Assembly (NCBI RefSeq): GCF_026419855.1
Contig: NZ_JAOAKP010000002.1
Location: forward strand, 1 to 62,179
Source of the DNA: Methanothrix sp.
GTDB taxonomy: Archaea > Halobacteriota > Methanosarcinia > Methanotrichales > Methanotrichaceae
Direction of reading: 5' to 3'
DNA length: 62,179 bases
Part shown: in pieces, positions 1 through 62,179 of the stretch
How positions within the stretch are numbered: the first letter of the stretch is position 1
Layout: every line of letters begins with the position of its first letter
Position numbers and translations under genes: made by a program
Notes under the pieces: model-generated
Told to the model about the DNA's origin: nothing
The model's database searches: none
What the model saw: the letters and a program-made list of their open reading frames with translations, nothing else

Positions 1-35
1 CTTCCATCTCAATTTCCATCTCACCTTGCCTAAAT
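1..35. mobile_element. right end of a family B miniature element
   Basis: The window opens inside a small repeat. The terminal motif TGCCTAAAT (27-35), followed by a degenerate copy of the conserved outer flank, matches the right end of the elements at 22981-23115 and 47626-47760. The left part lies outside the window. It sits upstream of the histone promoter. Confidence 0.6.
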
Positions 36-150
36 AATGAGGGGCTCAGGATCGAAGCTTGAGAGAAGTTTACAGCAAATTCGTCACGCTGCCGCAGAGG
101 GCGGAGGAAAACGACTCTCTTTTTGAAAATCGCTTTTAAATTCCGATGAA

Positions 151-163
151 AAGGTATATATGC
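151..163 (+). promoter_or_regulatory. TATA box of the histone gene
   Basis: GGTATATATG lies in an AT-rich stretch about 90 nt before the histone start, with a purine-rich GATGAAAA segment just upstream that could be a BRE. A transcript would start near 180 and have a leader of about 65 nt. GAGGGAG just before the ATG is the ribosome binding site. Confidence 0.5.
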
Positions 164-248
164 ACCAAAGAGAGCTCGGAATGCGAATAGGGGATCTTTT
201 CGGTAGCATCGAAATAGTTGCGCCGAGGGGTCTCGAGGAGGGAGCAGA

Positions 249-476
249 ATGGCGGTACTTCCTGTCGCCCCGGTTGCCAGGCTGATAAGAATGGCCGGGG
301 CCAAGAGGGTGAGCGAGGATGCAAGCATCGAGCTTGCTGCGATCCTGGAAAACTATGGTATTGAGATAGCAAAAGAGGCGATAGACTGGGCCAATCATGC
401 GAAGAGGAAGACTGTGAGGGCCGAGGATATAAAAGAGGCCGCAAAGCGGGTGAGACCTGTAAAGCAGGGAGAATAA
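249..476 (+). CDS. archaeal histone
   Basis: A 75-residue histone-fold protein that forms dimers and wraps DNA in chromatin-like particles. The sequence shows the classic layout: a short N-terminal helix (PVAPVARLIRMAGAKRVS), the long central helix from about residue 25, and the C-terminal helix with KRKTVRAEDIKEAAKR, which contains the conserved threonine and arginine of loop 2. There are no tails, as is usual for archaeal histones of 65-70 residues. A GAGGGAG site precedes the ATG. gatE follows 25 nt after the stop, so the two may share a transcript. Confidence 0.95.
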   Translation: MAVLPVAPVARLIRMAGAKRVSEDASIELAAILENYGIEIAKEAIDWANHAKRKTVRAEDIKEAAKRVRPVKQGE

Positions 477-501
477 AACCCCAATTGGAGTGAACATCGA
501 T

Positions 502-2388
502 ATGGATTACCGCGCGCTCGGTCTCGTCTGCGGCATAGAGATTCATCAGCAGCTTGATACAAAATGCAAGCTATTCTGCCGCTGTCCCACTCTGCACAGG
601 GAGGTTGAAGACTCGAACTTCGAGTTCTTCAGGTACCTCAGGCCTGCGAGGAGCGAGCTCGGAGAGATCGACAGGGCTGCCCTAGAGGAAACACTTGTAT
701 CGAGGAGATTCATATACAAATCCTACGATACAACCTGTCTGGTGGAGGCAGATGAGGAGCCTCCAAGGGAGCTCAACCGGGAAGCTCTTGAGATCGCCCT
801 GGTGATCGCACGTCTACTCAGGATGCGTATCGTCGATGAGATCCACACGATGCGCAAGACTGTGATAGATGGCTCGAACACATCTGGTTTTCAGAGGACC
901 GCGTTCATCGCGTCCGGTGGATCCATAGACACATCATGCGGGCCTGTGGGCATAGGCATACTCTGTCTGGAGGAGGAGGCTGCCAGGATAATTGAGGACC
1001 GCGGCGATGAGGTGGTATACTCTCTCGACAGGCTAGGCATCCCGCTCGTCGAGATTGGTACAGCTCCTGATATAGTATCTCCGCAGCACGCTAGAGAGGT
1101 GGCCCAGCACATCGGCATGATACTCAGATCCACAGGCCGGGTCAAGCGCGGCCTCGGCACGATAAGGCAGGACGTGAATGTATCGATCGCTGGCGGCGCA
1201 AGGGTCGAGATCAAGGGCGTTCAGGAGCTGAACCTGATAGAGAGGATAGTCGAGCTGGAGGTCCTCAGGCAGGTGAGGCTGCTCGAGATAAGGGATGAGC
1301 TCCGGAGGAGAGGCGCTCGGGTATGTGGAGATGTTATCGATGCGACCGGTCTTTTCTCAAACACACGCTCAAAGGTCATCGCAAAGGCACTCAAGAGCGG
1401 CGGCGTGGTTCTCGCCACAAGGCTTGTTGGCTTCAACGGGTTGATTGGAGAAGAGGTGCAGCCAGGAAGGCGTCTCGGCACAGAGCTCTCAGACAGGGCA
1501 AAGCGCGCTGGTGTCGGTGGCATATTCCACACTGATGAGCTGCCGGCATATGGAATAACAGAAGAGGAGGTATCATCGCTCAGGCACCTGTTGAGCTGCG
1601 GGGAGAGCGATGCTGTGGTGATGGTGGCAGCGCCTCCTGAGAGAGCGAGAAAGGCTATGGATGCTGTGATCGAGCGCGCCCGCGAGGCGCTTGTGTGTGT
1701 GCCTGAAGAGACCAGGAGAGCGCTTCCTGATGGCACATCTGAGTACATGCGTCCGCTTCCAGGATCTGCCAGGATGTACCCCGAGACGGATGTACAGCCT
1801 GTCGTTATTAATAAGGAGATGGTTGAGCAGCTGAGGCTTCCAGAGCTTGTCGTGGAGAGGGCTGAGAGGTACCAGAGGGAGTACGGTCTCAGCCCGGAGC
1901 AGGCCAGGATAATGGCGGCCTCATCAAACTACCAGCTCTTCGAGGAGATCGTGAGGGCATACGGCGTGCAGCCATCGCTAGTCGTGAGATCTCTCGAGTC
2001 CACGCCCGTCGAGCTTGCGAGAGACGGCGTGCCGGTTTACAGGCTCAGCGAGAGGCATTTCATGAGCTGCTTCGCTCTCCTCTCACAGAACAGGATCGCA
2101 AAGGAGGGCATACCAGCGCTCCTCAAGGCCATGGCCGAGAACCCTGATGCTGATCCGGAAGCGGCAGCGCAGGCAGCAGGTCTTATGAGCCTGGGCGCAT
2201 CAGAGGTCGAGAGGATAGTCCATGAGATTGTCTCCGCAAAGATCGATCTCGTCAGAGAGCGTGGAGAGCGTGCGATCGGACCTCTCATGGGGCTTGCGAT
2301 GGAGCAGCTGCGGGGCCGGGCTGATGGCGCAGCTGTGAGTTCTCTGATAAAGAAGGAGATAAACGCAATCCTCGGGAGACCTGTCTGA
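502..2388 (+). CDS. gatE: Glu-tRNA(Gln) amidotransferase subunit E (GatE)
   Basis: The archaeal-specific GatE works with GatD to convert misacylated Glu-tRNA(Gln) to Gln-tRNA(Gln), which is how archaea make Gln-tRNA. About 628 residues, the usual GatE length. It has the GatB/E fold (N-terminal CGIEIHQQLDTKCKLFCRC and the HTMRKTVIDGSNTSGFQRT segment), an AspRS-like GAD insertion in the middle, and a C-terminal YqeY-like helical tail (ALLKAMAENP onward). I place the start at ATG 502 rather than GTG 490 because GGAGTGA at 487-493 is a well-spaced ribosome binding site. gatD is not in the window. Confidence 0.95.
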   Translation: MDYRALGLVCGIEIHQQLDTKCKLFCRCPTLHREVEDSNFEFFRYLRPARSELGEIDRAALEETLVSRRFIYKSYDTTCLVEADEEPPRELNREALEIALVIARLLRMRIVDEIHTMRKTVIDGSNTSGFQRTAFIASGGSIDTSCGPVGIGILCLEEEAARIIEDRGDEVVYSLDRLGIPLVEIGTAPDIVSPQHAREVAQHIGMILRSTGRVKRGLGTIRQDVNVSIAGGARVEIKGVQELNLIERIVELEVLRQVRLLEIRDELRRRGARVCGDVIDATGLFSNTRSKVIAKALKSGGVVLATRLVGFNGLIGEEVQPGRRLGTELSDRAKRAGVGGIFHTDELPAYGITEEEVSSLRHLLSCGESDAVVMVAAPPERARKAMDAVIERAREALVCVPEETRRALPDGTSEYMRPLPGSARMYPETDVQPVVINKEMVEQLRLPELVVERAERYQREYGLSPEQARIMAASSNYQLFEEIVRAYGVQPSLVVRSLESTPVELARDGVPVYRLSERHFMSCFALLSQNRIAKEGIPALLKAMAENPDADPEAAAQAAGLMSLGASEVERIVHEIVSAKIDLVRERGERAIGPLMGLAMEQLRGRADGAAVSSLIKKEINAILGRPV

Positions 2389-2491
2389 TACACTCCACAG
2401 CGATCCCGACCGGCCTTTTTCATCCATGAGATTGTTAGTGCTCCTTTCGTTGAATTTGGCACGGCTGGCTGATGCCTGATGTTCACCCTGC

Positions 2492-3511
2492 TCATTTCTC
2501 AATCAAGGTCTCTGATGTGTGCGTCTTTCTTACCACGAAATCGATGACCACGTTGTAGATCCTGGGGGCATAGCTTCTGACGACTCCTTTGTACAGGAGA
2601 GCTATCTCGCAGCCGAGCTCCCGGGCTTTTTCCTCTATAATCCTGACATCCCTGTACAGGTCATCCCCTGGGGCGAACGTGTAGTAGTGCACCACGCCCC
2701 CACTCTTCACGGTGCGGATTGCCTCTGAGAGAAAGATCGACGCAGAGTGCGGCAGGTTCATCAAGACATGATCTGCCTGATCTGCAAGATCCTCCGTGAG
2801 AGCGGCAGCGTCACCCTCGCGTATCTCCACATCCAGGCGGTTCATCCTCGCGTTCTCCCTGAGAAGATTTACTGCGTGGGGATTCTTGTCTATAGCGATC
2901 ACCCTCGCGCCACGTTTCGCCAGGAGAAGCGAGAAGGGGCCCACTCCTGCGAACATATCGACCACGGTATCACCGGGGCGCACCTGCTCTGCAACCCTGA
3001 GCCGCTCGGTGCTGAGCCTCGGCGAGAAGTATGCGCGCTCAAGATCGACCTTGTAGCGGATGCCGTGCTCTCTATGAATGGTTGTAGTCTTCCTATCTCC
3101 TGCCACATATCTGTACCTGCGAAGCCTGAACTCCCCCTCGACATCTGATATGGGTGTGAGAACCGTCCGAATCCCTCTGTGCACTGACATGATCGCATCC
3201 GCGACCCGCTCAGGCTCCTCGTCCTCAACCACGGCTATATCTCCGATGGTCTCGAAGCTCGGTTTTCTGCCCAGGATCTCCTCAACGGTGATCCTTCTCC
3301 GATCCTCCTCGAACTCCATGCGGACGATCTCAACATCCGCGATATCCCTCAGCGCATCAGGGTCGATGCTCTCGAGAACTGGAATGTATATGTGAGAATC
3401 GTCTGATCGGATGCGCTTTTCCCTGTCGAGAGCGCCCATCTCTATGAGAACCCTCCGTATCCGCTCGCCCATCGAGCGCGGCACCTTCACTCCAGGTGTG
3501 AGCTCAGACAT
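2492..3511 (-). CDS. trm5: tRNA (guanine(37)-N1)-methyltransferase (Trm5 family)
   Basis: Makes m1G37 next to the anticodon, which prevents frameshifting. 339 residues, with an N-terminal domain and a C-terminal Rossmann methylase. SAM-binding motif I is DMFAGVGPFSLLLAKRG, motif II is VIAIDKNP, and the catalytic NLP-type motif is MNLPHSAS. These are typical of archaeal/eukaryotic Trm5 rather than bacterial TrmD. It converges on gatE, with about 100 nt between the stops. The subtype (Trm5a, b or c) cannot be assigned from inspection alone. Confidence 0.92.
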   Translation of the reverse strand: MSELTPGVKVPRSMGERIRRVLIEMGALDREKRIRSDDSHIYIPVLESIDPDALRDIADVEIVRMEFEEDRRRITVEEILGRKPSFETIGDIAVVEDEEPERVADAIMSVHRGIRTVLTPISDVEGEFRLRRYRYVAGDRKTTTIHREHGIRYKVDLERAYFSPRLSTERLRVAEQVRPGDTVVDMFAGVGPFSLLLAKRGARVIAIDKNPHAVNLLRENARMNRLDVEIREGDAAALTEDLADQADHVLMNLPHSASIFLSEAIRTVKSGGVVHYYTFAPGDDLYRDVRIIEEKARELGCEIALLYKGVVRSYAPRIYNVVIDFVVRKTHTSETLIEK

Positions 3512-3643
3512 CTTAACACGCTGCCCGCAGGAAGTTTCTGTGGCTTACCACTGGCTGAACTTGCAATACTCAGATATCGGACATGCTGCAAAGACCTATT
3601 TTATGGGGATCTCCTGAACATTTGAGCATGAGGCCTTCGACGT

Positions 3644-3691
3644 GCTTCGACATGGTCGATGCCTCTCAACGTGGTCGAGAGCAGTCGAAGC
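3644..3691. other. nested inverted repeat upstream of nadC
   Basis: Outer arms GCTTCGAC (3644-3651) and GTCGAAGC (3684-3691) enclose inner arms CTCTC (3663-3667) and GAGAG (3677-3681). This predicts a stacked hairpin or a protein-binding palindrome about 120 nt before the chosen nadC start. A possible TATA (GGCTAATATC, near 3748) lies between it and the gene, so it may be upstream of the transcript. Function unknown. Confidence 0.45.
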
Positions 3692-3812
3692 GCAGGAAGC
3701 CCTGATCTTCTGCCCAAAGAGTAAGTCACAGTTTTGCCAAAAGGCTAATATCTCCTCAAATAATAGACTTTTCCGCCCAAAAGATGAAGTAGAGATTCGG
3801 AGACCGGTAAAG

Positions 3813-4646
3813 TTGAGAATCGGCAGGCATGTTGCTATCGATTTATTGAGATTTCTTGAGGAAGACCTTGGCGAGTGGGACGACTCAACAGGGATGGTTC
3901 CAGATTTGGATGTGGATGCGGCTATAATCTCAAAGGAAGATTGCATACTCGCCGGCCTCGAGGAGGTCTCGGAGCTCTTCGAGTACCTTGATGTGGATGC
4001 GGATCCTCTCTTCGACGATGGAGAGTACGCGACTGCCGGGGCTGAGGTCATGGCTCTCCACGGCTGCGCCCGGAACATCCTGAGGGGCGAGAGGGTGGCT
4101 CTGAACATGCTGGGCAGGATGAGCGGCATAGCGACTCTGACAAGAGAGTGCGTTCTGAGGGCGCAGAACGTGAAGGTAGCATGCACGAGAAAGACCACGC
4201 CTGGATTCAGGTACTTCGAGAAGAAGGCTGTCCTGATCGGCGGAGGGGATACGCACAGGTTCAACCTATCAGGAGCTGTGATGATAAAGGACAATCACAT
4301 AGCGATAATGGGCCTTGAAAATGCGATAAATGAAGCGAGGAAGCGCGCCAGCTTCACCAAGAAAATAGAGGTCGAGGTGGAGGATCTGGATACGATGGTG
4401 AGGGCTGCAGAGCTCGGAGCTGATATCATAATGTTCGACAACATGGATCCTGAGGATATAAAAAGGGGCGTCGCGATGCTCGAGGAGATGGGTGTGAGAT
4501 CGAGAGTAATACTCGAGGCCTCAGGAGGGATAAACCCAGGCAACCTTGAGGTATATGCATCGACAGGCGTGGATGTGATATCGATGGGGGCCCTCACACG
4601 CAGCGCCAGGTGGATTGACTTCAGCATGGAGGTCCGCAATGGATGA
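3813..4646 (+). CDS. nadC: nicotinate-nucleotide pyrophosphorylase (quinolinate phosphoribosyltransferase)
   Basis: Converts quinolinate and PRPP to nicotinate mononucleotide in de novo NAD synthesis. The body has the family hallmarks ERVALNMLGRMSGIAT, CTRKTTPGFRYFEKKA, MIKDNHIA and LEASGGINPGNLEVYA, which bind PRPP and quinolinate. The frame is open back to GTG 3642, but those extra 57 residues look non-coding and include the palindrome region. TTG 3813 has GGAGA 9 nt upstream and gives 277 residues, the normal family length. nadA and nadB are not adjacent. Confidence 0.93.
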   Translation: MRIGRHVAIDLLRFLEEDLGEWDDSTGMVPDLDVDAAIISKEDCILAGLEEVSELFEYLDVDADPLFDDGEYATAGAEVMALHGCARNILRGERVALNMLGRMSGIATLTRECVLRAQNVKVACTRKTTPGFRYFEKKAVLIGGGDTHRFNLSGAVMIKDNHIAIMGLENAINEARKRASFTKKIEVEVEDLDTMVRAAELGADIIMFDNMDPEDIKRGVAMLEEMGVRSRVILEASGGINPGNLEVYASTGVDVISMGALTRSARWIDFSMEVRNG

Positions 4647-4662
4647 AGAGCGGTGAGCGCAT

Positions 4663-5811
4663 ATGCGATACATCTATCTGCTTCTCCTTCTCGTAATTCA
4701 TGCGTCTCCGGCAGCAGGAAATAACGATGACCAGAGCGTGAGCTTCCAGGAGTTCACCCTGAGCATCGGAGACCGCGTGGAGATCGGTGATTACAGGGCC
4801 GAGCTGGTGGACATACAGTCCCTCAAGGATGGGCTTGTTGTTCTGCGTGTCACTCAGGGCAGCAAGTTCGAAGAGCAGAGGGTCGTGATAGAGGGCAGCC
4901 CGAACAGCTTCAACGGCGGTGCGGAGGAGGGGGGCCTGACTCTCACAATAACAGACATATTCGATGAGGAGTCGGCCAAGCTCAGGGTCGAGTACAGGGA
5001 GAGCCTGGGAACGCCGAGGAAGAGAGCTGCTGAGAAGCGTGAGCCGAGGGCTGCTCCGAATCTGGTTATAGAGAAGAGCTTCGATAAGAGCACGGTGAAC
5101 TACGGGGAGGAGGTTAAGGTAACTGTAACAGTGAGAAACGTCGGGACCGAGGCTGCCAGGAGTGTGGAGGTTTACGACATACCTCCGCTGGCAGAATTTG
5201 CATACATAGCAGGATACCCGCCAAAGATAAAGAGCGAGCTCGGTCCCGGAGAGACCGATTCCGCGGTATATGTCATGCGCGCCGTGAAGGAGGGGCTCGT
5301 CAAGGTTCCCCAGATAGAGGTCAGATACAAGGACGCAAAGGACAGGATCAGGACGAACACAACGGAATCTTTTGAGATAATAGTCGCACCTCCGAAAAGG
5401 CCGAATCTAATTGCAAGGATAAACGTCACAAATGTCACACCCGGAGAGGCAGCTCCAATAGAGGTGATCATAGATAACACCGGCCAGGCGACTGCAACGA
5501 TGGTGGAGGTCAGCTCTGAGGTGAAGCCGCCAGAAGGGCTCAGATGCACCGGTCTGGATCAGCTGATCCCGGAGATACCCCCTGGAAGCGCGAAGCGCTA
5601 CACAGCGGAGCTGAGGGGGGAGAGAAGCGGCAACTACACAATCACACTGAGCGTGAGCTACCGCAGCGGAGAGACCGTGTCAATCACCAAGACATCTGCA
5701 AGCGTGAGTGTTCTCGAACGAGAGTATAAATATCTGTATTACCTACTCGTTCTACCATTGATGCTAGTGGGGTTATGGGTGTACAAAAGATACAAGGAAT
5801 ATAAATACTAA
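4663..5811 (+). CDS. secreted/membrane-anchored CARDB-like surface protein
   Basis: 382 residues. It has an N-terminal signal peptide (MRYIYLLLLLVIHASPAAG), a short beta domain, then two CARDB/COG1361-type domains: NLVIEKSFDKSTVNYGEEVKVTVTVRN from about residue 135, and NLIARINVTNVTPGEAAPIEVIIDN from about residue 250. A C-terminal transmembrane helix (YYLLVLPLMLVGLWVYK) is followed by a short basic tail. Such proteins are typical of the S-layer-associated cell surface of Methanosarcinales. It begins 16 nt after nadC and may be cotranscribed, though no functional link is evident. Exact role unknown. Confidence 0.8.
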   Translation: MRYIYLLLLLVIHASPAAGNNDDQSVSFQEFTLSIGDRVEIGDYRAELVDIQSLKDGLVVLRVTQGSKFEEQRVVIEGSPNSFNGGAEEGGLTLTITDIFDEESAKLRVEYRESLGTPRKRAAEKREPRAAPNLVIEKSFDKSTVNYGEEVKVTVTVRNVGTEAARSVEVYDIPPLAEFAYIAGYPPKIKSELGPGETDSAVYVMRAVKEGLVKVPQIEVRYKDAKDRIRTNTTESFEIIVAPPKRPNLIARINVTNVTPGEAAPIEVIIDNTGQATATMVEVSSEVKPPEGLRCTGLDQLIPEIPPGSAKRYTAELRGERSGNYTITLSVSYRSGETVSITKTSASVSVLEREYKYLYYLLVLPLMLVGLWVYKRYKEYKY

Positions 5812-5858
5812 CAGTTATAGTAATCATATGAATGGTGCTGCTGGGATGAAAATAAGTG

Positions 5859-5868
5859 CATATAAAAG
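5859..5868 (+). promoter_or_regulatory. TATA box of the CetZ-like gene
   Basis: GCATATAAAAGC lies 22-31 nt before ATG 5890. With initiation about 25 nt downstream of the box, the mRNA would be leaderless or nearly so, which agrees with the absence of a clear ribosome binding site. Confidence 0.5.
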
Positions 5869-5889
5869 CCCAGGAACGGGTTCGAGATC

Positions 5890-6993
5890 ATGTTGAACGT
5901 ACTCATGTTGGGTGTCGGCCAGTGCGGCAATAGGATACTGGATGCCGTGAACAGACAGGCCTTCGGTGGCTCCAGGCTGGCGAAGTACTACTCCAAGCAG
6001 AGGTTTCCGAGCCGGGTTGAGACGATCGCCATTAACACCGCCATAAACGATCTCAAGGAGCTCAAGTTCACCGCCGCAAAGGACAGGCTTCATGTGCCAA
6101 ACCTGCATGGAGTTGGCGCGAACAGGAACAAGGGCAAGCAGGGCTTCTGGGAGAACCAGGAGATGATCCTGGAGGAGATAGAGAAGCGGGGCGATTTTGA
6201 TCTGATATTCGTGATGACCTCTGTCTCCGGTGGCACGGGATCGTCATTCTCCCCCCTCATGATTCACGAGCTCAAGAAGAGGTACAAGAACGCCACGATA
6301 GTGCCGATCGCTGTTCTTCCCTTCCGGGAGGAAGGCACGATATACCTTCAGAATGCTGCCTTCTGCCTTAGAGAGATGATAGAGGTCGAGGCAGACGGCA
6401 TGATACTTGTGGATAACCAGTACCTCAAGAGGTTCAGCGGCGATATCGCATCCGCATACGACAGAATCAACACAATGGTGGCCCAGAGGCTTCTCTTCCT
6501 AATAGAGGCTCTGGACAGCGAGATGCTATCAGTCACAGACCTCGGCGACTTCAAGACTGTGATGAGCGGCGGCCTGCGGATGGGCACACTCGGATACTAC
6601 CAGGCGGACAAGAAGAGTCCATCGGTTAGGGCGGCGATAAAGAACAGCCTGCGCGAGGTTGGTCTTCTCTATCCCGCCAACGTCGACGCTGGAGAGGCAG
6701 GCAGGGCCATGATAGTGATACAGGGCTCCAGAGAGTATCTGGATGTTGATGAGATAACAAAGGAGATCGAGTCCCTGACGGAGACAATAGGCCACGTCTT
6801 CAAGGGCATAGTTATAAAGAAGGGCGAGCCGAGGGTGCTCTCTGTTCTCTCACTTGAGAGGGCGCCCGGCCTGGTGGAGCTGTACGAAAAGGCGAAGTGG
6901 GCCATCCAGGAGGAGCGCGAGCGGAAGGACAGGGCCAGAAGCGAGCTGTACGAGGCGTTCGAGCAGATAAATGATCTAGAGGAGATCTACTGA
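5890..6993 (+). CDS. CetZ/FtsZ-family tubulin-like GTPase
   Basis: 367-residue tubulin/FtsZ superfamily protein. The GTP-binding parts are visible: the N-terminal GVGQCGNRI loop, the tubulin signature SVSGGTGSSFSP (near residue 116) and the T7-region segment NTMVAQRLLFLIEAL. The C-terminus is a charged helical tail (EERERKDRARSELYEAFEQ). The QCGN start and overall pattern fit the CetZ group, which controls cell shape in haloarchaea, better than canonical FtsZ. In this organism a role in shape, sheath or filament organisation is only inferred. It overlaps the 3' end of the photolyase gene by 7 bp on the opposite strand. Confidence 0.85.
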   Translation: MLNVLMLGVGQCGNRILDAVNRQAFGGSRLAKYYSKQRFPSRVETIAINTAINDLKELKFTAAKDRLHVPNLHGVGANRNKGKQGFWENQEMILEEIEKRGDFDLIFVMTSVSGGTGSSFSPLMIHELKKRYKNATIVPIAVLPFREEGTIYLQNAAFCLREMIEVEADGMILVDNQYLKRFSGDIASAYDRINTMVAQRLLFLIEALDSEMLSVTDLGDFKTVMSGGLRMGTLGYYQADKKSPSVRAAIKNSLREVGLLYPANVDAGEAGRAMIVIQGSREYLDVDEITKEIESLTETIGHVFKGIVIKKGEPRVLSVLSLERAPGLVELYEKAKWAIQEERERKDRARSELYEAFEQINDLEEIY

Positions 6994-8318
6994 TCCGCCA
7001 TCCGGGAGATGCGATTGATGTACTCCCGGACATCAAACTTTCTTCTCATCCCATCATAGCTCATGTATCTTATCTTTCCAAATACCGGCCTCTCTTTGAA
7101 CGGCCGGTCATGGAGACCCCCAATGCACCATCCGCAGCCGGCATAGCCGTTCGGGTCGCGACCGTCGAGCTCGTATCTGTCGTTGAGGAGTATTGCAGTC
7201 ATGAGCGCATCCTCTGGAGACTCCGACCACTCCAGTATCTTCTTTGCCCAGTACATCCTGAGATAGCCGTGCATCTTTCCCCTTACAAGCATCTCACGCT
7301 GGGCTGCGTTCCAGAGGTCGTCGTGTGTATTCGCGCCCTCCAGCTCTTCATAAGAGTAGATGTAATCTCGCCTGTCGGTTCTGTGGTCCTCTAAAGTCCT
7401 GCGCGCCCATTCAGGCATGCCCTCCATGGAGTCGTAATGCTCGTTGTGGTAACAGAAGTTGTCTGAGAGCTCCCTGCGCACGATCAGCTCATCGAGAAAC
7501 TCCCCATGACCCCCCAGGGCCATGATATTCAGGGCAATCCGCTGGGCTGAGATCTGTCCGAAGTGGAGGTACGGAGAGAGGCCGGACTGGACGTCTCTTG
7601 CCGGATCGTTGCGATGCGATGCGTACCACTCCAGGCCTTCTGTTATGAAGCGCTCCAGCTGCTTGGCTGCGGCCCGTTCGCCGGAGCGGATCCTGCAGAT
7701 CGAAGCGTTCTGGGTGCCTGGGTAGGGCCATCTGTTCTCCATCCTCTCTCTCCAGGGTCTGGGCGGTGGACCCGGAGCCGGAAACTCCTCCATGAACTCT
7801 GCGAGGTGCCTCTTGATCTTCAACCTGAACGTCTGTGCGGACCACTCCTGCTTCTGCGACGCAATCCAGCACGGGACTATGTTGTGCGCATCCACCTCGT
7901 GAAATGGTATTTCTATACGATCTGCGACCATAGATTTCCAGGTTCGCGAGATCCTGAGCGGGCTGAAGTCTGCGACCAGCATCCCTGCTCCGGAATCGTC
8001 AATGATCTCAGGCATAACATCGCCAGGATCTCCGTGTGCGAGCATGAACACGATACCGAGGCTTGAAAGCCGCTGCTCAAGCTCTCTCAATCCATCAAGC
8101 ATGAACCTGTAGGAGAGATCGCCTGCGCCCGCCTCCAGGAACCTCGGCGTCAGGCAGAAGGCCACAGCAAGTGACTCATTCAGCCTCTTGGCCATCTCAA
8201 GAGCGTACAGCAGAGCCCAGTTATCGCTGACGCGCTGGTCACGGCTCATCCAGTAGATTACAGGCCCGCGAGCCTCGCCGCCGCGAATCGCTCTGATCCT
8301 CCCGGGATTTACGTGCAT
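6987..8318 (-). CDS. phr: class II CPD deoxyribodipyrimidine photolyase
   Basis: Light-driven repair of cyclobutane pyrimidine dimers using FADH-. 443 residues with an N-terminal antenna-type Rossmann domain (YWMSRDQRVSDNWALLYAL) and a C-terminal helical FAD domain. The C-terminal block NGYAGCGWCIGGLHDRPF, followed by FGKIRYMSYDGMRRKF, is diagnostic of class II enzymes. Conserved WNAAQREM and ARRTLEDH segments precede it. An AT-rich TTAAATATTA-type box lies close upstream of ATG 8318, suggesting a short leader. Its presence in an anaerobe suggests occasional light exposure, consistent with a buoyant, gas-vacuolate lifestyle (inference). Confidence 0.95.
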   Translation of the reverse strand: MHVNPGRIRAIRGGEARGPVIYWMSRDQRVSDNWALLYALEMAKRLNESLAVAFCLTPRFLEAGAGDLSYRFMLDGLRELEQRLSSLGIVFMLAHGDPGDVMPEIIDDSGAGMLVADFSPLRISRTWKSMVADRIEIPFHEVDAHNIVPCWIASQKQEWSAQTFRLKIKRHLAEFMEEFPAPGPPPRPWRERMENRWPYPGTQNASICRIRSGERAAAKQLERFITEGLEWYASHRNDPARDVQSGLSPYLHFGQISAQRIALNIMALGGHGEFLDELIVRRELSDNFCYHNEHYDSMEGMPEWARRTLEDHRTDRRDYIYSYEELEGANTHDDLWNAAQREMLVRGKMHGYLRMYWAKKILEWSESPEDALMTAILLNDRYELDGRDPNGYAGCGWCIGGLHDRPFKERPVFGKIRYMSYDGMRRKFDVREYINRISRMADQ

Positions 8319-8518
8319 GGCCGATAACTGTTAAATATTATGATTCGTTACTGATTATTTTGTCTTACGGTTGCTTGTAAGACGACTGCTGGGAGGGAAG
8401 AGATCGCGCACCCATTGAGCTGATGCATCTCCGTTTACGATGCATCTCGGGCAGTGACATGTCCTGTGAATCTCTCCGCCATGGCAGTCAGGCTATCGAC
8501 AGCCCCGAGGTGTTGGGT

Positions 8519-9454
8519 TTGGCAGATAATATCTATGTGGTCGGGCATAAGAGTCCGGATACAGATTCCGTGACCTCTGCGATAACATACGCGAACCTGA
8601 AGAACCAGCTTGGAATGAAGGATGTCGTCCCCGCAGCCGCAGGGGAGATCAATAATGAGACAAAATACGTGCTTGAGCACTTCAAGATAGCTCCACCTGT
8701 TGTGCTGAAGGACGCGACCGATAAGAAGGTGATCCTGGTCGATCACAACGAGGTGGGCCAGGCTGTGGACAACATCATGAAGGCTGACATCCAGGAGATC
8801 ATCGACCACCACAAGATAGGGGACATACAGACCGGCAAGCCGATATTCTTCCACAACGAGCCTGTAGGCGCGACCGGAACGATCATCGCCAGCATGTATG
8901 AGCTGAACGGTGTCAAGATTTCAAAGGAGATGGCAGGCCTGATGATGGCCGCGATTCTGAGCGATACAGTTCTCTTCAAGTCTCCCACATGCACCGACAA
9001 GGACAAGGCGACAGTGGAGAAACTCTCGAAGATCTGTGGCGAGGATCCGCAGAAGTTCGGCATGGAGATGCTCAAGGCGAAGAGCGATATAAAGTCGAAG
9101 ACAGCGAAGGACATAGTCTTCGGCGACTTCAAGAAGTTCGACTTCAGCGGTGTCAAGGCAGGCGTCGGCCAGATCGAGGTCATGGATCTCGCAGATCTCG
9201 CTCCGAAGCGTGAGGAGATCCTCGCAGAGATGAGAAAGACCATGGAGTCTGAGAAGCTCGATATGGTTGTGCTGATGCTCACAGATGTCATCAAGGAGGC
9301 CTCAGATCTCCTCTTCGTCGGCACAGATGAAGCGAAGGCGGGATTCGAGAAGGCGTTCGGCGGAAAGGTCGTCAACAACTCCATCTACAAGGAGAAGGTG
9401 CTCTCAAGAAAGAAGCAGGTCATCCCGCCACTCGAGTCAGCATTCAAGAAGTGA
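8519..9454 (+). CDS. ppaC: manganese-dependent inorganic pyrophosphatase (family II)
   Basis: DHH-family pyrophosphatase that hydrolyses PPi to two phosphates. This matters in Methanothrix because the AMP-forming acetyl-CoA synthetase releases PPi (established pathway knowledge). Metal-binding motifs are GHKSPDTDSV, DHNEVGQ and DHHKIGD, and a DHHA2 domain with LSRKKQVIPPLE closes the protein. The frame is open from 8423, but GAGGTG (8507-8512) is spaced for TTG 8519, giving 311 residues as in the family; GTG 8510 and TTG 8513 are alternatives. The extra upstream residues do not resemble the family. Confidence 0.93.
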   Translation: MADNIYVVGHKSPDTDSVTSAITYANLKNQLGMKDVVPAAAGEINNETKYVLEHFKIAPPVVLKDATDKKVILVDHNEVGQAVDNIMKADIQEIIDHHKIGDIQTGKPIFFHNEPVGATGTIIASMYELNGVKISKEMAGLMMAAILSDTVLFKSPTCTDKDKATVEKLSKICGEDPQKFGMEMLKAKSDIKSKTAKDIVFGDFKKFDFSGVKAGVGQIEVMDLADLAPKREEILAEMRKTMESEKLDMVVLMLTDVIKEASDLLFVGTDEAKAGFEKAFGGKVVNNSIYKEKVLSRKKQVIPPLESAFKK

Positions 9455-9668
9455 GAGCCCCCTTATATCCTTTTTACATCAGGCTGCGTACTTCATCTGG
9501 TGTAAGCTGGGCGTTTGGGAGTCCTCGCTTCTTTAAGCTACGGTTCAGCCCTGTGATCCAGGATACGAAGACCCGCAGCTCACGGAAGGCCAGACAGGAT
9601 CAAGATCTCCAACAAGTCAGGCCCTCAGCGACCTGAGCCTGAGGCGGCTGCTGAGATCCGTAAAACCA

Positions 9669-10055
9669 TCAGAGATCACCTTTGGTCCTGCTGAGCTTCT
9701 CCATGAGCTTTCTTATCGATCCCGGGACCCTGGAGTCCGTCTTACCGATCTCAGCAGCGGTATTTATGGTCGCCCTCACCGCTCTGCCCATACCCCTCAT
9801 CATGGTCAGCGCTATCTCGGGATCTATGCCGTACTGCTCTATGTACTGCCCCCTGGTCAAACGCATACCTCCACCGGTGATGTATATCGGGTCTCCTATG
9901 ACAGGGGTTATCTTTCCTGCAGGCAGCCTCCACTGAAAATCATCCGGCTCCGAGCACTGGAGCCAGTCCTCATTATCATTGACGCCCTGCTCAAGCTGCT
10001 GGGTATCGAGAAGGTTCACAGAACCGCAGTGATGACAGATGAGTTTCTTAATCAT
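9669..10055 (-). CDS. uncharacterised zinc-ribbon protein, paralogue 1
   Basis: 128 residues, not recognised as a named family. The N-terminal CHHC (CxxC) and a following WLQC give a small ribbon-like module, then WRLPAG, then a segment YITGGGMRLTRGQYIEQYGIDPEIALTMMR. The C-terminus is a basic helix. The downstream neighbour at 10179-10478 has the same order of elements, so the two are tandem paralogues. I use ATG 10055 (GGTGAT ribosome site) rather than GTG 10061. A TATA-like AATAATATA lies just upstream, so it probably has its own promoter. Confidence 0.65.
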   Translation of the reverse strand: MIKKLICHHCGSVNLLDTQQLEQGVNDNEDWLQCSEPDDFQWRLPAGKITPVIGDPIYITGGGMRLTRGQYIEQYGIDPEIALTMMRGMGRAVRATINTAAEIGKTDSRVPGSIRKLMEKLSRTKGDL

Positions 10056-10178
10056 TATCACATCACCAACACTATATTATTTCCGTATTGAAAGCATGTA
10101 TATATAACTTATGTTTTATATCTATAATATTTCTCTCCACTGCCCTGTATCCAACATGGACTTTTTCTCACATGCGCA

Positions 10179-10478
10179 TCATTTATTCCCATCACTCCTC
10201 CTGCTGCTCAGGATTATGTGCTCGCGCATGTACTTTATCGCCTTCTCAGGATCCACTCCGAAGAGCTCTATGAACTCTTCCCTCTTATGGAGGTTGTTCA
10301 ACATATCAATATAATACACATTTCCGTCTGACAGCTCCTTCTTCGCTGTTGGAGCTCTCCACTCCCTTCCAGCTGGCGGGAGGCACTCCACCCAGCCCTT
10401 CCCGAGATCGATCTTCTTCGTCCTCTTCACATCGATCTCAGCACCACAGCAACCACAGATGTATCTCTTTCCGAACAT
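10179..10478 (-). CDS. uncharacterised zinc-ribbon protein, paralogue 2
   Basis: 99 residues, paralogous to the gene at 9669. It has CGCC (CxxC), a later WVEC, then EWRAP, then YYIDMLNNLHKREEFIELFGVDPEKAIKYMR, which aligns with the paralogue's YI...RGQYIEQYGIDPEIALTMMR. ATG 10478 is preferred over GTG 10487. CAATATAAAAAAT about 20 nt upstream looks like a TATA box with a very short leader. Function unknown; a DNA- or protein-binding role is only suggested by the ribbon. Confidence 0.65.
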   Translation of the reverse strand: MFGKRYICGCCGAEIDVKRTKKIDLGKGWVECLPPAGREWRAPTAKKELSDGNVYYIDMLNNLHKREEFIELFGVDPEKAIKYMREHIILSSRRSDGNK

Positions 10479-10803
10479 ATCTAACACCCATTTTTTATAT
10501 TGCTGATACTAGCTTATAGACTTTTTGGATGAAGTTTATCTATTATAATTATGTTATTTTGGTTCTGAGGTGCTGAGCTGATCAGCCGCTCTGGCTGTGT
10601 GATGTAAAGTGTGTAGCAATCGGGCACCACAACCCAGCCTGGAAGGCGATCTGAGCTTCGCTCTTATCCATATGATAACTTGCCTGTAGCACTGGTCATG
10701 CTAAACGAATGGACAGGGCTTCTAGCAAGTCTGCCGGCAATGACATCCAAGCTGCTGAATACATAATAGCGATTGCAGCTTTTGATCCTGCCGCCCCTGC
10801 ATC
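10479..10803. other. intergenic region with a partial family C repeat
   Basis: About 325 bp without a convincing gene. It contains the promoter of the upstream zinc-ribbon gene and, from CGCTCTT at 10659, the left half of a family C element (CGCTCTTATCCATATGAT), which degrades by about 10740. I see no other structure. Confidence 0.5.
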
Positions 10804-11283
10804 TCAGCAGATGCTCTTCCAGATCCTGTCACCAACGTGATGGATCGACTCAACAGCCTTCCCCTCGCCCTTCATCTCCGGACCGGCCCGAAGCGCTCTC
10901 CCAACAGCAAGCGGCTTCCTGTGCCGCTCTTCCACGACCACGACGAGGTCTCCGGCCTCGATTTCGGGATCTGCATGCACTATCCCAGGGCCCATCACAT
11001 CAGCGCCGTTTGCTATAAATCTCACAGCGCCTGAATCCACCACCACGGTTCGCCCTTTTGGGGACAGCTCGATGGCCCCCAGGACTGTGAAGAACGGCTC
11101 TCCATCTATTATCATCATAAGGGGTTTACCGTTAACGATTATGATCTCAAAACCCTCGTCGGTCTCGGCGAGCTCCATTGAGGCTCTTCTCAGAGCATCG
11201 GGATCCTCGATCCGGTCCCCGATTGCGCTCAGTATCCTTTTGACCTCACTGCCCTTCAGGTGGTGCCTGGATTTGATCCTCAT
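10804..11283 (-). CDS. PUA-domain RNA-binding protein (COG2016, MCT-1/Tma20-like)
   Basis: 159 residues. The N-terminal half ([19 protein letters not shown]) resembles the pre-PUA domain of the MCT-1/Tma20 family. The C-terminal half is a PUA domain with [23 protein letters not shown], where the G-A-xx-V-xxPG pattern is typical, and KPLAVGRAL. Eukaryotic relatives act in translation re-initiation and 40S recycling; the archaeal role is inferred to be rRNA/tRNA binding. It diverges from the LSm gene with 94 bp between the starts. Confidence 0.85.
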
Positions 11284-11306
11284 GGCAACCAGGTTTTCCC
11301 CGACAA

Positions 11307-11316
11307 ATTTAAATAT
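11307..11316 (+). promoter_or_regulatory. TATA box of the LSm-rpl37e-purF transcript
   Basis: AATTTAAATATG lies about 65 nt before the LSm start. It is the best TATA candidate for the three-gene unit LSm, rpl37e, purF, which have gaps of only 10 and 3 nt. Confidence 0.45.
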
Positions 11317-11377
11317 GCAACGAGACAGTCACGTGCAGATAAGCATTTTGCTGGTACATCAGCGTGGAGAGGAGTTG

Positions 11378-11593
11378 ATGGCTCAGAGGCCGCTTGATAT
11401 TTTGAATGAATCGCTAAATTCGCCCGTGATAGTAAAGCTCAAGGATGGAAGGGCGTTTCGCGGAGAGCTCCAGGGATATGACATACACATGAACCTGGTA
11501 CTGGAGAACACAGAGGAGATCGCAGAGGGCACAGCACGCAAGATCGGGGCTGTGATAGTTCGTGGGGACAACGTCGTCTACATATCGCCATGA
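11378..11593 (+). CDS. Sm-like (LSm/SmAP) RNA-binding protein
   Basis: 71-residue archaeal Sm protein that forms heptameric rings on U-rich RNA. Sm1 ([31 protein letters not shown]) and Sm2 ([15 protein letters not shown], the IRG-type motif) are complete. The start is ATG 11378, preceded by GGAGAGGAG; the longer open frame upstream is not coding. Coupling to rpl37e 10 nt downstream is a widespread archaeal arrangement. Confidence 0.95.
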
Positions 11594-11603
11594 GGTGAAC
11601 TAG

Positions 11604-11774
11604 ATGAGCAAAGGCACGCCCTCTATGGGCAAATGTCATAAAAGGACGCATGTAAGGTGCAGGAGATGCGGCAAGCTCTCATACAACTTCAACAGAAAGA
11701 CATGCGTCGCATGCGGTTTCGGCAGATCGAAGAGGCTCAGAAGTTACAAGTGGATGCGTAAGGCTGGATACTGA
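11604..11774 (+). CDS. rpl37e: 50S ribosomal protein eL37
   Basis: 56 residues, found by reading the sequence between LSm and purF. It starts [20 protein letters not shown] and has a four-cysteine zinc site: CxxC (RCRRCG) and CxxC (CVACGF). The C-terminus is [19 protein letters not shown] site lies 7 nt before the ATG. purF starts 3 nt after the stop. Confidence 0.95.
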
Positions 11775-11777
11775 AAT

Positions 11778-13202
11778 ATGCGAGATGCATGCGGGGTCGT
11801 CGGGATCTCGGTGGGGGACACGAACAAAAACGTGGCGAAGAGGATCTACTATGCCCTGCATGCATTGCAGCACCGCGGCCAGGAGGCTGCCGGCATCTGT
11901 GTGCATGACGGGAAGTCCATACACAGTTACCGTGGGCTGGGATTGGTCGCGGATGTCTTCACCGAGGCCCAGATCGGACTTCTTCCTGGGCCAGTTGGGA
12001 TTGGCCATGTACGCTATCCCACATCAGGAGCGCACACGCTGGAGAACAGCCAGCCGATTCTTGTTAAATACAGGGACAAGACCATCGCAATAGCCCACAA
12101 CGGCAACCTTGTGAACTCAGGGGAGCTGAGGACAGAGCTCGAGAGCGCTGGTGATATCTTCTCCACAACATCAGATACAGAGGTAATAGCTCACCTCCTT
12201 GTGAAGGAGATTCAGCGATACGATCTGGCAGATGCGATGAGAGCTGTCATGCGGAGGCTTGTCGGCTCCTATTCTCTGGCGATCATGTGCAACAACACTG
12301 TTATCGGGCTCAGGGATCCGCGCGGGATAAAGCCGCTCTGCATCGGGGCGCTTGATGATGGATTCATGGTGGCATCTGAGAGCGTTGCCATCGATGCGCT
12401 CAACGGCAGGCTCATAAGAGACGTCGCGCCAGGCGAGATGGTCGTGCTGAAAGATGGTGGAATGAAGTGCATCAAGCTCGTGAACTCTCCAAAACCTGCG
12501 CACTGCATATTCGAGTACGTCTACTTCGCGAGGCCTGACAGCATCATGGACACGAAGCTCATCTATGATGTCAGGGTGAACATAGGCTGTATTCTCGCGG
12601 AAGAGCATCCAGCAGATGCGGATATTGTCTCCCCGATTCCGGACTCCGGGATCACGATGGCTGTCGGATACCACCAGCGCTCCGGTATAAGGTACAAGGA
12701 GTGCCTCATGAAAAACCGTTACGTGGGGAGGACTTTCATCATGCCGGATCAATCCATGAGAGAGGCAGCGGTGCGCATGAAGATGAACACAATCAGGCCG
12801 AACATCGAGGGGCAGCGCATCGTTCTTGTGGACGACAGCATAGTCAGAGGCACCACGAGCCGCAGGATCGTGAAGATGGTGAAGGATGCCGGAGCGCGGA
12901 AGGTCCACGTGAGGATAGGAAGCCCGCCGATAATAGCGCCCTGCTATCTCGGAATCGATATGGCGAGCAGGGATGAGCTCATAGCAGCGCACAAGACCGT
13001 GGCAGGCGTCGAGACTGTTATAGATGCGGACTCTCTGGGATACGTGAGCCTGGATGGGCTGATAAAGGCCATCGGCCTTCCGGAGGATCACTTCTGCACC
13101 GGCTGCCTCACCGGCGTCTACCCTTTAGAAATACCCGGTGAGAAATGCGTGATCTCACAGAGGCGGCTGACAGACTTCCCGTCGAGGGATGATGGAGAGT
13201 AG
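11778..13202 (+). CDS. purF: amidophosphoribosyltransferase
   Basis: First committed step of purine synthesis: PRPP plus glutamine to phosphoribosylamine. 474 residues. The N-terminal nucleophile cysteine is Cys5 after a four-residue propeptide (MRDA), so maturation should expose it. The PRPP-binding loop is IVLVDDSIVRGTTS. Cysteines matching the Bacillus-type [4Fe-4S] ligands are present (HCIFEYVYFARPDS, APCYLGIDM, FCTGCLTG), so this is the iron-sulfur form of the enzyme. It is translationally close to rpl37e. Confidence 0.96.
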   Translation: MRDACGVVGISVGDTNKNVAKRIYYALHALQHRGQEAAGICVHDGKSIHSYRGLGLVADVFTEAQIGLLPGPVGIGHVRYPTSGAHTLENSQPILVKYRDKTIAIAHNGNLVNSGELRTELESAGDIFSTTSDTEVIAHLLVKEIQRYDLADAMRAVMRRLVGSYSLAIMCNNTVIGLRDPRGIKPLCIGALDDGFMVASESVAIDALNGRLIRDVAPGEMVVLKDGGMKCIKLVNSPKPAHCIFEYVYFARPDSIMDTKLIYDVRVNIGCILAEEHPADADIVSPIPDSGITMAVGYHQRSGIRYKECLMKNRYVGRTFIMPDQSMREAAVRMKMNTIRPNIEGQRIVLVDDSIVRGTTSRRIVKMVKDAGARKVHVRIGSPPIIAPCYLGIDMASRDELIAAHKTVAGVETVIDADSLGYVSLDGLIKAIGLPEDHFCTGCLTGVYPLEIPGEKCVISQRRLTDFPSRDDGE

Positions 13203-13215
13203 CAGGGCGCAAACT

Positions 13216-13243
13216 ACGGTCTTCAGGCCGGAGAGGAGGTCAC
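13216..13243 (+). repeat. hairpin plus GGAGGTC motif, copy 1
   Basis: ACGGTCTTCAGGCCGG followed by AGAGGAGGTCACC. The same arrangement (short GC hairpin with a TTCxGG or TTTAGG loop, then GGAGGTC) recurs at 15883 and 43442. It lies just after purF, so it could act as a terminator, but its recurrence suggests relics of an insertion-sequence end. Confidence 0.4.
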
Positions 13244-13291
13244 CTATCGAGGGAGCGTGGCTGTTTCAGGAGTTGGTGTCCTTTCCCCGCA

Positions 13292-13521
13292 TGCTCTCAT
13301 CCATATTATAGTATTCCGCATAAGTTGATATAATATTACATATTACATAAAATTATGTATGAAGTATGATATATCCAGAAGATTTTAAATTGGCTTATAT
13401 GAAGTGGCGCAAAGAACTATAATGCCAGAAGAGGAACTGGTCCTGCTATGCATTCTTGTAGAATGAGCAATTCCAGCAACCAGCATCCTCGACCTCTAAG
13501 TTGCCGAAAAACACATGAGCG
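13292..13521 (+). mobile_element. family C repeat interrupted by a family A element
   Basis: The left piece GCTCTCATCCATAT (about 13293-13306) and the right piece starting TGCCAGAAG (about 13423) and ending ATGAGCG (13521) together match the family C element at 22223-22345. The join falls exactly at the family A insertion, so C was present first. Confidence 0.6.
13309..13419 (+). mobile_element. family A miniature element, 111 bp, TA duplication
   Basis: Starts TAGTATTCCGC and ends GCGCAAAGAACTA, giving imperfect inverted ends. It is flanked on both sides by TA (13307-13308 and 13420-13421). The 111-bp sequence is about 85-90 percent identical by eye to the reverse complement of 25195-25305, which has the same length and the same TA flanks. 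TA duplication is typical of IS630/Tc1-mariner-type transposition. No coding capacity. Confidence 0.7.
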
Positions 13522-13547
13522 TTTCCGCATATCAAAATGCTGAGGGT

Positions 13548-15794
13548 CTAACCCCTGTACTCGCCTCCCACGATCTCCCTGATCCTGGCAGCCGTCTTAG
13601 GGCCGACTTTTTCCACGGCCATCAGCTCCTCCTCGGTCGCTGTCATGATCCTCTCTACAGATCCGAAGTGGCGCAGCAGACTGCGTGCCACTGACGGCCC
13701 GACACCAGGAAGCGCTGATACAATGTACTCCTGCTGCTCCTTCAGCGTTCTGGAGGTCTTCCTGCCATGCGGCTTAACATCCCTGTAGCCGGCCTCGTGC
13801 TCCCTTCTCGCCATCAGCGAGATCAGAGCCGCGCTCTCCTCGATGTTTGCCGTCGGCACGATCGGCACTCCGAAATCCACTGCTATTGTTGCGAGAGTTC
13901 CCCTGACAGCATTCGGATGGACCTGCCTGGCATAGAGATTCTGGCCCTCTATGATCAGGAGCGGTCGGTCGTATGTTCTCGCAAGATCTCCTATCTGCCT
14001 GAAGAGATCCCGCTCAGGATCCACGATCGAATCGATGAGATCGTCCGCTGTTTTGCGCTCTATGCCGAGCCTCTCGGATAGAACGTAATCTCCGACCTCA
14101 AGAGACCTCAGGACTATCCTGAGCCCGGACCTCTCAAGAAGCCTGGCCATATCGCGCTCGCGTGGATCGACGATTATAAGAGGCACGTCCTCATCATTTC
14201 CGCAGATCTCGGTGATGCTGATCTGCCTGGCTGTCTTCGCAGGCACGGATGCTGCAGCAGGGTCAGCAGGCAGGGGCTCTGCCATGCCCTGCAGCTGCCT
14301 CCTCATTGTCCTTTCCTTCCGGTCGCTTATCCAGTAGTATGCCTCGTCCCTTGTCCCCTTCGCGATCAGCACAACAACCCTGCCGGCCCTTGCACGCCCT
14401 GTTCTGCCCTTGCGCTGTATGCTTCTTATCTCAGATGGCACCGGCTCGTAGAACAGAACCATATCCGTGGACGGTATGTCTATGCCCTCCTCTCCGACAG
14501 AGGTCGCTATGAGAACATTGTACTCTCCAGATCTGAACTTCTCCAGTATCTCAGACTGCTTTTTCTGGCTCAACCCCTCATCGTTCTCTCTGCTCGCCTG
14601 GCCAACAAAGCGAACGGGTCTCACTGCATCAGAGGCGTTTGACTGAAGAAACCTGAGAAGAGCTGTCGCTGTGTCGCGGTAGTTTGTGAACACGATTATC
14701 CTCGACTCCGGCGCCTCCTCAAGCTGATCCTCGATGATCTCGAGCGCCCTGCTGAGCTTCGGGTGCTCCAGATCCATATCCTCCAGCAGTGAGAGAACAT
14801 GCTGTATCCTGGGATCCTCCATGAGCCTGCGGGACGCCTTCGATCCGCCTCTTGATCTCGCCTCCTGAGCCAGGCGCTCGAGGTACTGCCTCAGAGCGCT
14901 CACCCCCTGGGTCTCAGCGAGCTCGACTGCGTGCTTGAGCTTGAGGATCTCCGCAAGCAGAGAGATTCCCCTGAAGATGTTCTGGTTCGGACCACGTGCA
15001 AGCTCGCTGCTGAACCGCTTCTGCAGGTCGAGAAGCTCGCCCTTTGAAGTCCTGGGATCTATTCTGCACATCCCGAGGCTGTTGATCTCCTCCATCCTCT
15101 CGCTCACCAGGCCATCTATCACACCCCGTATCTTCTGGAGCTGCTCCGGAACCTCCACCTTTATCCACTCTATCTCCCTGTGATGGACGAATGGGGCAAC
15201 ATCAGGATCGCTCTCGCTCTTCGTCTCGATGCTCTCTATCCCGAGATTGGAGCAGATCTCGGCTACCCTCTCAGCATCGCTTCCAGGGCTTGCTGTCATC
15301 CCCAGGACAAGCGGATCCCTTGCCTCTCTCCTGTAGCGGTCTGCTATGTAGACATAGGCATAGTTTCCCGTTGCCCTGTGTGCCTCATCGAATATCACCA
15401 GCGATACATCCCTGAGGTCCATCCTGCCTGATAGGAGATCGTTCTCCACGACCTGAGGGGTCGAGACCACTATCCTGGTGCTCCTCCATATCTCAGCCCT
15501 GCTCTCAGGATCCGTCTCCCCTGTCACAGATTCGACGTACTCCGGGGCTGTGAGAACCCTGCGGAGAAACGCAGCATGCTGCTCCACCAGTGGACGCGTT
15601 GGCGCCAGGAAGAGCACCCTGCCCCTCTCGAGGCGAGCAAGCAGGACCATCAGCGCCACGATGGTCTTCCCCAGACCGGTCGGCATAACAACCAGCGTCG
15701 ATCTGCGCAGCGCTCTGGCGGCAAGATCTATTTGAAAGAGCCGCTTCTCCACGGTCTCTGGTTTGAGAAGCGGATGGACCAGGTATGACATCAT
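13548..15794 (-). CDS. hef: Hef-type fork DNA helicase/XPF nuclease
   Basis: 748-residue archaeal Hef, a processor of stalled replication forks. The N-terminal SF2 helicase has Walker A MPTGLGKTI (residues 37-45), the DEAH box FDEAHRATGNY (near 135) and motif VI QRKGRTGRARAG. An XPF nuclease domain follows: VDPRERD, VGDYVLSERLGIERKTADDLIDSI with the ERK core intact. A tandem helix-hairpin-helix (ALPGVGPSVARSLL, VEKVGPKTAARIRE) closes it. All catalytic motifs are present. ATG at 15794 or 15791. It is transcribed alone. Confidence 0.95.
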   Translation of the reverse strand: MMSYLVHPLLKPETVEKRLFQIDLAARALRRSTLVVMPTGLGKTIVALMVLLARLERGRVLFLAPTRPLVEQHAAFLRRVLTAPEYVESVTGETDPESRAEIWRSTRIVVSTPQVVENDLLSGRMDLRDVSLVIFDEAHRATGNYAYVYIADRYRREARDPLVLGMTASPGSDAERVAEICSNLGIESIETKSESDPDVAPFVHHREIEWIKVEVPEQLQKIRGVIDGLVSERMEEINSLGMCRIDPRTSKGELLDLQKRFSSELARGPNQNIFRGISLLAEILKLKHAVELAETQGVSALRQYLERLAQEARSRGGSKASRRLMEDPRIQHVLSLLEDMDLEHPKLSRALEIIEDQLEEAPESRIIVFTNYRDTATALLRFLQSNASDAVRPVRFVGQASRENDEGLSQKKQSEILEKFRSGEYNVLIATSVGEEGIDIPSTDMVLFYEPVPSEIRSIQRKGRTGRARAGRVVVLIAKGTRDEAYYWISDRKERTMRRQLQGMAEPLPADPAAASVPAKTARQISITEICGNDEDVPLIIVDPRERDMARLLERSGLRIVLRSLEVGDYVLSERLGIERKTADDLIDSIVDPERDLFRQIGDLARTYDRPLLIIEGQNLYARQVHPNAVRGTLATIAVDFGVPIVPTANIEESAALISLMARREHEAGYRDVKPHGRKTSRTLKEQQEYIVSALPGVGPSVARSLLRHFGSVERIMTATEEELMAVEKVGPKTAARIREIVGGEYRG

Positions 15795-15882
15795 CTCTCA
15801 GTGGGCATGTGACGATATCTTTTTTTTGGAGTCCTTTCCAAAGATCTCCTGGATTGTTGATAGAAGAGCAGCAGGCTCAAAA

Positions 15883-15910
15883 TCCGGTCTTCTGGCCGGA
15901 GAGGAGGTCG
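15883..15910. repeat. hairpin plus GGAGGTC motif, copy 2
   Basis: TCCGG (15883-15887) and CCGGA (15896-15900) form a small stem with a TTCTGG-type loop, followed by GAGGAGGTCGC. It lies between the divergent hef and TPR genes, so it is not a terminator of either, which favours a dispersed-repeat origin. Confidence 0.4.
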
Positions 15911-15983
15911 CTGCAGCTCACCTTTGATACTCGAATCGCGCTGACCGGAATCTATATTTGATCTCCGCTGCATGGAGCGCAGC

Positions 15984-16661
15984 ATGAGAAAACTGACAGT
16001 GTTGCTCATTCTGATCCTGATCTCTGATTTATCCATGGCTCAGAGCACGCCGCAGGAGCTTGTTGAAAATGCAAAGGCGCTTTTTGCTGCGAAGGATTAC
16101 GATCAGGCCCTGAATCTCACAGAGAGTGCTCTCAGAATGGACGGCAGCCTGGAGCAGGCCTGGCTCCTCCGGGGGAAGATACTGCTCACAAGAGGCATGA
16201 TGAGAGATGCATACCAGAGCTTCGATAGGGCCACACAGCTGGACGTATCTGATGCAGAGGCATGGAACTTCAAGGGGATCATACTGGTAGCAATGAAGAG
16301 ATACAACGATTCGCTGCAGTGTTTCGATGCGGCAATCCAGGCAGATCCCATGAACTACGAGGCATGGAGCAACAAGGGCAACACGCTCGTAAGCATGGGG
16401 CGACTCGATGACGCATTATCTGCATTTGATAGGTCTATCATCATAAATCAGACATATATCGGCGCCTGGATAGGCAAGGGGATAGCCCTCTACTACCAGG
16501 AGCGGTACCACGAGGCTGTGGCGATGTATGATCGGGCTCTCCAGCTTGATCCCGGCAATCCAAATGCCCTACGCAACAAGGGCCTCGCACTGCAAAAGCT
16601 CGGCATGAATAAAGAGGCTGAGGAGGCCTTCAGAGCTGCGGAGATGAACCAGAAGAGATGA
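15984..16661 (+). CDS. secreted TPR-repeat protein
   Basis: About 225 residues. A signal peptide (MRKLTVLLILILISDLSMAQ) is followed by about five to six tetratricopeptide repeats, seen as repeated blocks such as AWLLRGKILLTRGMMRDAYQSF, AWNFKGIILVAMKRYNDSLQCF, AWSNKGNTLVSMGRLDDALSAF and ALRNKGLALQKLGMNKEAEEAF. It probably acts as an extracytoplasmic protein-binding scaffold; the partner is unknown. I prefer ATG 15984 (GGAGCG at 15974) over ATG 15972. No obvious operon partner; comD follows after 58 nt. Confidence 0.85.
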   Translation: MRKLTVLLILILISDLSMAQSTPQELVENAKALFAAKDYDQALNLTESALRMDGSLEQAWLLRGKILLTRGMMRDAYQSFDRATQLDVSDAEAWNFKGIILVAMKRYNDSLQCFDAAIQADPMNYEAWSNKGNTLVSMGRLDDALSAFDRSIIINQTYIGAWIGKGIALYYQERYHEAVAMYDRALQLDPGNPNALRNKGLALQKLGMNKEAEEAFRAAEMNQKR

Positions 16662-16719
16662 CAGGACGCTCAACAATCAGCGCCTGAAGTTGTTACGAAT
16701 CTATAAAGAGTTATCAATC

Positions 16720-17229
16720 ATGCCCGCTGAACTCAGACCAAGCGAGCGGATCTACAGAGGGATGAAAAGCGCCGGCATAGACCTTGTCGCCTCTGTTCCA
16801 TGTGTGAACCTCCAGGAGCTTCTATGCCTCCTGTCATCTGATCCGGATATCATCCACATACCCGTCACAAGAGAGGAGGAGGGCATCGGGGTGTGCGCAG
16901 GCGCATACATGGGCGGCAGGAGCCCGGCGATCGCGATGCAGAACTCAGGTCTTGGCAACAGCATAAATGCCCTGGCATCCCTGAACATGCTCTACGGGAT
17001 ACCGGTGCTCATGGTGATTAGCCATCGTGGTACTCCTGGGGAGCGTCTCGTGGGCCAGATCCCGATGGGGAGGCTGACAGAGCCGCTGCTGAACACGATG
17101 GGAATAAAATTCTTCCGTCCCCGACCACATGAGGCTGAGGAGATAATAGAGAACGCATGGAGACTTGCAGTGAATGAGAGGCGGCCTGTTGCAGTTCTCC
17201 TCGACATACAGTTCTGGGAGGGCAGATGA
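16720..17229 (+). CDS. comD: sulfopyruvate decarboxylase, alpha subunit
   Basis: 169 residues. With ComE it decarboxylates sulfopyruvate to sulfoacetaldehyde in coenzyme M synthesis. It shows the N-terminal pyrimidine-binding half of a TPP enzyme: TREEEGIGVCAGAYMGG carries the conserved glutamate, and QNSGLGNSINALASL follows. The start is ATG 16720; the frame upstream is open but not family-like. It overlaps comE by ATGA (17226-17229), so the two subunits are translationally coupled. Confidence 0.93.
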   Translation: MPAELRPSERIYRGMKSAGIDLVASVPCVNLQELLCLLSSDPDIIHIPVTREEEGIGVCAGAYMGGRSPAIAMQNSGLGNSINALASLNMLYGIPVLMVISHRGTPGERLVGQIPMGRLTEPLLNTMGIKFFRPRPHEAEEIIENAWRLAVNERRPVAVLLDIQFWEGR

Positions 17230-17789
17230 GAAGGATAGATGCAATAGCTGTCGTGGCAGAGACTGCAGATGCATCGAATGCTCTCGTTGTCTGCAACCTG
17301 GGTTATCCAAGCAGGGAGCTTTTCTTCGTCGGAGACAGAGCGGAGAACTTCTACATGCTCGGATCGATGGGTCTGGCCTCTTCGATTGCTCTCGGCCTAT
17401 CGCTGGCGCTTCCGGAGAGGAGGGTGATCGCGATCGATGGTGATGGATCTGTGCTCATGAACCTCGGCACGCTTGCAACCATCGCGAGCTTCGCATCATC
17501 AAATTACCTTCTCGTCGTGCTCGATAACCGTGTGTACGGCTCCACCGGATGCCAGCCGACATGCACCTCCAGATGCACAGATCTCGCTGCTGTCGCGCGC
17601 GGTGCCGGTGTGAGGGATGTGAGGGTTGCATCAAGCGAAGAAGAGCTCAGGATGAGCCTCTCAGGGAGCGGTGTGGTTGTGGCCATTGTGGAGCCAGGAA
17701 ACGCAGACGTCCCTGTGATCCCCCTCTCCCCTGAGGAGATCCTGAGCAGGTTCATGGAGAGAGCTTTTCCACGGGTGAGGAGATCCTGA
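17226..17789 (+). CDS. comE: sulfopyruvate decarboxylase, beta subunit
   Basis: 187 residues, the TPP-pyrophosphate-binding half. The motif runs from GDGSVLMNLGTL to LLVVLDNRVYGSTG, matching the GDG-x(24-27)-N pattern that holds Mg-TPP. It pairs with ComD, the upstream gene with a 4-bp overlap. The 3' end overlaps the convergent COG1900-ferredoxin gene by 38 bp. Confidence 0.93.
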   Translation: MRRIDAIAVVAETADASNALVVCNLGYPSRELFFVGDRAENFYMLGSMGLASSIALGLSLALPERRVIAIDGDGSVLMNLGTLATIASFASSNYLLVVLDNRVYGSTGCQPTCTSRCTDLAAVARGAGVRDVRVASSEEELRMSLSGSGVVVAIVEPGNADVPVIPLSPEEILSRFMERAFPRVRRS

Positions 17790-19005
17790 AGCTCCCGTCG
17801 AGTATCCTCCTTTTGAGCATCTCCGCGAGCCTGGCGGCACGGAAGCGGTCTGACTGTCTTAACGTCACGGGAATATCAAGACCATCCGGAGATCTTATCG
17901 AGCCGAGCCGCGCGCGGAAGACATCCGGGCAGAGCACTGTGCAGAGCCCGCAGTTGAAGCATAAGCTCCTGTCTATTCGCACGGGCCTTTTAATTGCACC
18001 CATCGGGCAGCTGATCTCTGCGATGCAATCCCCGCAATCCCTGCATGAATCTGATACCACACGAACCGCCAGATCCACATCCCGCCATACCTGCGCATAA
18101 TCCGCAACCCACAAAGCAGATCGCGTGGTGATGTCCATCACCGGCATTGGGATGGCCTCATCGGGAAGCAGAACCGCATCTAGAACATGCCTGCTCAGAA
18201 CAGGAACAGGCACGGCCCAAGAGGTTACGCACTCCGGACCTGCGGACGTCACGAAGCCGCCCATGAACTCAGGAATCATCTGATGCATATCAGCGAACCC
18301 GGACAGATTTGGCTTCTCTGGAGTGCTTCTTGTTCCCGTCCCGATCACGAAACCCTCAGCTCCGTTTATGAGAACGCGCGTCCCGACGCCTATCGTCTCC
18401 AGGAGCGGATCGTTCTTGAGGGGGTTCAGAACACCACACCCTGAGAAGGAGGCCCCGCTCATGGCCGGAGGAAACGGGATCGCATGGAATATCGTGCTAT
18501 GGGCATCCCCCATGTTCACGAACGCGGAGTAGTTCATGAATGCGTGCCTCGTGCCGAATAGCCTGGCGTGCGGAATATCATCCAGAGTGATATCTCTCGA
18601 TATGCAGCGTCCATCTGATGTCTCAACATCCACACAAACGCTTTTTCTCGCAACAAGGTCCCTGAACAGATGACCTCCGCCGTACCTTTCATCCCTGTGA
18701 GCAGTGCCGAAGACGATGAGATCCACATGCCCCAGCCTCTCGTTTGGACACGGACCCACATGAGCCGGCACGCCGTTGATCCGCGCGCTCACCGCGCGGG
18801 TGAACGAGCCCTTTTTCGCGAACCCGAATGAGAGCACAGCATACGTCCCGCTCATGACAGCTCTCGTGGCAGTTGTGACCACATCGACATCCTGAAGCTC
18901 GGTGATCGCGCCCTGTTCCACAAGACCCCCAACCTCCTCAGCGGTGAGCACCGTCGCCTCTCCCCTGCGTATCCGCTCCTCTATCTCTCCAATCGATCTC
19001 CTCAT
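17752..19005 (-). CDS. COG1900-ferredoxin protein (methanogenesis marker 16; likely CoM synthesis ComF)
   Basis: 417 residues. The long N-terminal COG1900/DUF39 domain has ATRAVMSGTYAVLSFGFA, NGVPAHVGPCPNERLGH and the Cys-bearing SFSGCGVLNPLKND. Two [4Fe-4S] ferredoxin motifs follow at the C-terminus (CRDCGDCIAEISCP, CFNCGLCTVLCP). This matches methanogenesis marker protein 16. From memory, the Methanocaldococcus orthologue has been proposed to convert sulfoacetaldehyde to coenzyme M (ComF); COG1900 relatives also thiolate aspartate semialdehyde. Adjacency to comDE supports the CoM role, since it would use their product. The sulfur donor is unknown. Confidence 0.85.
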   Translation of the reverse strand: MRRSIGEIEERIRRGEATVLTAEEVGGLVEQGAITELQDVDVVTTATRAVMSGTYAVLSFGFAKKGSFTRAVSARINGVPAHVGPCPNERLGHVDLIVFGTAHRDERYGGGHLFRDLVARKSVCVDVETSDGRCISRDITLDDIPHARLFGTRHAFMNYSAFVNMGDAHSTIFHAIPFPPAMSGASFSGCGVLNPLKNDPLLETIGVGTRVLINGAEGFVIGTGTRSTPEKPNLSGFADMHQMIPEFMGGFVTSAGPECVTSWAVPVPVLSRHVLDAVLLPDEAIPMPVMDITTRSALWVADYAQVWRDVDLAVRVVSDSCRDCGDCIAEISCPMGAIKRPVRIDRSLCFNCGLCTVLCPDVFRARLGSIRSPDGLDIPVTLRQSDRFRAARLAEMLKRRILDGSFRISSPVEKLSP

Positions 19006-19127
19006 AGCGCCTCCACCATTTGTTGATGCTCATAATCCCCTACCCAAGGCGGATGGCATTTCACATGCACAGAATAACAGAGCCTTCAGGGTGTAGATCT
19101 AAAAACAGCATCCCATGATAAATAGGT

Positions 19128-19148
19128 CTCCGCCCCTGAGAGGCGGAG
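19128..19148. terminator. GC hairpin after the beta-helix protein gene
   Basis: CTCCGCC (19128-19134) pairs with GGCGGAG (19142-19148) around a CCCTGAG-type loop. It lies about 30 nt past the stop of the minus-strand gene and could terminate or protect its mRNA. It also resembles the hairpin part of the 43442 motif. Confidence 0.4.
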
Positions 19149-19175
19149 CATCACCGTATCCCAGGAGTGTCGGAT

Positions 19176-21920
19176 CTATCGAATCTCGAAGGTCGTGACC
19201 TCCTGTGTCTCTCCTACTGAGTTCAGGACTCCCGTGTAAGTCCTCACGTCCCCTCCGACCACTGTGCGAACGGTCCATCTCACCGCTCCGACTCCGCCGC
19301 AGTCGCTGTAGTAGTTCACACTGACCTTATAAACGCCAGGAGGCGCGCTGCCGGTCGGCCAGAATATGTTCTCAGGCTTGCCCATCTCGAAGTTGGAGCA
19401 CATGTTGTCGCGATCCAGCTGTCCTCCCGACGGAACCTGTGGGTTGCTGTAGTATACCAGATCACCGTTCGGATCCTCCACGTAGAGGTCGATGTCCGCA
19501 TTCGCATACCATGTCAGTGTGATCTGCACATCACCTGTGTGGACCGATGTTGTCCTTCCGGTCCTAGCAGCAGCTGCGACAGCCGATCTGCATGGATACC
19601 CGCCCAGGAAGCATGGTGACCCCTGGAGTGACGATTCCTCCAGATGGTCGAACCGCAGAGTATCCCCTGGATTGATCTGGTAAACCTTCGTCTGCTTTGA
19701 CCTAGCATGATGGCATGGAGAGTACATCGGATCCCCGGGGTTAACCTCTGATACGTAGAGGAATTCGGTCAGAGTGTAGGTGCCGGCAGGCACCCAGAAG
19801 CGTGTCCTGGTCTCGCTTGCAGCGCTTGATGGCATCACATCGTACGCCAGTATCATCCAGTTGCTCGGCGGGGTCCAGGATCCCGCAACAGATGGATTTT
19901 TGAAGACCGCATTCTTTATGCATATGCCGTGCTCTGTATGTGTCGGAAGACGTCTGCAGCCCTCCTCGCCATCGCATGGTAGGTAAGAGACGGTGTTGTA
20001 GCGGTGTGCGTTGATAACCTCGATCCAGCCGCCGTTTCTCCTCATCCACTCATCAGCTCCGCTGACCAGAGCGTATGGGGAGAAATGATCCGTGAATATC
20101 GTCACAGTTCTCGCATCTGGATCGATTGTGCCTGGTATCAGCTCCCATCTTCCAGAGGTTGCATTGAAGGTCGTCACTCCTATGACTGTGTTCGGATCGA
20201 CTTCCTCCGGTATCCTCAGGGTGATCTGCACCGGTCTTTCGAATACCGTGCCCTCCGGACCCAGTTGATAGACATCGCCAACATGGGTCAAACCTTCAGC
20301 CAGTTCTGGCCTCATGTCTGTCTTCTCTATGCTGATGACCATTGTTCCTGGAGTGCCATCCTCGTTGGGCGGAATGGATCCTGAGGGTATCTCAACAGCA
20401 GCACCACCAAGAGATACTGAGCCGGACTGGCTGCTCGAAAGAGTGGCAGATCCGCTCTCCTCCACTGGCTCCTCCGGCGGACGCTCCTCTATCACGATGA
20501 TACCATGTGAAGTTGATGGCGATGCAAGCGGATATCTGTCAACGCTGTCCCCTCCTGGGATGTTATACGGAGAATCGCAGATCCCATCGTGGTTCGAGTC
20601 TGTGCATGGATTATCGCTGTAGTAGTTGCCCCTCGATCCATCATCCCATCTGTTGGCATCGCTGTTGCCAAGCTCTGTGGCGTTGTAATCATCATATGCA
20701 TCATCGCCCAGGTTCTCTGAAAGCACGTTGTTGAATATGATATTCCCAGACGATTCATAAACATGTAAACCATCTCCGCCGTTTCTCGATATCCTGTTGT
20801 CGCTGATCGTGTTCTCATCACATCCGCTCAGGAGGTATATTCCGTGGTCATCGTTCTCATCTATGATGTTTGTCTCGATCAGGTTGCTGCCTGCCTCGTA
20901 CAGCTCGATCCCCTTATCGCATAGCGTTATGCTGTTGTTTCGTATGATATTGCTGCTGGAGTAGACCATTATTCCAGAGTATCCGAGGAAGCCGCCCCTC
21001 GCATTGATCACACTCAGCCCCTCAAGAGTGACGCCATCCGCAGATACCGTGATGCCATCGCCAAGCCTGCCCGCATCTATCACAGGCATACTGATGCCGC
21101 GTATCGTGAGCTTCCTGTCAACAACTACATTCTCTCTGTAAGTGCCAGAATTAACCTCGATCGTGTCTCCATCGCCTGAGGCATTTATGGCGTCCTGGAT
21201 CCGCGAGTACTGCTTCCCTGCACCAACAGCCAGGACGTTTCTGCTTTCCGGTAACGGGCCTCCTGGTGCGCCCCTGATTGACCATATCTTCAGATCATCG
21301 AATGCGACGTGCACCTGTGGTGCATCCTGAGTCTCGCCAAAGATATCTATGACTCCAGAGCGTATGCTGCCGTCCTTGCAGCTTCCAACCCAGCGATCGT
21401 TTATGTAAATTGTAAAATCCTCTCCGGATGCCACCACCTTTATCCTGTTCGCATCCAGGGCCACCGCATCTGACCTCGTCCAGGGTATGAGATCTGTCCA
21501 CTCTTCATTTTTATATTTAAAGAACGCGAATTTATGATTTGTGTTCAGCACAAGCCTGTAGAAATCGTCGCTCTCCACATCCCTCCTGAGGTTCAGTCCG
21601 AACTCGCCATACTCAGGCACGTCCACCACATATGCAGTCGTCTCAAGCACGAAATCGCTGAATTCGGTCCTTACAGGCACTTTGGCATTTTTTACTGTGT
21701 TGGAGGTGTTGACGTAGATGTGATACATGCCATTCATGTAGTCCATCCTGTAGCTCTCTGTGGTCGCTCGCGGCCACCCGCTTGCTGGATCGGAGAAGTC
21801 ATCTGAATAGAGAAGATCCCCTGCCAGTGAGCCCGTGTAAGAACTCTGAGCTGATGATTGTGTACAAAAAATACACAGCATCATCAGATAGAGCATCCAT
21901 AATGATTTCATATTCATCAT
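19176..21920 (-). CDS. large secreted multidomain beta-helix surface protein
   Basis: 914 residues with a signal peptide (hydrophobic residues 5-24, SSAQS cleavage region). In order: a LamG/DUF1080-like beta sandwich (about 35-215, LYSDDFSDPASGWP, AFDDLKIWSI); a NosD/parallel beta-helix domain (about 230-470) with repeats like NSITLCDKGIELYEAGSNLIETNIIDEN; a Ca-binding-like DSNHDGICDSPYN segment; a Pro/Glu linker; a ZU5-like domain (VEIPSGSIP to TIFTDHFSPYALVSG, about 500-640); then Cys-containing C-terminal beta domains with a prepeptidase/DUF2135-like module (ITLTWYANADIDLYVEDPNG). No C-terminal membrane anchor is seen, so it is probably released or sheath-bound. Function unknown; carbohydrate binding is plausible. 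Confidence 0.8.
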   Translation of the reverse strand: MMNMKSLWMLYLMMLCIFCTQSSAQSSYTGSLAGDLLYSDDFSDPASGWPRATTESYRMDYMNGMYHIYVNTSNTVKNAKVPVRTEFSDFVLETTAYVVDVPEYGEFGLNLRRDVESDDFYRLVLNTNHKFAFFKYKNEEWTDLIPWTRSDAVALDANRIKVVASGEDFTIYINDRWVGSCKDGSIRSGVIDIFGETQDAPQVHVAFDDLKIWSIRGAPGGPLPESRNVLAVGAGKQYSRIQDAINASGDGDTIEVNSGTYRENVVVDRKLTIRGISMPVIDAGRLGDGITVSADGVTLEGLSVINARGGFLGYSGIMVYSSSNIIRNNSITLCDKGIELYEAGSNLIETNIIDENDDHGIYLLSGCDENTISDNRISRNGGDGLHVYESSGNIIFNNVLSENLGDDAYDDYNATELGNSDANRWDDGSRGNYYSDNPCTDSNHDGICDSPYNIPGGDSVDRYPLASPSTSHGIIVIEERPPEEPVEESGSATLSSSQSGSVSLGGAAVEIPSGSIPPNEDGTPGTMVISIEKTDMRPELAEGLTHVGDVYQLGPEGTVFERPVQITLRIPEEVDPNTVIGVTTFNATSGRWELIPGTIDPDARTVTIFTDHFSPYALVSGADEWMRRNGGWIEVINAHRYNTVSYLPCDGEEGCRRLPTHTEHGICIKNAVFKNPSVAGSWTPPSNWMILAYDVMPSSAASETRTRFWVPAGTYTLTEFLYVSEVNPGDPMYSPCHHARSKQTKVYQINPGDTLRFDHLEESSLQGSPCFLGGYPCRSAVAAAARTGRTTSVHTGDVQITLTWYANADIDLYVEDPNGDLVYYSNPQVPSGGQLDRDNMCSNFEMGKPENIFWPTGSAPPGVYKVSVNYYSDCGGVGAVRWTVRTVVGGDVRTYTGVLNSVGETQEVTTFEIR

Positions 21921-22222
21921 ACCATTTTAATACATATCATTCTGCATATCTTTCGACCAAACAAATTAATCACGTTTTAAATACTCACACCCAACTGGTT
22001 AACTTACAGCGTAGAAACGCTTCAAAATCCTCCTGAATTTTCATATCCATTGGTCTGAAGCTATATAGCCGTTTTGGCGATGGAGATCGGATGACGATAC
22101 AAATCGTATTAGATTTATACAATCATATCATTAAAAATATCTCATGCGAAAGGATACTCATGCCAAAAGGATGAAAGTGTTCTTGAATAGAATAACCAAG
22201 GCAATGATCTGCAAGAATCATG

Positions 22223-22345
22223 CGCTCTTATCCATATGATGACTTGCCAGAAGAAGCACGGGTCCTCCGATGCGTTCTTGAAAATAAATGTGCGATTCCA
22301 GCAACCTGCTTGCTAGACCTCTAAGTTGCTAAAAACACAAGAGCG
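22223..22345 (+). mobile_element. family C miniature element, 123 bp
   Basis: Ends CGCTCTT (22223-22229) and AAGAGCG (22339-22345) are perfect 7-bp inverted repeats. The body contains CCAGCAACC and CTCTAAGTTGCT. Related copies lie at 13292-13521 (interrupted), 55860-55975 (reverse) and, in part, 10659. No coding capacity. Confidence 0.55.
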
Positions 22346-22430
22346 AAATCATGATGTAGATCGAGCACTTTCCTGGCAATAGCCCGATGCCATCGACGAG
22401 CTCGGATATGATGAAGCCTGTAGGTGCTGC
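22325..22430 (-). pseudogene. possible transposase (TnpB-like) fragment
   Basis: The minus strand reads RARRWHRAIARKVLDLHHDF, then ALVFLAT and a stop, preceded within 40 codons by another stop. The Arg/His-rich helix with the A-R-K-x-x-D-x-H-H-D-F pattern recalls the N-terminal region of IS200/IS605 TnpB proteins. The fragment is short and the assignment is weak. Confidence 0.2.
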
Positions 22431-22629
22431 ATGATCACCTATAGCGGCTGATTTATGATTCGATGGATCGTGATGTCGAACTGTCGGAGAGGCGGACACT
22501 ATAACCCCGATCATCTGCAGTTGAATTCGCCTCTTTATGAATGGTTGCAGATCCGCTGAATCATAGGGATGATCCTATGCGGTTTTTGCGCGACTCGTCA
22601 TAAAAATGCATACACACGACCTCCTGGAG

Positions 22630-22752
22630 CTACCAGGAGATCGCCCTCCAGAGCCAGTTGCATATCAGAGTCCAGAACTTCTCGAATCCTGAGCCCTTCT
22701 CGATCTTCATTCTCTCCTTCTCAGAGTACTTCTTGCTCTTGGTCCACGACAT
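22630..22752 (-). CDS. possible small protein, 40 residues
   Basis: A minus-strand ORF starting MSWTKSKKYSEKERMKIEKG and ending in a Trp-rich segment (WTLICNWLWRAISW). Codon choice (AAG, GAG, CTC/CTG) resembles the neighbours, and the amphipathic tail could associate with membranes. The ribosome site is weak and there is no known relative. It may instead be a relic. Confidence 0.25.
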   Translation of the reverse strand: MSWTKSKKYSEKERMKIEKGSGFEKFWTLICNWLWRAISW

Positions 22753-22980
22753 GCCTATCACAGATGCTAGTGAATGGCATCGTCATATAATCATAACGGT
22801 CGACAGGCCTTTACATTTTGCACATCTCTCCTGCATCAATCATAGAAGCACCGCTCCTTCTGCGCATTCCTGGCGGGCGAATGAGTGCATCTGGAACCTG
22901 CTTTCATGTTTGCCAATTGCTGATGCTTGTTCCTGTGATCCGGCGGATCGATAATCTCCCATAAAGAGACAGAGTCCACC

Positions 22981-23115
22981 CTAAGCTCCCCATATTTAGG
23001 CATATGGATCCGCAGCATACTGGTTATTTGTGGGTATGGCACAGTTATCTTCTGAGAAAAGCAGCATCATTCGCCACATTTCCGTCTCACCTTGCCTAAA
23101 TGATGAGGAGTTCAG
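22981..23115. mobile_element. family B miniature element, about 135 bp
   Basis: The core ATTTAGGCA (22994-23002) to TGCCTAAAT (23093-23101) is exactly 108 bp. The ends extend outward as imperfect inverted repeats of about 23 bp (CTAAGCTCCCCAT on the left, GATGAGGAGTTCAG on the right). The copy at 47626-47760 has the same 108-bp core. No ORF. Confidence 0.65.
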
Positions 23116-23238
23116 GAGTGGAGTCACCAAGAACTCCCCTCTCTGACGATCAACCAGCGGATCCATTGCTGAATACATAAGAACACTGTGCACAGTAAAG
23201 CAGCATTTTTCTGGACCACATCACCCTCTGCGCATCCC

Positions 23239-24087
23239 TCAGCCGTGAATGTGGGTGTGAGCATGCTCATCTCTGTGCACATGTGGATGCCTGTGGACCA
23301 CCCTGCCATGGCGGTGCATGTGCTCGTGTATGAGGTTCGTCTCCAGGAGCAGATCTATGTCGCTAAGAACATCATCGACATCTCTATCCACCACGATCCT
23401 GTGGTTCTCCCCTATGACAACCGCCCTCCTGCTTATCTTATCTATGATGTCCAAGTCGTGCGTGGCCGTGATGATCGTCTTGCCGCAGCTGGCAAGCTCG
23501 TCCAAGAGCTCGATCAGCCAGAGCTGGCTGCGCGGATCAAGCCCGGCGGTCGGCTCATCGAGAAGCAGAACATCAGGGTTCGTCGCGAGGACCGAGGCTA
23601 TGCAGACCTTCTTCTTCTCGCCACCGCTGAGCGTGTGGGGCGCCCTATCCCGGAGCTTCATTATGCCGAGCATCTCCATCAGCTCCTCCACTCTCTCCCG
23701 GACATCATCCATGGGCATATCCAGCTGCAGGGGGCCGAAGGCTATCTCATCGAAGACCGTAGATGAGAAGAGCTGAACATCGGGGTTCTGAAAGACGAAT
23801 CCTACCTTGCTGCGGAAGAAACGCTTGAACTCGTTATCTCGGAGCGTGCCGAACAGCTCCTCACTCACCTTAGTCCCAAATGCGTAGTATTTGCCTGAGG
23901 TTGGATAAATGAGAGCATCGATTATGGCCAGAAGAGTCGACTTTCCTGAGCCGTTGGCACCCAGGAGTGCGACCTGCTCTCCCTGGCAGATCCTCAGATT
24001 TATGTCCTCCAGCGCTTTCAGACGTCCATTGTAGATGTAAGATACATCCTGCAAATCGAATATCACGTTCATTTCCAACCATCTCAT
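23239..24087 (-). CDS. cbiO: cobalt/nickel-type ECF transporter ATPase (CbiO/NikO)
   Basis: 282-residue ABC ATPase energising metal uptake with CbiQ. Walker A GANGSGKST, signature LSGGEKKKV and Walker B PDVLLLDEPTAGLD followed by the switch histidine (TATHD) are intact. The last 30 residues are very rich in histidine (HEHMHRHGRVVHRHPHVHRD and on), probably a Ni/Co-binding tail. The start overlaps the cbiQ stop by ATGA (24084-24087); ATG 24072 is an alternative. No CbiM/NikM component lies in the window. Confidence 0.9.
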   Translation of the reverse strand: MRWLEMNVIFDLQDVSYIYNGRLKALEDINLRICQGEQVALLGANGSGKSTLLAIIDALIYPTSGKYYAFGTKVSEELFGTLRDNEFKRFFRSKVGFVFQNPDVQLFSSTVFDEIAFGPLQLDMPMDDVRERVEELMEMLGIMKLRDRAPHTLSGGEKKKVCIASVLATNPDVLLLDEPTAGLDPRSQLWLIELLDELASCGKTIITATHDLDIIDKISRRAVVIGENHRIVVDRDVDDVLSDIDLLLETNLIHEHMHRHGRVVHRHPHVHRDEHAHTHIHG

Positions 24088-25016
24088 GCGTTAACAATCC
24101 CGTGTGTGAGGAGAAGAATGCTGACCACCACAGAGACCCCAAGAGCGATGTAGTCGCGCCTACGCATTGCGAATTCATAGCTGAGCCTGACATCACCATT
24201 GAAGCCTCTGGCTATCATCGCCATGTGGACCTTCTCGCTCATGTCGAGCGCCTTTATAAGCATGTAGCCTATCCGCCCACCGACCCATCTCTGCTCCGCC
24301 AGGGTTCCCCTGCTTTTGATCGTCCTGCTCCTCTTCGCGATGTAGAGATCCCTGACCATCTCCATGAAGAGAAAGATGTACCTGTTGGCCATCTCCAGCG
24401 TGAGAACGTAGACCTTCGGCACGCCGATGGATCGTAGGGATTTGAAGAGCGCCTTCTGAGGGGTTGTGAGAAACAGCAGGACTACTGCAGACACGCATGC
24501 TGCAACCCTCATTGTGAATAAAATCGCTGCCCTGACCCCCTGAGATGTTATGTATATGCTCTCCGGAAGCCCGAAAGGCCCTATGTGCAACCCTGGCCCG
24601 GGATTCACCAGAGGTACGAGCACATCCCCGGGCAGGAAGACATTGAGCGTCATGGGGATCGCGATCACCCCTGTGAAGATGGGTATGAATAACCACACTC
24701 TTTTTATGAAGAAAACTATATTTATTGAGCTAAGATATGCAAATATCAGCGTAATAAGATAGAATAAAACTATGATCTCCAGAGTTTTTGTCATACTTAT
24801 TGCGAATATCATTAAAAGTATCGAGATCAACTTGACCCTGGGGTCGAGGCTCTGCAAAAGGCCTCTTCTGGAGGATAGTTCCTCCGTCATCATCGCCTCC
24901 TGGAAGAAGGAGATGATGCCGTCTATCGTCTTTTTGACGAAATCCTTCCTCGCAGGAGGTGATGGGGCAAACTCCGCATGCGTTAGACTGACGCTTTTCA
25001 TCCACTCGGGTATCAT
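24084..25016 (-). CDS. cbiQ: cobalt/nickel-type ECF transporter transmembrane subunit (CbiQ/NikQ)
   Basis: About 310 residues. It has several hydrophobic spans (LISILLMIFAISM, VWLFIPIFTGVIAIP, ACVSAVVLLFLTT, IALGVSVVVSILLL) and the two cytoplasmic coupling motifs of ECF T-components, the second visible as MSEKVHMAMIARGF, an A-R-G-type helix that docks the ATPase. The conserved SLDPRVKLI precedes the first helix. The start is uncertain: the frame is open to 25160, with ATGs at 25073/25070 and 25016; I use 25016. It lies next to a family B/A repeat composite. Confidence 0.85.
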   Translation of the reverse strand: MIPEWMKSVSLTHAEFAPSPPARKDFVKKTIDGIISFFQEAMMTEELSSRRGLLQSLDPRVKLISILLMIFAISMTKTLEIIVLFYLITLIFAYLSSINIVFFIKRVWLFIPIFTGVIAIPMTLNVFLPGDVLVPLVNPGPGLHIGPFGLPESIYITSQGVRAAILFTMRVAACVSAVVLLFLTTPQKALFKSLRSIGVPKVYVLTLEMANRYIFLFMEMVRDLYIAKRSRTIKSRGTLAEQRWVGGRIGYMLIKALDMSEKVHMAMIARGFNGDVRLSYEFAMRRRDYIALGVSVVVSILLLTHGIVNA

Positions 25017-25144
25017 GATGTAATCCAGTGGTCTTCTTTTGTGAAGACGTACTAATATTTTCCTGAGCATCATACAGTTGATCCGCCGGTAAGCGGATGT
25101 ATGCTGAGGATAGCTGCACCGATCCCCAAATCCCGCATGCAATA

Positions 25145-25330
25145 AAACCTGAGCACCCATAATTTAGGCATATGGATCCGCAGCATGCTGATTATAGTCC
25201 TTTGCGTCACTTCATATAAGCTAATTTAAAATTTGATGGATATGTCGCACTTCATACAAGATTTTATGTAATATGCAATATTATATCAACTTATGCGTAA
25301 TACTATAAATGATGAGGAGTTCAGGTTCCA
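25145..25330. mobile_element. family B element interrupted and shortened by family A
   Basis: The left half of B (AATTTAGGCA at 25161-25170, then GGATCCGCAGCATGCTGAT) runs directly into family A (25195-25305). B resumes only at its outer right end (AAATGATGAGGAGTTCAGG). About 75 bp of B are missing, so the A insertion was accompanied or followed by a deletion. Confidence 0.6.
25195..25305 (-). mobile_element. family A miniature element, 111 bp, TA duplication
   Basis: Reverse-orientation copy of 13309-13419 with identical length. Its ends are TAGTCCTTTGCG and GCGTAATACTA, and it is flanked by TA at 25193-25194 and 25306-25307. Inverted, it reads TAGTATTACGCATAAGTTGATATAAT-like sequence shared with 13309 and with the fragment at 47589. 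Confidence 0.7.
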
Positions 25331-25379
25331 AAAAAACGAGTTGATGCAGGAGATTAACCCACCAGGTTATGTTAAAGAG

Positions 25380-25477
25380 CGCCGAGGGTGAGATTCGAAC
25401 TCACGAGACTCTTTCGAGTCACCAGCTCTCCAGGAGGTTCACTCCAGGCTGGCGCCCTACCACTAGACGACCTCGGC
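25380..25477 (-). tRNA. tRNA-Ser (GGA) with a 14-nt intron
   Basis: Cloverleaf on the minus strand: acceptor GCCGAGG/CCTCGGC (25477-25471 with 25387-25381), D-arm with AGTGGTAGG, anticodon stem CCAGC/GCTGG, long variable arm (GACTC-GAAA-GAGTC) typical of tRNA-Ser, and T-arm GTGAG-TTCGAAT-CTCAC. The anticodon loop region is 21 nt; removing 14 nt leaves CTGGAGA, anticodon GGA. CTGGAG is repeated at both ends, so every possible 14-nt excision gives the same product. GGAG pairs with CTCC in the intron, as a relaxed bulge-helix-bulge requires. CCA is not encoded. It lies one base after the cbf5 stop. Confidence 0.9.
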
Positions 25478-25478
25478 A

Positions 25479-26492
25479 TTATTGCTTCCAGCGTCTTGGG
25501 TACACACCGGGATCCATTATCACCCTTTCGGTCGATGCGATTATGCCGCTCCTCGCAGCAACCATCTCATCGCTCGAGAGCTTGGCCCTGCCGATCGCAA
25601 CCGCCTCGCCCTTGAGGGTGTAGATAACAACGAAATCGCCCCTGTTTATATCTGTTTCCAGGCTCAAGAGACCCGGAGCTGCCAGGGGCGCTCCATGGCA
25701 GATCGCATCAACGGCATTATCAGATACGACAAGCCGGGGAAGGTGCCTGAGGGCCATCTCGACCGGCAGAATCGCCCTCCTGAGCGCGCTCTCATCCCCG
25801 CTCTCGCTCCAGATCTCGTATGCATCTTTGAGATTGTGCAGCGTGACGAGCGTCTCATCCTCTGCGAATGGCCCGGCCTTTGTCCTTCGCAGCTCCTCCA
25901 TGTTAGCGCCGCATCCGAGCGCGAGCCCCATGTCGTAGCAGAGCTTTCTGATATACGTCCCTGCCTCGCACCCGACCCTCATCAGCACCCTCTGCCCCTC
26001 GATCTCCAGGACCTCGATGTAGTATATCTTCCTGGTTCGAAGATTTCTGGCGACGCTCGACTTCAGTGGAGGCCGCTGGTAGATCTCCCCCGCGAACTCC
26101 TCGCATACCTCCAGGACCTTCTTCCGGGGAACCTGCTCATGAGTCCTCATCAAGCAGATGTACTCCTTGCCGGCTGTGAGCAGAAACTCCACAACCCGCG
26201 TCGCATCGCCCGTGAGCACCGGAAGTATGCCTGTCACCCTGGGGTCCAGGGTGCCGCTGTGCCCCGCCTTCTCTATCCCCAGAATCCTCTTGACCCAAGC
26301 GACGACCTCGTGGCTCGTGGGTCCCGACGGCTTGTCGAGATTTATCGCGCCAAGCCTGAGATGCTCCTGGAGCGGTCTCCTGTCCGGATAGCAGCCGTAG
26401 GATGGATCGGTGGAGCCCTCACGTCTCACTATTGTTTCCCTCATGCGCTCCGAGGGAAGCCGTGCTCTGGGGATCCCTGATATGGATTCCAT
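25479..26492 (-). CDS. truB: tRNA/rRNA pseudouridine synthase, Cbf5/TruB family
   Basis: 337 residues. This is the catalytic subunit of H/ACA ribonucleoproteins, also able to modify tRNA U55. Catalytic motif GHSGTLDPRVTGILPV carries the conserved aspartate, and YICLMRTHEQVP and GTYIRKLCYDMG are typical. A C-terminal PUA domain ends the protein (IINRGDFVVIYT-like region to IMDPGVYPRRW). Start ATG 26492 sits 3 nt past the cmk stop; the longer open frame runs over cmk. It is the last protein gene of the ribosomal superoperon. Confidence 0.93.
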   Translation of the reverse strand: MESISGIPRARLPSERMRETIVRREGSTDPSYGCYPDRRPLQEHLRLGAINLDKPSGPTSHEVVAWVKRILGIEKAGHSGTLDPRVTGILPVLTGDATRVVEFLLTAGKEYICLMRTHEQVPRKKVLEVCEEFAGEIYQRPPLKSSVARNLRTRKIYYIEVLEIEGQRVLMRVGCEAGTYIRKLCYDMGLALGCGANMEELRRTKAGPFAEDETLVTLHNLKDAYEIWSESGDESALRRAILPVEMALRHLPRLVVSDNAVDAICHGAPLAAPGLLSLETDINRGDFVVIYTLKGEAVAIGRAKLSSDEMVAARSGIIASTERVIMDPGVYPRRWKQ

Positions 26493-26494
26493 AC

Positions 26495-27013
26495 CTATCT
26501 CAGTGCCCTGACAGCCGCAAGTGCGATCGATAGCGTGCCCTTCTCGTCCCATCTGCCTGTATCGATTATCAGATCGTATATGCTCAGATCGCTGATGTCT
26601 ATGTTGTAGTACATCCTGTATCTTCTGGCCTCGCACTCCTCCCGCGCCCTGGCCTCTGAGAGGGCCTCCTCGAGAGACTTGTTCTCCCTCTTCGCTATCC
26701 TGCTGGCCCTCACACTCAGCGAGGTCTTGAGCATGATCTTCAGGTCGGCATCGAGCATGTGTCCTGCGAGCCTGCCCTCGAATATCCCGCTGCCGCTCTT
26801 CGCGAGGCTCCGCTGCGCGTCATCGATCATGTAATCGATCTCAGGCCCCTGCTCTGCAAGCCGCCCGAGTTCCTTCAGCGTCAGCCCACGCTCCGCTGCA
26901 ATCCTCCTGAAGAGATCCCCGGAGTTGACCCATCTCAGGCCGAGCGCCTCGGAGAGTCCCCTCGCAAGCGTGCTCGTTCCAGAGCCCGGTGGACCGCTGA
27001 TTGTTATTATCAT
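26495..27013 (-). CDS. cmk: cytidylate kinase (archaeal type)
   Basis: 172 residues. Phosphorylates CMP and dCMP with ATP. The P-loop is SGPPGSGTSTLARGL, followed by WVNSGDLFR and a lid region rich in Arg (REECEARRYRMYYNID). The short archaeal form is the usual one in this operon. The start overlaps the DUF106 stop by 4 bp (27010-27013). Confidence 0.93.
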   Translation of the reverse strand: MIITISGPPGSGTSTLARGLSEALGLRWVNSGDLFRRIAAERGLTLKELGRLAEQGPEIDYMIDDAQRSLAKSGSGIFEGRLAGHMLDADLKIMLKTSLSVRASRIAKRENKSLEEALSEARAREECEARRYRMYYNIDISDLSIYDLIIDTGRWDEKGTLSIALAAVRALR

Positions 27014-27615
27014 TCCATACCGCCGATGTCAAGCGCTTTTCTTATTATCTGGGATATCGGGATCGAGCAAACGAAGTACCAGTAGAACCAGTAGAGTATT
27101 GGCCCCCAGACGATCTGGTTGATATTCTGCTCTCCCCAGAACGGGAAGACCATGGTTATGCTGTGCTGGTCTATGTAGAGATAAGCCCACATGAAGAGCG
27201 GCACAGAGACGATTCCGATGTACGCCATTGGCTTTAGCTGCATCTTCATCATCTTACTCTGGTCACCCATCATCTCCAGCTGTTTGTTCTGGAGCTGCTG
27301 GACACGTGCCTGATCGCCTGCGAGCTGGGCTGCCCTGAGCTCAGCCTGGAACTCCCGCATCTTCATCTGCTGCTCCCTCAGGAAATCCCAGTCCATCGTG
27401 TATTTCTGTATGAGGCTTGCGTACAGGCCTGTTATCGCAGCGAGCACGAAGAGCACCATGTGGAACGGCAGTATCTCCGGAAGCCATCCTATGACCAGCT
27501 CCATGGCCATGCCTATGGCCACCCTGAACTCGTGGCTCACCATTATCCCTATGGTGAGCACAGCGCCCACGCTGAGCGCAACCGTATCGATCGATTCTAC
27601 GATCCTGGACCTCAT
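27010..27615 (-). CDS. DUF106/EMC3-like membrane insertase (archaeal Oxa1/YidC relative)
   Basis: 201 residues with four hydrophobic spans (near 13-33, 50-68, 133-150 and 168-190). A long charged coiled region between the second and third spans is rich in Met, Gln and Lys (REQQMKMREFQAELRAAQLA). This layout is that of archaeal DUF106 proteins, which belong to the Oxa1 superfamily with EMC3 and TMCO1 and are inferred to help membrane protein insertion beside SecY. It overlaps secY by 4 bp (27612-27615), fitting a shared role. Confidence 0.88.
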   Translation of the reverse strand: MRSRIVESIDTVALSVGAVLTIGIMVSHEFRVAIGMAMELVIGWLPEILPFHMVLFVLAAITGLYASLIQKYTMDWDFLREQQMKMREFQAELRAAQLAGDQARVQQLQNKQLEMMGDQSKMMKMQLKPMAYIGIVSVPLFMWAYLYIDQHSITMVFPFWGEQNINQIVWGPILYWFYWYFVCSIPISQIIRKALDIGGME

Positions 27616-29225
27616 GCGCTCTCTCCGAAGATCCTCTGCATCATCGGGTACATCTCCTGGATCTGCTCGCTGGCGATCTGCTCATAGAGCCTGTACATTA
27701 TCGAGACCGCGAGCAGCAGGCCGGTACCTCCTGCGCCTCCGAGCGTTCCCAGGAGGCTCGCTATAACGGTGAGCAGCCCGATAATCGCGCCGCCGATGAC
27801 CGTCACCTTTGGGATGTACCGCTCCATGAGCCGCTCTATGCTGGCCGGACTTCTCCTGTATCCGGGTATCTGAAGGCCTGACGCGTGAATCTTTGCAGCT
27901 ATGCTCTTCGCCCCCATCCCGGTCGTCTCGATCCAGAATATGGCGAATATTATGCCGCCTATTATCAGGAAGGCCGTATCCGTGAGCAGGTGGAGCCAGA
28001 TCTGCCATCCGGCTATCGGGTTTATTCCGAGCTCCACAAGACCAGGTGTCGACTGGGAGACCATGCTCGGGATCCAGTCGCTCGGGCCATGGATCGGCGA
28101 AAGGTAGTACATTAGCCCTGATACAGGCTGTGGCGATGTTGCGCTTATCGGAGCACCTGTGGCCGCATCGAACTTCGCTGATGAGAGAAACGTCCCGAGC
28201 CAGCTCTGATATCCGGTGTAGACGATCCTGACGCCCTCTGCGGTCGTCTCAGCTGTCGTCACAGTCCCCAGTTTTGCGGTGAGCAGCGCGCCGACCATCT
28301 CGATGTTTGCCTGAAGCGCCCTTACCAGGATCATAGGCAGAACGCTTGCGTACACGAGCTTCACGGGGAACCTTCCCCTGGCGCCCCTCACCCTGCTGTG
28401 CGCCAGCGGGATCTCTATCCTGGTGCTCTCGACGAACACGACCAGAAGTATTATTCCCACCGTGGATATGAGCGCGAGGAGCCCGCCTGTAACGAATATG
28501 AACTTCAGCCCCTCTGATGTGAAGATCTCATCCAGCCCTATGAGCCCAAGCCTGATTATCGATATCCATTTTGGGATGATCCCTATGGGTAGACCGCCGT
28601 CGCCAGTTGCCCAGTTGAACAGACCTGTGACAAGCTGCTGGCTCACGCCCGCGACTATGAAGAGGCCGACGCCAGAGCCGATTCCCCACTTGGAGACAAC
28701 CTCATCCATGTACAGTATTAAAACGCCGCCCAGGCATACCTGGAGGAATATGATGAGCGAGATTATGGACAGTGAGACACCAAGCGTTGTGGCGAGCGTC
28801 TGGTCCGGCAGCAGGTACCCACCGGTGATCTGCGGGAGAGCCTCGACAACGATCATCACGAACACGAGGGCCTTCTGCGTTCCCTGAAATATCGCCTGGT
28901 CCCGTGGATCCCTCAGGTTGAGCTTTATTATCTCAGCGCCGACGAGGAGCTGAAGGACGATGGATGCTGTAACTATCGGGCCTATTCCCAGGAGCATGAG
29001 AGATCCAAATGAGCCCGCGAAGAACGCTCTATAGTAACCGAAGAGGTCGATGGAGTGCTTGGAGAGGCCGAAGAGAGGGATGTTGGAGAGCACGAAGTAG
29101 AGCAACAGTATTCCGACCGTCCAGCCCAGCTTCCTCTTGAAGTGGACGTGGCCAGCAGGCCTCTCCACAGCAGGGAGCCTCTTGACGAATGGCTCTATCG
29201 CATAGAAGAAACTTTGCTGGTTCAT
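27612..29225 (-). CDS. secY: preprotein translocase subunit SecY
   Basis: 537-residue Sec61-alpha homologue with about ten membrane helices, forming the protein-conducting channel. Recognisable parts are the plug region (LFGLSKHSIDLFGYYRAFFAG), LMLLGIGPIVTASIVLQLL and the cytoplasmic loop RIEIPLAHSRVRGARGRFPVKLVYASVLPMI. It is longer than many archaeal SecYs because of an extracytoplasmic segment before the late helices (SSAKFDAATGAPISATSPQP to GWQIW). It overlaps rpl15 by 4 bp. adk, often next to secY in archaea, is absent here. Confidence 0.95.
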   Translation of the reverse strand: MNQQSFFYAIEPFVKRLPAVERPAGHVHFKRKLGWTVGILLLYFVLSNIPLFGLSKHSIDLFGYYRAFFAGSFGSLMLLGIGPIVTASIVLQLLVGAEIIKLNLRDPRDQAIFQGTQKALVFVMIVVEALPQITGGYLLPDQTLATTLGVSLSIISLIIFLQVCLGGVLILYMDEVVSKWGIGSGVGLFIVAGVSQQLVTGLFNWATGDGGLPIGIIPKWISIIRLGLIGLDEIFTSEGLKFIFVTGGLLALISTVGIILLVVFVESTRIEIPLAHSRVRGARGRFPVKLVYASVLPMILVRALQANIEMVGALLTAKLGTVTTAETTAEGVRIVYTGYQSWLGTFLSSAKFDAATGAPISATSPQPVSGLMYYLSPIHGPSDWIPSMVSQSTPGLVELGINPIAGWQIWLHLLTDTAFLIIGGIIFAIFWIETTGMGAKSIAAKIHASGLQIPGYRRSPASIERLMERYIPKVTVIGGAIIGLLTVIASLLGTLGGAGGTGLLLAVSIMYRLYEQIASEQIQEMYPMMQRIFGESA

Positions 29226-29596
29226 AGTACCACGGCTTCACCGCCAGCTGCCTCGATCTTGCTTCTGGCTGAGCTGGAGAAGGCAGCTGCGGCGACTGTA
29301 AGCCTTCTTGTGACCTTTCCCTTTCCCAGGACCTTCACACCGTGCAGCTCTATCCTGCCCTCCGGCCCAACCATTTCATTCAGAACGCCGACATTGATGG
29401 TCTCGATGTCGAAGGAGTTTGGCCGCACGAACCCATGTTTGCCCATGGGCTCCCCGCGTATTATCGAGCGAACCCAGTGATGCTTGCATGTGCCAGCATT
29501 GCCGCGCCCGCCTCTGGAGCCGCCTCCTCTCTGGTTCTTGTGCTTTCCATGGTAAGTCCTGTGACCGCGCTTCTCCTTCGTATGCTCCCTGACCAT
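29222..29596 (-). CDS. rpl15: 50S ribosomal protein uL15
   Basis: 124-residue archaeal form. The basic glycine-rich N-terminus (KEKRGHRTYHGKHKNQRGGG) threads into rRNA, and the C-terminal domain ends in KVTRRLTVAAAAFSSSARSK. The frame overlaps secY by 4 bp. It is a member of the spc-like part of the superoperon. Confidence 0.96.
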   Translation of the reverse strand: MVREHTKEKRGHRTYHGKHKNQRGGGSRGGRGNAGTCKHHWVRSIIRGEPMGKHGFVRPNSFDIETINVGVLNEMVGPEGRIELHGVKVLGKGKVTRRLTVAAAAFSSSARSKIEAAGGEAVVL

Positions 29597-29600
29597 GATA

Positions 29601-30056
29601 TCACCTCATCTTCTTTATGAGCTCGGCTATCGATTCGTGATATCCAAGCTCTCCGCCTTCCTTGACGCTCTTCTTTATCCCGCGGTGGCCCTTGCGTGGG
29701 GGGTGCAGCCTGAACACCGGCTTTATGCCGAAGTCCTTCAGGTTTGCAGCTCCTGCGCATACAGCCTCCGCAAGCTCGCGTATGCTCTTGTATGGAGAGA
29801 TCTGACGGACCAGATCATCTGTAAGGCGCCTGTTTCCGCTGAGCCTGCCGCGTCTTTCCAGGACCATGGCGAGCAGATCCGCATCTGCCCTTCCCCAGGC
29901 GACGTAGTCCTTTACCACCTGGATCATCCCGCGGTAGTGCTCATCCTCTCTCACAAACACGCAGTGGTTCACCCTGTGGAGACGGAGCATGCTCAGGGTA
30001 TCTCTGATCTGAGGCTTTGTGTTAACCTCTCCCCTGAGCCTGATTATCGCGTACAT
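29601..30056 (-). CDS. rpl30: 50S ribosomal protein uL30
   Basis: 151-residue archaeal/eukaryotic (L7-like) form, longer than bacterial L30. The N-terminus is [20 protein letters not shown], and the C-terminal extension contains [17 protein letters not shown] use ATG 30056 rather than TTG 30062; the latter overlaps the rps5 stop. Confidence 0.95.
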
Positions 30057-30058
30057 CC

Positions 30059-30673
30059 TCAAGACCTCACAGTTATGGTGTTAAGGAGCGCATTGTAGGT
30101 CGCCTTGGCGAAGTTCAGGGTTGTCCTCGTAGAACCCTCTGTCCTAGTCCACACGTCCTTTATGCCGGCCATCTCCATGACCTTCTTGGCAACATCTCCG
30201 GCAGCCAGTCCGAGGCCCCTGGGGGCAGGCATGAGATATATCCTGACGCTGCCAGAGCTTCCAGATACCTTGTACGGCACGGTGTGCGCCTGGCCACAGC
30301 CGCACTCCCAGCTACCGCAGCCCCTGTTGATCCGGACGACGTTGATCTTCGCGTTCTCTATGCCCTTCTTTATGGCCCCACCTACCTGAACATCCTTGCC
30401 ATGGCCTATACCGATGTATCCGTCCCTGTTCCCGACTATGACCGTTGTTCTGAATTTCACCCTTCGCCCGGAGTCGGTCATCCTCTGCACCATGGTTATG
30501 TCCAGGACCTCATCCTCGAGGCCGGGGAGCAGAAGATCTATAATCTGATGCTCTTTGATGGGAAGGCCAGACCTGACCGCCTCCTCGAATGTCGTGACCT
30601 GTCCCTCGTAGACAAGTCTGCCGAGCCTGGTCTTCGGTATCCATTCCTCTTCCGTCTCGTAACCCTTGATCAC
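30059..30673 (-). CDS. rps5: 30S ribosomal protein uS5
   Basis: 204 residues. The double-stranded RNA-binding-like N-domain contains [22 protein letters not shown], and the C-domain contains [21 protein letters not shown]. It acts in decoding fidelity at the mRNA entry site. It lies between L18 and L30 as in other archaea. Confidence 0.96.
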
Positions 30674-30677
30674 GATC

Positions 30678-31187
30678 TCACCCCAGTATCTTCTCCCTCG
30701 CGGCCTCGAACTGTGAGACCACGTCCACTCCGGTGTAGTCCCTTATGACCTCTCCACGGATTCTTGAGTCGTCCGGGAAGACCTCCGGGCTGTGGGGCAC
30801 GTTCACTCCAGCATCAACAACTCCCTTAAGGGCGGCATACACCCTGCTCCCTCTGGAGTTCGAGTGCAGACCTATGTCGAGTATGCCCTCATCATACCCC
30901 AGTGCGAGCATCTTCTTGCCGAAGAGCAATCCTGTGAGGTAAGCAGCAGGCACGTTGCCTGTGCTGTGCTGGAACCCGTAGTTCCTGAGCTCCTTGGAGC
31001 TGACTGTGAGCAGCGTTCTGTCACCCTTGAGCTCAGCGATGATCAACTGTATTGTGATATTTGCATTGCCCTTCCTGACAACCACCCTGGGCTTTCTGGA
31101 GAGGATGAGCCTGTATCTGACATGATAGTCGGTCCTGCCCTCTCTCCGCCTTCTGAAGGGTACCCTGTATCGCGGTCCTGTAGCCAA
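30678..31187 (-). CDS. rpl18: 50S ribosomal protein uL18
   Basis: 169-residue archaeal L18 (eukaryotic L5-like), a 5S rRNA-binding protein. Recognised by [20 protein letters not shown] at the N-terminus and the [15 protein letters not shown] and [19 protein letters not shown] segments. Gaps are 4-6 nt to its neighbours. Confidence 0.96.
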
Positions 31188-31193
31188 ATAGCA

Positions 31194-31652
31194 TCACTCT
31201 CTCATAAGGCCTTTCGCCTTGATGTAAGCATCGAGATGCGCAATGCTCCTGTACTCTCCACCTTTCGCCTTTCTGTACAGCAGCCTGTATGCGTGTCTGT
31301 CGATCTTCTCGCTATCCCTCATCTCCCGGAGACGCCTCCGGAGTGCTCTGATCCTGCTGATCCAGACCTCCTTTGGAGGAGTTCTGGCGCCCTTCGCACC
31401 CCTCCTGCGACCGGGCCCTTTTCTGTGGCCGTATGCCCTCTTCTCAGCTCTCAACCTGAACCTGGCGCGGCTGTTGCCCTTCTTGGGCTTTGCCTTTATA
31501 TTGCCGGCCTCGATCTGAGCGCGTATATCCTCTCTTGTGATGGCATCAGCCAGCTCGCTGGCCACCTCCGGGTCCGGGTTGATCCACACCCGGCTCTCTC
31601 CGACACCGAGCTCGCTTGCTGCCAGCCTTCTCTGAACGCTGAAGTTGGGCAC
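31194..31652 (-). CDS. rpl19e: 50S ribosomal protein eL19
   Basis: 152 residues, archaeal/eukaryotic-specific. The N-terminus PNFSVQRRLAASELGVG is followed by a basic middle (KGNSRARFRLRAEKRAYGHR) and a long C-terminal helix. It starts at GTG 31652, adjacent to the rpl32e stop. Confidence 0.95.
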   Translation of the reverse strand: MPNFSVQRRLAASELGVGESRVWINPDPEVASELADAITREDIRAQIEAGNIKAKPKKGNSRARFRLRAEKRAYGHRKGPGRRRGAKGARTPPKEVWISRIRALRRRLREMRDSEKIDRHAYRLLYRKAKGGEYRSIAHLDAYIKAKGLMRE

Positions 31653-31653
31653 C

Positions 31654-32028
31654 TCACTCGCCTCCGGTCTTGGGGTTCAGTATCTTCAGGTTCATCTCCC
31701 TGGCCATGGCCTCGATCTTCTCCCTCTTGCGCATTCCGACGGTCCTGGCGATCCTGATCGCACATCCCTCAGCCTTCTTCAGGTCATCCACGCATCTCAC
31801 CAGAACCTCTTTGAACCCTGAGGGGTGCAGGCCCCGAACAGCCCTCGGGCTCCCAAAGCCAGGTCTCACAAGACGCCCTTTCGCTCTGATCTGCTGCCTG
31901 AGCTTGTTGTGCAGACCCCTTGGCCTGCGCCAGCTTTCGCTGAGCCTGGCCTTCTTGTGTGAGTCGTGACGTCTGAACTCCGGCTTCTTCGCCTTCTGTC
32001 TGGCTCTCGCCCTGAGCAATCTGTCCAT
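31654..32028 (-). CDS. rpl32e: 50S ribosomal protein eL32
   Basis: 124 residues. Recognised by the FRRHDSHKKARLSESWRRPR region, GLHNKLRQQIRAKGRLVRPG and the GLHPSGFKEVLV segment. No bacterial counterpart. It lies between L6 and L19e in the usual archaeal order. Confidence 0.95.
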   Translation of the reverse strand: MDRLLRARARQKAKKPEFRRHDSHKKARLSESWRRPRGLHNKLRQQIRAKGRLVRPGFGSPRAVRGLHPSGFKEVLVRCVDDLKKAEGCAIRIARTVGMRKREKIEAMAREMNLKILNPKTGGE

Positions 32029-32034
32029 CTCTGC

Positions 32035-32565
32035 TCACCTCTTCTCCACCAGGTATATCCCATCCTGGAATATCCTCACATCGAATCCTCTGACCCTGGT
32101 GGCCTGCTCTATGTTTGCCATCGTCTGGCCCACTGCCTCCCTGTCTACGCCTCTGATCAGTATCTCGTCCTTGCCGACCTCGACCTTCGCATCTCCGACG
32201 ATTGTTGCGAAACGCGGCTTCCTCTCGCCGAGGAAGTTGCTTATGACAACCTTTCCGTCGGCTACCTTAACCTGAATCGGGAAGTGCGAGTATACCACCT
32301 TCATCCTGTACTCAAAGCCGTCCGTGACACCCTTGATCATATTCTTGATGTGTGCAGTTATTGTCCCAACCATGGCCAGGTGCTGCTTTTTTGTCACCTC
32401 TGATCTGATCAGTACCTCTGAGTCCTCTCTCTTTATCTCTATGCCTGGATACCAGAGCTCCCTGGACAGCTCACCCTTAGGCCCTCTGACTTTAACATCA
32501 CGGCCTGATATCTGGACATCAACGCCATCCGGGATATCCAAACGACGAACCACCTCTTTGACCAT
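32035..32565 (-). CDS. rpl6: 50S ribosomal protein uL6
   Basis: 176 residues, two related alpha/beta domains near the sarcin-ricin loop. It begins MVKEVVRRLDIPDGVDVQIS, contains VKGPKGELSRELWYPGIEIK-like residues, and ends GRDV..RIFQDGIYLVEK in style. ATG 32565 is preferred because GGTGAT is correctly spaced; the frame opens at 32574. Confidence 0.96.
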   Translation of the reverse strand: MVKEVVRRLDIPDGVDVQISGRDVKVRGPKGELSRELWYPGIEIKREDSEVLIRSEVTKKQHLAMVGTITAHIKNMIKGVTDGFEYRMKVVYSHFPIQVKVADGKVVISNFLGERKPRFATIVGDAKVEVGKDEILIRGVDREAVGQTMANIEQATRVRGFDVRIFQDGIYLVEKR

Positions 32566-32574
32566 GATAATCAC

Positions 32575-32964
32575 CTAGTACACATAGGCCAGCAGATGGC
32601 CGCCTATGCCACGCGCCCTGGCGTCGGTGTGTGGCATCACACCCTGGCTGGTGCTCAGTATCAGCACCCCGAAGTTCCTGGCGGGGAGGAAGCGCCTCTC
32701 CCACTTCTCCAGTTCTGCGACCTTGGTGGCGAACCTGGGCTTTATGACACCACAGCGGTTTATTCTTCCCAGCAGCTTGACCTTGAACATGCCCGACTTC
32801 CCGTCGTCGATGAACTCGAACTCGCCGATATACCCCAGATCTGCCATGACCTTGAGGGTCATGGCTATGAGCTTGGATGCCGGCTTGATTATACACTCGG
32901 GCTTGCCGACGTTCTCAGCGTTCTTTATTGTGGACATCGCATCAGCGAGCGGATCTAGCAACAT
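32575..32964 (-). CDS. rps8: 30S ribosomal protein uS8
   Basis: 129 residues, a primary 16S rRNA binder. The start [17 protein letters not shown] and the end [20 protein letters not shown] are typical archaeal S8. ATG 32964 with GGTGA is preferred over GTG 32973. Confidence 0.96.
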
Positions 32965-32973
32965 AATCTTCAC

Positions 32974-33117
32974 CTACGAGTATTTCTCGAAGCCCATCTC
33001 CCTGGCGATCTCACGGAAGCACTGTCTGCACAGGTATATGCCGTACTTCCTGACCAGCCCGGGCTTCCTCCCGCAGCGCCTGCATTCGTTAGCGCCTCTA
33101 CCAAATTTCTTCTTCAT
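32974..33117 (-). CDS. rps14: 30S ribosomal protein uS14, zinc-binding form
   Basis: 47 residues, read directly between rpl5 and rps8. It starts [20 protein letters not shown], has a zinc site of two CxxC pairs (ECRRCG and LCRQCF), and ends [13 protein letters not shown] overlap with the rpl5 stop (33114-33117) couples translation. Confidence 0.95.
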
Positions 33118-33623
33118 GCAGCCTCCACGACCCGAACTCCAAACCTCTTCTGGATGAACTCGATAGCCTCGTCCCTCTTGACCTTATGCGAGTTTGGAAG
33201 CTTTCTGCGGGCCACACGTCTCTTTGCTATACGGTATCCTGCTCTCCTAAGCGATACCGCCACATCCATGCCGAAGATCCCTATCTCCGGATCATACTTC
33301 ATCCCCGGAAAGTCCGTGTGCTCCTCGATTCCGAAGGCGAAGTTGCCGTTCTCATCGAACTGGCTCCTTTTTATTGTGTTTCCAACCACCTTGAACGCCG
33401 TCTCCAGGAACTCCTCGGCTGCCCTGCCTCTGAGCGTCACACGTGTGCCTATCGGCTCTCTCTTCTTTATCCCGAATGCCGGAAGGGTCTTCTTCGCCCG
33501 GGACCTGATAGGAGTCTGGCCTGTGATCTCTGAGAGAATCGTCTCCGCATTGACAAGCCTCTGGCCGCTCTCGCCCACGCCTATGTGGACAACGACCTTG
33601 TCTATCCTGGGCTCCAGGTTCAT
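33114..33623 (-). CDS. rpl5: 50S ribosomal protein uL5
   Basis: 169 residues, a 5S rRNA binder of the central protuberance. It shows [19 protein letters not shown] and [20 protein letters not shown]. The C-terminal basic helix is archaeal-like. It overlaps rps4e and rps14 by ATGA-type junctions. Confidence 0.96.
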
Positions 33624-34330
33624 CTTCCAGCCTCCAGCTCGATAACGGGCGCGCCCCTGCCTATCATGAATACATAGTCGACGATCGTATCTATCTCCTT
33701 GTCATCTGCGGATATTGTGACCCTGTTCGGCATCGAGCTTCTCACTATCTGCACGGATTTGATGCGGCCTGTTTTTCCTGTATGAGATCCGCCGGTCACC
33801 ATCGCCAGGTTACCGACCTCGAACTTTATGACGTCCTCGATGCTTCTCTCCGGCAGCGAGATGAGGAGCGAATCGCCGGTCCTGAACTCACCCTCTGCGA
33901 TTATGTTGGACCCATCGCTGAGGTTCAGCTGTGTGCGGTTGCCTTTAAGAGTTGTTTTGTTCTCTATCCTGACGAGCTTTCTCGGCTTGTCAGGCTGGAT
34001 CTCTATGAGCACAAAGTACCCCTTCGTGCTCTTGATCATCCTGTACTGTTTGTTGAGAGCTGGCACTGTTATGACATCGAAGAGTCCCACAGGAAACCTC
34101 GCATCCTTTCTCACAGTTCCGTCTACCAGCACCCCGCCCTCGTGAAGGATCCTCTTGACCTCGCGCGCGTTGTCTGCAAGCTTCAAAAGATCCCTGACAA
34201 CGACCATCAGAGGCAGGCTCTCCTCAGCTGAGTGCGGGCCAGGTCTCGGCGTTGCTATCCACTTGCTGGTCTTCCTCGGTATCGGCCAGCTTCTGGGTAT
34301 CGTGACTCTCTTCTTGTGCACCTGAATCAC
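33620..34330 (-). CDS. rps4e: 30S ribosomal protein eS4
   Basis: 236-residue archaeal/eukaryotic S4e. Modules in order: N-terminal basic segment ([20 protein letters not shown]), S4-like RNA-binding domain ([20 protein letters not shown]) and a KOW motif ([19 protein letters not shown]). It overlaps rpl24 and rpl5 by 4 bp each. Confidence 0.96.
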
Positions 34331-34677
34331 CTGGAGAATATCTTCTCGCGCTCGTCGTCGTCGAGATCAAGCTTTGTGATCATTACATTTGATGGATGTA
34401 TGGGGCGTGGGACCTCTGTCCCGTCAGCACGGAAGTTGCTGACGCCGGTGACTGTTATCACACCTCTCTTCAGATCCACGCTCAGAACCTCGCCCTCAAC
34501 GCCCGCGTTATCACCACGCATAACCTTCACTGTATCGCCTTTCTTGACCTGAGCGCTCCTCTTCTTGTACTCCTTCCTGAGCTCCGGACTCAGCATCGCG
34601 TGCATCAGCTTCTGCCTCATGTGGAGTGGGGCGTTGAACCTGGCCTTCCTCTGCTTCCGTGGTTGCTTGCTGATCAT
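34327..34677 (-). CDS. rpl24: 50S ribosomal protein uL24
   Basis: 116 residues with a KOW domain ([20 protein letters not shown]). The start at ATG 34677 ([19 protein letters not shown]) fits relatives; ATG 34683 and GTG 34686 also lie in frame and overlap the rpl14 stop. Confidence 0.94.
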
Positions 34678-34682
34678 AACCA

Positions 34683-35081
34683 TCACACTATCATAGCTGC
34701 TGATGATGCGATCTTCCCGAACCGCTCAGCCACTTCCCTGGCCACAGGCCCCTTGATCTCGGAGCCCTTCGGAACGCCCTCGTCATCTGTTATGACTGCA
34801 GCGTTGTCCTCGAACTTGACCCTGAGACCATCTGGCCTCCTGAACTCCTTCTTCTGTCTGATTATCACAGCATTGAATATCTGCTTCCTCATCTCAGGAG
34901 TTCCTTTCTTTACGGAGACCACGACCATGTCACCTATGCCAGCGCAGGGCTGCCTGTTCTTGACACCGCGGTACTTCTTCACGGAGACAACGAACAGCGT
35001 CCTGGCGCCTGTATTGTCCGCACACTCGAGATACGTTCCGGTGTTTATCGACCTCGGGATCTTGGCCTTGTTTCCCTTCAT
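34683..35081 (-). CDS. rpl14: 50S ribosomal protein uL14
   Basis: 132 residues. The conserved [19 protein letters not shown] and [19 protein letters not shown] segments are clear. ATG 35081 overlaps the rps17 stop by ATGA. The longer open frame (to 35132) is a reading into rps17. Confidence 0.96.
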
Positions 35082-35398
35082 CGCATGACCTCCACAACGA
35101 CAAACGACTTGGTCTTGCTGAGAGGTCTGCACTCAGCTATCCTGACCCGATCCCCAACCTTTGCTGCCAGGCACGGCGGGTTGTGCGCATGGATTTTGGA
35201 TCTGCGTTTCTCGTACCGCTCGTACTTTGCTATTCTCTTTTTGAACTCTCTCATGACAACCACGGTTCTGGCCATCTTATCGCTGACCACGACCCCCTCT
35301 AGGACCTGGCCGCGAACCGGTAGCCTGCCGTGGAAGGGACACTTTGGATCGTTGCAGGCCTGCTGGGGCGCGCTCACGTCCAGTCCTATATCTCTCAT
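35078..35398 (-). CDS. rps17: 30S ribosomal protein uS17
   Basis: 106-residue archaeal form with an N-terminal extension containing [16 protein letters not shown]. The OB-fold follows ([41 protein letters not shown]). ATG 35398 shares ATGA with the rnp1 stop. Confidence 0.95.
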
Positions 35399-35688
35399 AT
35401 CTTCCACCTCGATATTTGCATCCTTTTATTTATTCTGTTCTCGGGTTGTGAGATCAAAACAGAGCCCGCGATCCTCACCTTCTGCCCATCAGGCAGCGTA
35501 AAGATGAAGCTTGTGTGGGCCTTTGGGACGCGCCTCAGGCCGCGCTGCGTCTCGATAACGAAGGTGTTCCTCGTCTCATCCACCACCAAGCCTCTCATGC
35601 CAGCCATGGTGCGGTTTGGGGTATCGATCACCTCGACCGTCAAACCTATCAGCTCATGCCTGGCGATGTTCTCGGGACTGATCTTCAC
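35395..35688 (-). CDS. rnp1: RNase P protein component 1 (Rpp29/Pop4)
   Basis: 97 residues. Archaeal RNase P subunit that assists 5' maturation of tRNA, an Sm-like fold. Recognised by [37 protein letters not shown] and the C-terminal [12 protein letters not shown]. Its place between L29 and S17 is the conserved archaeal arrangement, linking tRNA processing and ribosome synthesis. It overlaps rpl29 by 4 bp. Confidence 0.95.
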
Positions 35689-35888
35689 TTCCTGACGCGC
35701 TCCCTCTGTACTGTCTTCATCCTGGCGATCGTCCGGCGGATCTCTCTGATCCTTCCGGGCTTCTCAGGAGCGCCACCTGCTCTCACAGCACCCCGCTCAC
35801 GTATAAGCTCCACCTCAAGCTTGCGGAGCTCCTCCTCGAGCTCCTCTGAGCTCATGTTCCTGATCTCGTCAATCCTGAATATCGCCAT
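35685..35888 (-). CDS. rpl29: 50S ribosomal protein uL29
   Basis: 67-residue helical protein at the polypeptide exit: [20 protein letters not shown] followed by a second helix with [16 protein letters not shown]. It starts inside the 3' end of rps3 (20-bp overlap). Confidence 0.95.
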
Positions 35889-36681
35889 GGGTCTCAGCCT
35901 CGCTCATACCGCTCTCCGGCTCCTGGGGGGCCTGGACCTCTTCCGTTGCCGAAGGCGTATCGACCGGCTCATCGAGAAGCCTGTCCAGCTCGCTCTTATT
36001 CTCCTCGACCTTCTGCTCCTGTGTCTCCTTTGCTGGAGCCTCTGACGCAGCCTCAGGCACAGCCTCCTTCGCCTCAGGCTCCTTCGGAGGCGTTTTTATC
36101 TGGAAATCGTCCGGCAAAACAGCACCTGGGGGGACGATCCTGACCTGGCAGCCGATCGCGCCGAGCTTCTTCACAGCAACAGCATAGCCTTTATCGACTA
36201 TCTCCTCAGCTGGCTTTCCTGAGTGTTTTATGTAGCCGGCTAGGAACTTCTCAACCCGCGCCCTTGGGCCGGTCAGCTTGCCGCTGATCACTATCTCGCA
36301 CCCGAGCGCTCCGGAGTCCATGACCCTGCGCAGCATCGACTGGCCCGCCTTGCGGAAATACCAGCCGTGCTCCAGCGAGCTTGCAAGCCTGTTTGCCACA
36401 ACCCTCGCGTTCAGGTCGCCTTTTCCTACGTCCTGGACATCTATCTGCGGGTTGTCGAGCCTGAACCGCCTCTCGAGGTCTCGGGTTATCTTGCGTATCA
36501 GCTTCCCGCCCTTTCCTATGACCATGCCGGGCTTCTCAGCATAAACCGTGATCTGGGTGCCCATCGGGGTGCGGTTCATGACCATGCCGCCGTATCCAGC
36601 CCGGTCCAGCTCTTTTGCAAGGTACTCATCCACGAGCGCCTTGGTGAACCCCTCCTGGACGAACTTCTTCTCAACAGCCAA
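35869..36681 (-). CDS. rps3: 30S ribosomal protein uS3
   Basis: 270 residues. The KH domain shows [20 protein letters not shown], and the C-domain shows [20 protein letters not shown]. After about residue 200 there is a low-complexity Glu/Pro/Ala tail ([20 protein letters not shown] and on), acidic and probably disordered, longer than in many archaea. The helicase-like mRNA entry role is known for the family; the tail's role is unknown. Confidence 0.95.
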
Positions 36682-36682
36682 A

Positions 36683-37147
36683 CTATCTCACCTCTGTCAG
36701 TATCATCTCTATGGATACGGTCTCCTGGTTCTTCGGAGTGGCTCTGCCCATGGCCCTTGGCATCCATCCCCTGAACGTCCTGCCCTTCTTCGTGTTGGCA
36801 TAGCCAATCATCAGCCTCTCCTTGTCAAGACCCTTGTACTCCGCATTTCCGATCGCATTCTTCAGCACCCTGAGCACAGCTCTGGCTGCCTTCTGCGGGA
36901 ATCTGCCGGACGGCCAGCCCACCAGGCCGCGCCTGTGAGGCACGTTCCTGTTGTACCGCCTGAACGGCACCGCCCTCTTCAGGGCTATGACGTCCTGAAG
37001 ATACCTCTCCGCGGCCTCGACCTTCATTCCCCTTATCGCCCTGCAGATCTCCCTGGCATGCTTCGGAGAGATGGGCAGCTCCACGCCCATCGCCCTGGCA
37101 AACCGCCCCTCAGGGGTAATTGAGTAGTTCAGTCTTCCCACGAGCAC
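36683..37147 (-). CDS. rpl22: 50S ribosomal protein uL22
   Basis: 154-residue archaeal form. [24 protein letters not shown] and the beta-hairpin region [21 protein letters not shown], which lines the exit tunnel, are clear; the end is [20 protein letters not shown]. It lies 1 nt from rps3. Confidence 0.95.
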
Positions 37148-37150
37148 ACC

Positions 37151-37567
37151 TCACTTGAGCGGCACGAACTTACTCGACCGCGTTGCTCCGACGCCTGCAG
37201 CGCCGTGAATCACCCTGGCCCTTGTCAAGGCGTACTCTCCAAGGTAATGGCCTATCATCTCAGGAATGATCTCGACGCGCTGGAAGGTCTTTCCGTTGTG
37301 TATCTCCACGACCTTCCCGACCATCTCAGGGAGCACTATCGCATCCCTCAGATGCGTCTTTGCGGTTCCTCTGGACTTGAGCTTGGCCATAAACTTCCTG
37401 TGCTCCTTTGAGAGACCTCGCCTCAGCGATCTCCGCTGTCTAGACGGAAGAAGCTCTGCGATCTCCTCCAGGCGCATCTTTGCAAGCTCAGATACCCTGT
37501 AACCCCTGTAGGTGAACTCCTCCTTCCTCTTGGGAAGCTTGGATCCTGCTCTCTTCGCCACAACCAT
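37151..37567 (-). CDS. rps19: 30S ribosomal protein uS19
   Basis: 138-residue archaeal form with an N-terminal extension ([20 protein letters not shown]). The core has [39 protein letters not shown] and the final SSKFVPLK. Confidence 0.95.
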
Positions 37568-37573
37568 CTCCTC

Positions 37574-38284
37574 CTAGCGTTTGCCCGTCCTGCGAGCTGC
37601 TATCGATCCGACCTTGCGCCCAGGAGGTGCGCCTCTGCTCACGGTCTTGGGCCTGCCAGGATGCTGGCGCCCGCCACCTCCAAAGGGATGGTCCACGGCG
37701 TTCATGGCCACACCCCTGACCTTCGGCCACTTCGCAGCCTTCGATCTGTACTTGTAGAAGCTCTTTCCAGCCTTCACCAGGGGCTTCTCAGTCCTTCCGC
37801 CGCCAGCGACAACGCCTATGGTCGCCATACAGTTCGGATTCAGCCACTTCATCTCCCCGCTTGGAAGCTGGACCACAGTCGCCCCCACGTCATGCGCCAC
37901 AAGTATCCCGTAGACACCGCTTGCTCTGGCGAACTGTCCCCCATGACCCGGCTTCGACTCTATATTGCATATAGGCATGCCCTCAGGTATGCTCGCCAGC
38001 GGCAGGGTGTTGCCGGGCTGTATCTCCGCAGCAGGCCCGCAGGCGATCTCCTGACCGACGTACGTGCCCTCGGTGGCGAGGACATACTGCTTCTCGCCAT
38101 TCTCGAGCCTCACGAGCGCCACTGGAGCCGTCCTACCAGGGTCATGCATGATGTCCTCCACAACACCGCGAACGATATCCCCACTGAACTTGATGTGCTT
38201 TATGTCAGCCCTGTATCTGTGTGATGGCGCACGGTATGTGGGGGTTCCCTTGCCCCTGTTCTGTGATATTATTCTCTTGCCCAT
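37574..38284 (-). CDS. rpl2: 50S ribosomal protein uL2
   Basis: 236 residues, near the peptidyl transferase centre. [20 protein letters not shown] opens the protein. The histidine-bearing region [20 protein letters not shown], needed for peptidyl transfer in relatives, is intact. The start is ATG 38284; the longer open frame runs into the rpl23-rpl2 gap. Confidence 0.96.
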
Positions 38285-38294
38285 CGCAACCACC

Positions 38295-38543
38295 TTACAG
38301 CAGGCCCAGCCTGGTGGCCAGCTCATTTGCGGTCTTATCACCAGCGAGCCTTACAACAGCCTTCTTCTCGCCCCGGGGTGTTATCATGGTTCTGATATCG
38401 ACAACCTCAACATCATAGAGCTCCTCGATCTCCTTCTTGATCTGCGGCTTTGTGGCCCTCAGATCCACTATGAACTCTATGGTGTTGTCCCTATCGATCA
38501 TACCGGTGACCTTCTCAGGGACGTAAGGGCATTTAATTATCAT
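38295..38543 (-). CDS. rpl23: 50S ribosomal protein uL23
   Basis: 82 residues. It docks SRP and SecY at the exit tunnel. [20 protein letters not shown] and [20 protein letters not shown] are typical. The start overlaps the rpl4 stop by ATGA (38540-38543). Confidence 0.95.
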
Positions 38544-39295
38544 AGCCTCTCCTCCAGAACCTTGAGAGATGGCTCGCTCCACACTGTGAGCCTGCCAGCA
38601 TGAGTCCCTGGCGCCAGAAGCTCAGCATTCAGCTTATCTGCGGTCACAAAATCGACACCCGGAAGGTTGCGCGCTGCTCTTCCTATGCCGTTATCTGCTG
38701 CCGTCACGATCAGAATGCTCCTGGGCTGTCTGAACCTCCTTCCTCTGAGCTTGCCCTTTCCGGCCCGCACCTTTCTTCCGTTCTTCGCCCTCAGAACGTC
38801 ATCCCAGAGGCCTGCAGCCATCAGAAACTTCCGCAGCTCCGAGGTCTTTGATACGCTCTCGATCTCGGCCCTGACGACAATCGGAAGTTCGCCATTGAAC
38901 ACATGGCCTCTGGCGGCAACAAGATCGGATCTCGCTGTCGCTGCCACAGCAGATCTTATCGCCTTGATCCTCTCCTTCTCATTGATCTTCTCGCTCAGAA
39001 CCTTCGATGGCACCGGCGGATGGGATGCGCGCCCACCTCGTGCCATGGGCACAGCAGCAGCTCTCCTTCCTGTGACTATCCTCGGCACCCTGGATACGCC
39101 GTGACCCGGCCCCCACGATCTCGCTGAGGTGTTCATGCCAGCGTAGAAATGCGGCCCGTATGGCTGCAGTCTGTTGGCCTGGGCCGCAAGCACCGCCTTC
39201 TTTATGAGATCCGGCCTGTACTCCTCCTCAAAGATCCCTGGGAGCACAATCTCGCCAACCGGATTTCCTGAAATATCGATAATCTTAGCGTTCAT
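38540..39295 (-). CDS. rpl4: 50S ribosomal protein uL4
   Basis: 251-residue archaeal/eukaryotic L4. The tunnel loop [20 protein letters not shown] and the C-terminal [17 protein letters not shown] segment are recognisable. Confidence 0.96.
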
Positions 39296-39307
39296 CGCGA
39301 TCCCCGA

Positions 39308-40315
39308 TCAGACTCCCTGCTGGGACTCCCTGCTGACATACAGTATCTGAGGCGCCTTCGGCGCGAATGCTGCACCTGGCCTGATCGCCCTGCGCATCCT
39401 GACCAGCCTCTTCACAGGTCCAGGGATGCTTCCCTTTATCAGCATGTACTCGTTTCTCACAACTCCATAGCCGACAAAGCCACCCTCGGGGGTTATGTCC
39501 ATGCCGTTCGTGCCCATTGCCAGCATCCTCTTGTTGAACTCAGTCCTCTGGTGATATCCAGTCTGACCGAGCTGCGGAACCCTCCAGCTTATCCTCGCCG
39601 GGTGCCACGGACCGAGGTTGCCGACATGTCTAAGCTTGCCGGTGCGCGAGTGCTTTCTCTTCTGCAGCATTATCCCCCATCGCTTCACCGGACCCTGGGT
39701 TCCCTTTCCCTTCGTGACTGCAGTTACATCAATCCAGTCGCCAACGCTGAAGATGCTGCCCACAGCCACCTGGCTGCCGAGAAGCCCCTCCGCTGCTTTC
39801 AGCTGCTCCTCCACAGACCGCCCTGTGACAGGTATTTCCATGATATCCGGCACCTTCTTGGGTATGCCTGTCACCAGACCTGGGTTGGTATGGGCCAGAA
39901 CCCTGATCTCGCAGAGCTCATCCACCCTGGACTCGATATCCTCCAGAGATGTGCCCCTTCTCGCCTTTGGAACCGTTATCGCTCTGGCCAGATCCTGGCT
40001 CAGGTTTTCGGCCCAGAGCTCCCCTGCAGGCCTGATGCCGCCGTTGTACATCTCGTAAACCCTGAGCGCTGCTATGCTCATGGGCGGCACCTCAACCACT
40101 GTCACAGGCACGCTGATCTCCATGCCCTCTGTGAGGCTTCTCGGCCTGTCATCTATCATTATGACATGTGTCATGCCAGCTTTGTATCCGGCAAAGCCGG
40201 CCATTCCGGCCCTCTCTTCTGAGACCCAGGATCTTATCCTTGGAACCTCGCTCTTGGCCCTCTTCCTGGGGCTGAAGGCCAGCGAACCCCGCCTCGGTCG
40301 GTGTATCTTTGCCAT
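39308..40315 (-). CDS. rpl3: 50S ribosomal protein uL3
   Basis: 335-residue archaeal form. RPRRGSLAFSPRKRAKSEVP opens it. It contains VTKGKGTQGPVKRWG, the HHSR-like loop region (KRKHSRTGKLRHVGNLGPW) and KRMLAMGTNGMDITPEGGF. It is the first ribosomal gene of the operon, 12 nt before rpl4 and directly after the SPOUT gene. Confidence 0.96.
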   Translation of the reverse strand: MAKIHRPRRGSLAFSPRKRAKSEVPRIRSWVSEERAGMAGFAGYKAGMTHVIMIDDRPRSLTEGMEISVPVTVVEVPPMSIAALRVYEMYNGGIRPAGELWAENLSQDLARAITVPKARRGTSLEDIESRVDELCEIRVLAHTNPGLVTGIPKKVPDIMEIPVTGRSVEEQLKAAEGLLGSQVAVGSIFSVGDWIDVTAVTKGKGTQGPVKRWGIMLQKRKHSRTGKLRHVGNLGPWHPARISWRVPQLGQTGYHQRTEFNKRMLAMGTNGMDITPEGGFVGYGVVRNEYMLIKGSIPGPVKRLVRMRRAIRPGAAFAPKAPQILYVSRESQQGV

Positions 40316-41149
40316 TTACTCCTCCAGACGCACCAGGTTCAGCAGGGCAAGCGTCGAGAAGACGGCCTCCTCGACACGAACCGTCTCAGTTCCCTGATGC
40401 GGAATTGTGTTGATCACGCAGCATCTCTCCAGCATCTCGCGGCTCAGAAACGCATCAACGCCCCGTGCGGGGGAGCCGAACACCACCGCAAGCCCTTTTG
40501 AGCTTGATCTCTCTATGTGGTTGAGCAGATCAAAGCTCACCGGAGTCCCCCTTCTGGATGTGGCCACGATGAACTCGTCCCTGGAGCAGAGGTACTCCTC
40601 CGCGCTTTCCACGACTATCGTCTCGTAGCCCCAGTAGCCGGGTATCTCACTCCGGTCCACAGGCTCAGCGGCGAGTGGATTCAGCGAAAAGATCCTGACG
40701 TTCAGGCGCTGCCCCTTCTGGAATCTTCTCTCCGATTTAAGGGGTACAGGGCGGTCTAGACCGACCTCGACCCAGGCGCCACCATCAGATCCGACGCTTT
40801 CTACTACCACTCCGACTCTTATCTCGCCTACCTTGAGCGTTGAGCTTCTGGAGCCCACTGGATGATGAGCGGTTCTCAGCGGCGGCAGAACCCCCGCATG
40901 TCTCAGCTCCCTCATCCTGGGGAAGAGGAGCTTCCGCAGGTACTGCGGAGTCTCTGCATACCGCAGCACTGTGCTTATGAACCTGGAATCGTCAAACTCA
41001 TCATCGCGATACACGACGATCCGGTCGATGCGGAAGACCGCCGCAGCCCTTGCGATAAGCCCGACCTTCGCGGTGCGAAGGCGCAGATCCGCCGTCTCCA
41101 TGGTGTACGAGGACGGTATCAGTATGGACCGCTCGCAAGGACCGCTCAT
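40316..41149 (-). CDS. SPOUT-superfamily RNA methyltransferase (COG2106)
   Basis: 277 residues. The N-terminus shows ILIPSSYTMETADLRLRTAKVGLIARAAAVFR and an OB-like insertion (KVGEIRVGVVVESVG). The C-terminus carries the knotted SAM-binding part (SSSKGLAVVFGSPARGVDAF, CVINTIPHQGTETVRVEEAV). COG2106 relatives (human C9orf114/SPOUT1) are linked to rRNA or mRNA methylation; the archaeal substrate is probably 23S rRNA, as its position ahead of rpl3 suggests. ATG 41149 has AAGGA upstream; the frame is open to 41197. Confidence 0.9.
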   Translation of the reverse strand: MSGPCERSILIPSSYTMETADLRLRTAKVGLIARAAAVFRIDRIVVYRDDEFDDSRFISTVLRYAETPQYLRKLLFPRMRELRHAGVLPPLRTAHHPVGSRSSTLKVGEIRVGVVVESVGSDGGAWVEVGLDRPVPLKSERRFQKGQRLNVRIFSLNPLAAEPVDRSEIPGYWGYETIVVESAEEYLCSRDEFIVATSRRGTPVSFDLLNHIERSSSKGLAVVFGSPARGVDAFLSREMLERCCVINTIPHQGTETVRVEEAVFSTLALLNLVRLEE

Positions 41150-41178
41150 CAGATGTCCTTCTCTCAGGGGAGGTATCG

Positions 41179-41188
41179 TATATAAAAA
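41179..41188 (-). promoter_or_regulatory. TATA box for the ribosomal superoperon
   Basis: On the minus strand CTTTTTATATACG lies about 30-40 nt before ATG 41149 and fits the archaeal box consensus. Initiation near 41160 would leave a leader of about 10 nt. The whole run from the SPOUT gene to tRNA-Ser shows no larger gap, so this may serve the entire superoperon. The other orientation also resembles a box, so direction is inferred from the gene. Confidence 0.5.
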
Positions 41189-41262
41189 GGTTTGCATGAT
41201 CTGCCGTTACACTGCGGGATACCCCACGGCCCGACGCACATGCAGCACACAAGCAAGCAGCT

Positions 41263-41272
41263 TTTAATATAC
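41263..41272 (+). promoter_or_regulatory. TATA box of the slipin-nfeD operon
   Basis: CTTTTAATATAC lies about 35-40 nt before GTG 41305. GAGGTG at 41294-41299 is the ribosome binding site. Confidence 0.5.
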
Positions 41273-41304
41273 AAGAACGGCTAAAAGCATTATGAGGTGT
41301 TCGT

Positions 41305-42093
41305 GTGGCTTTATTTGATTCCCAGCTTCCGATAGTGATAGTCATTCTGCTCATACTTCTAAGCCAGTCGATGAAGATTGTGAGGGAGTATGAGCGTGTC
41401 GTCGTCTTCCGGCTCGGCAGGTACAGTGGAGTCAAGGGTCCGGGTCTCTTCTTCATAATCCCGATCATAGACAGGGTGCAGCTCATCGATCTCCGTGTTG
41501 TGACGATAGATGTGCAGAAGCAGGTCGTGATAACTAGAGACAACGTGACCGTGGATGTTGATGCCGTGATATACTACCGGGTCATGGATCCGGCGAAGGC
41601 CGTGATCCAGGTGGAGAACTACAGGGTTGCGACCGCGCTTCTCTCGCAGACAACGCTGAGAGATGTGCTGGGCCAGATAGATCTGGATGACCTCCTCTCG
41701 AAGAGGGAGGAGCTGAACCTGAAGCTTCAGACCATCCTCGACAGGCACACAGATCCATGGGGCATAAAGGTGACCGCAGTCACGCTGAGAGATGTGAGTC
41801 TGCCAGAGTCCATGATGCGCGCGATAGCAAAGCAGGCTGAGGCCGAGAGGGAGAAGAGGTCCAGGATAATCCTGGCGGATGGCGAGCTCCAGGCATCCAA
41901 GACGATGGCTGAAGCTGCTGCTCTGTACCAGCACGCGCCTATTGCCATAAAGCTCAGGGAGCTCCAAACCCTAGCGGAGATCGCTAGGGAGAGGAATCTG
42001 ATCGTTGTGACATCGGGCGCTGACGTGGGAGGCACAGCAGGTCTGGTGACAGCTCTCCAGAGGACTGCTGAGGAGGCGGGAAGAAGCGGTTAG
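41305..42093 (+). CDS. SPFH/stomatin-like membrane protein (slipin)
   Basis: 262 residues. An N-terminal membrane hairpin (LPIVIVILLILLSQS) is followed by the SPFH domain (YERVVVFRLGRYSGVKGPGL, VDAVIYYRVMDPAKAV) and a C-terminal coiled coil (AIAKQAEAEREKRSRIILAD). It forms oligomeric membrane microdomains. The next gene, an NfeD-type protease 9 nt downstream, is the standard partner: Pyrococcus stomatin PH1511 is a substrate of PH1510. The start codon is GTG. Confidence 0.92.
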   Translation: MALFDSQLPIVIVILLILLSQSMKIVREYERVVVFRLGRYSGVKGPGLFFIIPIIDRVQLIDLRVVTIDVQKQVVITRDNVTVDVDAVIYYRVMDPAKAVIQVENYRVATALLSQTTLRDVLGQIDLDDLLSKREELNLKLQTILDRHTDPWGIKVTAVTLRDVSLPESMMRAIAKQAEAEREKRSRIILADGELQASKTMAEAAALYQHAPIAIKLRELQTLAEIARERNLIVVTSGADVGGTAGLVTALQRTAEEAGRSG

Positions 42094-42102
42094 ATATGAG
42101 GA

Positions 42103-43377
42103 TTGATCTCCATGGGATCATACCTGCGGGCTTTGATGCTGCTGATAGTGCTCTCGTCCCCCTGCCTGGGGGATGTCATCTCCCTCCAGATAGACGGAGC
42201 AATAACGCCGGCGAGCGATGATCTTGTGAAGGCGGCGATAAAATACGCCGAGAGCTCGAACGCAGATGCATTGATCCTGATGCTCGATACACCCGGGGGC
42301 GGTCTTAGCGAGACCCTGGAGATAATAGCTGCTTTGGAGAGAACAGATATGCCTGTGGTGGGTTACGTCTTCCCGCCGGGAGCGAAGGCGTGGTCCGCAG
42401 GCACCATGATACTGATCAGTACAGACATTGCCGCCATGGCCCCGAACACGATCATAGGCTCAGCCCAGCCGGTCAGGCTTCTTCCCACAGGGGCTACTGA
42501 GCCTGTAAACGACACAAAGACAACAAACGCGATAGTTGCGCTCATCGAGGAGAAGGCCAAGATCCACGGACGGAACAGGACCGCGGCAAGGGAGTTCGTC
42601 CTGAGCAACCTCAATCTCAATGCAGAGGAGGCGCTGGAGTACGGAGTGATCGAGCACGTCTCTCCAGATATCAGCAGTCTCCTCAGATCCATCAACGGCA
42701 GCTCTGCGAAGAATAAAACTCTCATGACAGAAGGCGCTGCGGTGGTGATCTTCGAGCCTGATCTCAGGCTCAGGGTGCTGATGCTGCTCTCAGATCCAAC
42801 GATCGCCGGACTGCTGCTGCTAATCGGCCTCTACGCTCTCATCTTCGGGATCTCCAACCCAGGCCTTGGGGCAGAGGTCTTCGGGGTCATAGCGGTTGCA
42901 CTCGGGCTCATCGGCCAGGGCTTCGATGTCAACATCGGCGCTCTCTTTCTCATAATCCTGGGCATGGGCCTGATCCTGGCAGAGCTGCACACGCATGCGA
43001 TGGGCGTTCTCGGAGTTGCAGGAGTGATATGCATCGTTCTGGGAACACTCCTATTCGCGCCCATAGGATTCCCTGAGTGGTATCTTCCCGGAGAGTACCA
43101 GCGTTCTGTTATCAGACTCTTCCTGCTACCCTCACTGACCATGGCCGGATTCTTCGCGTTCGCGGTTTACAAGATAGCAGAGGCGAGGCGCAGGCCGACG
43201 TTTGAGGAGACCGCCGCGCAGTACGCAGAGACGATCGAGACCCTGGATCCGAAGGGATATGTCATATACCGCGGTGAGTACTGGAAGGCGGAGGCTGACG
43301 AAAGAATCGAAAAAGGAGAAACGGTCGAGGTTGTGGGTATCTCTGGGCAGACGCTCAGAGTAAGGAAGATCAGATGA
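42103..43377 (+). CDS. nfeD: NfeD-type membrane-bound serine protease (ClpP class)
   Basis: 424 residues. A signal/anchor segment is followed by a ClpP-like protease domain with ADALILMLDTPGGGL, the catalytic serine in AWSAGTMILIS and a Lys in IEEKAKIHGRNRTAA, consistent with the Ser-Lys dyad of PH1510. Four hydrophobic helices follow (LLLLIGLYALIFGI and on), and a C-terminal OB-fold NfeD domain (DPKGYVIYRGEYWKAEADE) closes it. Probably membrane protein quality control with the upstream slipin. Confidence 0.92.
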   Translation: MISMGSYLRALMLLIVLSSPCLGDVISLQIDGAITPASDDLVKAAIKYAESSNADALILMLDTPGGGLSETLEIIAALERTDMPVVGYVFPPGAKAWSAGTMILISTDIAAMAPNTIIGSAQPVRLLPTGATEPVNDTKTTNAIVALIEEKAKIHGRNRTAAREFVLSNLNLNAEEALEYGVIEHVSPDISSLLRSINGSSAKNKTLMTEGAAVVIFEPDLRLRVLMLLSDPTIAGLLLLIGLYALIFGISNPGLGAEVFGVIAVALGLIGQGFDVNIGALFLIILGMGLILAELHTHAMGVLGVAGVICIVLGTLLFAPIGFPEWYLPGEYQRSVIRLFLLPSLTMAGFFAFAVYKIAEARRRPTFEETAAQYAETIETLDPKGYVIYRGEYWKAEADERIEKGETVEVVGISGQTLRVRKIR

Positions 43378-43441
43378 CAGGGATTATCAGGGTACAAACT
43401 CCAATCTTTGAGTAAGAAGCATACTGGATCTATGAAGCAGG

Positions 43442-43468
43442 AAGCTCCGCCCTTTAGGACGGGGTGGA
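43442..43468. repeat. hairpin plus GGAGGTC motif, copy 3, at the argB 3' end
   Basis: GCTCCGCCCTTTAGGACGG and the following GGTGGAGGTCGCG form an 8-bp stem (CTCCGCCC with GGGGTGGAG, one G-U) and resemble the motifs at 13216 and 15883. The last codons of argB lie inside it. Hairpins of this look are common at the right ends of IS200/IS605-type elements; a relic is possible, and it may now terminate argB. Confidence 0.45.
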
Positions 43469-44335
43469 GGTCGCGTTGCTTATCATCGTGCCTATGCCGG
43501 CATCTGTCAGAAGCTCGAGTATGATCGCATGAGGTATCCTGCCATCGATTATGTGTGCCTTCTCGACGCCGCGCTCAACAGCCTGGACACACGCCTCGAC
43601 CTTCGGGATCATGCCGCCCTTTATGATGCCCCGCTCAACAAGCCTCTGGAACTCGGAGGGCGAGAACTGGGAGATCACCCTGCCCGGATCGTTTGGATCC
43701 TCCCGCACTCCCTCGACATCTGTTATTGATATGAGCTTCTTCGCACGCAGGGCGACTGCCACAGCTCCTGCTACAGTATCAGCGTTGACGTTCAGGCTGT
43801 TCCCATCCCTGTCGATCGCAATGGGCGATATCACAGGGATGTAGCCCTTCCCTGCGGTGATCATCAGTATCTCCGGGTTTATCTCCTCGACCTCCCCGAC
43901 GTAGCCGAGATCTATGTTCTCTCCATTCACATTCATCGGCGGCTTCTTCCTCGCCACTATGAGCATGCCATCTTTGCCGGAGAGCCCGATGCCCTTACCG
44001 CCATGCTTGCATATAAGAGATACAAGCTCTGCATTGATGTTGCCCAGAAGCACCATCCTCGCTATCTCAAGTGTTTCCCTGTCGGTGACCCTCAGACCAG
44101 CGACGAACTCGGCCTTTTTTCCAAGACGCTTCATGGTCTCTGAGATCTCAGGTCCTCCGCCATGAACTACCACCGGATGTATGCCGATGTATCTCAGCAG
44201 TATTATATCCTGTATGAAGTTCTCCAGGATCTCGCGGTTCGTCATTATCGAACCGCCGATCTTTATCACCATTATGGAGTCGTGAAACTCCCTTATGTAC
44301 GGCAGAGCCTCTATAAGCACCTGTTCCTTCCTCAT
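43454..44335 (-). CDS. argB: acetylglutamate kinase
   Basis: 293 residues. Phosphorylates N-acetylglutamate, step two of arginine synthesis. Motifs: VIKIGGSIMT at the N-terminus, VVHGGGPEISETMKRLGK, VAGLRVTDRETLEIARMVL, a central NVNADTVAGAVAVAL and GGMIPKVEACVQAVERGV, which carries the lysine/arginine signals of the family. It is not next to other arg genes. The final residues (TSTPS) are encoded by the hairpin motif, so the C-terminus may have been remodelled. Confidence 0.95.
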   Translation of the reverse strand: MRKEQVLIEALPYIREFHDSIMVIKIGGSIMTNREILENFIQDIILLRYIGIHPVVVHGGGPEISETMKRLGKKAEFVAGLRVTDRETLEIARMVLLGNINAELVSLICKHGGKGIGLSGKDGMLIVARKKPPMNVNGENIDLGYVGEVEEINPEILMITAGKGYIPVISPIAIDRDGNSLNVNADTVAGAVAVALRAKKLISITDVEGVREDPNDPGRVISQFSPSEFQRLVERGIIKGGMIPKVEACVQAVERGVEKAHIIDGRIPHAIILELLTDAGIGTMISNATSTPS

Positions 44336-44457
44336 ATCGCAGCTCCTATCGAAAATTGGTTTGAAGCGGCCTCCTAATATGCCTCATATCGCTCCGGAAC
44401 AGAGCAGCAGTGATGTGAGCACATTCAGGAGGCTGCATTTCAGATGTCAACTCTGGA

Positions 44458-46161
44458 TCACTCTATGGACATAAGCACATCGCCCGGAGAGACCGTCTTC
44501 CCTGTCTCGATGTAGATCTCCTTCACGATACCGCTCTTGTCCGCGTATATCGGGTTCTCCATCTTCATCGCCTCTAGTATCGCGACGACATCCCCCTTGT
44601 TGACCCTGTCGCCCTTCTTCACCTTGTACCTTATCAACACTCCCTGCATCGGCACTGTGACGCCATCTTTGGGCGCCTTCGGCTGCGCCTCCTGTATGCT
44701 TATGCCAACAGGGGCGACCTTCACGATATACGCCTCTCCGTCAACCTCAACGTTGAACGCAACAGGCGCGCTGCCCTTTACAGCCACCGCAGCCTTCGCC
44801 TCCTTCTTGACGAGAGGCTCCTCGGTCGCCTGTCCCTTCAGGAACTTTATGGCTATCTGCGGGTAAAGAGCATATGTGAGGTAGTCCTCCTCCTTTTTCG
44901 CAAGGCCCAGCGCATCGACCTCCCGGACAGCAGCCTCATACTCTGGAGGCAGGAGATCTGCAGGTCTCACCGTTATCGGCTCCTCATCCTCCAGGATCTT
45001 CATCCGTATCTTCGGATCGATCTCCGCAGGAGGTCTCCCGTACAGGCCTTTAACGTAATCGCGGACCTCCTTCGGGACGACCTTGTACCTCTCGCCTGTG
45101 AGCACGTTGAGAACCGCCTGGGTCCCGACTATCTGGCTCGTGGGCGTGACCAGCGGCGGATAGCCCAGGTCTGCCCTTACCCTTGGAATCTCAGCCAGGA
45201 CCTCATCGTATCTGTCGATCGCCTTCTGCTCGATCAGCTGTGCCACCAGGTTTGAGAGCATGCCCCCAGGGACCTGGTACACGAGCACGTTCGTATCTAT
45301 CTTGGCAGCTATTGGATTGAATACAGGCGCGTATACTTCCATGAGCTTGTCGAAGTAGCGCTTTATCTCTGTGAGCAGCTCCAGATCAAGTCCGGTGTCG
45401 TATGGTGTCTCTCTGAACGCGGCCACGACGCTCTCTGTGGATGGCTGCGAGCTGCCTCCCGAGAGCGGGGATATCGCTGTGTCCAGAATGTCCGCGCCTG
45501 CCTCCACTGCTGCAAGGTAGCTCATCTGGGCAAGGCCCGCTGTGCAGTGGGTGTGCAGGCAGACGGGCAGATTCACCTCGCGCTTTATCGATCTCACAAG
45601 CTCGCTTGCATAGTGGGGGGATATCAGACCTGCCATATCCTTTATGCATATCGAGTCGCACTCCATCTCCGCCAGGCGCACGGTGAATTCCGTGAACTGC
45701 TCTATGGTGTGAACCGGGCTTATGGTGTAGCAGACTGCCCCCTGCACATGCGCGCCCATCCGCTTCGCGACCCTGATGGACTTCTCCATGTTTCTTATAT
45801 CGTTGACCGCATCGAATATGCGGAATACATCGACGCCATTTTTGGCTGCCTTCTCGACGAACTTCTCCACGACATCATCGGCATAGTGCCTGTACCCCAC
45901 AAGGTTCTGCCCTCTTAGAAGCATCTGCATCTGCGTGTTTGGCATCGCCAACTTCAAAGCTCTCAAACGCTCCCAGGGATCCTCATTCAGGTAACGTATG
46001 CATGTATCAAACGTAGCACCGCCCCAGACCTCCATCGAGAAGTAGCCGACCTGGTCGAGAAGCTCAGCAATGGGTAACATGTCCCGGGTCCTCATCCTGG
46101 TCGCGAGAAGCGACTGGTGTGCGTCTCTGAAGACGGTCTCGGTAAGCTTTACCCTGCCCAT
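44458..46161 (-). CDS. pycB: pyruvate carboxylase subunit B (biotin carboxyl carrier/carboxyltransferase)
   Basis: 567 residues. The carboxyltransferase TIM barrel (LTETVFRDAHQSLLATRMRT, with Zn-site HTHCTAG) occupies the first 300 or so residues. A PYC_OADA domain follows, and a C-terminal biotinyl domain carries the biotinylation site EAMKMENP. With PycA, not in the window, it makes oxaloacetate from pyruvate, the anaplerotic step for biosynthesis in acetate-using methanogens. Oxaloacetate decarboxylase alpha is the main alternative, but no OadB/G partners lie nearby. Confidence 0.9.
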   Translation of the reverse strand: MGRVKLTETVFRDAHQSLLATRMRTRDMLPIAELLDQVGYFSMEVWGGATFDTCIRYLNEDPWERLRALKLAMPNTQMQMLLRGQNLVGYRHYADDVVEKFVEKAAKNGVDVFRIFDAVNDIRNMEKSIRVAKRMGAHVQGAVCYTISPVHTIEQFTEFTVRLAEMECDSICIKDMAGLISPHYASELVRSIKREVNLPVCLHTHCTAGLAQMSYLAAVEAGADILDTAISPLSGGSSQPSTESVVAAFRETPYDTGLDLELLTEIKRYFDKLMEVYAPVFNPIAAKIDTNVLVYQVPGGMLSNLVAQLIEQKAIDRYDEVLAEIPRVRADLGYPPLVTPTSQIVGTQAVLNVLTGERYKVVPKEVRDYVKGLYGRPPAEIDPKIRMKILEDEEPITVRPADLLPPEYEAAVREVDALGLAKKEEDYLTYALYPQIAIKFLKGQATEEPLVKKEAKAAVAVKGSAPVAFNVEVDGEAYIVKVAPVGISIQEAQPKAPKDGVTVPMQGVLIRYKVKKGDRVNKGDVVAILEAMKMENPIYADKSGIVKEIYIETGKTVSPGDVLMSIE

Positions 46162-46452
46162 ATAGATCCCCCAAGCATCATCGCTCTTTCTTTAAAATAC
46201 CTTCGATCGCACGGCCTGCAGCTGGATGGTATCTGATGAGCGGATCATCGCATGCGACAAGTGGGATCGAATCGCTGAATGATTCTGAAATCAATAACCA
46301 AGGACGAGATGTTCCTTGGTCTGATAGATTGGGCTCTGCGGATTCCAATAATGTGAGTAAATAACCCCTCCCACTGCACCCATATGCATTCACCAGTCGT
46401 ATTTGCTGCTGGCCCGCAAAGATCTATATTCTTTAAAACCGGAGTAACTGCC

Positions 46453-46902
46453 ATGAGAGTTCTGTTCGTGCTTCTCTCTCTGGTAATCATAGCGACATCG
46501 TCTGCATCAGATGTTGAGAGAATAGGTCTCTCTCCAAAGGAGATAGCCATCATCGGTTTGCCCGTGAAGAACACGACCCACATATCCTGGACCGGATATG
46601 GTGCGCTGGGAGAGTACAGATCGATTCATGCTGAGTGGCTCCCTCCGCTCTCGGATTACAGCCACACGCTGGAGATCTACGAGTTCCTCCTCCCCACATG
46701 GACATCTCCGGGGCTTGGTGTTAATACACATATAAAGCCGATATATGAGTTCATCCAGGAGGGCTGGCAGCCGCCCGGGATCAACTACACAGAGCACACC
46801 CCAGAAATAGCGGATTTCATGGGCGAGAGCTGGCGGCCATCACCGCCTAGCGGAGGACCATACACTGGCGAGGGCACGGGACTGGCAGCGTTTCTGAGAT
46901 GA
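46453..46902 (+). CDS. small secreted protein with four W-repeats
   Basis: 149 residues, no recognised family. A signal peptide (MRVLFVLLSLVIIATSSAS) is followed by a mature part. From about residue 60 it shows four consecutive units of 21-24 residues, each starting with Trp after one residue (EWLPPLSDY, TWTSPGLGV, GWQPPGINY, SWRPSPPSG) and ending in a hydrophobic pair (FLLP, FIQE, FMGE, FLR) preceded by EIYE/PIYE/EIAD. ATG 46453 has GGAGTAA upstream; the frame is open to 46384. It probably acts outside the cell. Confidence 0.6.
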   Translation: MRVLFVLLSLVIIATSSASDVERIGLSPKEIAIIGLPVKNTTHISWTGYGALGEYRSIHAEWLPPLSDYSHTLEIYEFLLPTWTSPGLGVNTHIKPIYEFIQEGWQPPGINYTEHTPEIADFMGESWRPSPPSGGPYTGEGTGLAAFLR

Positions 46903-46936
46903 GGGAAAAGCGAGATGCTGAGAGAAATCCTGTGAG

Positions 46937-47536
46937 ATGGTCTCCTTGAGAAGACTGATAGTCGCAAGGATAGTTCACTCGCCCGAGGATATGGGGTCGA
47001 TGAGGGAGGGGCTTGAGAGGATGGGTGCCTCCAGGCTCGGAAGGGAGAGGTGGGAGGAGAACCGCAGGAGGATTGAGCGCTTCTGGGATGAGCTCGAGCA
47101 GGAGATCGATCGCCTGGATATGGATCCTGCTCGATTGCGCATATACCAGGATGGATTGCCTGCAGGCGGAGAGCTCGGAGAGAGAATAATCCGGGAGACG
47201 GCCTCGAAGGGAAGCAGAAACTATCAGATCATCGAGAAGCTCATGGATAAAGGCGCAAGGATCGAGGCCACAGAGAGCCCAGAGCTGCTGCTCAGAGAGT
47301 ATCAGCACATAAAGGCGATGGTATCAACAGCTGGTGAGGAGCAGAGAAGGGCGCTGGATGCGTACAACATGGAGAAGGATCGCCTTCTCGAGGAGAGGGA
47401 CGCATATATCGCCAGAAGAATAGCAGAGACTCTTCGTGACGGTGAGACAGGTCTGCTTTTCATAGGCGCCCATCACAATGTTGTTCCCAGGCTGCCACCG
47501 GACGTGGAGGTCTCGTATCTGGGAGATCCCGGATGA
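46937..47536 (+). CDS. uncharacterised protein, 199 residues
   Basis: Not recognised. It is highly charged and mostly helical, with Arg/Glu-rich stretches (RERWEENRRRIERFWDELEQ, LLEERDAYIARRIAETL). A conserved-looking YQDGLPAGGE lies near residue 70, and the C-terminus GLLFIGAHHNVVPRLPPDVE loosely recalls the end of TraB-like proteins. No signal peptide. It starts 35 nt after the secreted repeat protein, so the two may form a pair. Codon use matches the neighbours, so I think it is real. Confidence 0.65.
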   Translation: MVSLRRLIVARIVHSPEDMGSMREGLERMGASRLGRERWEENRRRIERFWDELEQEIDRLDMDPARLRIYQDGLPAGGELGERIIRETASKGSRNYQIIEKLMDKGARIEATESPELLLREYQHIKAMVSTAGEEQRRALDAYNMEKDRLLEERDAYIARRIAETLRDGETGLLFIGAHHNVVPRLPPDVEVSYLGDPG

Positions 47537-47588
47537 GATAATATGTACCCTCTCATCAGAGCATGCTCAATACGTTGAGGCAAATCTA

Positions 47589-47760
47589 TAGTATTCGCAT
47601 AAGTTGATATAATATTGCATATTACCTAGGCTCCCCATAATTTAGGCATATGGATCTACAGCACACTGATTTTTGTGGGTAATGGCACAGTCATCTTCCA
47701 AGAAAAGCAGCATCTTTCGCCACATTTCCTTCACATCTTGCCTAAATGATGAGAGTTCAG
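47589..47760. mobile_element. family A fragment joined to a full family B element
   Basis: 47589-47625 is the left third of family A (TAGTATTCGCATAAGTTGAT and on). It is cut exactly where family B begins (CTAGGCTCCCCATAATTTAG, 47626). B has a 108-bp core between ATTTAGGCA (47640-47648) and TGCCTAAAT (47739-47747). The rest of A is missing. The 257-bp gap 47537-47793 holds nothing else. Confidence 0.6.
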
Positions 47761-47793
47761 GAAAGAGAGGTCCTCTTCAAAACAACTCTCGAT

Positions 47794-48393
47794 TCAGCCC
47801 CTTATGCGATCGATCTGCAGCTGGAGTATGCCATTCTTGAAGCTCCTGCTGCGGATGTTCCCGGCGTCTGGCGGAAGCTTCACCAGCTTCAGAAACTCCC
47901 CCGCCCGGATCTCCAGAACTCCTCCCCTGATCGTCACAGAGAGCTCATCCTCCTCCACCCCTGGGAGTTCTGCGACGATTGTTATGCTTTCTCCGTCGTC
48001 CATAACATCGACTATTGGATCCTTTCTGGGAGCTGCGGGTATCCTGACATCGTGCGGTCTTGTCGACGGCCTTCGCGCCCCAGGTTTGCTCAGCGGCCTC
48101 ACGGATATGTTGTAATCCACTACTGGCCTGCTGCTCCATCCGACCTCTATCCTGTGCCGCACCTCTGCATCCGTCTCCGCTATTCTCCTCTTGAACTCCG
48201 GAGAGGATGCCTCAAGGGCTTTTATTATCCCGCCGAGGCCTGGAATGAACTGGCTCACGATTTCGCCAACTATCGACGGCTCCTCAGCGGTTTTCTTCTC
48301 CTCGCCGGTGCCTTTGAGGGATTTAAGAGCCTTCTCGATCTCATCCAGCCTGCGCTCTATTCTGTCCAGACGATCTTCATAACTATCTGACAT
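47794..48393 (-). CDS. gvpH: gas vesicle protein GvpH (Hsp20-like)
   Basis: 199 residues. An N-terminal coiled coil (YEDRLDRIERRLDEIEKALK) is followed by a helical middle and a C-terminal alpha-crystallin/Hsp20 domain (IVDVMDDGESITIVAELPG, VEEDELSVTIRGGVLEI). GvpH in haloarchaea is an Hsp20-like chaperone of gas vesicle assembly. Position at the end of the leftward gvp genes supports this over a general small heat-shock protein. ATG 48393 with GGAG is preferred over 48402. Confidence 0.82.
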   Translation of the reverse strand: MSDSYEDRLDRIERRLDEIEKALKSLKGTGEEKKTAEEPSIVGEIVSQFIPGLGGIIKALEASSPEFKRRIAETDAEVRHRIEVGWSSRPVVDYNISVRPLSKPGARRPSTRPHDVRIPAAPRKDPIVDVMDDGESITIVAELPGVEEDELSVTIRGGVLEIRAGEFLKLVKLPPDAGNIRSRSFKNGILQLQIDRIRG

Positions 48394-48556
48394 CTCGCAC
48401 ACTCCAAACAGGGCATCTCATACCTGCTGTAACAATGCTATGTTTCCATCGTATTATGTTGAACCGATCGAAATCATATGAACTCTTATCCGATCTCATC
48501 CCCCATATCTCAACCAAGGATGAAAATCAAGAGCATCCACATGCTGCATGAGAAGA

Positions 48557-48829
48557 TCACCTGGCTCGCATCTCTGCAAGCCGCTTTTTGTGGATGGCAA
48601 TTGTGGATGCGTGTCTTCTTCTGACATCAAGCATGTGCTTTGTGGACTTTGCCAGGCTATCCCTCCAGGCGTTTTTTATCCTGAGCCTGTGGGATGCAGC
48701 TTTGCATGCCATCTCCTCCCGCCTTGATCTGAGGTATGGGAGTATCTCATCCCTGAGACGCATGCGGTGTGCAGTTACCTTTGTATGCTGGATCCTTCTG
48801 TTCTCCATGATCCTTGATCTTCTTGTCAT
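48557..48829 (-). CDS. small basic helical protein in the gvp cluster (GvpI-like position)
   Basis: 90 residues, extremely rich in Arg/Lys/His with no acidic cluster. It carries a loose repeat of H-x-x-R/K-x-L/I (HRMRL, HRLRI, HKKRL), suggesting a basic helix. In haloarchaeal clusters a similarly basic small protein, GvpI, sits beside GvpH, so it may be a positional analogue; sequence homology cannot be judged here. GGAGTG upstream of ATG 48829 supports translation. Confidence 0.5.
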   Translation of the reverse strand: MTRRSRIMENRRIQHTKVTAHRMRLRDEILPYLRSRREEMACKAASHRLRIKNAWRDSLAKSTKHMLDVRRRHASTIAIHKKRLAEMRAR

Positions 48830-49014
48830 ATCTCACTCCATACAGACTGAACGCTATCTGATGCAGGAATCCAGCGAGCGTATCGATATCCTGTATCTCA
48901 GGACGGAGAAGCATGGTCCTCTCACTCTCCCTGTCACATGACCGGATGTGAGCATTCTGGAGTCCATATCTCTGATCAGATTTACGAGATCTCTGTAAAG
49001 ATCTGAATCTTCGC

Positions 49015-49683
49015 TCAATTTATCCTCGGCTGTCTGAATCCATTCCTGCTCTTCCCCAGGATGTGTATATCGACAAAGTTGTACGGCGGCCACGGGCCGG
49101 AATAGTTTGTCTTCAGATCGCCATGCTCCTCGATAATTGCGCTTACACGCTCCGAGAACTCATCGATCCTGGAGCGCTCCACCAGGAACGCAGTGTTTAG
49201 AAGCAATCGATCGCTGAAAAGGTCGAGGTTTTTGAAATCCACCGAGGCTGCGCTGAGGCATCCAACAATCTCCCTTCTGATCTCCTCATCACGCCCGTTC
49301 ATATCCGCATTCCTTGGCTTGATCACCTTGACCCCAAGTTCGACACGCCCCTCCACAACGGGCCACGCCTTCCTCATCGCAGCATATCCGGCGCTCATGG
49401 CCACAGCGAGGTTCTTTCTTCCCTTGAACACCATACCATACGCGACCGGAAGGACATCATGCTCCTCCAGCACCCTCCTGACGACCCTCCTGTGAGTCTC
49501 CACGTCCTTTTCATCGACATCATACTCCTTCAGCTCTGCCTCGCTCACAACAGGGCACAGGTCTCTGTATTCAATTGTACGGACATCACTGTTCCCGAAG
49601 CCTATGGGCCCGAAATCCACATGCTCCGATTTAATCACACAATAGACATAAATCCCCTTCTGTGTGCTCCTCTTTGGCGGCAA
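49015..49683 (-). CDS. gvpF: gas vesicle protein GvpF (GvpF/L family)
   Basis: 222 residues. N-terminal GIYVYCVIKSEHVDFGPIGF, middle THRRVVRRVLEEHDVLPVAYG, and the C-terminal signature NYSGPWPPYNFVDI. GvpF is a minor gas vesicle component that binds GvpA and keeps it soluble in early assembly. It lies 4 nt after gvpO. A second family member (gvpL) is at 57901. Confidence 0.93.
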   Translation of the reverse strand: MPPKRSTQKGIYVYCVIKSEHVDFGPIGFGNSDVRTIEYRDLCPVVSEAELKEYDVDEKDVETHRRVVRRVLEEHDVLPVAYGMVFKGRKNLAVAMSAGYAAMRKAWPVVEGRVELGVKVIKPRNADMNGRDEEIRREIVGCLSAASVDFKNLDLFSDRLLLNTAFLVERSRIDEFSERVSAIIEEHGDLKTNYSGPWPPYNFVDIHILGKSRNGFRQPRIN

Positions 49684-49687
49684 GGCT

Positions 49688-49963
49688 TCAGACCTCCTCT
49701 ATCCTCTCCAGGCTTCCTCGATGACGTAGCTCCATTCTGCGATAGCCGGTGATCTCGCCGTTCTCGTCGAAAGTCATCTCATATCTGCCTATGATGTCCT
49801 GCGTGTCCGGTATGGCCCTGCGCTCCAGCACCTCCACATTCACAATCCATCCGCCCTCTGTTTTGGATATGCTGCTAATCGACTCAAACCTCTTTCCAAG
49901 GAGCTCCTCAGCTGAGGTCCTAGCGATTCTGAGCATATCCTTGAGACCAGGCTTTTCCGTCAT
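49688..49963 (-). CDS. gvpO: gas vesicle protein GvpO
   Basis: 91 residues. Compact alpha+beta protein: helix LKDMLRIARTSAEELLG followed by strands GGWIVNVEVLERRAIPDT and YEMTFDENGEITGYRRMELR, matching the GvpO family needed for vesicle formation in haloarchaea. ATG 49963 is preferred to 49984, which would overlap the upstream gene. Confidence 0.88.
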   Translation of the reverse strand: MTEKPGLKDMLRIARTSAEELLGKRFESISSISKTEGGWIVNVEVLERRAIPDTQDIIGRYEMTFDENGEITGYRRMELRHRGSLERIEEV

Positions 49964-49973
49964 TCTCCAGCTC

Positions 49974-50336
49974 CTAGGGAACAAATATCAGATCGCAGTC
50001 CCTCATGGCCTCAACCTGCTTTCCTTCCCAGCCCTTCACAGCCTCTCTGAGGTTGTATCGTTCCTCCCTGTTGATGAGCCCGTAATACCTGAGAAACGAG
50101 GCCAGCCTTCTGCGCCTCGCTCTGCTTCTTCCTGATGCTATAGTATCGAGATCCACCGTGCCATCCGGCTTCAGGCAAAGGTAGAACATCCTGGCTGCAA
50201 TCCTGCCGTCATCGGTCCTGGCTCTGACTACAAGCGCCTCCGTCTCGTTGATTCTCAGCCCCCTTGGTCTCCGCGAGAAGAGCTCGCTGACCCTGGCGAT
50301 CCCAGCATCCTGGATGACGGCGCCGACCCTATCCAC
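49974..50336 (-). CDS. uncharacterised gas-vesicle-cluster protein between gvpN and gvpO
   Basis: 120 residues, not recognised. A predicted alpha/beta N-half (AVIQDAGIARVSELFSRRPR, NETEALVVRARTDDGRIAAR) is followed by a very basic stretch (GRSRARRRRLASFLRYYG) and a Trp-containing helix. It overlaps gvpN by 8 bp and leads straight into gvpO, so it is certainly cotranscribed. Probably an accessory assembly factor specific to this lineage (inference). Confidence 0.7.
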   Translation of the reverse strand: MDRVGAVIQDAGIARVSELFSRRPRGLRINETEALVVRARTDDGRIAARMFYLCLKPDGTVDLDTIASGRSRARRRRLASFLRYYGLINREERYNLREAVKGWEGKQVEAMRDCDLIFVP

Positions 50337-51384
50337 ATGGACCCTCCTGTACAGCTGCTATCGCCTCATACACCAGCTCTCTCTTCTCCTCCATCTCCTT
50401 TCTGGAGCTGGTCTTGTTGGCGATCACATCTATGCAGATCTGGTCCAGACCTATGCTGGAGTTTCCGTTCAGCATCCTCAGGCCCTTGCCTATCATTATG
50501 CATGCTCTCGTGCCGGGCTTCTGCGCATCCGGAAGCCGCTCCCGCAGGTACCTCACGATCTCCACCACCCTGCGCGCCACATCCTCTTCAAGCCCGGTAT
50601 GCTCCATGACGATCCTCACCTCTGTCTCATATCCGTAATAGTCCGTGTATATACCGACCATTCTATCCAGAAGAGCATCCTGCGGTTTGTGTATGCCAGC
50701 ATACTCTATCGAGTTAGATGTGAGGATGGCCCTGAACTCCGGATGAACTCTTATGTACCGATCCTCCCCGAACTTCGTCGGCAGCTCAAGCACACCCTCC
50801 TCAAAGACGGAGAGGAAGACATTATTCGCAGCGGGCTTTGTCCTGGAGAACTCGTTGTATATCAGCGTGTATCCGTACTTGCACGCAAGCGATAACGGAT
50901 TATCAACCCACTCCACCTTCATGACATCCTTGCTCTTGAAGACGTTGTGGATGTACTTGTCCCGCACGCTCTCGTTCTCGATCTGTGAGTAGCCGCCTAT
51001 GAGATCTGCCGTAGTTATCGACTCGTCGCCGTTTATCCAGACCACAGGCCTTCCGAACTGCCGGGCGACATGCATCGCGAGGCAGGTCTTTCCACATCCT
51101 GTGGGGCCTATGAGATGGACAGGATAGCCAGCTTCGAGCCAGAGCTTCATCCTCGCCTCGGTCTCCCTGACCTCAGGGGTCTCCACGAAGTGCTCGACCT
51201 CAGGCATCAGATATGCTTCCTCGATCTCCTTTCTCAAGACCTCGGGGTCGCGTGCTGCTGTCTGCGATTGCACCTTCACATGAATCTCCTCACGCTCCTT
51301 TGAGAGCAGCAGCTTCTTCTCCCATGAGGTCTGGTGGACAGATTCGCCTCTCACACGTCTGGGATGGGTGACAATGTATCTCAT
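50329..51384 (-). CDS. gvpN: gas vesicle AAA+ ATPase GvpN
   Basis: 351 residues. MoxR-like AAA+ ATPase needed to enlarge gas vesicles. Walker A LIGPTGCGKT (residues 91-100), GDESITTADLIGGY, Walker B region YTLIYNEFSRTKP, sensor-like AILTSNSIEYAG and DALLDRMVGIYTDY are typical GvpN motifs. It has an N-terminal extension of about 60 residues. It lies after the GvpC-like gene, as in other gvpACN orders. Confidence 0.95.
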   Translation of the reverse strand: MRYIVTHPRRVRGESVHQTSWEKKLLLSKEREEIHVKVQSQTAARDPEVLRKEIEEAYLMPEVEHFVETPEVRETEARMKLWLEAGYPVHLIGPTGCGKTCLAMHVARQFGRPVVWINGDESITTADLIGGYSQIENESVRDKYIHNVFKSKDVMKVEWVDNPLSLACKYGYTLIYNEFSRTKPAANNVFLSVFEEGVLELPTKFGEDRYIRVHPEFRAILTSNSIEYAGIHKPQDALLDRMVGIYTDYYGYETEVRIVMEHTGLEEDVARRVVEIVRYLRERLPDAQKPGTRACIMIGKGLRMLNGNSSIGLDQICIDVIANKTSSRKEMEEKRELVYEAIAAVQEGPCG

Positions 51385-51424
51385 CTAGAACCCTCTGGGG
51401 ATCGTAAAAAATATCTACCGGTGG

Positions 51425-52330
51425 TTAACCGTAGTAGAAATCTTTTATATATTTATTAACATCCTGCTCGACGTATCTCTGCATCTCATCTCTGAGAGCC
51501 AGAGCTCTGGAGTGCAGCTCCTTGGCGGCTGTGTTCATCTTCGATATGGCGTCGCGATTCTCCCTGATCTGGCTGTCCAGATCTGCTCTGAATCTCCTCA
51601 GACCCTCGTTGAGCCCCCTCGCACCTTCCTCCCGAATGCGCTCACCGGATCTCTTAAAATCGATGGACATCTTATCCATCGTGGACCTGATCTCAGCTGC
51701 ACCAGATCCCATCCTCGATACAGCATCGCGATTCTCTCTGATCTGGCTGTCCAGATCTGCTCTGAATCTCCTCAGACCCTCGTTGAGCTCCCTCGCACCC
51801 TCCTCCCGAATGCGCTCACCGGATTTTCTCAGCTCCTCTGAGGTTTTTCCGATCGAGAGCTTCATCTGACGCACACCCGTGCGTATCTTTGCTATGCCCC
51901 TCTTGTTCTCTGTTGCCTGCTCCTCTATCGACTTTTTAAGGGCGCTAACACTCTTGGCCATTCTGCTCACACCCTCATCCCGGATGGCGACTCCGGCGCT
52001 TCTCAGCTCCGCCGACTTTCTGCGCATCGCTTCCTGCCTCGCCCGAACACCTCTTCCCTGTACAGCCGAAGGAATCTCTGCAGATACCGCTGGCTTGACT
52101 TCCGCAGCCTTTGCTGGCACCTCCTTTCGCTCCTCAGGTTTCATCTGAACCTCCACTGGCTTGGGCTCAATGATCTGGGGCTGAGCCTTCCTCTTGGCCT
52201 CGATTATGCTCTCGGCCAGCTGGGCCTTTGTGCCCCCGAGGTTCTGGATCCCAAGCTGAACTGCCATCTCCTCCAGCTCTCGCCGGGTGTGTTTGGTCAC
52301 CAGCTCTTCTACAGTCTCGTCCATAGGCAC
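51425..52330 (-). CDS. GvpC-like repeat protein with N-terminal SAP/HeH-type domain
   Basis: 301 residues between gvpA and gvpN, the place of gvpC. Residues about 15-48 (TRRELEEMAVQLGIQNLGGT and a following helix) look like a SAP/HeH helix-extended-loop-helix. A Pro/Lys/Glu linker follows (50-90), then three tandem 58-residue repeats beginning near 109, 167 and 225. Each repeat carries S-G-x-x-I-R-x-E-G; the last two are nearly identical (SGERIREEGAR, RRFRADLDSQIRENRD). A C-terminal helix ends VNKYIKDFYYG. The coiled-coil repeats suggest an outer scaffold for the vesicle. Known GvpC repeats are about 33-40 residues, so this may be an analogue. Confidence 0.75.
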   Translation of the reverse strand: MPMDETVEELVTKHTRRELEEMAVQLGIQNLGGTKAQLAESIIEAKRKAQPQIIEPKPVEVQMKPEERKEVPAKAAEVKPAVSAEIPSAVQGRGVRARQEAMRRKSAELRSAGVAIRDEGVSRMAKSVSALKKSIEEQATENKRGIAKIRTGVRQMKLSIGKTSEELRKSGERIREEGARELNEGLRRFRADLDSQIRENRDAVSRMGSGAAEIRSTMDKMSIDFKRSGERIREEGARGLNEGLRRFRADLDSQIRENRDAISKMNTAAKELHSRALALRDEMQRYVEQDVNKYIKDFYYG

Positions 52331-52350
52331 CCCGAATTACCACAAAATCA

Positions 52351-52376
52351 GGAGTTCCTGGTCAGGCAGGAACTCC
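52351..52376 (-). promoter_or_regulatory. strong hairpin spanning the gvpA stop codon
   Basis: GGAGTTCCTG (52351-52360) and CAGGAACTCC (52367-52376) are a perfect 10-bp inverted repeat around a 6-nt loop containing part of the gvpA stop. On the transcript it is followed by TGATTTTG. It may terminate most transcripts or protect gvpA mRNA from 3' decay, so that much more GvpA than GvpC-like protein is made. Confidence 0.65.
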
Positions 52377-52592
52377 CGGTGCTGCAGCTATTGCAGCCTG
52401 CTCGATCTTCGCCATCTCCTCGGAGTAGTGGAGGAACGTATCGACGGATGCGACCACCACTCTCGCCTCGACTGTCAGTATCTCGATGCCAACCAGGGAT
52501 ACCCTGGCCCAGACATCGACCACTATTCCCTTGTCCAGGATCCTGTCGAGAACCTCGGCAAGGCTGGACGAATCAGGTGTTGATGTCACCAT
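52362..52592 (-). CDS. gvpA: major gas vesicle structural protein GvpA
   Basis: 76 residues. It forms the ribs of the vesicle wall. The family core is intact: [45 protein letters not shown], then a short amphipathic tail with Ala/Pro ([11 protein letters not shown]). ATG 52592 follows a very strong ribosome site (GGAGGTGAT, 5-6 nt spacing); TTG 52598 is a poorer choice. It is the first gene of the leftward operon. Confidence 0.97.
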
Positions 52593-52659
52593 TCCCAATC
52601 ACCTCCGACAACTCTTTTCTCCAGAGATCTGGAGCATGATATGTGAGAGCCCTCGTTTG

Positions 52660-52674
52660 TTTTAATATAAGCCA
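52660..52674 (-). promoter_or_regulatory. TATA box of gvpA
   Basis: On the minus strand GGCTTATATTAAAAC lies about 70-80 nt before the gvpA ATG. Initiation near 52640 would give a leader of about 45 nt ending in the strong GGAGGTGAT site. Confidence 0.5.
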
Positions 52675-52800
52675 GCTAGTAGAAAGGGGATGATCGAGCT
52701 GGGCCCGATTCATCCCCGCAGGAGGCTCTGGCCGTGTTCGACACCCGAGGGCGAAGACGGTATCATTGTTAATTAAGATCATCCACACAGAAGTACACAC

Positions 52801-52822
52801 TGATAATTAAAATAAGTTATCA
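52801..52822. promoter_or_regulatory. palindrome TGATAA-N10-TTATCA
   Basis: Six-base inverted arms at 52801-52806 and 52817-52822, about one helical turn and a half centre-to-centre, in the divergent control region. It may be a regulator site, but no regulator can be assigned. Confidence 0.3.
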
Positions 52823-52983
52823 TCTGTCTAAAAAAGTTTTAAATTTTGTTTCTGCATGTGTTTCCATCCAAGTGTCAAGGAGATTATCATATGGTGAAAA
52901 TTGGTAAACTATAGAAGAGGCAGACGATCATACTGTATATCAAATCCGCATCTGATTCACGATCACAGCCGAGATGATATAGC

Positions 52984-53352
52984 ATGAGGATACTGGTAGT
53001 TGATGATGCTCCCTTCATAGTGAGGGCGCTGAGAGATTCCCTTGAGGCACGTGGTTTTGAGATACATGATGCGCAGAGCGGCGAGGAGGCGCTCTCTGCC
53101 TACAGGAACCTGAGGCCGGATGTGGTGCTGATGGATATTCTCATGCCAGGCATGAACGGGATATCGGTCACGCGTGAGATCATGAATATGGATCCATCTG
53201 CCAACATCATAGTGATAACCGCGATAGGCAAGCCGGGGCTGGAGAAGGAGTGCATGGATGCAGGTGCGAGGGGTTTTCTCCTGAAGCCATTCCAGATCCA
53301 AGATCTCCTGGATATCATTGGTTCACTTCCAAGAAAAGACGACGAGCGTTGA
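52984..53352 (+). CDS. single-domain response regulator (CheY-like receiver)
   Basis: 122 residues. Acidic pair in VVDDAPFI, phospho-acceptor Asp in VVLMDILMPGMNG, Thr in VITAIG and Lys in LLKPFQ are all present, so it should be phosphorylatable. No output domain follows. The gene immediately after is only the C-terminal relic of a histidine kinase, so its present partner must be elsewhere. It is divergent from gvpA, suggesting a link to gas vesicle control (inference). Confidence 0.88.
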   Translation: MRILVVDDAPFIVRALRDSLEARGFEIHDAQSGEEALSAYRNLRPDVVLMDILMPGMNGISVTREIMNMDPSANIIVITAIGKPGLEKECMDAGARGFLLKPFQIQDLLDIIGSLPRKDDER

Positions 53353-53368
53353 AGGGTCTGTGGAGTTC

Positions 53369-53521
53369 TTCGTGATGAGCAATGAGGCGAGTGCGGATAT
53401 GAGCATGGATCTAGGACACCCCATAACAAAGGATATTGCGGAGGCGCATGGTGGACGGATATGGTTCGAGAGCAGGTTCGGAGAGGAGAGCACAATCTGC
53501 TTCACTCTCGCCCATGGTTAG
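53369..53521 (+). pseudogene. C-terminal relic of a histidine kinase
   Basis: Only about 35 residues are recognisable: LGHPITKDIAEAHGGRIWFE followed by SRFGEESTICFTL, the G2 box and end of a HATPase_c domain (normally GLGLxIxxxIxxxHGGxIWxxS). The first glycines have decayed to D-L-G-H. The dimerisation helix and the N, G1 and F boxes are missing. It sits after the response regulator where a cognate kinase would be. I see no frameshifted remainder nearby, so most of the gene was deleted. Confidence 0.7.
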
Positions 53522-54164
53522 AGCACTGAGCATTCTTAACGTTCTCAGAAGAAAGCCAAGGGTGGTGCCGCTCACCGAGCCTGTGGGCATGCGCATATCG
53601 GAGGAGCTTTCCCGCGGCTCAGCATATCTGGTCAGGGAGAAAAAGCCTGAGCTCAGCTTTCGGATCTTCTCGTCGCTGGTAAGAGGACAGTGCGCGAGCT
53701 GCGAGCATCCTGATGCGTTCAACTGTGAGAGCATAGGTTGTGAGGAGTGCACTCTCAAATGCCCATGCAAGAGCTGCAGTCAGAAGAGAGCTCAGGGGCT
53801 CTGCTTCACCAGCCAGCACCCTGAGCATATCAGAAACAGGTATGTGCTTCAGACCACGCCGATCTTCTGGATCAGCAGACGTGGCGAGGGCCAGATGGCC
53901 GTAAGTAACCTTGAGGTAATGGCGGACATTACTGCGAGGTTCCTTGAGAAGAGCCACAATCCTGTGGTTCTCCTCGATGGTCTGGAGCTTCTTGTGATCA
54001 CGAACGGCTTTGTCCAGGTCATCAGGTTTCTGCGCGATATCATGGAGATGGTCTTCATACGCAGAGGGATACTGATCGTGCCTGTGAACCCATCTGCCCT
54101 CTCCGAGAGGGAGATGGCGCTCATAGAAAGGGATATGCAGGAGATACCAGCTGAGTGGGGCTGA
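53514..54164 (+). CDS. DUF835 protein with a cysteine-rich insertion
   Basis: 216 residues. The DUF835 frame is clear: GSAYLVREKKPELSFRIFSSL, then FTSQHPEHIRNRYVL and IFWISR, then NPVVLLDGLELLVITNGFVQ to the end. Where other members run straight on, this one has about 35 residues with eight cysteines (60, 63, 71, 76, 79, 83, 85, 88; CEHP and CEECTLKCPCKSC), plus Cys97 just after. This suggests a Zn or Fe-S centre. DUF835 proteins often accompany archaeal signalling modules. ATG 53514 overlaps the kinase relic by 8 bp. Confidence 0.75.
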   Translation: MVRALSILNVLRRKPRVVPLTEPVGMRISEELSRGSAYLVREKKPELSFRIFSSLVRGQCASCEHPDAFNCESIGCEECTLKCPCKSCSQKRAQGLCFTSQHPEHIRNRYVLQTTPIFWISRRGEGQMAVSNLEVMADITARFLEKSHNPVVLLDGLELLVITNGFVQVIRFLRDIMEMVFIRRGILIVPVNPSALSEREMALIERDMQEIPAEWG

Positions 54165-54177
54165 AAGTCCCCCATGC

Positions 54178-54417
54178 ATGCTGAATGCTGATCCAGCTGC
54201 TGTGTTGGATAAGTCTTTAAAATCCGCAAGCGGAAGACGATTCCAGGAATGCGTGGAGTGTAGATCAGAATCAATAACTAGAGACGTTATCACAAAAGGT
54301 TATCCAACACAGCAGATCCAGCTGAATCTGCGGGTTGGCAGATACACGATGGAGATATGGCTGTACAGGCCCCGAAGCTATGTCTCTGTACGGCTCTCCG
54401 ACGATTCGCAGACATGA
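54178..54417 (+). CDS. doubtful 79-residue ORF read through a family D element
   Basis: The ORF enters the inserted element at 54198 and leaves it at 54314. Its last 30 residues (LNLRVGRYTMEIWLYRPRSY and VSVRLSDDSQT) look like genuine beta-strand protein. Without the element and one target copy the same tail would start at ATG (MLIQLNLRVG and on, 35 residues). It is either a small gene given a new N-terminus by the insertion or the remnant of a larger one. Confidence 0.3.
   Translation: MLNADPAAVLDKSLKSASGRRFQECVECRSESITRDVITKGYPTQQIQLNLRVGRYTMEIWLYRPRSYVSVRLSDDSQT
54198..54314. mobile_element. family D miniature element, 117 bp, with 8-bp target duplication
   Basis: Perfect 15-bp inverted ends TGCTGTGTTGGATAA (54198-54212) and TTATCCAACACAGCA (54300-54314). 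It is flanked by the direct repeat GATCCAGC (54190-54197 and 54315-54322). The intact duplication suggests a fairly recent insertion. It has no transposase. The parent insertion sequence is not in the window. Confidence 0.85.
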
Positions 54418-54773
54418 GCCACGCTGAAATCAGAGAACCCATATCATCAGTGTAATATGAGCACGACCTCCTAAAACCCAGCTTTTTGATATAAATCTGC
54501 TTTGATAGAAGCATGCAGCGACATGCGCAGATCATCAAACATGTGGTTAATAGGGATCCCCGAGCACACCACCCTGGTGCACAACCCCCAACTCTCAGAT
54601 CGCGCAGAAACCTGTTCATTTATGCTCTGGAGTCAATGGCGCAAACAGGAACCAAATGCAATCAAATCTGTCGTTCCGGCATGAAGATCTGATGAACTAA
54701 ATCAAAAATGTTTCAACTCCTGAGAGATCGAGAATATCATAAATACGTAACAATTATACGTATTTAGATTACC
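54418..54773. other. intergenic region upstream of the PadR gene
   Basis: 356 bp without a supported gene. Apart from the PadR palindrome at its end, I see a TTTTTGATATAAATC box (about 54484-54498) that could be a distant promoter, and nothing else clear. Confidence 0.4.
54741..54765. promoter_or_regulatory. palindromic operator before the PadR-like gene
   Basis: AAATACGT (54741-54748) and ACGTATTT (54758-54765) are a perfect 8-bp inverted repeat with a 9-nt spacer, ending 8 nt before the ATG at 54774. PadR-family dimers bind such inverted repeats, so autoregulation is likely. Confidence 0.65.
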
Positions 54774-55163
54774 ATGTCTCTAGCATCTGTGGGAGGGGCT
54801 CTGATCGAAGAAACAAACCTCGGGAAGGATGACCGGGAGGAGATCCTGAGCAGGTTCGTTAAGCCGAACAAGGATATTCTCATACTCTCCATACTCGGAG
54901 AGCGTCCGATGTGCGGCTACGACCTCATCAAGGAGATCTACAGGAGATACAATGTGCTCCTGAGCCAGGGCGCTGTTTACCCCATCCTCTACTCGATGGA
55001 GGCTGAAGGTATTCTGAGAGCAGAGTACAGCAGAGGGAACATGAAGACAAAGTTCTACACCCTGACACCCAAGGGGAAAGAGGTGATGAAAAGGAAGATC
55101 GGAAACATGGTATATGCTCTGGAGTACCTGCTGTCATTTCTGAAGGGATCATGCTCAGGATGA
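54774..55163 (+). CDS. PadR-family transcriptional regulator
   Basis: 129 residues. Winged helix: DILILSILGERPMCGYDLIKEIYRR, then LSQGAVYPILYSMEAEGILRAEYSR (recognition helix with the PadR-typical Y-P-x-L) and the wing KFYTLTPKGKEVM. A C-terminal helix ends in LEYLLSFLKG. About 30 extra residues precede the domain. It overlaps the KaiC-like gene by ATGA, and gvpG and the other rightward gvp genes follow, so it is a candidate regulator of the locus. Operator at 54741-54765. Confidence 0.88.
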   Translation: MSLASVGGALIEETNLGKDDREEILSRFVKPNKDILILSILGERPMCGYDLIKEIYRRYNVLLSQGAVYPILYSMEAEGILRAEYSRGNMKTKFYTLTPKGKEVMKRKIGNMVYALEYLLSFLKGSCSG

Positions 55164-55846
55164 GTATCGAAGGACTTGATCGCGTCCTCGAGGCAGATCC
55201 ACCTGCTGGCTCTGTCCTGCTGGTCACCGGAGGAGAGGGGACGCTGAAGTCCAGCCTGGTGCTGGCGATGATGTCCCGGTACCTGGAGAGCAGCGCGGAG
55301 CATGGCCTCTACGCGAGCCTGGAGCAGACGAGGGACAGTCATCTCAAAAACATGGAGAGCATAGGGATAAGATGGCATGAGAACCTCCACATATTCGACT
55401 ACAGGGACATGCGGGTGGAATGGAAGGACCACAACCTAGACATGTTCAGCATGACGAAGGATGTTCTCGACACATATATCGACAGATATCGTGACCTCAC
55501 TCTATTCGCGATGGACTCGCTGAACGCCCTCTATGCACTCTCGCCAAAGGCAAACCATCGGAGAAACGTTTACGACTTCCTGACCGCACTCAGGGACAGG
55601 GGTCTCACGTCCATTCTCATACTCGAAACAGGGGATGAGGTTGGAAAAGGAGGAGAGAGGTTCCTCTCGGATGGCATCATCGAGCTGGGTGTGATCGAGA
55701 GCTACGATGGCGTTAAGAGGTATCTGCAGATCAGAAAGATGCGTGGTGCGAGACATCAGATGGAGAAGCACCACCTTGTCGTGAAGCCAGGCGGCCTTGA
55801 GGTGCTGGGGCCGATATACGGGCCAGCCACTACATCCTGTGGATAG
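55160..55846 (+). CDS. KaiC/RecA-like ATPase (GvpD-like regulator candidate)
   Basis: 228 residues, a single RecA/KaiC domain. The P-loop reads LLVTGGEGTLKSSLVL: the lysine is kept but the usual Gly before it is Leu. The Walker B-like strand is LTLFAMDSLNALY. The C-terminus has the KaiC-like DGIIELGVIESYDGVKRYLQIRKMRG. In haloarchaea GvpD, also a P-loop protein, represses gas vesicle genes; this gene with PadR may play the GvpD/GvpE part (inference). ATG 55160 overlaps the PadR stop; ATG 55151 is possible. Confidence 0.78.
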   Translation: MSIEGLDRVLEADPPAGSVLLVTGGEGTLKSSLVLAMMSRYLESSAEHGLYASLEQTRDSHLKNMESIGIRWHENLHIFDYRDMRVEWKDHNLDMFSMTKDVLDTYIDRYRDLTLFAMDSLNALYALSPKANHRRNVYDFLTALRDRGLTSILILETGDEVGKGGERFLSDGIIELGVIESYDGVKRYLQIRKMRGARHQMEKHHLVVKPGGLEVLGPIYGPATTSCG

Positions 55847-56202
55847 AGTCTCTCTTTGTGTTCAGCAACTTAGAGGGCAAGTATACTGGTTGCTGAATGC
55901 ACTCATTCATTTGCCAGGAGCACATAGCGGAAACAGTGCCTCTCCAAGCAAGTAACTGGATGGATAAGAGGGGTAGGGTTTCCAGCCCTTCACACACAAA
56001 CCCGGGGAACAGGTCTTTTTCCGGTACTGTATCGACAGGATTGGCATTCAGACTGCTGTATCTATGATCGGCACAATCACTTTCTCTCAGAATCTGAGAA
56101 CTGTACCGACAAATCCCATGAGACATATTACGAAAATATTTCAGACAGATGGCAAGGTATTTTTCCATTCGATTTGAAGATACCATCAGGAGGTCCTGCT
56201 GG
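55847..56202. other. intergenic region before gvpG with a reverse family C repeat
   Basis: 356 bp. A reverse-orientation family C copy occupies about 55860-55975 (CAGCAACTTAGAGG at the left, GGATAAGAGG at the right). TATTACGAAAATATTTC (about 56127-56143) could be the gvpG TATA region. No gene is supported. Confidence 0.45.
55860..55975 (-). mobile_element. family C repeat, reverse orientation
   Basis: Reverse complement reads CTCTTATCC at one end and CAGCAACC, then CTCTAAGTTGCTG at the other, matching the element at 22223-22345. The outer ends have decayed. Confidence 0.5.
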
Positions 56203-56451
56203 TTGTTCGTCATAGATGATCTTCTTCTGAGAAGCGTCGGCATCTCTGTCCCGGGCCTGGATCTGATCTGGACGCTGGAGCAGATCAGGGGATATGCACA
56301 GCGTGAGCTGTACAACCCTGAGAGGATCAGGAATCAGATAAAGGAGACCAGGCTGCTGTACGAGTTCGGAGAGATAAGCCGTGAGGAGTACATGGAGAGG
56401 ACTGAGAATCTTGTAGAACGGCTGAGGATAGCGGAGAAGGTGCAGATGTGA
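56203..56451 (+). CDS. gvpG: gas vesicle protein GvpG
   Basis: 82 residues. After the opening FVIDDLLLRSVGISVPGLDL comes the family core REYxxPERIRxxIxxxxLLYExGEISxEEYxxR, seen here as RELYNPERIRNQIKETRLLY then EFGEISREEYMERTE. TTG 56203 is chosen because AGGAGGT (56188-56194) is an ideal ribosome site 8 nt upstream, and the protein then begins like other GvpGs; the frame itself is open from 56149. GvpG is needed for assembly with GvpF/L. Confidence 0.9.
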   Translation: MFVIDDLLLRSVGISVPGLDLIWTLEQIRGYAQRELYNPERIRNQIKETRLLYEFGEISREEYMERTENLVERLRIAEKVQM

Positions 56452-56522
56452 TCCGCAAGGACGAAGCATGCAGATCAACGGCTCTGGGTGCAATCGGAGC
56501 CTTCTGATCGGAGGAGAATTGT

Positions 56523-56903
56523 ATGGTACTTCCTGAAAGGGATTCGGACCGCGGGCTGGCCGGCGCGATCGACCGGATACTTGACAAGGGACTGGTCATC
56601 AACGCGGACATCACCGTCTCTGTGGCTGGAGTTGAGCTGCTGGGAATTAAGGTGAGGGCCGCGCTCGCATCATTCGAGACCGCTGCAAAGTACGGCCTGG
56701 AGTTCCCATCCGGGATCAGCTGCGAGACCGGTGCGTGGCGGGATGCGATGCTCGATAAGGAGGATTGCCCGCAGTGCGGCAAGAAGGTGCAGCGAGAGGA
56801 GCTGATGCAGGAGTGCTGCCCGTGGTGTGGCTGGACAAGCGCGTTAGCCAGAGACCGCATGCTGAAGATGCCTTTTGTTTTGAAGGACGATTATGGAACC
56901 TGA
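56523..56903 (+). CDS. GvpA/J-family protein fused to a zinc ribbon
   Basis: 126 residues. Residues 10-57 are a GvpA-family core (GLAGAIDRILDKGLVINADI, TVSVAGVELLGIKVRAALAS), closer to the GvpJ/GvpM minor-protein type. After a short linker a four-cysteine zinc ribbon follows: CPQCG (82-86) and CPWCG (99-103, with an extra Cys98). A basic tail ends it. A ribbon on a gas vesicle wall-type protein is unusual. GGAGGAG precedes the ATG. It overlaps the next gene by 11 bp. Confidence 0.85.
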   Translation: MVLPERDSDRGLAGAIDRILDKGLVINADITVSVAGVELLGIKVRAALASFETAAKYGLEFPSGISCETGAWRDAMLDKEDCPQCGKKVQREELMQECCPWCGWTSALARDRMLKMPFVLKDDYGT

Positions 56904-57600
56904 GAGACACACAAACGCAGGCCTGGTCGATCTGCTGGACAGGATATTGACCAAAGGGGTCGTGCTGAACGCTGATATCATAATCTCAGTTGCAGGTGTG
57001 CCTCTGCTCGGCCTCAACCTCAGGGCTGCGCTTGCTGGAATGGACACAATGATCAGGTATGGAATATGGAATGAGTGGGATGCGGCTCAGAGGGCATGGG
57101 CGGCTGAGCAGCACAGGTTAAAGGCGCTTAGCATGAAGTTCCTTCTCAAGGGCGAGGAGATACGTCTCAGAACCTTTGGCACGTACTGGTATTCTCATGG
57201 AATCTACCAGACCTGGAGGCCTGGAGATGTGTGCGTGACGAACAGGCGCATAATTGTTTGCAGAAAGGAGCCCCCTGAGCTCCTGTTCGCAGCATGCTAC
57301 GAGGATATACAGAATCTTGCCTTGAAGAAAGGCGGGGTCATTGCGAATGGAGAGACTGACATACTGCATATCTGCCTGAAGGACGGTACGGTGGCAAAGA
57401 TACATTCTGCAGAGATCCATGCTCTGAGAGATGCTGCAGAGCGTGCGATGTGCACCGTCCGATCGCTCCAGGATGCCGATGAACTCGATGCAGAGCATCG
57501 CACACCTCCAAAAATCCTCTCAACCACGAGCGCGACGTTCAGCGCGAAGAGCCAGATGGAATACGAAATGCTGGAGGAGTGGAGGGAGCGTGAGAGATGA
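56893..57600 (+). CDS. GvpA/J-family protein fused to a PH/GRAM-like domain
   Basis: 235 residues. Residues 8-55 are a second GvpA-family core (GLVDLLDRILTKGVVLNADI, ISVAGVPLLGLNLRAALAGM). Residues about 84-188 look like a bacterial/archaeal PH or GRAM domain: LKGEEIRLRTFGTYWYSHGI, the signature VCVTNRRIIVCRK, YEDIQNLALKKGG, then a closing helix (EIHALRDAAERAM). The tail is disordered and acidic. The domain could bind another wall protein or membrane lipid (inference). It overlaps both neighbours. Confidence 0.82.
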   Translation: MEPERHTNAGLVDLLDRILTKGVVLNADIIISVAGVPLLGLNLRAALAGMDTMIRYGIWNEWDAAQRAWAAEQHRLKALSMKFLLKGEEIRLRTFGTYWYSHGIYQTWRPGDVCVTNRRIIVCRKEPPELLFAACYEDIQNLALKKGGVIANGETDILHICLKDGTVAKIHSAEIHALRDAAERAMCTVRSLQDADELDAEHRTPPKILSTTSATFSAKSQMEYEMLEEWRERER

Positions 57601-57914
57601 CAATCAATATTGATGAGAGCAACCTGAAGCATGGCATTCTTGGATTGGTCATAGCACTTGTCGAGGTGATACGGGATGCCCTCCGGATACAGGCATTGAG
57701 GCGCATGGAGTCAGGGGTTCTGACAGAGGAGGAGGTAAACAGGCTCGGCGAGGCGCTGATGGAGCTCGATATCGCAATAGACGAGATCAAAAGAGAGCAT
57801 GGGGTAACAGAATCCGTAAAGGCGGTCCGCGACGGTCTGGATGAGATCGTAGACAATCTTCTAGATCGGATGCTGAACCCTGAGAGGTGGGAGGAGGCGC
57901 ATGAAGGAAAGTGA
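57597..57914 (+). CDS. gvpK: gas vesicle protein GvpK
   Basis: 105 residues. Family hallmark LKHGILGLVIALVEVIRDAL, then RIQALRRMESGVLTEEEVNR, LGEALMELDIAIDEIK. GvpK is required for vesicle formation; its exact role is unclear. ATGA overlap with the PH-fusion gene and 14-bp overlap with gvpL. Confidence 0.95.
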   Translation: MTINIDESNLKHGILGLVIALVEVIRDALRIQALRRMESGVLTEEEVNRLGEALMELDIAIDEIKREHGVTESVKAVRDGLDEIVDNLLDRMLNPERWEEAHEGK

Positions 57915-58953
57915 CCTGAGGGATGCGATTGCGGAGATGGTCAGGGCTGAGATCAAAGCGATCGGCGACGAGCTGACTCCTGTGATATCAGAGGTGGTGC
58001 GGGCTGAGCTCATACCAGCACTCAGGGCTGTGATAAGAGAGGCGATACTCAGAGAGCTGAACACCTCTGCATCATATGGTGAAGCTGAGAGTGATGATAT
58101 ACACGAGGGCAGCTCGGGAGGGGCTTTACACGAACCTGATGGGATCAAAAAAGAGACATCAGCAAAAGATGCAGCTGTGGTGTCTGCGCACTCGAATGAG
58201 ATGGGACTCTACCTTTACTGTCTTGCTGATGCAAGCGTGTCCGCGAACCTGGGGTCCATAGGAATCGATGGATGCGAGGTGTACACGATCCCGCACGAGG
58301 GGATATCAGCGGTAGTTCACAGCTGCCCGCTGGAGCCGTACAGGAGTGATGATGAGGAGACTGTGAAGAGCTGGGTAAAATCGCACCAGCAGGTGGTTGA
58401 TCTGGCAGCCGAGAGGTTCGGGACTGTGATGCCGTTCGGCTTCGATACGATAATAGCGCCCAAGGAATCCCGCAATGCAGAGGAAGTCCTAAAGAAATGG
58501 ATTTCTGATGATCTCGATGAGATAAGGAGAAAGATGGAGAGGATAAGGGGCCGGAAGGAGTACGGAGTTCAAATATTCTATGATCCTGCAGTTTTCAGCA
58601 AGAGGATCGAAAATGAGAGTGAGGATGTGCGGAGAATCAAGGAGGAGATGTCATCAAAGCCTCCGGGTGTTGCGTACATGTACAGGCAGAAGCTCGAGAC
58701 CGCTGTGAGGAGAAAGATGGATGAGCTCATGGGCGCGTATTTCAAAGATTTTTATGAAAGGATTCGGAGTAAAGCGGATGACATAAAGGTGGAGAAGGTC
58801 AGGAAATCCGACGGCGACATGGTGATGATGATGAACCTCTCTGTGCTTGCCAGCGAGGAGAGGGCTCTCGGCCAGGTTCTGGACAGCATAGCTGCAGAGC
58901 CCGGGATCTCAGTCTGCTTCACGGGACCATGGCAGCCATATTCATTTGTATGA
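57901..58953 (+). CDS. gvpL: GvpF/L-family protein GvpL with an N-terminal helical extension
   Basis: 350 residues. The first 55 residues are an amphipathic helical repeat-like segment (DLRDAIAEMVRAEIKAIGDE, ISEVVRAELIPALRAVIREA) and are followed by a low-complexity linker. The GvpF/L domain runs from about residue 100 (MGLYLYCLADASVSANLGSI) to the terminal signature CFTGPWQPYSFV. It is much longer than GvpF at 49015. The extension may bind GvpK or wall protein. It is the last gene of the rightward gvp operon. Confidence 0.9.
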   Translation: MKESDLRDAIAEMVRAEIKAIGDELTPVISEVVRAELIPALRAVIREAILRELNTSASYGEAESDDIHEGSSGGALHEPDGIKKETSAKDAAVVSAHSNEMGLYLYCLADASVSANLGSIGIDGCEVYTIPHEGISAVVHSCPLEPYRSDDEETVKSWVKSHQQVVDLAAERFGTVMPFGFDTIIAPKESRNAEEVLKKWISDDLDEIRRKMERIRGRKEYGVQIFYDPAVFSKRIENESEDVRRIKEEMSSKPPGVAYMYRQKLETAVRRKMDELMGAYFKDFYERIRSKADDIKVEKVRKSDGDMVMMMNLSVLASEERALGQVLDSIAAEPGISVCFTGPWQPYSFV

Positions 58954-59182
58954 ACATGTTTAAAAACAGTCAGACGCCATCAACGGGTCGTATTGGCTTC
59001 ACAGACGCCAGCGGCACTGTGGGATCTCCCCTTTTATCGTTGAGCTCAGAAGCATGCGACACCCCTGGATCCATATAGCGTTCAGCGTGCTCTGATTTCT
59101 GGCAGTCTGTTCGGTGATCAGAACCCGCGAAGGGCATCTTCTGCATAACGGCGCAATCCTTCACAGCAGTGCCTCACGCATT

Positions 59183-59211
59183 CTTAATATATCATCCCGT
59201 GATTCTATCAC
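59183..59211 (+). promoter_or_regulatory. aroA promoter with palindrome
   Basis: CTTAATATATC (about 59183-59193) lies 20-30 nt before ATG 59214, so the transcript should be nearly leaderless. GTGAT (59199-59203) and ATCAC (59207-59211) form a small palindrome between box and start that could be an operator. Confidence 0.45.
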
Positions 59212-59213
59212 AC

Positions 59214-60479
59214 ATGATAGTATCTGTCTCACGCTCCTCCATCTCAGGAACTGTCCGCGCACCGCCATCGAAGAGCTATACTCACAGAGCTGTGCTCATC
59301 ACAGCTCTCTCAGATTCAGGATGCGTTCACAGGCCGCTAATATCCGCAGACACCCGGGCCACAATATCGGCATGCGAGGCCTTCGGGGCTAATGTGAACT
59401 TGCGGGAAGACTCTCTTGAGATCCACGGGGTCTCGGGCAAGCCCAGAACCCCTGAGAACGTCATAGATGTCCTGAACTCAGGGACGACGCTCAGGTTCAT
59501 GTCAGCGGTTGCAGCGCTCACCGACGGCGCAGTCCTTACAGGCGACAGCTCGATACGCAGCAGGCCGAACGGCCCACTTCTCAAAGCGCTAAACGACCTG
59601 GGCGCTGAGGCGTTCTCCATAAGGGGAAACGATCGCGCTCCGCTTGTCATAAGAGGGCGGCTCAGAGGTGGATCTACATATCTTGATGGCAGTGTGAGCT
59701 CGCAGTTCCTCTCAGCCCTCCTGATAGCATGCCCACTATCCAGCGGCGATACGACGATCTCGATAAAGGGCGAGCTGAAATCCAGGCCGTATGCCGAGAT
59801 CACTCTGGATATCCTTAGAGAGGCCGGGGCTGAGATACATGTCGATGGAAATGCTTTCCGCATGCATGGAGGCCAGAGGTACAGCCTTCAGGAGTACACT
59901 GTGCCGGGAGATTTCTCATCCGCATCGTATCCTCTGGCTGCAGCAGCGCTCGCAGGCTCTGCTACCGTGCAGGGCCTGTTCCCATCAAGGCAGGGTGACT
60001 CTGCGATAGTTGAGATTCTCGGAGAGATGGGAGCTGACGTCTTGTGGGATACAGAGAGAGGAGAGGTTAGCGTATCAGCGGCAGAACTGAGGGGCACAGA
60101 GATAGATGCGAGCCTGACGCCGGATCTTGTGCCGACGCTCGCGGTTCTGGGGGCGGTGGCCGAGGGGCGCACGGTCATAAAGAATGCGGAGCACGTGCGC
60201 CACAAGGAGACCGACAGGATCCATGCGATGGCGGTAGAGCTGAAGAAGATGGGCGCAGAAATACGGGAAAGACCTGACGGTCTGGAGATTGCTGGGGGTG
60301 AACTGCACGGAGCAGATCTTCATGGATACCACGACCACAGGATCGTGATGGCACTGACCCTCGCAGGGATCGTGGCAGGCGATACCAGGATCGATACCGC
60401 GGAATCGGTCGATGTATCCTATCCGGGGTTCTTTGAGGATATGAGAAGGCTTGGAGTAAATCTGATTACATCTCCATGA
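59214..60479 (+). CDS. aroA: 3-phosphoshikimate 1-carboxyvinyltransferase (EPSP synthase)
   Basis: 421 residues. Sixth step of the shikimate pathway, joining shikimate-3-phosphate and PEP. N-terminal GTVRAPPSKSYTHRAVLITA (KS and R active-site residues), LNSGTTLRFM, the GDSSIRSRP loop, and C-terminal VRHKETDRIHAMAVELKKMG and GYHDHRIVMAL are all intact. ATG 59214 gives the normal start (MIVSVSRSSISGTV). No other aro genes adjacent. Confidence 0.96.
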   Translation: MIVSVSRSSISGTVRAPPSKSYTHRAVLITALSDSGCVHRPLISADTRATISACEAFGANVNLREDSLEIHGVSGKPRTPENVIDVLNSGTTLRFMSAVAALTDGAVLTGDSSIRSRPNGPLLKALNDLGAEAFSIRGNDRAPLVIRGRLRGGSTYLDGSVSSQFLSALLIACPLSSGDTTISIKGELKSRPYAEITLDILREAGAEIHVDGNAFRMHGGQRYSLQEYTVPGDFSSASYPLAAAALAGSATVQGLFPSRQGDSAIVEILGEMGADVLWDTERGEVSVSAAELRGTEIDASLTPDLVPTLAVLGAVAEGRTVIKNAEHVRHKETDRIHAMAVELKKMGAEIRERPDGLEIAGGELHGADLHGYHDHRIVMALTLAGIVAGDTRIDTAESVDVSYPGFFEDMRRLGVNLITSP

Positions 60480-60642
60480 AATGCTCTGGCCGGAGCAGGA
60501 CGAGCTGGAGCAGTAAAACCCGCACCAATCACCATCTGAGATGGTTGCCATGCGCTGTCCCGGAAACCCAAAGATGCCCACCATATTCCAGACCGGCTCG
60601 CACGATTACATAGAACCTGTTTAGCAGGGATAGCGGAAACTC

Positions 60643-61650
60643 TCAGGAGGGAGGAGTTGACTTCGGTGATTCCCTCAGTCGGCGCCTGTAGTAGCTTATA
60701 GGGTGCCTGATGCGCCTGCAGAGCTCATCGCCGCCGGGGCAGTTGCCGTATGTGAGCATTGTGGAGCACGACGGCGGGGTGTACCGCGTTCCTGTTGATC
60801 CGGCGATGTGCTCGATCTGGTATCTTGTCATCTCCTCATCGAAGTCTGGACTGTTGTTGAAGATGCCGATTACCTCCTCAACACTCAGATTTATGTTGAG
60901 AAGGAAGCTTGTGAGCGCGAATCTTGCTGTGTGGGCCAGGTTTCTGCCGGCTGCAAGCTGCTCCAGCAGCGATCTCATGCACGGCGGCAGGGCATCCCTG
61001 TTGAACTCTCCGAGCTCTACCATTGCGCTATGCTTCGATGATTCGAGCTCACCTCTTAGGGATTTAATTTGATCCGACAGGCTCTCGCATATGCCTCCAG
61101 CATCGAGCGGAAGCCCCTCCTGTATTCTGTCCTTGATCCTCTCCTCCATCAGTCGGAGCAGCTCTTCGCGGGTGACTGTTAGATACCCGCGGTCAAGGTT
61201 TCTGTTGATGAGTTTCCACTTCTGGCTTCTGAACCGCGCAGCGGACACAACAAAATCCACAAAATGTATTCTGAAGTTCTCTCCTTCAGAGAGAGGGCTC
61301 ATCCCCAGATCCCTGGCGATCTCCAGCACCTCTTCTTTATCCGAGATCCTAAGCCTCCTGTGAGCGAGCTTCGCCTCCGCCAGGACATAGCGTCTCAGAA
61401 GATAGTCGTCATCGATGCACGAGACGATCAGCCTGGCGAGAGGATACGACAGAAGCTCAACGTTCTGCTTCACGCTGTCTGATGTGTCCGCATCCGGTAT
61501 ATCTCCATGAAGCGCCCCCTGGACACGCTCAACCGCCCTGCGCCGCACAGGCTGGAACGCCCTGCTCCTGAGCACATCCTCAAGGGGGGCATCAATGCGC
61601 CTGATATCCTGTGCTGCAGCATGTGTGAATGGGTACCAGAATGTCCTCAT
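60643..61650 (-). CDS. priL: DNA primase large subunit PriL
   Basis: 335 residues. Regulatory/Fe-S subunit of archaeal primase. It begins FWYPFTHAAAQDIRRID, and the C-terminal [4Fe-4S] domain has four spaced cysteines: ALPPCMRSLL, PPSCSTMLTYGNCPG and ELCRRIRHPISYY. It helps PriS start primers and binds the template. It overlaps pcn by 4 bp (61647-61650), so primase and clamp are cotranscribed. The 163-bp gap to aroA shows nothing. Confidence 0.93.
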   Translation of the reverse strand: MRTFWYPFTHAAAQDIRRIDAPLEDVLRSRAFQPVRRRAVERVQGALHGDIPDADTSDSVKQNVELLSYPLARLIVSCIDDDYLLRRYVLAEAKLAHRRLRISDKEEVLEIARDLGMSPLSEGENFRIHFVDFVVSAARFRSQKWKLINRNLDRGYLTVTREELLRLMEERIKDRIQEGLPLDAGGICESLSDQIKSLRGELESSKHSAMVELGEFNRDALPPCMRSLLEQLAAGRNLAHTARFALTSFLLNINLSVEEVIGIFNNSPDFDEEMTRYQIEHIAGSTGTRYTPPSCSTMLTYGNCPGGDELCRRIRHPISYYRRRLRESPKSTPPS

Positions 61651-62179
61651 TCCTGCTCTATTCTGGGCGCCAGGAGGTAGCTGACATAGACCTCGTTCAG
61701 CCTGAAGCTGATCCGCAGCGGATAATCGATGCCTATCTCAAGCTTCACCTCCGGTGCCTTTCCTATGGATTTGCTCATGTCGGAGAGATAATCCAAAGAG
61801 AAGAGAGATCTTGCCTCTCCAGGCTTCATATCAAGAAGCTCAGAGCTCGGCATCGTGAGCTTTAGCGCATCTATGTCTCCCTTCGCCTCCATGTAGAAGA
61901 CATCATCTTTAACACCAAGCACCACATGATCGCTCACCTTCTCCGCAGCTTTGATCGCCCGTCTGAACTCCGCTCCGGGGATCGTCACATGCGCTGGGAG
62001 ATCGAGCTCCGGGATCCTGGGCTCCTTGCGTATCGCGCTCGGATCTATCAGGCTCAATGTGTATGACAGAGAGCCGACGCCTATCTTCAGCTTTCGCTCA
62101 TCCTCCAGAAGCTCGAGCCTCACACGTTCTCCCCTATCAGCCATGCTGAGCAGATCGCTCAGGCGCACGAGATCGACCC
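61647..62179 (-). CDS. pcn: DNA polymerase sliding clamp PCNA (partial, 5' end outside window)
   Basis: The visible part is the C-terminal 177 or so residues of a trimeric clamp of about 245. The frame continues past the window edge (VDLVRLSDLLSMADRGERV). The second PCNA domain carries IPGAEFRRAIKAAEKVSDHV, and the C-terminus DYPLRISFRLNEVYVSYLLA then PRIEQE matches the end of archaeal PCNAs. It tethers polymerase, ligase and FEN1 to DNA. It is translationally coupled to priL. Confidence 0.94.
   Translation of the reverse strand, partial: VDLVRLSDLLSMADRGERVRLELLEDERKLKIGVGSLSYTLSLIDPSAIRKEPRIPELDLPAHVTIPGAEFRRAIKAAEKVSDHVVLGVKDDVFYMEAKGDIDALKLTMPSSELLDMKPGEARSLFSLDYLSDMSKSIGKAPEVKLEIGIDYPLRISFRLNEVYVSYLLAPRIEQE

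Follow-up and report, generated by a model that had tools for sequence, protein, structure and literature searches.

The gas vesicle (gvp) cluster of Methanothrix sp. raises the question of what kind of domain follows the shell-type domain in the product of a single gene, and what it might do in vesicle assembly. In the window, that is, the whole stretch of 62,179 nt analysed from contig NZ_JAOAKP010000002.1, this gene occupies positions 56893-57600 of the plus strand as a single intact ORF with an ATG start, encoding a protein of 235 amino acid residues that is named here gvpM(PH). It lies in a presumed accessory operon on the same strand with the order gvpG-gvpJ(zinc ribbon)-gvpM(PH)-gvpK-gvpL, in which the reading frames from gvpJ to gvpL overlap. 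The operon is opened by gvpG (56149..56451; PF05120, 56.7 bits), followed by a gvpJ-type gene (56523..56903; halo_gas_GvpJ 91.4 bits vs GvpM 52.6 bits) with a C-terminal zinc ribbon, CPQCGKKVQREELMQECCPWCGW, whose motif is also present in relatives. Downstream of the fusion gene are gvpK (57597..57914; PF05121, 66.8 bits) and gvpL (57901..58953; PF06386, 203.8 bits over residues 102-350; NCBIfam gas_vesic_GvpL, 187.8 bits). The original prediction of an immediate coupling to the zinc-ribbon gene and to gvpK was borne out by the overlaps: the fusion gene starts, with its ATG at 56893, before the zinc-ribbon ORF (56523-56903) has ended, and the TGA of the fusion gene overlaps the gvpK ATG as ATGA (57597-57600). 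The start of gvpL (57901) in turn overlaps the end of gvpK. This position next to gvpK and gvpL within a gvp cluster is the one expected of gvpM.

Several other features of the cluster were recorded. The divergent operon on the minus strand carries gvpA, a helical repeat protein, gvpN, gvpO and gvpF. The repeat protein (51425-52330, minus strand), encoded directly after gvpA, has a weak SAP/Rho_N-like N-terminus and repeated helical units (GERIREEGARELNEGLRRFRADLDSQIRENRDA); homologues occupy the same position in most of the fetched Methanotrichaceae gvp clusters, and it is a possible GvpC analogue. Between the two operons (52984-55846) are genes for a response regulator and for DUF835-like, PadR-type and KaiC/GvpD-like proteins, with a short HATPase-like fragment near 53318-53521 that resembles a broken kinase gene. 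GvpL has an N-terminal helical extension of ∼100 residues (57901-58205, plus strand), which is kept in other Methanothrix (frames of 351-359 residues), while GvpL of the Methanosarcina-type clusters (260-280 residues) is without it.

The N-terminal domain (residues 1-78; 56893..57126, plus strand) has a helix-strand-strand-helix order, and its residues 11-48 match the Pfam family Gas_vesicle (PF00741) with 58.1 bits (gathering score 25). An assignment to the GvpA family, as originally predicted, was therefore correct as far as it went, but the more specific GvpM type had been missed, GvpJ being the neighbour with the zinc ribbon. Among the NCBIfam models, halo_gas_GvpM scored highest (104 bits, residues 1-67), well above GvpJ (52.8 bits) and GvpA (36.8 and 35.2 bits), which ruled out a GvpJ or GvpA identity, and in the tree GvpJ formed a group apart from GvpM with a support of 100. 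Given that the score against the haloarchaeal GvpM exception model NF046091 (104.0 bits) is below its curated cut-off of 109, the protein is of GvpM type but falls outside the haloarchaeal model. One PH-bearing homologue on a Streptomyces plasmid (NZ_CP027299.1, 198791-199333) is called GvpJ by RefSeq, although its relatives have a first domain of GvpM type, so GvpJ and GvpM names in databases are unreliable.

The second domain (residues about 88-200; 57154..57492, plus strand) was predicted to adopt the PH/GRAM fold. An AlphaFold2 model computed with 40 homologues had a mean pLDDT of 76.8 over the whole protein; the block means were 81-97 for residues 81-200, and confidence was low at residues 1-45, which is not surprising for a domain of shell type modelled without the surrounding shell. 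The model contains seven strands (residues 90-102, 105-116, 119-124, 129-135, 139-148, 154-162 and 167-172) and a closing C-terminal helix (175-200), nearly all of them above pLDDT 85; this is the arrangement common to the PH/GRAM superfamily (Vps36 GLUE/PH, MTMR2 PH-GRAM, TAPP1 PH, BBS5 tandem PH-like and bPH_3). When it was compared with the PDB by Foldseek, all 42 matches at E ≤ 0.001 were PH-superfamily entries or multidomain proteins containing one, including GRK2, the Vps36 PH domain, MTMR2 PH-GRAM, EAP45 GLUE, ArhGAP9 and BTK. The isolated domains 2cay and 1eaz matched with E-values of 2e-4 to about 1e-3 and TM-scores by target of 0.62 and 0.73, the isolated PH domain of TAPP1 having an E-value of 1.2e-3 and a TM-score by target of 0.73. 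What distinguishes the domain from the known superfamily is its fusion to a gas-vesicle shell-type domain and a sequence that stays under the Pfam gathering score: bPH_3 (PF14470) reached 14.9 bits with the whole protein and 16 bits with the C-terminal part against a gathering score of 23. Weak profile matches among 40 relatives were to bPH_3 (10/40), Vps36 PH (two) and GRAM, PH and BBL5 (one each), and a sequence search of the PDB returned gas-vesicle shell matches only, plus a sub-threshold PH match (TAPP1, E 0.84). Signals below the curated thresholds explain why annotation misses the domain. The fusion of a GvpA-type protein to a PH/GRAM domain, deduced in the original prediction for residues 84-190, is thus backed by the predicted fold and by Foldseek, together with both of its named hallmarks: the TNRRIIVC signature maps to residues 116-123, with T116 invariant and R119 conserved in at least 90% of the 40 relatives, and the closing helix was predicted at residues 175-200.

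The extent of this domain and the integrity of the gene were then read from the relatives. Against four congeners, dN/dS was 0.10-0.20 for the GvpM domain, 0.23-0.32 for the PH domain and 0.5-1.6 for the remaining tail (residues 201-235; 57493..57597, plus strand), which has one predicted helix (218-234) and varies in length among congeners. The PH value indicates a protein domain maintained under purifying selection, whereas residues 201-235 are unconstrained; the domain accordingly ends near residue 200, and not at the stop codon. About 40 distinct relatives within the same class have the entire fusion in one uninterrupted ORF. The suspicion that the gene might be split in relatives was dispelled, since the ORF is unbroken in every full-length one, and a sequencing frameshift or a chance fusion was ruled out on the same ground. 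Together with its presence in 79 of 79 wider loci, this conservation makes the fusion more than chance.

The fusion is not confined to close relatives. It was present in 16 of 61 relatives, and when the whole-fusion query was run across the class, 42 of 238 genomes matched, nearly all with a full-length fusion; the exceptions were partial or shell-protein-only matches (e.g., G108 and G133), and the resulting alignment holds about forty distinct full-length fusion proteins. A scan of 84,980 species genomes gave 185 relatives, and among the best 79 loci, which were analysed, the GvpM-PH fusion was found in every one. These loci span more than 15 nominal phyla, some of them represented by metagenome bins that are possibly misassigned, and include isolates of Desulfosporosinus, Clostridium sp. 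ZS2-4, Anaerobacterium, Lachnotalea, Desulfoluna, Streptomyces and Actinomadura. In the Streptomycetales, such a cluster was found in 5 of 148 genomes, with GvpM extending through the PH domain in all five; in the class of Desulfosporosinus, each of the three positive genomes has a frame of 369 residues. An oddity limited to methanogens is ruled out by loci across many bacterial and archaeal phyla. The original proposal to look for the fusion in other gas-vacuolate methanogens was framed too narrowly, for many bacteria as well as archaea have it, often in a longer form. Among 80 ORFs from the scan, the architectures were GvpM-PH-PH-zinc ribbon (37), GvpM-PH (31), GvpM-PH-zinc ribbon (6), GvpM-PH-PH (5) and one truncated ORF; the window protein has a single PH domain and a variable tail, not the long form. 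The second repeat of the long form was also predicted as a PH domain, and the tandem form had BBS5 (E 3e-9), Rtt106 and Spt16 among its best PDB matches. The zinc ribbon motif CPxCG...ELLxxGCxxCGW is common to long-form GvpM and GvpJ. Zinc-ribbon GvpJ (CPxCG...CPWCGW) is itself widespread in bacteria and archaea, occurring in the window (56523-56903) and in four further loci (L091, L105, L159 and L162). Two GvpM-type genes are present on an Anaerolineales contig (L113, 1279-1912), and in one of them the match to the model stops at position 146.

The haloarchaea are different. GvpM of Halobacterium salinarum (84 residues) belongs to the same GvpA-family subgroup and has the same place by gvpK/gvpL, but haloarchaeal GvpM is without the PH domain and its partner GvpJ, in the haloarchaeal clusters read, without the zinc ribbon, whereas Methanothrix has both. 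Among 393 Halobacteriota genomes, the GvpM model matched 54 and the PH profile 19, and none of these 19 was haloarchaeal by GvpM scores. Long haloarchaeal frames (up to 437 residues) were rejected as hidden fusions, their GvpM part ending in a short acidic or low-complexity tail as in haloarchaeal GvpM frames generally. PH-less GvpM was also observed in second gvp clusters elsewhere: that of genome G008 ends before the PH domain (L066, 7505-7744), and those of the ANME-1-like genomes G329, G356, G386 and G398 (L184-L187) have about 77-102 residues. G008, G386 and G398 also carry a PH-bearing gvp cluster, and the PH-less second copies could represent separate vesicle types or decay. A quick tree nested haloarchaeal GvpM among the others, which suggested a loss of the PH domain in haloarchaea; this was not upheld, because the AU test did not reject a tree with haloarchaeal GvpM outside all others, which even had the higher likelihood (p-AU 0.81). 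The trees are thus compatible with either a loss of the PH domain in haloarchaea or its gain elsewhere.

What the PH domain does can be approached from the known partners of GvpM. In H. salinarum, GvpM is essential for vesicle formation and binds GvpL; its first 25 residues make contact with GvpL and its last 25 with GvpF, H and L, and GvpJ touches GvpG, H and L through its C-terminal half (PMC8716928). With the Bacillus pNL29 cluster, GvpS, GvpK and GvpJ are each required for the contact between GvpA2 and GvpL and were proposed as a seeding group, and purified bicones treated with 6 M urea still retain GvpJ and GvpS (PMC11445434). GvpS of Bacillus (Priestia) megaterium, a member of this proposed GvpS-K-J group, is described as related to GvpM (PMC9501494). 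Annotated archaeal orthologues are Methanosarcina barkeri GvpM (Table 1 of PMC9501494) and Mthe_0071, the gvpM of Methanothrix thermoacetophila (Table 2 of PMC10470525); transcripts of Mthe_0071 have been recorded, and their level changes in step with those of gvpG, J, K and L (PMC10470525). The fetched Methanosarcina-type and Methanothrix loci have the same GvpM-PH fusion as the window.

On these grounds we propose, with moderate confidence, that GvpM is placed in the nascent vesicle or at the vesicle tip and that its PH domain acts as a putative docking site for an accessory Gvp, around which a seeding complex gathers. The GvpA-like part would insert into the first shell assembly or the cone tip, and the PH module would face the cytosol and dock a further accessory Gvp, with GvpL, GvpK or the GvpJ zinc ribbon as the likeliest partner. 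A seeding complex of GvpJ, K and L might be gathered in this manner, on which GvpA would then polymerise. The module would stand in for the contact tail of haloarchaea, where short C-terminal tails of GvpM and GvpJ would make the contacts instead. The genes J, M, K and L, which correspond to those of the haloarchaeal and Bacillus systems, form a single translationally coupled block in the window. The nearest recognised gvp gene before GvpM was GvpL in 59 of the 79 loci and GvpJ in 14, and the loci that contain L/F, K and J numbered 72, 67 and 61, respectively. The protein-binding double-PH proteins Rtt106 and Spt16, together with BBS5, among the matches of the tandem form were also counted for docking. 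Counted against it were the lipid binders found beside protein binders in the fold search and the PH-less GvpM in second clusters of ANME-1-like genomes; since haloarchaeal GvpM works without the PH module, a general requirement for it in gas vesicles is ruled out.

Those lipid binders (MTMR2, TAPP1, ArhGAP9 and BTK) are what speaks for a different role, in which the PH domain would hold nascent vesicles, or the nucleation complex, at the cytoplasmic membrane by binding headgroups of its lipids. We consider this unlikely. The net charge of the domain, which could still hide a local charged patch, is near zero and variable (mean -1.4, range -8 to +3, in 36 archaeal sequences; mean -0.1, range -7 to +7, in 80 scan sequences), and the module is shared by bacteria and archaea in spite of their different lipids; both observations make conserved lipid binding less likely. 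No transmembrane or amphipathic membrane segment stands alongside the PH domain. Of the originally suggested tether to a partner protein or a membrane, the partner-protein half is thus favoured and the membrane half weakened. Self-assembly is a still more doubtful role: the PH domain, with the second PH domain and zinc ribbon of the longer forms, would be a self-assembly or spacing module through which GvpM oligomerises, the resulting ring serving as a template for the cone tip, with no docking of another Gvp. Bacterial PH-like domains of PF08000 form C5 rings (PMC2817789), and a location at the tips is assumed for GvpM and GvpS (PMC11445434), but PF08000 was not among the Pfam families matched by the window protein and 40 relatives. 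It is highly improbable that the PH domain is a regulatory or stability domain (small-molecule sensing, protease or chaperone recruitment) that keeps down the amount of a minor protein prone to aggregate. Although the balance of minor Gvps matters, with overexpression of GvpG, H or M reducing vesicles (PMC9501494), gene position and co-occurrence with K, L and J point to assembly partners.

While gvpM as a gene had been named before, the databases and literature searched do not name its PH module, and the spread of that module and the long form are new relative to the same literature. Searches of the open-access literature found no paper on a PH or GRAM domain in Gvps, nor on the spread of the module and the PH-PH-zinc ribbon form, and the passages of PMC9501494 and PMC10470525 that deal with GvpM orthologues make no mention of a PH domain. 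More tentatively than for docking itself, the common form of GvpM in bacteria and archaea may be viewed as an assembly adaptor, with a shell-type anchor, one or two PH domains and often a zinc ribbon, which with the zinc-ribbon GvpJ would form an outward platform recruiting GvpK and GvpL and nucleating the vesicle; haloarchaeal GvpM and GvpJ would then be stripped-down or alternative versions. Seeding has been described as the least understood step of gas-vesicle assembly (PMC11445434). When minimal clusters are moved from one lineage to another, a docking partner may be missing or fail to match, and the PH module is a possible fusion point for engineered vesicles. As a putative folded docking module on a shell-type protein, present in many phyla and absent in the haloarchaeal model, it would offer a soluble, expressible handle on the seeding complex.
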